A stretch of DNA of 64,000 nucleotides from Rugalucina vietnamica (taxonomy: Eukaryota; Mollusca; Bivalvia; Lucinida; Lucinidae). The DNA is taken from the NCBI GenBank assembly GCA_964017185.1, contig OZ024872.1, positions 57,219,817 to 57,283,816 on the forward strand, in the 5' to 3' direction. The notes under the pieces are model-generated. The model was not told where the DNA came from and searched no databases. It saw only the letters and a program-made list of their open reading frames with translations. The position numbers were made by a program, and so were the translations under genes. Positions 1-64,000 of this stretch are shown piece after piece (the stretch's first letter is position 1; every line of letters starts with the position of its first letter).

Positions 1-640
1 ACTTATTTTTCTGGTGATTTAGGTTTTTCGAGTTTAGGTGTCTATGGGAAATTTTGTGTTTTTGCCAACGTGAGCATGAAAATCCTATTTAACACAGATA
101 TTCTCACTAAAGATTGATTTATAACATGTAAATGTATAGAGAAATGGCAAAACATTCTATCATCATGAAGAATAGGTGTTTGCAAATTGCAGTATTTATC
201 ATATGATAGTAAACATATAAAAGTTTTATAAGTGTCAAGACTGTAACTAACTGTCTCTGAATTTGAATAATACTAGATGTTGGGAGACAGGCTGCAGAAA
301 ATTTGCTTTTAATTGCAAAAGTATACTAATGCATATCAGTAACCATATTCTGGTGTCATTTCTAGATAATCATATATACATATATCAGTACCTAGTTATG
401 ATATACATGCAAGTTTTAAAAGAAATGAGGCATCTACTATCTGGTGGCTATTGGTTTTGTGATTTTTTGCTGTTTTCTAAATCTTTCCTACTTATATAAA
501 ATAAAGCAATAGGCAATTTAGATATTGGAAAATCATTTCTTGGAATGAAATTTCATTGGTACTGATTATAGCCTTTATTGAGTATCATATGGTATGAATT
601 TCATTGTTTCATAATGGCTATAGATAGTAGTATTTTATAC
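1..640. other. No feature seen
   Basis: AT-rich sequence with only a 78-codon chance ORF; no splice-flanked exon, repeat boundary or RNA signal that I can support. Confidence 0.4.
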
Positions 641-652
641 TGTATGAAGAGA

Positions 653-791
653 TCAACCTCATTATAATGCCAATTACGGGATATGTAAAACCAGACCATG
701 CTACTGTAAAAAATAAGGCTGTATAATAATGCGGTTTTTTACAACAGTCAATATAACTGCACTGTAATGAGGCGTTTTATAATGAGGTTGA
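653..791. mobile_element. Small MITE
   Basis: Perfect 15-bp terminal inverted repeats: TCAACCTCATTATAA at 653-667 and its complement at 777-791. No coding capacity. Confidence 0.6.
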
Positions 792-1001
792 ACTGCATAC
801 AATCAGACACTAGAAATTCTGATTTTGCACTAGGTTATTGCATGTAAGGGTCATCATGAAAATGTTAGATTAAACTGACTGTGATTTCTGTCGAATGTCA
901 TGAGTTTTAATAAACTATATGATTCCATATGTATGTTTGTTTCTTATATACAAGTATACACTTTTCGGAGAGTTTTTTTACATTTCAATATATCAAAATG
1001 T

Positions 1002-1592
1002 TTATGAAGCGGGTTCGTTTACAGTTCCAACATCAGAGTTGTTAGCAGGCTGGAATGCCTGAGCATCCGGGTTGAGGTCTGATTCTTCCTGTGAGTCCAT
1101 AGGGGTGCCAGCATGATGGGCAGCAGAACCATGGGCGGCACTGCCACCAGCTGACATAGAAAACACAAGTGTTTTAGGCTTAACAGTCTTTTTTGGCAGG
1201 CACTCATCATTAACGTCTAACTTCTTATCATTACAGAACGCTTTAAGTTCATCCTCACTGGTAATCCGATAGTACATATCATGTCCAAATGGCTTTGATG
1301 TAGCCATACGAATTGTTATGATACCGTCGCGAGAAAATGCGTCCTTGATAAGACTCGCTTTCTTAAGCTGCCTGGCTTTGTACAGGATAGTGCCTCTTTT
1401 CTTAGTAAGGTCCTCTCTGACATACAGTTTAGAGGCATCATCTCTACCCTTATTATCATCTCTTAATTTCTCCATGGGTTCCTTTGATAGGATGGCAGCT
1501 TTACACTTATGTGATACAAATTTCACAATGATTTTCAATGTGTTTCGTTGCTTTAGATAAGGGTGGTTTGCAGGGTTTTGCAAGAAATTCAT
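1002..1592 (-). pseudogene. Retrotransposon ORF1-like fragment
   Basis: This open 196-residue frame contains KIIVKFVSHKCKAAIL, LYVREDLTKKRGTILYKARQ and IKDAFSRDGIITIRM, the pattern of the ORF1-type domain of many invertebrate LINEs, followed by a low-complexity acidic/Ala/His tail. No RT follows nearby, so it is a solitary fragment. Family placement is from motif resemblance only. Confidence 0.5.
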
Positions 1593-1750
1593 TAAAATCG
1601 ACGATTACCTTAATTTTTGAAAATGACCCCTTCGCCAGTTTGTACACAGCTATAGGCGAACGAAAAAAAAGTCTGACGGCTGATTTTTACAGATCGTCTT
1701 TGAAAATGGTTTGACTTTAGATATTCGGATTTCGGATGATTCTACTGAAC

Positions 1751-2665
1751 TACGAGGGTGGGTCAGAAAGTTCTGTCATAGGTGTTATAACTTTGTTAAT
1801 AGACATGATAGGCTGTTGTATTATACCTTGATTGAAAGGGCTACATTTCTCCTTTATAATGATGCCAAAAGAATGCACGAAAGAAAAAAGTACTTCGAAA
1901 TAGACGCCCTGAAAGACACCTGGGGTAAAACCAATGGCACTTTTTCTTGAATTTGTGAATATTATTTAAAGAAAAACGACTTCGAAAAAAATAATACATG
2001 CAATATATTTTTCAAACATAGATGAATATATCCGGCAAAAATCAAAATCATTCAATTGAATTTTATTGAGTTATTGCAAAACGAAATATTGAAATTGGCT
2101 TGTTGTACATATATATTAAATTACAGTTTAAATTCAAAGGGCATTTATTGACATCGACGCGTAGACCAGGACCTTAAAATGCATTGAACGATTTTATTGT
2201 TTCATCCCAGTGTGCCCTGTTGTAAACTCATAAAAAAGCAAGCAAATATAATGGTTCAGCGGTGCCAGAAATGCTATAGGGTGACTCATTTTAATGACGT
2301 CATGTATATCGCTTTATTATAAAGTCAGCATAGCATCGGTAACGATAATTTTTGACACATTGCTTTTCTAAATATGCTATAATTTATCACTGTAAAGATG
2401 GAAAAAATTTGATCGGTAGTTATGAAGATATGACGCATGAAACGCACACCATAATATTCACAAATTCTAGAAAACGTGCCATTGGTTTTACCCCAGGTGT
2501 CTTTCAATGCGTCTCTTTCGAAGTATTTATTTCTTTCGGGCATTATTTTGGCATCATTATATAGATGAAATGTAGCTCTTTCAATCAAGGTATAATACAG
2601 CAATCCATCGTGTATATTAACAAAGTTATAACACCTATGACAGAACTTTCTCACCCACCCTCGTA
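1751..2665. mobile_element. Mariner-like foldback MITE
   Basis: Arms of about 190 bp (about 1751-1950 and 2465-2665) are inverted copies; the ends read TACGAGGGTGGGT..AGAAAG with a TA at each border, the usual Tc1/mariner target. Matching peptides from both arms are a by-product of the inverted repeat. Confidence 0.7.
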
Positions 2666-3164
2666 CAAAAAAGTTATTAAAATTTGATGAAGAGTTGCAT
2701 TGGCTGTGGAACTCAGTAAATTGAAGGAGCCGTGATAAAGTTCTAAATAAATTTTTATATTAAAACTATACCTACTTTACTATTTTTTCGATGTAGCAGT
2801 CTTCCTTACAGAAAAGTTTTAAAAAAAAGTATCGTACTTATTTTCAAAATGCACTGTTTAATTAATATGCCTGGTTTGAAACGCCACATGACTTTTAGTG
2901 TCAACGTTTCCTGATGAACGTATACCAGATAATGTCTTACTTTATGTATGATGTAGCAATTGTTTGTAGATTGTCAGAAAACTACAACAAGTCCAACAAG
3001 TCAAACCCAGAGCACATCCGCATACAGAACTTCTACTCTATCACGTAAACAAGGTATAGCACTATTCTGCCCTCTGGTGCGTCTAACGTCAGGCGAATCC
3101 ATGTAGTAGTACAGTGGTATTATGGCTAAAAACCCATTTCTGCACAGTTCACGCTGATCACTTG

Positions 3165-3325
3165 TGATTTTTCGCGGCGAAACCACGGCGAAATTCTAGC
3201 GGCCAAGGGAAAATTTAAAAGTTTAATTGGTGAAATTTCGCCGTGTTTCGCGGCGAAATTCGTTTTTTATCGTTTACAAAAGGTAAGTTTATTTTCCTTT
3301 TTTCGCCGCGAAGCACGGCGAAATA
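3165..3325. repeat. Iterated TTCGCGGCGAAA palindromes
   Basis: At least three pieces of TTTCGC(C/G)G(C/T)GAAA appear within 160 bp in both orientations, giving nested hairpins. No coding signal. Confidence 0.55.
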
Positions 3326-3546
3326 CCTGTAAATGTTAACATAAAATTATTTATTTCAATTTAATGACCACAATAAGATTCGTCTGTTCCTAGTATTGAT
3401 CGTGATTTACGTGCACATTAATAATATGTACGATTATGCATGTATAGAACTGAAAAACGTGCATAATGCGACTTTCTCATTGGTATTAACATGGTACGAC
3501 GGCGATGATAGACGAAAATATTTATAACGTTATGCGCCAGCTCGTT

Positions 3547-3795
3547 GAATCTAACTTTGTTTGTTTGTTTGAATAGATTCTTTATGTCTTAATCAACAGC
3601 AATGGTCATGACGGGACACTGCCTCAATTTTGATATCCAACAAGTGTTTTAATATAACCTTCCCTCAAAAACAATACTGCTTATTATGGACGGTTTGACT
3701 TGAAACCATTTTTCCTAGGCAGACACAGACCTGAGCGGTAAATCAGTAATCAGATGATCAGTCAATAGCGTATACGCTTTGCCTGCAAGCACATG
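3547..3795. repeat. Dispersed repeat shared with 43688-43924
   Basis: Both stretches start with TTTGTTTGTTTGAAT, contain CAGCAATGGTCATG.CGGGAC, and end with CTTTGCCTG.AAGCACA. Confidence 0.6.
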
Positions 3796-4499
3796 ACCAA
3801 GATGGCCGCTATGACCATATATGTTAAAACAACAAAAAAAAAAACAACATTTTCTCCGGAACCGGGTGATAGATTTCAACAAAACTTGATATGTTGCGAC
3901 AGGGACTGGCCAATCATAGTTTGTATCAATTATTACCTTGAGTTGACCATTACCTATTTAACAGCAATGTCAAATTTATTCACATAGGTTTTCAATGGTG
4001 AAAAGTGTAAACACTGTTTAATTTTGTTATTGCCAATGACGGTTTTCTGCCCTTGAAGATGGATTATGAAACATTTGGGTAGGGACAATGCTACGGATGC
4101 TTTGGACAATAATAATTATTAAAATTTCTATTTTTGCTAATCATTCTTATTAAGGGAAGGAATCGTGGTGCTTCAGCTGCCCGGAGGTTTCACATCTCTA
4201 CTGACAAGATGTAAAGATAGCGAGGTAACATCTTTAAGATTTCTGCTGTGTATATTATGACAGCAATTCGATCTAGAGTTTCTGAGATCTAGACATATCG
4301 ATTCCGGATTGTGTATTTAAAGAGGGCACGATCAAGAGATACAAGAAATTTTATTTACCATTGGTTTTTGTACAACATAAAACATTTATTAGCTACATTA
4401 GCTATTTTCCAACATAACAAATGAACGAATAACATGTAAAGGCTGCTGTAAAAGAGAATATTAATACATATATGTAAAAGGTTATATCACATGCAGTTG

Positions 4500-4724
4500 A
4501 ACAAGAGCGAGCCGGTGCAGTCGGTAGCGCATCGGACTTTGGGCCGAGGGGTCCCTGGTTTGGTCCCCGTCCAGGGCGTCGTCTGTTGTGTCCTTGAGCA
4601 AGTCACATTTCCACAGCTCAGTGTATAAAGTGTACATATGTTCTTAAATAGTTGCAATAAAAGTTCTACATAGCTGATGTTGACTGTTGAAGTATGAAGC
4701 GACTTTAAATAAAGATTATTTTTG

Positions 4725-4772
<48 letters not shown>
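4500..4772 (+). mobile_element. tRNA-derived SINE, family 1
   Basis: Head with A-box-like GTGCAGTCGGTAGCGC and B-box-like GGTTTGGTCCCC, a body containing GTGTCCTTGAGCAAGTCAC, and an (ATT)n tail at 4726-4772. The same family recurs inverted at 53440-53737. Confidence 0.75.
4726..4772. repeat. (ATT)n microsatellite (SINE tail)
   Basis: About 15 units, the tail of the family 1 SINE. Confidence 0.9.
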
Positions 4773-5502
4773 AGAAACATATACATTATATATGATTATA
4801 TAGACATATAAATTACTTTTGTCGAAAATTTACAACATGCAAGGTAAGCCCAGTAGGGTTTTAATTTCGACAAACAGAAATAAACAACATCTGAAAATGC
4901 AGCAAATATCACGGCATGCAGTAAAAAGGAATACGTTTTGTACAATGAACAAATATAGAGATCACACAGAATACGAAGAATATCACGGCATGCATAATTT
5001 TGACAATAAAAACTAAAAAGAGGAGAAAAAATCTCAATAGAATCAGAGCCGATGCTGATGCCCTTCCCTGCCGTACGGCCAGTCCATACCAGCACAAGAA
5101 GGGCAACAACATTTAGTATTGCATGTATTCCTACTTTCACTTGTTGTAAAATTTCTTTTGGAAACACAGTAACTCAAGATTATAATCACTCTTAAATCCT
5201 TAATTGCAGCATTTGAAGCCGAAAAAGTAGAAAGACATTGTGACCTAAAAGGGTTCAGAGTCTAAAGGTGACAACGAAAGCGCATCAAAGTTCTGCACAG
5301 GTTAAGAGCTTTAAATAAGCACACGTAGTCATATACTGGTTCAGAGCTAAAAATAAAGTAAAGCATCAATAAAAAATAAGTTTACCTTAAAACAACAATG
5401 GATTTTAACATAAAACACAACATGAAAAGAGCATAACATACAGTTCTGCACACATAACATAGCAATACGAAAACATGAGAAACCAGAGGCCTATCGGCCA
5501 CG

Positions 5503-6918
5503 TAGCTCACCTGAGTAATGCAGAAACGCTGCGTTTGTAGATATTTGTAAAATTCAACATACAAAATGTCAAAGGTTTCTTAGATCTTGACCTCTAGCCC
5601 CGCCCCAGGGCAAGCTTAACCTCCTCTTGAGTGAAGGCTTAGCTGATATGTACATGATGCTTTCAAGTGGTGCAGAAAAAAAAATGGAATTTGCAAGGGA
5701 AGTACGAGCTGGAAATGAAAATTTCCCCTACCTCCGACTCAACTAGTACAGTAGCCTGTGGCTGGTTGAAAGATGTGCAGTTAGTACTTGTTAATGTGAA
5801 CTGTGGAGCTTCTCCATGAAAGTGTGGTTAGGTGCATTGGCCATATCACATATGAACTTAAAAAGTCTTGAAAAAGATGCTAAACTCCAGTTCAAATAAA
5901 CACAGACCTGGGACACCAAGTATATGAAGCCATCTTTATCAGACAGCATAGTTTCTGGTGATTTTCTATTGTTACTATCCTTTTCCGTTATGGCTGACTT
6001 TACCCATCTCTGTCATGAAACCTCTAAAGGGGTACAAAGTTAAACAGTGCAGACCCAGATGCCACTGATTAGGGTCTCCACTGTTTGCTAACAGAGTTTA
6101 GAGTTGAATGCAGCACCGGAAGTGATATATAGTATAATGTTGACATTACACTTGCCAAAGAATTCTTTTCATAAATTCACCCTTACGTTGCTCTAGCAAC
6201 CAAAATAATTACACAATTATGACAAAAAATGCCAAAATTGTGGAGGACTAGTCAACAAACATTTACGTAAAAACAAAACTCAAATATTTAAAGCGAAATG
6301 GCAGGAATTGCAATTTTCCGCTTTTCGTCTTATAAGTCAATAAAAACTTTTAAGTTGCCATAGCAACCAAAGTAGTGGGAAAAACCAGATTTCTTATCCG
6401 ACTGAAATAAAAAACACAAATTATGTAGAGACTACTGTCAGGAACATGTATACAAAGTACAGGCTTCATGCCGTAGACAATTTCTGAGGTGAAGATTTTT
6501 AAATGTTTTTCGAAATTTTACCCTTTATGTGGCCCCAGCAACCAAGGAAAATAAAGGATTAGGACAAAACTCAGATTTTTGATTTTTTTTTTCTCAAAAT
6601 TTTGCCCTTTATGGGGCCCCAGCAACCAATCAAAATAAAGGATTAGGACAATACACATAAGAAACGTCAAACACTACTCAATAAACATTTCTGCAAAAAC
6701 AAATTTCAAATGTCTGCCATTTTAGCAGAAAAATAGCCTATTTACAGTTTTCCCATTATAAGTCTATGGACACTTTCAGTTGCCATAGCAACCAGAGTTT
6801 TTATCCGCCTGGAATAAAAAACGCAAATTATGTAGAGGTTACTGTCAGAAACATATTTTCAAAGTACAGGATTCATCCACGTGACAGTTTCTGAGGAGAA
6901 GATTCTTGAGTTTTTTGT

Positions 6919-6950
<32 letters not shown>

Positions 6951-7659
6951 AATTTTGCCCTTTATGGGGCCCCAGCAACCAATCAAAATAAAGACTTAGG
7001 ACAAAACTCACAAGAAATGTCAAACATTACTCAATAAACATTTCTGCAAAAACAAAATTCAAATGTCTGCAATTTTAGCGGAAAAACATCCAATTTATAG
7101 TTTTCCCATTATAAGTCTATGGAAACTTTCAGTTGCCATAGCAACCAGAGTTCTTATCCGCCTGGAATAATAAACACAAATTATGTAGGGGCCACTGTCA
7201 GGAACATGTATACAAAGTACAGGCTTAATCCCCTTGACAGTTTCTGAGAAGAAGATTTTTGAGTGTTTTTCGAAATTTTGTCCTATATGGGGCCCCTGCA
7301 ACCAATCAAAATAAAGGATTAGGACAAAAGTCACATGAAACGTAAAGGACTACTCAATAAACATTTCTGCAAAAACAAAATTCACATATCTCAAACAAGA
7401 CAGCAAAATTAGGCAATTTTCACTTTTTTCCATTATAAGTCTATGGGAAGCATAAGTTGCCATAGCAACCAGATTTCTTATCCGATCGAAATAAAAAACA
7501 CAAATATTCGTTCCCTCCACCTGTAGATGCTATATGTGAAATATGAAAAGTTTCGGCCTGGCAGCTTCAGAAAATGTTGACGACGACGGACGACGGACGG
7601 ACGCCGGATGCCTCCCTATACTATAAGCTCACCTTTGAGCCTACGGCTCAGGTGAGCTA
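5503..7659. repeat. 2.1-kb repeat with TAGCTCACCTGAG termini and internal ~340-bp tandem units
   Basis: TAGCTCACCTGAG at 5503-5515 is inverted at 7647-7659. Inside, diverged units of about 330-350 bp repeat the blocks TTGCCATAGCAACC, GGGGCCCCAGCAACCAATC and CAATAAACATTTCTGCAAAA (about 6180-7570). A GACGGACG-rich stretch precedes the right end. A 5' piece of a related element is at 36445-36860. No intact ORF. Confidence 0.65.
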
Positions 7660-7671
7660 AAAATCACCAGA

Positions 7672-7855
7672 AAAATGTTTGCTCAAAACATACATTCTGG
7701 GTACACGTTGGAACATCCTCGCCGAGGCGGTTCTAGCGAGAACCCACAATGTATGTTTTGGATCAGCAATAAGAAAATTAGCTATACCCCTGCAAACCCA
7801 GTTTTTCTATATAAAAGTGGGGTTTGCGGGGGTAAACATTTCACGGACATGTTTT
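7672..7855. mobile_element. Hairpin repeat (GCCTCGCCGAGGC family), copy 1
   Basis: Imperfect palindrome centred on CCTCGCCGAGGCGG, followed by TATACCCCTGCAAACCC. It lies just downstream of the stop codon of the 7878-8086 exon. Confidence 0.6.
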
Positions 7856-7877
7856 CCTGATGTTTTACTGAAATGAC

Positions 7878-8086
7878 TTAACTGCCACACATGGCGCAGT
7901 TACATCGTGGGCCCGCCCATGTGCGGATCAGACCCTTAAACTCCTGAAACTTGTAACCGTCCTGTTCATTTGGGTAAGCTATTCCACAAGATCTCTGCCC
8001 ATATGTGACTGTAAGTTTCTTGGCTGTGTTGTCATATCTGAAAGAATATTTTGAGTTTTCAGTTTCAATATGGTCCCTGAGGTACA
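7878..8086 (-). CDS. Probable 3'-terminal exon of an unrecognised gene
   Basis: The frame reads YLRDHIETENSKYSFRYDN, then TVTYGQRSCGIAYPNEQDGY and ends RCNCAMCGS at a TAA (7878-7880). It opens right after a good acceptor (CTTATTCCCAG on the - strand, AG at 8088-8087) and begins in mid-codon. The residues are non-repetitive and Cys-containing, unlike the surrounding repeats. The upstream exon would lie beyond the Naiad pair, which would then be intronic. I do not recognise the family. Confidence 0.45.
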
Positions 8087-8089
8087 CTG

Positions 8090-8415
8090 GGAATAAGTTG
8101 TTGATACATCATTAATACTTTATAGGCATCTGTACATAATGCATCGGATCCTGCTCATATGTAGTGTTTGGAGATTCGCCCTACTCATAAGAATCTCATA
8201 GCTGGAGGAATAGTCATTGAAACAATCCTGAGAGCTCTATATTGCAGGCTTTTTTTTTTTTTTTTTTTTTTTAAATTCTCTGTATTTGCCTTGCCTCTGA
8301 AATATAAGGGGACAATAGTTAAAATGTGATTGAATATTTGAAGATTTAAAGTCTAGTTTCCTCTGTTAAAAATTACCGGTTGTCAACTAACTTTACGTTC
8401 ATTTAAAAATTTACT
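8090..8415. other. Intergenic or intronic; poly-T only
   Basis: A T-run at 8250-8272 is the only feature. Its right edge is the 3' insertion boundary of Naiad copy 1. Confidence 0.4.
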
Positions 8416-9036
8416 AAAAAGGTACAAGTAGGCAAAGATCAGGAAAAGGCGCAATCAGAAAAAGATTCCCACTCCAAAAACCGAGGTGGGAAAAAACCAA
8501 ACTAACAATCAGGTACTTATACCATGAAACATATCGTAAGCCGAATGAGCAGCTATTTTCCCAATAGGTGGCCACTCAGTTACCTGAACTTAACTAAAAA
8601 TATGAAAACATACATAAGGCGCCAACAGCACAAAAAATTTTATACACCAAGACATAAAACAAAAAGAACCACCACAGAAGTATCGACTTGGAACGATCAG
8701 TAACACAAAGTTACTGGCGGGCTTAAACCGGTTTTACATGGCCATAACCTCACCCTCAGCTTCTGCAGTGGTTCATAACATTTAGTTAGTTATTTGGTCC
8801 TCGTGGTGAATCTCTAACTAGTCAATGAATCATCAAGAACAAACAAATAAATCATGATAAACATCCTGATGAATCAAAAACCAGGACTCACAGACTGAGT
8901 AAGCTGCCCGACGATGGAGATCCCTGGGCGCCGAATAACCTACTAACTCCGGAGCAAAAGAAAAACACCAGTTGGACCCCGGTGGGCCAAGCAACAGACA
9001 AGAAGCTCCGGCCCCAACCAACTGAAATGAATAGCT
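8416..9036 (-). other. Naiad 3' UTR (copy 1), expected place for a SECIS element
   Basis: This segment is retained in every Naiad fragment of the window. It contains a clear 7-bp hairpin, CAGTAAC-TTTGT-GTTACTG on the - strand near 8700, and a second one with TTCCCAC/GTGGGAA arms near 8475. A weak ATGA..AA..GA arrangement occurs at 8747-8776, but its helix is poor. I could not assign a SECIS by eye. Confidence 0.5.
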
Positions 9037-10071
9037 TTATGTCGGGGCCATCATAGAGTCTGACGCCCGACCCACCGGCGTGCAATTAAAGAAGGCAGCA
9101 TAGTTATCAACCATGATTGGGTTAAAAACTAAGCATGCAGACTGTCGCATAACATTTAAGTTATAACCTATACGTCTGTAACGTGTTATGATTTTTCTGA
9201 ACTGAAAAGAAAAATCATTAATTCCTTTAAGTTTCTTAAATTTGTAAACCAAGTCACCATAAAATTCAGGTTCCGAAAGGCCCTCACTTAAAAGCGTCTT
9301 TAACCCAACATTATATTTGGAAATCAATTCATAGTGTCTACGATAAAATTTAGAAAATGTTTTTCGAAGTTTATGATACCGATAGCCCTGTTGGAGAAGT
9401 TTTGCCGTTAAACATTTATTTCGAGCGTTGAAGTCTGCAATATGATTGCAGACTCTAGCAAACCTAATAAGTTGCGAAATGTATACACCATAAGAAGCAC
9501 GACGAGGAACGTCACCATCCAAAAAAGGAAAATTTACTATATCAAAATCAAAGTCATCGCGCTTATCATAAATTTTAGAAGAAACAAATCCATTTGCAAC
9601 AGAAAGATGTAGATCTAAAAAGGGGGCTTCAGTATCTGTGATATTGGCTTTGTTCAACTGAAGTTCAGGTGGGTAAATTTGATTGACCATACCTTCAAAA
9701 TAAGGGTTGTCAATGTTCAAAAGGTCATCGAGGTACCTAGATGTGGAATTAAAAGCCTCGATAACATCAGCTTGATTATCATGGTTAAGAGAATCCATGA
9801 AATCTCTTTCGTAGCAGTATAAAAATAAATCAGCTACGAGAGGTGCGCAATTTGTACCCATCGGAATTCCAACAATTTGTCTGTATAACTTGGTCCCAAA
9901 TCTAATATAAATATTATCAAGGAGATAGGATAAGGCATCGCATACATTCTGACATGACCAAAGTGTATACCGACTTTGGTCAGAGGAAGTGAAAAAAGCC
10001 TTTCTGTCATTACATGCCAAATAAAGTGAACCATAGTTTTTTAATGCCCTTTTGAAGGTCCACTCTATCAA
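9037..10071 (-). CDS. C-terminal half of Naiad RT (copy 1)
   Basis: This 344-residue segment carries the RT core: GIPMGTNCAPLVADLF, then YLDD, then APFLDLHL and the thumb region, ending at TAA (9037-9039). It matches copy 2 residue for residue. The related + strand copy at 20301 has one extra T near the end and reads on past this stop, so the exact family C-terminus is uncertain. Confidence 0.85.
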   Translation of the reverse strand: MIEWTFKRALKNYGSLYLACNDRKAFFTSSDQSRYTLWSCQNVCDALSYLLDNIYIRFGTKLYRQIVGIPMGTNCAPLVADLFLYCYERDFMDSLNHDNQADVIEAFNSTSRYLDDLLNIDNPYFEGMVNQIYPPELQLNKANITDTEAPFLDLHLSVANGFVSSKIYDKRDDFDFDIVNFPFLDGDVPRRASYGVYISQLIRFARVCNHIADFNARNKCLTAKLLQQGYRYHKLRKTFSKFYRRHYELISKYNVGLKTLLSEGLSEPEFYGDLVYKFKKLKGINDFSFQFRKIITRYRRIGYNLNVMRQSACLVFNPIMVDNYAAFFNCTPVGRASDSMMAPT

Positions 10072-12268
10072 ATCCAGAAGTTTCTTTTATTAGATTATGT
10101 GGTAATGTTGTATACAGAGTAGAAAAATCATATGTGGACAAGCTTGTCGCACGGAACCCTCTACACTTCAATTTACTGAGCACCTCACCAGAATTTTTAA
10201 TTGACCAAAACCAATTTTTATTTGAAGTTTCATACACTGTCTCACAGTATCTTATAACATGAGATTTGATAGCAGTAAGACAGGAAGTTAATAATTTAGA
10301 AAGTTCAGTGGTAGTACAAGAGCTAGAATTTGCAATAAATCTAGCTTTGTATGGTCTTTTGTGAAGCTTAGGTAACCAATACATCGTAGGAAGTTTGTCT
10401 TGGCCTTCATTGACACAAACAGAAAACTTAACAGGTAAATCGTTTAAGTGGGCATTAACTACAGACACCTCATCAGTATCTGTCTCCAGATAAGCCAAGG
10501 TACCATCAAGCTCCTGTTTTAAGGTGTTAATGTAGTGAAGCCTACAAACGACAACAACATTGTTTGCGGCTTTATCTGCCGGAACCAAGACATACTTTCT
10601 ATGAAATTCTTGGATACCCTGCTTCAAATGCCTAAATGACGATTTGGGTTTAGGAGGTAAAAGATTAGTATTTTGTGAATAAAACTTAATACGTTTATCC
10701 ACGATAGTGAAGATACTTCTTTTCCATTCTTTAAGAGCATTATCCTCAACACCCTCTCGTTTACACCATCGATTACCGAAATCATTTAATGCAGATGAAA
10801 TCTCCTCTCTACATTTGTCGAAATTAATGTAGGAAGGGAATCTATATTTCGGACCTTTAGAAACAATTTTGCGAATTCTAGAATCCGAAATTATTTTTAA
10901 ATTTCCAGTAACAATATGTCCAGCGGGTTGATAAACATACTTTGAATCTTTACAATCTCAAGACTTAGGAGTATTAGCATGGATATCAAGATCAGAAACA
11001 AGTTTATTGAAATTAAAAATTGTATTTCTGATTGGTTTGTTATATTTGTAACAAATAATAGGAGGTTCTGAATTTTGGAAGTAGGTAGGTATAGACTGTA
11101 TCACTGATTTATCCTGGAATATGCTTGGTAAATCAATAAAGTCAATTCCTTTATTGATGAAAGGAATTTTAATAAAACTTCTAAAGTGATTAGATTCGGA
11201 ATCGATAAATGGACGAAGAGCATGCTGAGTATAACATCTTGTTAACAGTGCAGCGTCATACATTTGATGATTTCTATCGTAAAATCTATTAGCCTCTGTA
11301 TCCAAGGAACGTAATGCAGCAATAGGTAGAGAACTAAGATACGACAGCATTGGATGTCGACCGTGAATCATTAGTTTAACAGCTAAATCATTAAGAGAAA
11401 TGTTCAATTTCAATGCAGCGCACCGTTTACGTTTGTCATTGCCCTTTTTCCGTATACCATGAGATCTAGATTTACGTTTACGAGAGTCCGAAAGTGTAAG
11501 TACATCAAAATCGGGCATTTTGGAAATATTGCCTTCATGGTAAATGTTGTCGTTAAATCCCAGTGGAAAGGGTGTTTGCAGTAATTTTATCCATTTAAGT
11601 TCAGTTTCAAATCGTTTAATGTTTTTGAATCTAACTGAAGAATTTTCATCATATGTGATTTTCTCCACTGGTTGAACTTTAACATCATTGGGAGAATGAC
11701 CAGTGCGCTTAAAATGCTGGTACAGAAAGGTATCATTATTTTTGGGCTTTCTGATTCTACGATAGTGCTCACCAAATCGTTTTTGCAAAGTTCGACAAGT
11801 TTGTCCAACATATTGCATCCTACAATTGTTTGTATTTCAAGTAAGAACATATACAAGATCCATTGATTTTCAGTCTAAATCAGAAACATTAACCACTGAA
11901 AATGTCCTACCATTCACAGATGAAGTGATAGTAGTCTTAGAGCATAAATGATTGCAACAGTTGCACTTCTTGGCATTGCACTTAGAAATACTAGGGTACA
12001 TTCCAGGTCTCTTGAACGGATTAATATATTTACGTAAAATTGGTGATTTGAGTGGAGATAACCTAATCTGAAGATTATTGCGAAACATATTAGAATTAGA
12101 AGCTCCGTGTAGATTAACAGTAGATGCCGAAAATAAATTAAGAGGTGTCACCCTTACAGTAGGTAATAAATTTTGAAAATTGTTAGTTGAATGAGGAATC
12201 CGTACAGTAGACGCGGCATGCAACCTAAGGGGAGTTAATGTAATTCCTAATCTTTTTGTGATAGTCAT
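9037..12268 (-). CDS. Naiad PLE polyprotein: Cys-rich N-term, GIY-YIG endonuclease, CxC linker, RT (with TGA codons, one frameshift)
   Basis: If TGA is read as Sec and the 2-bp deletion is set aside, the ORF is about 1077 residues from ATG at 12268 to TAA at 9037-9039. Segments: 12268-11870 carries a CNAKKCNCC cluster; 11869-11819 carries the GIY half (VYVL) with two TGA codons; 11818-10961 starts MQYVGQT (the YIG half), then RFGEH and a QHFKRTGH histidine pair; 10957-10703 is the linker, with GHIVTGNL and KGPKYRFP; from 10702 comes the RT, with LVPADKAAN, WLPKLHKRP, YDFSTLYTTLPH, GIPMGTNCAP and the catalytic YLDD. All segments down to about 10082 share one frame with no TAA or TAG. Known of the family: RT for target-primed retrotransposition and endonuclease nicking. 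Sec incorporation is inferred. Confidence 0.85.
10010..10957 (-). CDS. Naiad linker and N-terminal half of RT, frameshifted at its end
   Basis: Directly after the TGA at 10958 the frame reads DCKDSKYVYQPAGHIVTGNL, giving [Sec]-D-C where the family has CxC. KGPKYRFP and RT fingers/palm motifs follow. The frame runs to YDFSTLYTTLPHNLIKE and is then lost because copy 1 lacks two T residues that copy 2 has near 14307. The C-terminal RT half continues in another frame at 10071-9037. Confidence 0.8.
   Translation of the reverse strand, partial: DCKDSKYVYQPAGHIVTGNLKIISDSRIRKIVSKGPKYRFPSYINFDKCREEISSALNDFGNRWCKREGVEDNALKEWKRSIFTIVDKRIKFYSQNTNLLPPKPKSSFRHLKQGIQEFHRKYVLVPADKAANNVVVVCRLHYINTLKQELDGTLAYLETDTDEVSVVNAHLNDLPVKFSVCVNEGQDKLPTMYWLPKLHKRPYKARFIANSSSCTTTELSKLLTSCLTAIKSHVIRYCETVYETSNKNWFWSIKNSGEVLSKLKCRGFRATSLSTYDFSTLYTTLPHNLIKETSGFDRVDLQKGIKKLWFTLFGM
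10958..11856 (-). CDS. GIY-YIG endonuclease segment of the Naiad protein
   Basis: Between the first and last TGA this segment encodes a GIY-YIG nuclease. VYVL lies just before the second TGA (11837-11839), then come NTNNC, QYVGQT, the catalytic-type Arg in TLQKRFGEH, and a QHFKRTGH pair that completes the CCHH motif of PLE endonucleases. A roughly 200-residue extension rich in basic residues (RKRKSRSHG, KRKRCAALK) follows and ends with NTPKS before the third TGA. The second TGA takes the first Cys position of CCHH. Confidence 0.8.
11870..12268 (-). CDS. N-terminal Cys-rich segment of the Naiad protein, ending at the first TGA (Sec candidate)
   Basis: This 132-residue segment begins MTITKRLG and has low-complexity Leu/Ser/Asn stretches, then KCNAKKCNCCNHLC. 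That is the C-x4-C-x2-C cluster that also precedes GIY-YIG domains in the two canonical PLE fragments here (CQRPNCGLC at 39231-39794, CNRKRCSHC at 31128-31325). The stop is TGA and reading continues in frame into the endonuclease. A 16-codon uORF (12315-12265) ends on the start codon in an ATGA overlap. The next upstream in-frame stop is also a TGA (12329-12331), so the true start could lie further 5'. Confidence 0.75.
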   Translation of the reverse strand: MTITKRLGITLTPLRLHAASTVRIPHSTNNFQNLLPTVRVTPLNLFSASTVNLHGASNSNMFRNNLQIRLSPLKSPILRKYINPFKRPGMYPSISKCNAKKCNCCNHLCSKTTITSSVNGRTFSVVNVSDLD

Positions 12269-12640
12269 AGTTGGGAGTATTGTGTTGATACTGCCAAAAG
12301 GAGCGCGACACTCATACCGGTTATAGAATCAATAATGCACTTAATCGTAATGCAAAATCTTTCGAATGAAAGAAAAAGGTATAACCGAAACCCACACCTC
12401 AGGTCCATGTCTAATACAAGTCCATGGATAGAAACGTAAGAATCGCTTATACAACGAGATACGAGTGACGGTCAACTAATGACCTTCAATACGGTATCGA
12501 AGAGTTGTGGTAGTTAGAGATAGGAAAATACAAACTGATTGCAAGCAATCCCTGAGGATTGGAAAAATAAGAGCATTAAATGGATGTACGGGGAGACTTT
12601 TTAGGGCCGCCACACGGCACAACCACAAGAACTCTGATAT
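12269..12640 (-). other. 5' leader of Naiad copy 1
   Basis: No long ORF. It holds a 16-codon uORF (ATG at 12315) whose TGA overlaps the main ATG at 12268 as ATGA. A stretch similar to 12585-12625 occurs alone at about 25365-25402, suggesting another scrap of this leader. Confidence 0.5.
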
Positions 12641-15093
12641 AAAAAGGTACAAGTAGGCAAAGATCAGGAAAAGGCGCAATCAGAAAAAGATTCCCACTCC
12701 AAAAACCGAGGTGGGAAAAAACCAAACTAACAATCAGGTACTTATACCATGAAACATATCGTAAGCCGAATGAGCAGCTATTTTCCCAATAGGTGGCCAC
12801 TCAGTTACCTGAACTTAACTAAAAATATGAAAACATACATAAGGCGCCAACAGCACAAAAAATTTTATACACCAAGACATAAAACAAAAAGAACCACCAC
12901 AGAAGTATCGACTTGGAACGATCAGTAACACAAAGTTACTGGCGGGCTTAAACCGGTTTTACATGGCCATAACCTCACCCTCAGCTTCTGCAGTGGTTCA
13001 TAACATTTAGTTAGTTATTTGGTCCTCGTGGTGAATCTCTAACTAGTCAATGAATCATCAAGAACAAACAAATAAATCATGATAAACATCCTGATGAATC
13101 AAAAACCAGGACTCACAGACTGAGTAAGCTGCCCGACGATGGAGATCCCTGGGCGCCGAATAACCTACTAACTCCGGAGCAAAAGAAAAACACCAGTTGG
13201 ACCCCGGTGGGCCAAGCAACAGACAAGAAGCTCCGGCCCCAACCAACTGAAATGAATAGCTTTATGTCGGGGCCATCATAGAGTCTGACGCCCGACCCAC
13301 CGGCGTGCAATTAAAGAAGGCAGCATAGTTATCAACCATGATTGGGTTAAAAACTAAGCATGCAGACTGTCGCATAACATTTAAGTTATAACCTATACGT
13401 CTGTAACGTGTTATGATTTTTCTGAACTGAAAAGAAAAATCATTAATTCCTTTAAGTTTCTTAAATTTGTAAACCAAGTCACCATAAAATTCAGGTTCCG
13501 AAAGGCCCTCACTTAAAAGCGTCTTTAACCCAACATTATATTTGGAAATCAATTCATAGTGTCTACGATAAAATTTAGAAAATGTTTTTCGAAGTTTATG
13601 ATACCGATAGCCCTGTTGGAGAAGTTTTGCCGTTAAACATTTATTTCGAGCGTTGAAGTCTGCAATATGATTGCAGACTCTAGCAAACCTAATAAGTTGC
13701 GAAATGTATACACCATAAGAAGCACGACGAGGAACGTCACCATCCAAAAAAGGAAAATTTACTATATCAAAATCAAAGTCATCGCGCTTATCATAAATTT
13801 TAGAAGAAACAAATCCATTTGCAACAGAAAGATGTAGATCTAAAAAGGGGGCTTCAGTATCTGTGATATTGGCTTTGTTCAACTGAAGTTCAGGTGGGTA
13901 AATTTGATTGACCATACCTTCAAAATAAGGGTTGTCAATGTTCAAAAGGTCATCGAGGTACCTAGATGTGGAATTAAAAGCCTCGATAACATCAGCTTGA
14001 TTATCATGGTTAAGAGAATCCATGAAATCTCTTTCGTAGCAGTATAAAAATAAATCAGCTACGAGAGGTGCGCAATTTGTACCCATCGGAATTCCAACAA
14101 TTTGTCTGTATAACTTGGTCCCAAATCTAATATAAATATTATCAAGGAGATAGGATAAGGCATCGCATACATTCTGACATGACCAAAGTGTATACCGACT
14201 TTGGTCAGAGGAAGTGAAAAAAGCCTTTCTGTCATTACATGCCAAATAAAGTGAACCATAGTTTTTTAATGCCCTTTTGAAGGTCCACTCTATCAAATCC
14301 AGAAGTTTTTCTTTTATTAGATTATGTGGTAATGTTGTATACAGAGTAGAAAAATCATATGTGGACAAGCTTGTCGCACGGAACCCTCTACACTTCAATT
14401 TACTGAGCACCTCACCAGAATTTTTAATTGACCAAAACCAATTTTTATTTGAAGTTTCATACACTGTCTCACAGTATCTTATAACATGAGATTTGATAGC
14501 AGTAAGACAGGAAGTTAATAATTTAGAAAGTTCAGTGGTAGTACAAGAGCTAGAATTTGCAATAAATCTAGCTTTGTATGGTCTTTTGTGAAGCTTAGGT
14601 AACCAATACATCGTAGGAAGTTTGTCTTGGCCTTCATTGACACAAACAGAAAACTTAACAGGTAAATCGTTTAAGTGGGCATTAACTACAGACACCTCAT
14701 CAGTATCTGTCTCCAGATAAGCCAAGGTACCATCAAGCTCCTGTTTTAAGGTGTTAATGTAGTGAAGCCTACAAACGACAACAACATTGTTTGCGGCTTT
14801 ATCTGCCGGAACCAAGACATACTTTCTATGAAATTCTTGGATACCCTGCTTCAAATGCCTAAATGACGATTTGGGTTTAGGAGGTAAAAGATTAGTATTT
14901 TGTGAATAAAACTTAATACGTTTATCCACGATAGTGAAGATACTTCTTTTCCATTCTTTAAGAGCATTATCCTCAACACCCTCTCGTTTACACCATCGAT
15001 TACCGAAATCATTTAATGCAGATGAAATCTCCTCTCTACATTTGTCGAAATTAATGTAGGAAGGGAATCTATATTTCGGACCTTTAGAAACAA
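12641..15093 (-). mobile_element. Naiad PLE copy 2, 5'-truncated, head-to-tail with copy 1
   Basis: By eye this is nearly identical to 8416-10866, offset by 4225-4227 bp; the difference I found is two extra T residues near 14307. It is cut off at 15093/15094, 5' of the RT, where sequence switches to a LINE RT. A 5'-truncated copy immediately upstream of a full copy is the usual PLE arrangement and forms a pseudo-LTR. The near identity implies very recent insertion. Confidence 0.9.
13262..14929 (-). CDS. Intact Naiad reverse transcriptase ORF (copy 2)
   Basis: This 555-residue open frame covers the whole RT without interruption. Motifs in order: VPADKAANNVVVV, LPTMYWLPKLHKRP, KARFIANSS, STYDFSTLYTTLPH, GIPMGTNCAPLVADLF, the catalytic SRYLDDLLN and TEAPFLDLHL. 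The frame stays open upstream to the truncation at 15093 and contains no TGA, so candidate Sec codons are confined to the endonuclease and linker. The GTG at 14929 is only the first start-like codon, not a biological start. Confidence 0.85.
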   Translation of the reverse strand: MDKRIKFYSQNTNLLPPKPKSSFRHLKQGIQEFHRKYVLVPADKAANNVVVVCRLHYINTLKQELDGTLAYLETDTDEVSVVNAHLNDLPVKFSVCVNEGQDKLPTMYWLPKLHKRPYKARFIANSSSCTTTELSKLLTSCLTAIKSHVIRYCETVYETSNKNWFWSIKNSGEVLSKLKCRGFRATSLSTYDFSTLYTTLPHNLIKEKLLDLIEWTFKRALKNYGSLYLACNDRKAFFTSSDQSRYTLWSCQNVCDALSYLLDNIYIRFGTKLYRQIVGIPMGTNCAPLVADLFLYCYERDFMDSLNHDNQADVIEAFNSTSRYLDDLLNIDNPYFEGMVNQIYPPELQLNKANITDTEAPFLDLHLSVANGFVSSKIYDKRDDFDFDIVNFPFLDGDVPRRASYGVYISQLIRFARVCNHIADFNARNKCLTAKLLQQGYRYHKLRKTFSKFYRRHYELISKYNVGLKTLLSEGLSEPEFYGDLVYKFKKLKGINDFSFQFRKIITRYRRIGYNLNVMRQSACLVFNPIMVDNYAAFFNCTPVGRASDSMMAPT

Positions 15094-16040
15094 GTCTTTG
15101 GTAAGTCTCTGTAAAACATTTAATTGTCGCGCTGCCTTCATGCTCATTGCCTTGATTTGATTTATATAAGAGTTAAGCAAGACATCAAGCTCCACACCAA
15201 AAAGCTTTACATTTTGCTCACAGGAAATGTCAATACCAGCTATAGTAAACTGTTTCACCTGATCAAATGGTTTCACCCCAAATGCAATAGCCTGAATCTT
15301 GTCAGGGTTTGCTTGTATTTGACTGGAGTCAAGCCATTCGATCAGTGCGAGACCTTCTTTCTCCAGGATACGTTTCAAAGCATTGACTTCCCTGTGCCAG
15401 TAAGCGACTGTGTTGTCGTCGGCGTAGTTATAGATCTTGCATTAAGTGATAAAACAGAAATAACATTTATAAAAATGTTGAAGATAAGAGGCTGGAGCCT
15501 TGGGAAACACCTTTGATAATATCTGCCCATGAGCTAACCGCGTTCCCTATTTTCACTCTTTGGGTTCTATTGGATTGATAACTGGCCATTATCCTGCATG
15601 AACTGTCTGACACCCCATATGCTCTGAGCTTTGCAATGATAAGGTCATAGGGAAGGCAATCAAAGGCTTTATACAGGTCAATCAGGATGGCCCCTACAAA
15701 CATATTTTTATCCAATGCCTCAGTCCAGTCCTCCACAATGCACAGCAAGGTTGTCTGACAGCCATAAGAAGTTCGAAAAGCTGAAAGATAGCTGCTATGG
15801 AAGATTTTATTGTAGTGGACTGTCAGCTGATTTTGTAGAAAATGTTCATAAATTTTTGATAGTGTTGGAAGAATACTGACTTGGCGATAATTTTTCGGAA
15901 TGAAAGTGTTATCTTTTTTATGATTGGCGTAACCTGTGCTGAGAGGGAATGGTTGCCTTGCTGAGCATTGTGTTGGTTATGTTACAGATTGGTAATGATA
16001 ATCTTTGGTAGAATTGAATCAACACCTTTATCCTTTTAAG
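15094..16040 (-). pseudogene. Degraded non-LTR (LINE) reverse transcriptase
   Basis: Reading right to left: PKNYRQVSILPTLSKIYEH near 15840-15900, SYLSAFRTSYGCQTTLL near 15750-15800, LIDLYKAFDCLPYDLI and WADIIKGVSQGSS at 15467-15748, then the catalytic YADDNT near 15415, then NPDKIQAIAFG and AARQLNVLQRL at 15100-15378. These are the ordered RT motifs of a CR1/Jockey-like LINE. Frameshifts and lost sequence between KGVSQG and YADD show it is dead. At 15093 it is joined to Naiad copy 2. Confidence 0.8.
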
Positions 16041-16069
16041 CCTGCGAGCCACACGATCGACCGGTTACA

Positions 16070-16282
16070 TTTCCCCCTGCTTAATTAGATGCTTCCCCGA
16101 AACTGCTCGGAGCCATGCCGGAACCGACGAGAGTCTCTTTCAGGTTGCTGCTCGCAGCCCAAGCACGGGCCCACACTGAGCAATCAAATGTCACAGGGGC
16201 GGAAAAAGAATGTGGCCTGACTGGGACTCGAACCCAGGGCCTCTCGCTTACCATGCGAGCACTCCACTACTGAGCTACTGAT
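16070..16282 (-). mobile_element. tRNA-derived SINE, family 2, with 21-bp direct repeats
   Basis: The head at 16209-16282 has a complete tRNA-like layout (GTAGCTCAGTAGTGGAG; GGGTTCGAGTCCC) but poor acceptor pairing. A 21-bp direct repeat (starting CCACACGATCGACCGG) lies at 16049-16069 and 16283-16303, exactly flanking the unit as a target-site duplication. Confidence 0.7.
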
Positions 16283-17795
16283 CCACACGATCGACCGGTT
16301 ACACTAGGATATTTAAATGCTCTAGATGGTTAAATTCACTTTTAGGGATGTTTGTTAATTCACAGTTTGGTTCTAGACGACGGTGCATTACAGGTTCAGG
16401 TCGACAGTATACATGTTCTGGACGACAAGTTACTGGTTCTGGACAACAATTTGTTTGTTCGAGGGGGTAACCCCTGGATATCGTAAATGAAAGTGACAAG
16501 AAAAGGGTATGGTGGCGTTTTATACTTGTTTTTTTTTTATCATTGTTGACATGTATTCTATCAATGCGTCAGTTCTAAAACTACAAACTCATATAGTTTT
16601 CATTAGCATATTGTTAAAGAATGGCCTTAATTAAAAATTTTCAGAATCATGTTATCAGTGCTTAATTTTGTCATAAATATAGCAAACATTATCGAATAAG
16701 ATTTTTTACAGTAGTATTCATCCCCCTGAAACATGTCCACATGTTCAAAATGATTAAAAATTACCAAATTTAATTTTGTCGTATGCTACTAGTTAGACAC
16801 GACAGCATAATTGGAGACGGACGACTTCATATTTTCTGAAATAGGTTAGAGACGACTTTTTGTCATCTTAAGCAGATGCAGATATTGTCCTCATACGTTC
16901 TCTTCCCTCGAAGAAGTGGTCAAGCACTGCGGTCAGTCATCTGGGTATACTTATGGCAGTGTTTTGGCCAAACATGACAGTCTTCCCCATCAAATATAAG
17001 ACCAGGATGTTTTAAATAAGGGGCGGAGACATTAACTGTAATCATGATAATATTGCGGTTGACGAAATCGCAGGATACCTTCAGGTCTCAACCAGCTCAA
17101 CCAAAAGTCCCATTCATAAGATGGCAAAGATAAGCACCCCGATGAAAAGTTTTAATTATTATGTAGCACTTATACTATGATCCCAGCGCTCACGGCAACC
17201 ACGTTTCAGACCACCTTGATATAAACGGGATTAACGTGAGACAACGCAGGGGAACGGGATAGCCAAATGAAGCTGGTCGTGATAATCGTGGACACCGTGG
17301 CAATTTTTCTGACAGTTTGTGTAGCGTTTACACTATGTTCACGGCGGTCACGGCAGCCACGTTTCAGACAACCATGATCAAAATGGGATAAACGTACGGC
17401 AAGGCAGGGGAACGAGACAGGCAAATGTAGCACGCCGTGATAACCGTGGACACCGTGGCAAATCTTTTGACAGTGTAAAATCTGCCACGGACGGCAGTCA
17501 CAGCGGAAATAAGAAACGTGATGCGTCGTGGTAAAACGGGCTGAACGTAACTCACTGTGACAGTACGTAACAGTACGTAGCGAAACTTGAAGGCGGCCGA
17601 AGTGCCAGGGGAAGCTAGTGAATAGCTCGGCAAGCTACGGATCGTCCACGTTAAGCTTCGTTTGATCACAATCGTGTCACGTCTCATCCCGTTCCTTACG
17701 GAATACGTTTAGTTGCGTTAAGTTACGAAGCGTTACGGCCTTTGACGGTGTTGACCCCGTTCTAATACGTATGTCACGCTATGTTACGGTTACCA

Positions 17796-18100
17796 TGGTG
17801 GGAAGAAACCAAACTAACAATCAGCTACCTATACCATAAAAACATGTCGTAAGCCGAATGAGCAGCTATTTTCCCAATAGGTGGCCAATCAGTTACCTTA
17901 ACTTAACTAAAATATAAAAACATACATAAGGCGCCAACAGCACAAAAATATTAAACACCAAGACATAAAACAAAAAGAACCACCACAGAAGTATCGACTT
18001 AGAAAGATCATAAACAAAAAATTACTAGCGGGCTTAAATCGATTTTACACGGCCGTAACCTCACCCGCAGCTTCTGCAGTGGTTCATAACATTTAGTTAG
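17796..18100 (-). mobile_element. Naiad 3' fragment
   Basis: Diverged match to the 3' UTR of copy 1 (about 8490-8792), lacking the extreme 3' end. It lies inside the CGTRA-rich repeat. Confidence 0.75.
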
Positions 18101-18270
18101 GAGTGGCATATCATGGAAACAAGTTCCTTCGTATTGGAGCAATCACTAAAGTGAACAACAGAGACCATACGCTGCACTATTCCATTGAAGAAGAATTAAA
18201 AACCCCAAACTTTCTTAATCAGCTGTGCAGTCGGTTGTTGAGGAGCACGTTTTTATTATTTAGTCTTATA
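18101..18270 (+). other. Possible short coding remnant
   Basis: Frame reading GVAYHGNKFLRIGAITKVNN then RDHTLHYSIEEELKTPNFL to a stop near 18265. Composition looks coding, but I recognise no family and see no donor. Possibly a transposon gene remnant. Confidence 0.25.
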
Positions 18271-18910
18271 TAAAAGGCACACAAAAAACGCTTTAAACTG
18301 CATGGTGTCTACGTTTCGTCTGTAGCTTAAGTTAACAGAACGAAAAAACGTGTTGACAACGCCTTGGTCAAAATGCAACTGACCGCTTCAGAACGTAACA
18401 GGCCGTAATAGAACGTGATAATAATCGTGATAGATCGTGGATAACCGTAACCTACCTTAGCGACTCCGTGACACACCGGATTATAAGTACCACGACTTGC
18501 TACGGATATCGTAATACAACGTAAAAAAACTTAAAAAGGCGTAATAGACCTTGAAAAGAAAGAAATATAAGACCAAAATTCTACGGCACGATACGTTTCG
18601 AGCAAACGGGGCTGCCGTACCCGCCGGGAACATAGTGTTAACGCAGCATTAAATAAGAAACTATTCAGTGACATGCCATTAACGGAAGATCATTCGTTCG
18701 TTCGAAAAGATAGCATGGAATCAGAGCACCTAACTTCCCCTATCAGAAGAACCCGCTGTTTCTATAGATCCAGACAGTAGTGACATAAGTTTATCTAAAA
18801 TCAACGTAACTGTAGAAGATCGTGACACGCTTACACAAATAACGGAGCAACTTCAAGACTCATTACCGGCTGTGACTGTTCATCTTTCAGAACATAGTGC
18901 CTTAACGAAT

Positions 18911-18955
<45 letters not shown>

Positions 18956-19013
18956 TAGTTGCTGGAGATTTTGATGTCGACCATATCGCCAGTCATTTTT
19001 CTTGGGGATGTCG

Positions 19014-19253
19014 TCAAATTTGTACAAATCGGATAGGTTCTTTCGGTGCGTTTCTCTCCAGCGCTGCGTCAGCACGAGACGTCAATGTTACACCTCCATC
19101 CAATAGCTGTAAACTACCTAACCCACTGGCATCTCCAGTTTCAGTTGCCTCTATGACTTCTTCGGATGGCCCTTCTTCTATTTCAACTTGAAATGACTTG
19201 TCGACATCATTTTCTGACTCCTCAATATACGACACGTCCAAATTATTATCCAT
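19014..19253 (-). CDS. Hypothetical acidic ORF
   Basis: 79 residues beginning MDNNLDVSYIEESENDVDKS, acidic and Ser/Glu-rich, ending RFVQI. A + strand frame of similar composition (DSSDISLSKINVTVEDRDTL) lies at 18775-18910 across a poly-T. Both may be pieces of one transposon protein. Function unknown. Confidence 0.25.
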   Translation of the reverse strand: MDNNLDVSYIEESENDVDKSFQVEIEEGPSEEVIEATETGDASGLGSLQLLDGGVTLTSRADAALERNAPKEPIRFVQI

Positions 19254-20300
19254 TGTAAGACCTTTAAATGTTGTCTGTCTCCAGTTACCCTGTAGTCTCT
19301 AACCTGTTACGAAATATTTACCGTCGTTACGAACCTGTTATGATGAAAGCTGAAAGATATAGCTTCATTCACGTTTTAGAAACGGGTTGGTTTAGAATGA
19401 CACGTTTGATAATCGGGGACGTTCTTTGACTCTATTGTATGGAAAAATCATGTCAAGTCATACAAACAACAAAAACTTGAAACTAAAAGCAACCATTAGG
19501 ACACAAATGAGGGCTTTGTAGAAGGAAAAAATACATTTTTTGTAAACAAAACTTGTATCAGCTGAGAGCAAACTGTCTAGATTATCTTACAACCGCATTG
19601 AATAAGTTTAAATAAGTATTCTGAACAAATCCTAAAAGACAAAATATGATACTTGCAGTTTTTGTTTAGTTATTATTCACTAAAAGAGAACACATCTAAA
19701 AATAAAACTGATTCTTAAGCATATTTCGTCCTGAACCTGTCGCGCACTGTCGTCCAGAACCACACTATGTAGTAACGAACATCCCTAAGCGTGAAATACA
19801 TAACTTCAGGTTTGTTCAGTTTCAACGTATACAACAAGCAGTGGCCATTTGAAATACCGGACTGGCTGTGTAGATGATAAGGTTAGTAAATAGAATATAA
19901 TGGTTTGACCCTTTGGAAGCATAAAAACATTCAAAGTGAGATTGTATGGACTATATTGCGCAATTTCGGGTAATGAACCCTCATCAGTAGCCCTTTTTAA
20001 GGCTGTTTTTATCATTCTCTCGCAACTTGATCCGATTTTCACTATGGCATTCCGAAGCAGTCATATCATTTTGTTCAACGAAAACGTATTCGTCTTAACA
20101 AATGTCCTATTGTTATTACTGGTCATGTATCGACTAGCATGTTGAAAGTTGAAAAAATACAGTTCTCTTTGGCTCCATTTTGCCAAACCTAGAGGGTCAC
20201 TGAAGAGACTTTGCAGTCGAAACCGCGGTATGGCCCATCCATTTTCTCATAAATATGCTCACTGCTCTTAAAGGATCTCAGTTTATTTTTATTGGCTTTA

Positions 20301-21655
20301 ATAAAGCTGATGTTATCGAGGCTTTTAATTCCACTTCTAGTTACCTCGATGACATTTGGACATTGACAACCCTTATTTTGAAGGTATGGTCAATCAAATT
20401 TATCCACCTGAACTACAGTTGAACAAAGCCAATACCTCGGATACCGAAGCCCCCTTTCCTAGATCTACATCTTTCTGTTGCAAATGGATTTGTTTCTTCT
20501 AAAATTTATGATAAGCGCGATGACTTTGATTTTGATATAGTAAATTTTCCGTTTTTGGATAATGACATTCCTCGTCGTACTTCTTATGGTGTATACATTT
20601 CGCAACTTATTAGGTTTGCTAGAGTCTGCAATCATGTTACAGACTTCAACGCTCGAAATAAATGTTTATCTGCCAAACTTCTCCAACAGGGCTATCGGTA
20701 TCATAAACTTCGAAAAACCTTTTCTAAATTTTATCGTAGACACTATGAATTGATTTCCAAATAAAATGTTGGGTTAAAGACGCTTTTAAATGAGGGCCTT
20801 TCGGAACCAGAATTTTATGGTGACTTGGTTTACAAATTCAAGAAACTTATAGGAAGTAATGATTTTTCATTTCAGTTTAGAAAAATTATAACACGTTACA
20901 GACTTATAGGTTATAACTTGAATGTTATGCGACAGTCTGCATGCTTAATTTTGAACCCAATCATGGTTGATAACTACACTGCCTTCTTTAATTGCACGCC
21001 GGTGGGTCGGGCGTCAGACTCTTATGATGGCCCCGACTTAAAGCTATTCATTTTAGTTGGTTGGGGCCTGAGCTTCTTGTCTGTTGCTTGGCCCACCGGG
21101 GTCAAACTGATGTTTTTCTTTTGCTCCGGAGTTAGTAAGTTATTCGGCGCCCAGGTATCTCCATCGTCGGGCAGCTTACTGAATCTGTGAGTCCTGGTTT
21201 TTGATTCATCAGGATGTTTATCATGATTTATTTGTTTGTTCTTGATGATCCATTGACTAGTTAGAGATTCAGCACGAGGACCGAAGAACTAACTAAATGT
21301 TATGAATCACTGCAGAAGCTGAGGGTGAGGTTATGACCATGTAAAATCGATTTAAGCCCGCTAGTAACGTTTTGTTACTGATCGTTCCAAGTCGATACTT
21401 CTTTGGTGTTTTTTAATGTCTTGGTGTTTAATAGTTTTGTGCTAGTGCGCCTTATGTATGTTTTCATATTTTTGGTTAAGTTAAGGTAACTGATTGGCCA
21501 CCTATTGGGAAAATAGATGCTCATTCGGCTTACGTAATGTTTTCATGGCATAGGTACCCGATTGTTAGTTTGTTTTTCTCCACCTCGGGTTTTTGGAGTG
21601 GGAATCTTTCTCTGATTGCGCCTTTTCCTGATCTTTGCCTACCTGTACGTTTTTA
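20301..21655 (+). mobile_element. Naiad PLE copy 3, 5'-truncated, degraded
   Basis: Plus-strand copy beginning inside the RT (ADVIEAFNSTSSYLDD) and running to the common 3' end. RT fragments are at 20555-20764 and 20825-21190, separated by an in-frame TAA near 20761, with a base loss near 20355. It ends 82 bp before an exon of the LU gene, so it is an intronic insertion. Confidence 0.85.
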
Positions 21656-21737
21656 TATGAATCATTATACAAGTACTCCGACAAGTAAGGTGTACCTGTC
21701 AGCGACATTGACCAAAACTTGCCTGTTCATATTCTAG

Positions 21738-21834
21738 GTGTGTTCAGCAAATGCTCATAACATCACAACCACAGGCGACTGTCTAGAATGCTGTAAAGGG
21801 GATTTCTGTAATGCACATGGATGCAACGGTCAAG
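21738..21834 (+). CDS. LU gene exon: end of first LU domain
   Basis: Acceptor TATTCTAG, donor GTAAGA. Encodes VCSANAHNITTTGDC then LECCKGDFCNAHGCNGQ; the CC..DFCN signature closes an LU domain. Ends one base into a codon. Confidence 0.8.
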
Positions 21835-24374
21835 GTAAGAGAGTGGTCATCTCGTTTGTATCACTGGATTATGCTAATATGCCCATCTCATTTGTATCAC
21901 TGGATTATGCTAATATGGCCATCTCGTTTGTATAACTGGATTATGCTAATATGGCCATCTCGTTTGTATCACTGGATTATGCTAATATGGCAATCTCGTT
22001 TGTATAACTGGATTATGCTAATATGGCCATCTCGTTTGTATCACTGGATTATGCTATTTGTATCACTGGATTATACTAATAATTATGATAAACACGTCAT
22101 CTAGTAAAATGACATCAGCAGCTGCTCGTCATTATAAAGTATGACAATGTGGTTACTGGTAAGTCTAGTTCTTATAATTATGCTATTACATTTGAACTAC
22201 TTTTGAAATTAGTTGCTTGAATATTGATTTATTCCATCCCTCTACCGGATGTTTTATGCAGCCGCATGTGAAAACCAAAAATCTGCATATGCGAAAACAA
22301 AGGCGCAGACCAGCTTCGCAGAAACCGAGAAGCTGATCAGCGCCTTTGTTTTCGCTCTTCTTCTTAAATCCAAAATTTCAAGCTTCCAGCCATCTTCTGT
22401 GACTGTACTACCCGGCTTGTGTCGGACCTGGTCGGAACTTAAATTGTTGGTTTTCTCACGCACAGGCTCAAATTATAAAGTGAGCGTACGGGAAGGAAAT
22501 TATGTGTCTGCTCACTCATTACGAAAACATGCCCATGCAATTTACAGAGATTTTTAAAGTTGTAAAAAATGAAAATTTTCAGTAGAACAGTTTTGCTTTT
22601 TTTCTTATTTTTGCTAAAAACATAGATGGTGGGTACACGTTAGAACCGCCTCGCCGAGGCGGTTCTAACGAGTACCCACAATCTATATTTTGGAGCAAAA
22701 ATAAGAAAAATAGGTATATCCCTGCATACCCCAGTTTTGCTATATAAAATGGGGTTTTGAGGGGTACACATTTCACGGACATGTGTTGATTGTTCGACTT
22801 TTGATAGGGTTTCCTGATAGACTAGCACGCGGTCCACTGTGTTTTGACTGTCAGCATGTGGAATCAGCCGAGGATTGTGGTACTATCACGCTCTGCCATC
22901 GTGATCAGGTATGACGCCACACCAGGGCAGATACAAACAACGTAGCTCATTTTTTTCCTGACTCGCGGCGAGACCAGTACTATAGGAAGTTTGTTTTTTG
23001 TGGGTTTGTTGTCCCGGGAGCACCCGAAGGCTCAACCGGGAGGTTGATTTTTGTTGTTGTTTTTGGAGAAGCCCGGGATCGAACCTGCGACCCCGGGTTT
23101 ACAAGGCGAATGACTTAACCATTGCACCACAGAGGCTTGCTCATCCTATTACATATTAGCTTGTGTCTTGAAATGGTGATACTGAATCAAATCTTATAGC
23201 TTATATATGTTTCAGTGTTGTTGTGTATTGTATGTGTACAATGTATCTATGTTGCCATAAATAAATGCATCTTGTGGTCATAAAACCATATGTGTTCTTT
23301 CAAATTAAAATTGAGTCGCGTCGCGAGAAACCGGATTATTGCCTATGCGAAAACAAAGGCGCAGATCAGCTGTGCAGTAACTGCACAGCCGATCAGCGCC
23401 TTTGTTTTCGCTTAGGCGCAGATCAGCTATGCAGTAACTGCGCCTTTGTTTTCGCTACATGGATAGTACACTTCCTCTACTTCCTACATTCGAAATTTCA
23501 AGTTTCTAGCCATCTTCTGTAGGTGCACAGGCCGGTTGTGTCAAACCTGGTCTTAAACCCCGAAGACCGGTTTTCTTGCGAAGCGGCTCAAGTTTGTCAA
23601 TTTGTTTTGTTAGGTTTGTAGGATCGAGGAACTAGACTGGGGAGATACATTCACGCATTTAAACATGGGTTGTGGTCAGAAGTATCAGGTGAGCTAACGT
23701 TTACATTACACCACCGAAATACTAGAACAATGCTCATTGGGCTGTGCATGTGCCGCGACGTGAGAAAAACCGGTCTTTGGGGTTTCCCACCAGGTCCGAC
23801 ACGAACCGGCCTGTACAATCACTGAAAATAGCTCGGAGTTTGAAATTTCGGATTTAAGAAGATGGATTGTACTATTTGTGTAACGAAAACAGTCACTGCA
23901 CAGCTGATCTGCGTCTTTGTTTTTGCATTTGCAGATCGTTGATTTTCTCATGCGTCGGCTCATATCTCTAGTCATGAGCGGCACAGTTTTGCTCTGCTTC
24001 CAATTATGTCATTTTATTCACGTATCAGTTTCGAAATTGCAGTGTTTTGAAATGCATGATGACAGTGCATCCTTCCCCTCTTTATAATAAAGTGCCTTCT
24101 ATTTATTCAGAATTATTTGATAATTTTATAAGAAACTATGAAAGACGGTGCTTGGACAGTTGGCCTAAAACTTAGTGATCATGCGATGACTATGGCCAAA
24201 TAGTTGTGTACTCCATCGTTAAAATTTTGATGTTGGAATACGATTAATACCGATAACTTGATATTTCAGTGTCCCCTCACAAGGAGATCACTGCCAGTGT
24301 GTCAGAACTGTTGTGCTGACGACTTCTGTAACACCAACTGTACCAGAATGACAGGAGTTCCCATCATTGGCTAG
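21738..24374 (+). CDS. Ly6/uPAR (LU) domain protein, last four exons
   Basis: Exons 21738-21834, 22808-22908, 23614-23688 and 24270-24374 have GT/AG borders and matching phases (97, 101, 75, 105 nt). The first finishes one LU domain (CLECCKGDFCN). The other three encode a complete second LU domain: CFDCQ, EDCGTITLC, QVC, MGC, QC, then QNCCADDFCN and C, the Cys order of the three-finger fold. The protein ends at TAG with no obvious GPI tail (TRMTGVPIIG), so it is probably secreted. The 5' exons with the signal peptide and the start of LU1 were not found; Naiad copy 3 lies directly upstream. The partner and role are unknown. Confidence 0.8.
21848..22080. repeat. 36-bp minisatellite, about seven units
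   Basis: Unit ATCTCGTTTGTATCACTGG plus ATTATGCTAATATGGCC, alternating ATCACTGG and ATAACTGG versions. It begins 14 bp after an LU-gene donor site. Confidence 0.8.
22258..22470. mobile_element. AACAAAGGCGC palindromic MITE, copy 1
   Basis: Internal palindrome GCGAAAACAAAGGCGCAGA..GCGCCTTTGTTTTCGC; right end GTTGGTTTTCTCACGC. Intron of the LU gene. Confidence 0.7.
22590..22800. mobile_element. Hairpin repeat (GCCTCGCCGAGGC family), copy 2
   Basis: Arms of about 40 bp around a core GAACCGCCTCG-C-CGAGGCGGTTC. Its right end (ACATTTCACGGACATG) is only a few bases from an LU-gene exon. Confidence 0.7.
22808..22908 (+). CDS. LU gene exon: start of second LU domain
   Basis: Acceptor TTTGATAG, donor GTATGA. 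Encodes GFPDRLARGPLCFDCQHVE and EDCGTITLCHRDQ. The phase fits both neighbours. Confidence 0.8.
23050..23135 (-). repeat. tRNA-like SINE head
   Basis: Minus strand GTGGTGCAATGGTTAAG and GGTTCGATCCCGGG resemble A and B boxes. The anticodon stem does not pair, so it is a SINE head or pseudo-tRNA. Confidence 0.55.
23312..23592. mobile_element. AACAAAGGCGC palindromic MITE, copy 2
   Basis: The internal palindrome is partly duplicated (two ATCAGC.GTGCAGTAACTGC blocks). It ends 22 bp before an LU-gene exon. Confidence 0.7.
23614..23688 (+). CDS. LU gene exon: middle of second LU domain
   Basis: Acceptor TTTTGTTAG, donor GTGAGC. Exactly 25 codons with VC at the start and MGCGQKYQ at the end. Confidence 0.8.
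23735..23965. mobile_element. AACAAAGGCGC palindromic MITE, copy 3 (inverted)
   Basis: Reverse orientation, one half of the central palindrome decayed. Intron of the LU gene. Confidence 0.65.
24270..24374 (+). CDS. LU gene terminal exon
   Basis: Acceptor ATATTTCAG. Encodes CPLTRRSLPVCQNCCADDFC then NTNC and a short tail to TAG (24372-24374). Confidence 0.85.
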   Translation, partial: CPLTRRSLPVCQNCCADDFCNTNCTRMTGVPIIG

Positions 24375-24399
24375 CATCTGTTACATGACTGTCTTGTTC

Positions 24400-24405
24400 A
24401 ATAAA
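24400..24405 (+). promoter_or_regulatory. PolyA signal of the LU gene
   Basis: AATAAA 26 nt after the stop codon; no competing signal lies nearer. Confidence 0.7.
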
Positions 24406-24441
24406 CTCATTGAATATGATTGTGACTTTTAATTATGAAAT

Positions 24442-24682
24442 TTGAGCCAGTGTGTGAGAAAACCAACAATTTGGGTTTCCGACCAGGTCCACACAAACCG
24501 GCCTGTACAGTCACAGAAGAAAGCTAGAAGCTTGAAACTTTGCATAAATGTAGAAGATGAATTGTACTATCCGTGTAGCGAAAACAAAGGCGCTGATCAG
24601 CTGTGCAGTTACTGCACAGCTGATCTGCGTCTTTGTTTTCGCATATGCAAATTGTTTGTTTTCCCATGCAGCAGCACATATG
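24442..24682. mobile_element. AACAAAGGCGC palindromic MITE, copy 4
   Basis: TIRs GTGTGAGAAAACCAACAAT and a complement-like right end; core CTGATCAGCTGTGCAG inverted. Just downstream of the LU-gene polyA signal. Confidence 0.7.
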
Positions 24683-24864
24683 ATTGTAACTTGTAATTAT
24701 GGAATTTAAATAAAGGTGATGGTTCCAATACACTGTGTCTTTGTTTTTGAAAAGATTATTATCTCGTTGTCCGTAGAAAGTTCGTGATATCCAGACATCA
24801 GAACATAATAGTCTGATTACGAACTCACAAAATATGCAAACTGAAAAGCATATGCAGTATAAGA

Positions 24865-25100
24865 GCCTCGACGCGAGAAAACAGGTCTTCGGGGTTTCCG
24901 ACCAGGTCCGACACAAACCGGCCTGTACAAGCTCAGAAAAGAGCTAGAAGCTTGAAATTTCGGATTTAAGTAGAAGAGGAATTGTACTATCCGAGTAGCG
25001 GAAACAAAGGCGCTGATCAGCTTCGCAGTTACTGCGAAGCTGATCTGCGTCTTTGTTTTCGCCCATGCAAATTGTTGGTTTTCTCACGCACAGGCTCATT
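24865..25100. mobile_element. AACAAAGGCGC palindromic MITE, copy 5
   Basis: Same organisation as copy 4, with a perfect core AGCTTCGCAGTTACTGCGAAGCT-type hairpin and end CTCACGCACAGGCTC. Confidence 0.7.
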
Positions 25101-26327
25101 AATATTTGACAATTTTCATATCGTGCTTCGTATTAAGCCGAGAGATACAGATATGGCAACATGCCGAAGCCAAAGAGAATTACTGAAATTTGCCACTTTC
25201 AACAGGGTAGTCGATACAAAGGCTAATATTATCTAAATTGGACTAAATTTATTAAACATTGATAAGGAAATGAATCTTAACCGATAATAAATTTCAGATT
25301 TCTCAGAATATCCTCACTGAACTCAAAGGACCGAAACGAAAATATAATCTGCATTATGGATAATGTACGGGGATACTTTTAGGGCCGCCAAACAGCACAA
25401 CAGCAGCTGCAGAAAGGGATGCAGCAATATATTGCGATACGCAAATATTGCAATACGGTCCTTGACAATACGCTGTATTGTATCGGAGGCATCTGATTTG
25501 CCGTATTGCAATTTACAGACTTCCAATGAAAATTCCCATAACAAAAATGACAAATAATCAAAAAATTTAAACAAACACCAATTAATTTTCTGCAACAGGC
25601 AAGGCAGAGTGTGCAGTCTTCAAAGTTTAGCACTGGGACTCATTTACTTATGCTTTCTTCTAAGTTTCAATAGATTTTATGAATTTAAGCTGCACTTTTT
25701 AAAATTTATTTCTTTAATAAGCTAACTTCAGTACTTGAATACATACACTGTATTGTACTGTATTGCAGTAGCTGTATTGCAATACATATTGTATTGGGTG
25801 TGGGCAAGCAGCCCTAGCTGCAGTAATAGGCAATAGAAATAAAACTGAGATCCTTTAAGAGCAGCGAAGACACTAATGAGAAAGGGGTGATGAGCCATAC
25901 CGCGGTTTCGACTATTAAAGTGCATAAAGAATATGCATTTTTCAAAATTTCAATTTTCTGAAACACCACAAGAAAGAATATGAACGTGTCATCCTTTGGC
26001 AATATAAAAGTAGTAAATAGTGCTGCAAAACACTTTAAAATTGAAAATCAAACAAAATTACTGAATTATTTTTAGAGTTTTGCGCTCAGCTATGTATGCT
26101 TTACAAATTAGTTTTGGTTTGGCGCATTTTAAATGAAAAATAGTCAATTTAGATTTTTACTGGAAAATACTTACTTCCCTTGCTGACATTTTGACAATGA
26201 AAAAAGCCATATTCAAATTATTTCCTGGCAAAATATGCTTTTTGTTAACTTGTCAAGTCGTGGCACTTTTTAAGACTTGGAATGAAAAATATTGAGATAT
26301 TCATATTTTTATTTAATTCAGTTTTAC

Positions 26328-26528
26328 GTCCCTTTCAAGATTATTTCTGCTCATATGAGACGGGCCAATCAGTAGAACCCCGAGAAAAACCACCTGGCAC
26401 ACCCGTAAGCAGAACTTGACTTGTCTCATATGTGGCCAGTGCGGGGCTCGAACCCACACTTGACACAGCGGTGAGATGATCGAGTGATTAAGAAACAGCG
26501 CTTTTAACCGCTCGGCCACGGGGGCCGC
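26328..26528 (-). mobile_element. tRNA(Ser/Leu)-like SINE, family 3
   Basis: Starts GGCCGAGCGGTTAA, with B box GGGTTCGAGCCCC and a body holding CATATGAGAC repeats in both orientations. Nearly the same sequence occurs at 36026-36252. Confidence 0.7.
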
Positions 26529-26892
26529 TTTCATATTTTTATCAAGGTGTTTCAGAAAACGGTAAGATTGTGGACAAGGCATTATCTGGTAGATGGTGTA
26601 TAGACAGTAGATACATATGTACTTTGTTCTCATTTTTTTTAGTTTTTAACTTCAAATTTTTAATCTTTGAAGGTATATTTTAGCACGTCTGTATCATTGT
26701 GTTTGACCTTATCCTGAACATTTAACTTAAGAAAAAGATAAGAGGTCTTGAGCGTTCTCTTGTGTTATTTTAACAAAAATGGGTTGTTTATCGCAAACTT
26801 AACTTTATTGATGGTAAGTTATTTGGATCACATTGTCAGCTACTCTCGTTTCAGATATTAAGCTCTTGTCAACTCAATCGATAAATAAAAGC

Positions 26893-27795
26893 AAAAAGGT
26901 ACAAGTAGGCAACGATCAGGAAAAGGTGCAATCAGAAAGAGAATCCCTCTCCAAAAACCGAGATGGGGAAAAACTAAATTTACAATCGGGCACTTATACC
27001 ATGAAAACATATCGTAAGCCGAATGAGCTGCGATTTTCCCAATAGGTGGCCACTCAGTTACCTAAACTGACTAAAAATATGGAAACATACACAAGGCGTA
27101 AAGAGCACAAAAGGTTTTAAAACCAAGACATAAAACAAAAAGAACCGCCACAGAGGTATCGCCTTGGAAAGATCAGTAATATAAAATTACTGGTGGGCTT
27201 AAATCGATTTTACGGGTACCTAAATTCACCCTCAGCTTCTGTAGTGGTTGACAATATTTAGTTAGTTGTTCGATCCTCGTGGTGAATCTCTATCTAGTCA
27301 ATGAATCATCAAGGATAGACAAATTAATCATGATAACCGCCACCACCATAATGAATCAAAAACGAGGAATCATAGATTGAGAAGGCTGCCCGACGATGGA
27401 GATCACTTGGCGCCAAATAACTTACCAACTCCGGAGCAAAAGAAAAACACCAGTTGAACCCCAGTGGGTCAAGCAACAGACAAGTAGCTCCGGCCAAAAC
27501 CAACTAAAATAACATTAAGTTCGGACCATCGTCTGACGCCCGATGCACCGGCTGCAATTAAAGAAGGCAGCATAGTTATCAACCAGGATTGTGTTAAAAA
27601 CTAAAAGCGCAGACTGTCGCATAACATTTAAGTTATATCCAATACGTCTGTAGCGTGTAATGATTTTTCTGAACTAAAAAGAAAAATCATTCCTTCCTAT
27701 AAGTTTCTTAAATTTATAAACTAAGCCGCCATAACATTCTGGTTCCGAAAGGCCATCGCGTAAAAGGGCCTTTAGCCAAACATTAGAAATCAATG
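26893..27795 (-). mobile_element. Naiad 3' fragment with RT remnant
   Basis: Starts at the shared 3' terminus and runs through the 3' UTR into degraded RT C-terminal sequence, stopping near 27795. Substitutions and small gaps throughout mark it as old. Confidence 0.8.
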
Positions 27796-28533
27796 ATTAT
27801 ATATTTTAATAAACTTTATTTTGTATATAAAACACCCACTTCTGTTTCATTATTCTTTAGTACCTATAGTACCTTCTTCGACTTTTGCATTTACCAAATA
27901 CTGTATCAATATTTTCATCTACTTACTGTTTGAATTAGGTTAGCTAACCTGAATGATGACATTTTCTAAGAACGACCTGCTTTCATTTTTGTATTTTATA
28001 TTTGCATACCGGTTTTTACCCAAATTTAATGACAATTCCCAAATATCAGGAATGGCATTTTTTGCCTCGAAGCTACTTACTAAAAGAAAATTTGGAACAA
28101 GAAATGTCCTGCCGAAGTCTATGGACCATTACTTCTAAAATTTGAGTTTTGACAAAAACAGCGATTCTTTTGAAACTTAACCCACATAAGACCATTGCAA
28201 GCAAGCTTTTATACCGCACTGCATAGATCTGCTAGATTTTATTTCAGACTGACTTTCACAGCACTATAAATTTCAAGTTGAATTTTTGTGTACCTTTGGA
28301 CTTTTTTCAGAAAAAAATGCCATAATTTTAGGATATTTAGAATAATACAAAAATATGCACAATGGGCTAAGGTAATATATTTGCTGTTTCAAATTTCTTT
28401 TAGTCACAAACTTCAAGGCATTACTCTGTAAGAAATCCAAGTGAGACCGACACTCTTGCTTTTTGGGCATTGTCATATAATTTGAATCAAACTCTGAGAG
28501 TTTTACACTTTGCCGTAGGGATAACTTTGTTTC

Positions 28534-29042
28534 ATTCTTTAATTGCACGCCGGTAGGTTGGGCGTCAGACTGTATGATGACCCCGACTGGCATTTTTAGC
28601 TGATTGAGACCGTCGCTTCTTGTCTGTTGCTTGGTCCGGTGGGGTTCCACTGATGTGTTTCTTTGCCTATGTTTAGCTTTCTGTCAGGCACCTTATTGTA
28701 TCCGTGAGTAGTTCTCGGTTTGATTCATCATGGCGTTTTGTGATCTATTTGTTTGCCCGTGATGGTTAATTGACTAGTTAGAGATTCACTACGAGGACCA
28801 AAAAACTAACTTAATGTTGTGAAAGGGTGAGGTTAGGGCCCTGTAAAACCGGTGGACTGTCAATTTCTTGTCTTTGACAACTGAAATTTGGGAACTGTGG
28901 TGGTTCTTTTGGGAAATACTCGACTTACTGTACGATATGTTGTTTTAGAAAAGTACCTGATTAACAATTTAGTTGTTTCTCATCTCGGTTTTTGGAGTGG
29001 GAATTTTCTGATTGCGCCATTTCCTGATCATCGCCTAATGTT
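28534..29042 (+). mobile_element. Naiad 3' fragment
   Basis: Plus-oriented, from the last RT codons (AATTGCACGCCGG) through a shortened 3' UTR to the common end. It lies about 220 bp upstream of the start codon of gene B. Confidence 0.75.
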
Positions 29043-29263
29043 ATTTTTTTATTTAGTTTTAAGTAGTGTGTTATTTTACATCCTGTTTTGAACACAGGCT
29101 ACCAGGTAAAATCAACAAAACATGCTATGTTTCTTTAATAATAATCAGGTGAAAATAGATTGCTTCTACCCCAATACACCACAAAGCGCTGACATACATA
29201 CTTAAGTGGAACGTGAGGTCCTTTTTTCGTCGTTGAGTATAATGAATTGCTTCGGAATTGTAG

Positions 29264-58979
<29,716 letters not shown>

Positions 58980-60020
58980 GTAGGTTAATTCTTGATGATC
59001 AGGTTAAAGGCAATCAGCTATCAGTGTTTCGGCCATTGTAGTAGTCAGAAAATAGCTGTTCAAAGCTTATGTTATATACTTATTTGCAAAAGAAACGCGA
59101 AAAATTTAAAAAAAGATTTAAAAAAAAAAAAAAAAAAAAAAGATCGTTTTGATGGTATTTTTGGGATATAGCTTATGAGTGTGAGCAGTCAGTATTATTG
59201 TATCCAGAATAGGCTTTGTTAGCATGTTCATTATGACATTATAATGACATAGTATACCAGCTCGTGTATTACAGAGTTGCCTTTAAAACATAAATGATTA
59301 ATGCAAATTGAAAACTGGTGGTATAAGTAGTGGCTGAAGAAAATTCGTACCAAATGATTTGGAAATGCTCGCATGTCAATGCTCCAAGTGACCACGTTTT
59401 CTGTCAGTGACGTCAATCTGTTGTTTTCACATTTCATTCTTACAGACGCATTATGGCACCACTACGACTTCGGCACCTGGACAAATAAGACCCTAGTCAA
59501 ATAGGCCCCAGGCATTTCGGCCCCAGTCACTTCGGACCCTAGATGCTTCGGCATCACTGTCATATCGGACCCACTTTTACTTCGCCACCTAGTCTTTTCG
59601 GCACCACATTTTTTGCTACTGTAGATCCAATCATATTACCTTTTATCAGTCTTATATCTATCGTTTGTGGTTGTACAGCCCGGTTTTGGTCTTACACTTA
59701 TTCATTAGAAGAACAGAAACTCAGCGGTAACTTCAGAAACCAATTTGTGTTCAGACAACAATTTTTGCTTTGCTTTAAATTAAATAAGTAACAAAAACAA
59801 AACAATACTAAGTGATTCGACTGTGCATGTGTGCATTGACGATTGTTAAACAAGGATCACATTATTCCATGTTTTTAAAACACCTTACCAATAGAAAATA
59901 CAAATCTGTTAAGCAGCTTTAACTACGACAGCGTTTGGTCATGAATACAAATGCTTCACTGAAAAATGCACTAGTTACTTCGTCAATATAATATTCTAAC
60001 ATAAACACAAACGCTTCTCG

Positions 60021-60938
60021 TATATATACACATGGAAATAAGTTAGGGAACACTTTTAGCTCTTGGGAAATGTTTGAAAAAATCCATTTTCCTATTTTCT
60101 TGCGATACTGATATTTTTATCACATGTATTTCATACCTTGGCCTAGTGACAGGCCAATTTATGGACATTCACAACATTTTGTCCTTGTGCTACGGAGGAC
60201 ACAATGTGCCATATATGAAAAACTCTACTTTTACTGAATACGAGTTTGCCTTTTTGCTTCTGCACTCCGCAAAACTCATCTTTTGAATGAGAAACAGGGA
60301 TAGAATGTTGCATATGATCGTTCTCAATGAATAAACGACTTCGGATCTAAAAATTCACGCTTCTTCAAACCATCTAATGATACAAAATCTGCAGTTTGCA
60401 TTGACTTCTATGGAAGGCAAAACTGTTGTAATTTTTGCAAATAAAGTCGTAAAAGAATAATTCCTCTATGGCGCTATGATCAGAACGTGCATGTTCAAAT
60501 TCCTAAGGGGTCATATCGAATATCTGGCCCAACGTTTACAACCTGCAAAGTGTATAGCCAAAGAACAAAACGTGATCATCAAACCTACCCCCGGAAAAGT
60601 ATGGATCTACCACCAACAATCGGTCAGAAAATTAAGAATTAATGATACCCAATCCACAAGCAAATTCTCAGCTTGATGCTTAAGAAAAATTATGACAATG
60701 CGAGTTCACAGAATTAAGTTATCGCAAAGAATATCAGGGCGTTCCGAAAATCTAGCGAAAAAATTCTGAATCAAAGATGGCCGCTGTCCGCCGCAGTTTA
60801 TGTTTGATGCTTACCATTTTCACATGGAAACAACTTTTAATACTAAAGATTCTGTCAAGTTGTCAAAACATTCTTCATAATTGTTACAAAGACGGATATA
60901 TACGGTGTTCCCTAAGTTATTTCCATATGTATATATAT
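60021..60938. mobile_element. TIR element nested in the foldback-like element
   Basis: Ends TATATATACACATGGAAATA and onward (60021-60053), inverted at 60905-60938 with few mismatches, framed by TA. About 0.9 kb, no convincing transposase. Confidence 0.65.
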
Positions 60939-62104
60939 TGATGTAATTTATATACATGGTTGTAATTATATTATAATATACAATGTAGGAATGGGCTGGT
61001 GGCCAAAAACACAATAAAGTTCATTGCCATTCGTTGTCACTAAAATGCAAATGTACTTCATGAGTCCTTTCGAGAATAGGTAATTAATTTTTTCAACATA
61101 AAGTTTTTTGAAGCCCTGAGTTGTATCATGCACTTCATTGTCTATAGAATGTCATATCACACTCACTAAGACATGCGGCGCGTAGATGTGCCCAACTTCT
61201 CGCAGGAACACTGACGCATTCAGCTGCTTCTGTTCTTAAGGGTTGAAAAGTGTTTGATTGATTTGTGAAGAACTTAACTGGAAAATCGCACAATTGTGTT
61301 TCTTTTTGTCGGGTATATTTCTGACTGCATATAGGACTAAGCGATTGATGAAAGGATTGCAACATATAAATATAATTCACAGGGCTCGGTTATTTCAAGA
61401 TTAGTTTTGAATGAATGTATATGATTTAAAACTAAAAAAGAGGAAATTCAGTTCCCAATGATCATTTTTCAAAATGCTATCTTATTGTCTTACTATAATT
61501 AAACATTTTTAATGTGTGAATGACCAATATACAAATATAGCATCTAGTTGTGACAGACGTTTTTCACAGGTTTTGTGACACGTGTCGATAATTTTATTTA
61601 ATCGTCAATAATCCAATTAAAGAACTGATCGATTAATAAGTAAGTTTGTCAGAGGTGTTTTATCAAAACAGCGCAAGGGGTAATTATCTTAGCTCATCAG
61701 AACGGCGCAAACCAGCGCAACATAATTGGGCAATTATCCTATTGTTATCGTAATCACTAGTGATTTTCTACGTGAGCGCGTCTATCTACAGTAGTGAGTG
61801 GTGAATAACTATGCTTGGTGGCTTGATGGCTTGGTGACCCATGGTGACACATGGCTTTTATCTTTCACTTAGCATCTAACAGTGACAGCTTGCAGAATTT
61901 GTTTTAAATCAGTGAGCTAAAGATACCCACTTCCATTAACTTGTACACTAAACGGACAATCTGACATTTTATGTGTACATATACATACATGAGATTTTAA
62001 AACATCAACAAAAATATCCTGCTTAACTGCCACCTCTCCGCGGTGAGCAAGGGGCAGTGGATAATACAGAAACATACAGACAGTGTCTATATTTTTTCGG
62101 TGGC

Positions 62105-62260
62105 AGCACATTTGCGCACATTTTCGAAAGAATGTGGTGTATTTGCGCACACAATTTTCCCAGGTAAACGTATTCATTTGCGCATACAATTTTCCCAGGT
62201 AAATGTTACATTTGCGCACATCAGATTTTCTCAGGTAAATGGTATGTTAGCGCTCGCAAG
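62105..62260. repeat. ~32-bp tandem repeat, four units
   Basis: TTTGCGCACA.AATTTTCCCA followed by GGTAAA, repeated with decay. Confidence 0.7.
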
Positions 62261-63081
62261 CCTGTATAGACAAGCCATGCCCTTATTTCCAGTCCAAGCT
62301 ATAATCTTTCTTAGTCATTTCATTAGACAGATGACATTCAAGCAACAGCCTGCGATGAATAATTGAATTCAAAACTTGAGAAAGTATAAAGACAGTGTGT
62401 GATGATGCCAAATGAATAAAACAAAGTGTACACATATACACGTGAATATGTTAAACTAAAACTAAAAATTGACTTTTAAGTGACTGTGTAAACCTGTTCG
62501 AACTCTTGCACCTGCAGATTAGTGAACACGGGTAACAAAGCTGATATATAGTTTATTTATCGGCTAACGGAAGGTCTTTATACAGGTAAACAGGTAAATA
62601 TACCGGTAATTACAGGTAATTGCCCAATTATTGTGCGCTGTAATGATGAGCACGATTTTACAGGTAGCTATATAGTCCATACGCTGTTTTGGTAGCTGTT
62701 TTTCGCTGTTTTGATGACCCAATGCGCTGTTTTGATTATGTGCCATGTCAGATGGTGTAAAACGACACGCGTCAATAATTGGATTAAATCTTATCATGAT
62801 TTGATGACTGTCCTGTATAAACAGCATGAAGCAGGAGGCCATGTATGAAGCGCATAACAATAGTTCTTCACGTATTTTATTCTAAGTACAGACTGTTGAA
62901 GTTCATGTGAATTTCTTGTTTTCGTACTACAGCAATCACTCAAGTTTTGCTTTGACGTTCCGCGTGTTTCGTGCAGTGTGCCATTGTCACTTGATTAGCA
63001 ATGCACTAATAAAAGATATTATACTGATTTAAACCTAAACAAAACTTGCATGATTCAAAAGTCTCTGAACTTTGCATTTTA

Positions 63082-63142
63082 CAAGGTAAAAGTAGGCAAT
63101 GATCAGGAAATGGCGCAATCAGAAAGAAATTCCCACTCCATA
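63082..63142 (-). mobile_element. Short Naiad 3' terminus
   Basis: About 60 bp resembling the terminal block (GTAGGCAATGATCAGGAAAT), immediately followed by a short ATT-rich tract. Confidence 0.6.
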
Positions 63143-63221
63143 GGAAGATGTTGTTATTAGATTATTATTATTGTAATTCAGACTTGTAATTGTTTTCAAC
63201 ATTCGATTGAGAAATTCTTGA

Positions 63222-63420
63222 AGGTGGCGTAGTAGTAGAGCATCGAATTCCAAATCGAGAGGTCCTGGGTTCGATTCCCCCAGGCGGCACCGTTTTGTGC
63301 CCTTGAGCAAGACACATTAACTCCTTGGAGCAATGACTAAACCCAGAAAGCGTTGGTTCCATCCCAATTCCGACTTAAAAAATGTTGTCTTGGACGTTAT
63401 GCTTCAATACAAACAAGCAA
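63222..63420 (+). mobile_element. tRNA-derived SINE, family 5
   Basis: GGCGTAGTAGTAGAGCATCG and GGGTTCGATTCCCC boxes are followed by GTGCCCTTGAGCAAGACAC, a body motif shared with family 1. Confidence 0.65.
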
Positions 63421-64000
63421 ACAAATTCTTGAAGTTTATGCTATCATAAATTTATGAAAAATGCGTATATTCAAGTTAGCCATTTCTGCTATGATCGGAA
63501 TGCGTCAAATTGTCAGTGAATGCCATCATGTAGCACAATGTCTTACTGATACCAAAGTTCGACGAAACTTATTTTTAAATGAAATAAATAGGTGCCGAAG
63601 TATCTAGGGTCCGAAGTGACTAGGGTCCGAAGTATCTAGGGCCCAAAGTGACTAGGGTCCTACATGACTAGGGTCCGAAGTGACTATAGTATTTTTAAGT
63701 ATTCTAAAGTGGTGCCGATTTGACACTGGGGCCGATTTGACTAGGGGCCGATTTGTCTAGGTGCCGAATTCGTAGTGGTGTCGAAGTGTCCGATTACCTA
63801 TAGAAACAGGCTCTTTACGTTAAAGACGTCATGTACAAGAAATACTCGTCGAAAGAATCAGCTTTATCTCTCCCACGATTTTCGAATATCGATATTAGGC
63901 AAGATAATGTAAGACATCATAATCATCTAGCTATTAAAATTGGGATACTTAGATTTTTTCGCGGCATGTAGAATTACAGGTGGGAGGGCCCGAAGAAACG

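Follow-up and report, generated by a model that had tools for sequence, protein, structure and literature searches.

The element studied here is a Penelope-like retrotransposon whose reading frame is interrupted by TGA codons, and the question it raises is whether these codons are the scars of decay, genuine terminators, codons read as tryptophan, or codons for selenocysteine (Sec). It lies in a stretch of 64,000 nucleotides of the bivalve Rugalucina vietnamica, hereafter the window. An earlier note on this DNA had placed two TGAs in one frame (SDLD-TGA-KSMDLVYVLT-TGA-NTNNCRMQYVGQT) and had taken Sec as their simplest reading. Both codons were found in frame at the positions given there, and the Sec reading was strengthened by the restriction of stops to TGA on cysteine columns, by matches to the Rfam model SECIS_1, and by the occurrence of Cys, Trp or protein ends at the same columns in relatives. 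A third TGA, the SECIS matches, the tandem structure and a 2-base length difference near position 10080 were absent from that note. The locus very probably represents a permuted Naiad-type Penelope-like element encoding a multi-selenocysteine selenoprotein, with one 3' SECIS and with the TAA end of its frame inside that SECIS. In such an element, the mRNA would carry one SECIS at its 3' end to recruit the selenocysteine machinery of the host, the three internal UGAs would be read as Sec to yield an endonuclease-reverse transcriptase with three Sec residues, and translation would terminate at the TAA located within the SECIS. The features on which the analysis is based are collected in Table 1.

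Table 1. Position of the element, its codons of interest and its SECIS structures in the window
Feature	Position	Strand	Basis or remark
5'-truncated upstream tandem copy	12640..15093	-	99.9% identity to fuller copy, 2454 aligned bases
Fuller element copy	8415..12639 (ends approximate)	-	Tandem junction, shared 3' ends, 4225-bp repeat spacing
Stop-to-stop N-terminal stretch ending at first TGA	11870..12328	-	ORF list
TGA site 1, residue 153, conserved Cys column	11870..11872	-	Homologue alignment
GIY-YIG endonuclease domain, residues 155-263 of P0001	11540..11866	-	Predicted fold
TGA site 2, residue 164, conserved Cys column	11837..11839	-	End of strand 158-164 of the GIY-YIG fold
TGA site 3, residue 457, first Cys of C-x-C pair before reverse transcriptase	10958..10960	-	Homologue alignment
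Cys codon TGT at residue 595, a fourth column apparently recoded in relatives	10544..10546	-	Trp in 14/52 cells
2-base length difference in A run, relative to tandem neighbour	10080..10086	-	Reverse transcriptase frame of fuller copy shifted
TAA stop of reverse transcriptase frame, inside SECIS	9037..9039	-	Two of the three apical A's come from TAA
SECIS of fuller copy (AUGA 9054-9051, apical AAA 9038-9036, GGAG 9009-9006)	8995..9062	-	Rfam SECIS_1
Identical SECIS of upstream tandem copy	13220..13287	-	Rfam SECIS_1, 34.8 bits, just below cut-off 35
Other 3'-terminal copy of element	20299..21655	+	93% identical
SECIS of the 20.3-21.7 kb copy	21015..21083	+	Rfam SECIS_1, 40.8 bits, over cut-off 35, E 3.8e-5
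3'-end fragments of same retroelement, part 1	17797-18100; 26893-27794; 28520-29060; 48767-49158		
3'-end fragments of same retroelement, part 2	50746-50996; 54045-54452; 56815-56891; 63083-63140		

Tandem layout and domain order of the element

On the minus strand, the retrotransposon is present as two head-to-tail pieces, a 5'-truncated one (15093-12640) followed by a fuller one (about 12639-8415), in which a 5' leader, a GIY-YIG endonuclease, a linker, a reverse transcriptase (RT) and the 3' end succeed one another. Head-to-tail partial tandems with a truncated upstream copy are typical of Penelope-like elements, and this arrangement is found here. The sole difference between the two copies, over 2454 aligned bases, is a length change of 2 bases within an A run, so that the tandem looks young. 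In the upstream copy, the RT frame is open through to its stop, within an ORF (15172-13262) of which the first 79 bases precede the copy. The fuller copy is out of frame past position 10083 and hence encodes no intact RT. The length change may be a mutation or an assembly error. Judged from its sequence, the fuller copy is probably not active itself and, owing to the frameshift in its RT, it serves as evidence for the family rather than as a working copy. Nucleotide comparison revealed eight more stretches of 3'-end fragments in the 64 kb, apart from the copy at 20.3-21.7 kb, indicating that the family is abundant in the window.

Hammerhead ribozymes are found in Penelope-like elements, though not universally. 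Two Rfam scans that together spanned the whole window gave no hammerhead match up to E 10, and a loose hammerhead pattern produced five hits, exclusively on the antisense strand. Weak type-P1 twister matches on the minus strand (8665-8729, 12890-12954 and 49020-49083; 20.2-20.8 bits, below the Rfam cut-off of 67.2) fall in the 3' region of three copies of the element.

The frame at 12328-10083 on the minus strand was translated with TGA read as U, and residue numbers refer throughout to this read-through protein, P0001. Its probable start is the ATG at 12268-12266 (M21); many of the homologues listed are 132 amino acids long, which is the length from M21 to residue 152. The predicted model of residues 155-263 adopts a GIY-YIG fold as in I-TevI, and when solved structures were searched with a sequence profile, the single weak match was also to I-TevI (E 0.17). 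No Pfam match was obtained for the RT in the window's own ORF. The later part of P0001 aligns with a distant relative, P0043 (residues 114-747, 35% identity), in which Pfam recognizes GIY-YIG (107-195) and RVT_1 (625-826). The I-TevI match and the P0043 alignment thus put a GIY-YIG endonuclease N-terminal to an RT in one protein. With its class assigned from this domain order, the element is best read as a permuted Naiad-type Penelope-like element in which GIY-YIG precedes the RT.

TGA codons at conserved cysteine columns

The 748 codons of the frame include three TGAs, and neither TAA nor TAG; the remaining two forward frames over the same stretch contain 27 and 104 stops. All three TGAs (3/3) occupy columns at which homologues carry Cys. 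With new stops modelled as one-step, transition-weighted changes, about 30% would be expected to be TGA, and the probability that three of three are TGA by chance is ca. 0.03. The probability that three random positions all fall on the 10 conserved Cys columns is ca. 2e-6, a guide value since the ten columns include the TGA sites themselves.

Within the window, a second Penelope-like endonuclease, encoded at 39231-39878, provides a direct comparison. The alignment of cysteines with this protein that had been proposed from the letters alone was recovered by BLASTP with Cys written at the TGAs (E 2e-09): residues 153 and 164 fall on the Cys of MTC and of VMKC, separated by ten residues in both proteins. 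This homologous endonuclease has Cys at both sites, whereas the element studied here has UGA; likewise, no SECIS accompanies the former (no match up to E 10 in 30001-64000), whereas the latter has one. Repeat arrays with an 8-base step, at 38197-38405 and 40414-40664, flank the ORF of this second endonuclease and comprise 26 register copies in all.

In the predicted model, site 2, which the earlier note labels as part of a 'CCHH zinc motif', is within the GIY-YIG fold, and site 1 is just ahead of the fold. This location bears on the possibility that the TGAs are true terminators and that several short proteins arise through re-initiation. The second TGA is indeed followed at a short distance by a Met (M171), at which many predicted relatives begin. 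However, re-initiation would split the endonuclease domain, because the TGAs lie in or just before its fold, and starts such as M171 are what an ORF caller is expected to return after any stop. Separate short proteins are accordingly regarded as extremely improbable.

The Sec reading was examined further in relatives of the protein. For column counts, a set of 84 homologues was used and only aligned cells were counted. Columns 153, 164, 457 and 595 together contained Cys or Trp in 172 of 175 cells, namely 21 Cys and 5 Trp (of 26) at 153, 24 Cys and 3 Trp (of 27) at 164, 55 Cys, 13 Trp, 1 Arg and 1 Ile (of 70) at 457, and 37 Cys, 14 Trp and 1 Leu (of 52) at 595. At the other conserved Cys columns (117, 122, 125, 169, 459 and 671) no Trp was present in 228 cells, and the less conserved column 506 showed one. 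The simplest reading of Trp at the recoded columns is that TGA was translated with code 4. In line with this, the six Trp of P0002 consist of three at the TGA sites and three common to the window protein, and P0035 (41% identical) has Trp at all four columns. Among 31 proteins whose C-terminus falls within the alignment, 24 stop immediately ahead of column 153, 457 or 595 (1 at 152, 3 at 456 and 20 at 594). Given the clustering of C-termini at 594, relatives seem to have a fourth recoded site at residue 595, which is a TGT codon in the window. Proteins of the group that stops at 594 carry Cys at 457, so different lineages appear to recode different sets of sites. When homologues were sorted by identity, column 153 showed 3 Trp and 1 protein end at 50% identity or more, and 21 Cys and 2 Trp below 50%.

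Closer relatives were covered by a search with the N-terminal stretch, in which 120 of 433 homologues were listed, spanning 63-98% identity. Of those listed, 92 end exactly at residue 152 and another 4 do so with a mismatch in the last residues, so that 96/120 end at column 153; 8 have Trp at both 153 and 164, 2 have Leu at 153, and the remaining 14 stop or depart from the alignment at other places. Cys at 153 was present in none of the 120 listed, in a search whose length window restricts what could appear. The Trp residues and the ends at the TGA columns, the 96 ends included, are observations at the protein level. DNA relatives were sought in the collections viral_contigs and genome_contigs, where no confirmed relative was found. 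A Pfam GIY-YIG search of the clam's own genome (1.09 Gb, 47 contigs; 150 of 451 candidates scored) listed no match inside the window and is therefore uninformative on this element family. Two of the 150 scored matches have internal stops. At eight GIY-YIG loci of the same genome (L001-L008), tblastn detected no match to P0001 at E 1e-5, and these loci may belong to other Penelope-like clades. An RT relative with 78% identity, P0159, is filed under a Candidatus Thiodiazotropha MAG; perhaps it is host sequence assembled with a symbiont, which would hint that the relative comes from a clam.

These data were weighed against decay, that is, ordinary nonsense mutations in a dead copy of the retrotransposon. 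The frameshift in the copy and the abundance of degraded element fragments in the window are consistent with decay. By contrast, the stops are TGA only and all on Cys columns, an end at the same column 153 is shared by the 96/120 listed homologues across 63-98% identity, and 2 bases in 2454 separate this copy from its tandem neighbour, suggesting a young tandem. The expectation of the earlier note that decay would leave TAA and TAG at scattered positions is at odds with the three TGAs, no TAA and no TAG observed, all on Cys columns. On the type of stop, its position and its common occurrence in relatives, decay was dismissed as highly improbable.

Reading of UGA by a near-cognate tRNA, or as Trp, with no involvement of selenium, would agree with the Trp printed at the sites in public predictions. 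However, besides the code-4 explanation for these residues, the columns concerned are occupied by Cys rather than Trp in distant relatives, and a SECIS is present. The six Trp codons of the frame are all TGG, necessarily so because TGA was read as U in the translation. On TGG usage and on Cys in distant relatives, this reading was also set aside, with a probability as low as that of decay. For the preferred reading, selenocysteine, two of the adverse observations named in the earlier note were checked, the lack of any SECIS and unrelated residues at the sites. A SECIS was found, which favours Sec, and unrelated residues proved to be rare though not absent, amounting to the Arg and Ile at 457 (1 each of 70), the Leu at 595 (1 of 52) and the Leu at 153 in 2 of the 120 listed N-terminal homologues.

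SECIS matches and the overlap with the stop codon

The core of a SECIS consists of AUGA ... AAA ... GA, and this core is present in the SECIS of the element. SECIS_1 matches occur at three places, all in copies of the element and at the 3' end, and there were no further matches up to E 10 in 1-30000 or 30001-64000. In the fuller copy, the match at 8995-9062 is downstream of all three UGAs and reaches 34.8 bits, 0.2 under the cut-off of 35, with E 0.0016 in a 30-kb scan and 0.00041 in a 7.5-kb scan; these values apply equally to the match at 13220-13287. Folding compared to shuffled sequences gave z -4.27 for the SECIS at 21015-21083 and a less striking z -2.46 for that at 8995-9062; the 3' core reads TGAG in the former and GGAG in the latter. 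In two degraded copies (27.5 and 28.5 kb), no SECIS match was obtained and folding was no better than in shuffles. The codon data, the homologue data and these matches together suggest that TGA codons lie behind the Trp residues of relatives and that the SECIS would be bound and used, with Sec inserted at the UGAs.

The RT frame ends in ...SDSMMAPT-TAA, with the AUGA core inside the ATGATG of the two Met codons, and the SECIS and the stop codon overlap. This layout is unusual and directly testable. A search with the RT end listed 120 of 485 homologues, of which 92 contain SDSMMxxT and 88 have it at the C-terminus, counts that are at the protein level and are favoured by the inclusion of that ending in the query. 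Among 14 distant homologues with inspected tails, several of which look incomplete, none has an ending of this type. In the copy at 20.3-21.7 kb, one extra base before ATGATG causes the frame to run past the stop, and the SECIS is retained. As a conjecture, and an unlikely one, a SECIS that spans the stop and is unfolded by each terminating ribosome could limit Sec decoding and thereby the endonuclease, with Sec at the endonuclease Cys sites binding metal or working as a redox switch; the regulatory and the chemical role alike are conjectural.

Known selenoprotein systems and other features of the window

Craig et al. 2021 reportedly described multi-Sec Naiad elements of the Penelope-like type. 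Those elements reportedly resemble the one studied here in having GIY-YIG followed by RT, UGAs at Cys positions, several Sec and a SECIS near the 3' end. That Sec exists in such elements is thus already thought to be so, and the view of the present element as a further case is well supported. Among the titles listed in a literature search of limited coverage, none concerned Sec in Penelope-like or Naiad elements, which says little.

In fowlpox virus, the glutathione peroxidase gene specifies one Sec and has its SECIS in the coding region. There the SECIS overlaps coding sequence, as it does here; in the present element, however, the overlap includes the stop codon itself. The SECIS of selenoprotein P sits in the 3' UTR. 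Multiple Sec residues occur in selenoprotein P, according to PMC8230778, and the element would be similar in having several Sec in one protein; selenoprotein P is a host selenoprotein, whereas the product considered here is the enzyme of a mobile element. Naiad is mentioned twice in PMC10941475.

If the Sec reading is true, Sec in a mobile element links the spread of that element to the selenium supply and decoding machinery of its host. The four fixed sites, where Cys and UGA seem to replace one another, would offer a handle on why Sec is favoured in an enzyme that cuts and copies DNA. In the public predictions seen, such proteins are broken at the sites or have Trp printed there.

Two other features of the window were recorded. 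A repeat family with long self-complementary stretches (22284-25101 and 34303-34412) gave weak, below cut-off matches to Rfam miRNA precursors and is perhaps a mobile element. On the minus strand, the segment 16213-16284 is tRNA-like (Rfam tRNA, 44.9 bits) and is not called as a tRNA by ARAGORN; it is possibly a tRNA-derived repeat.
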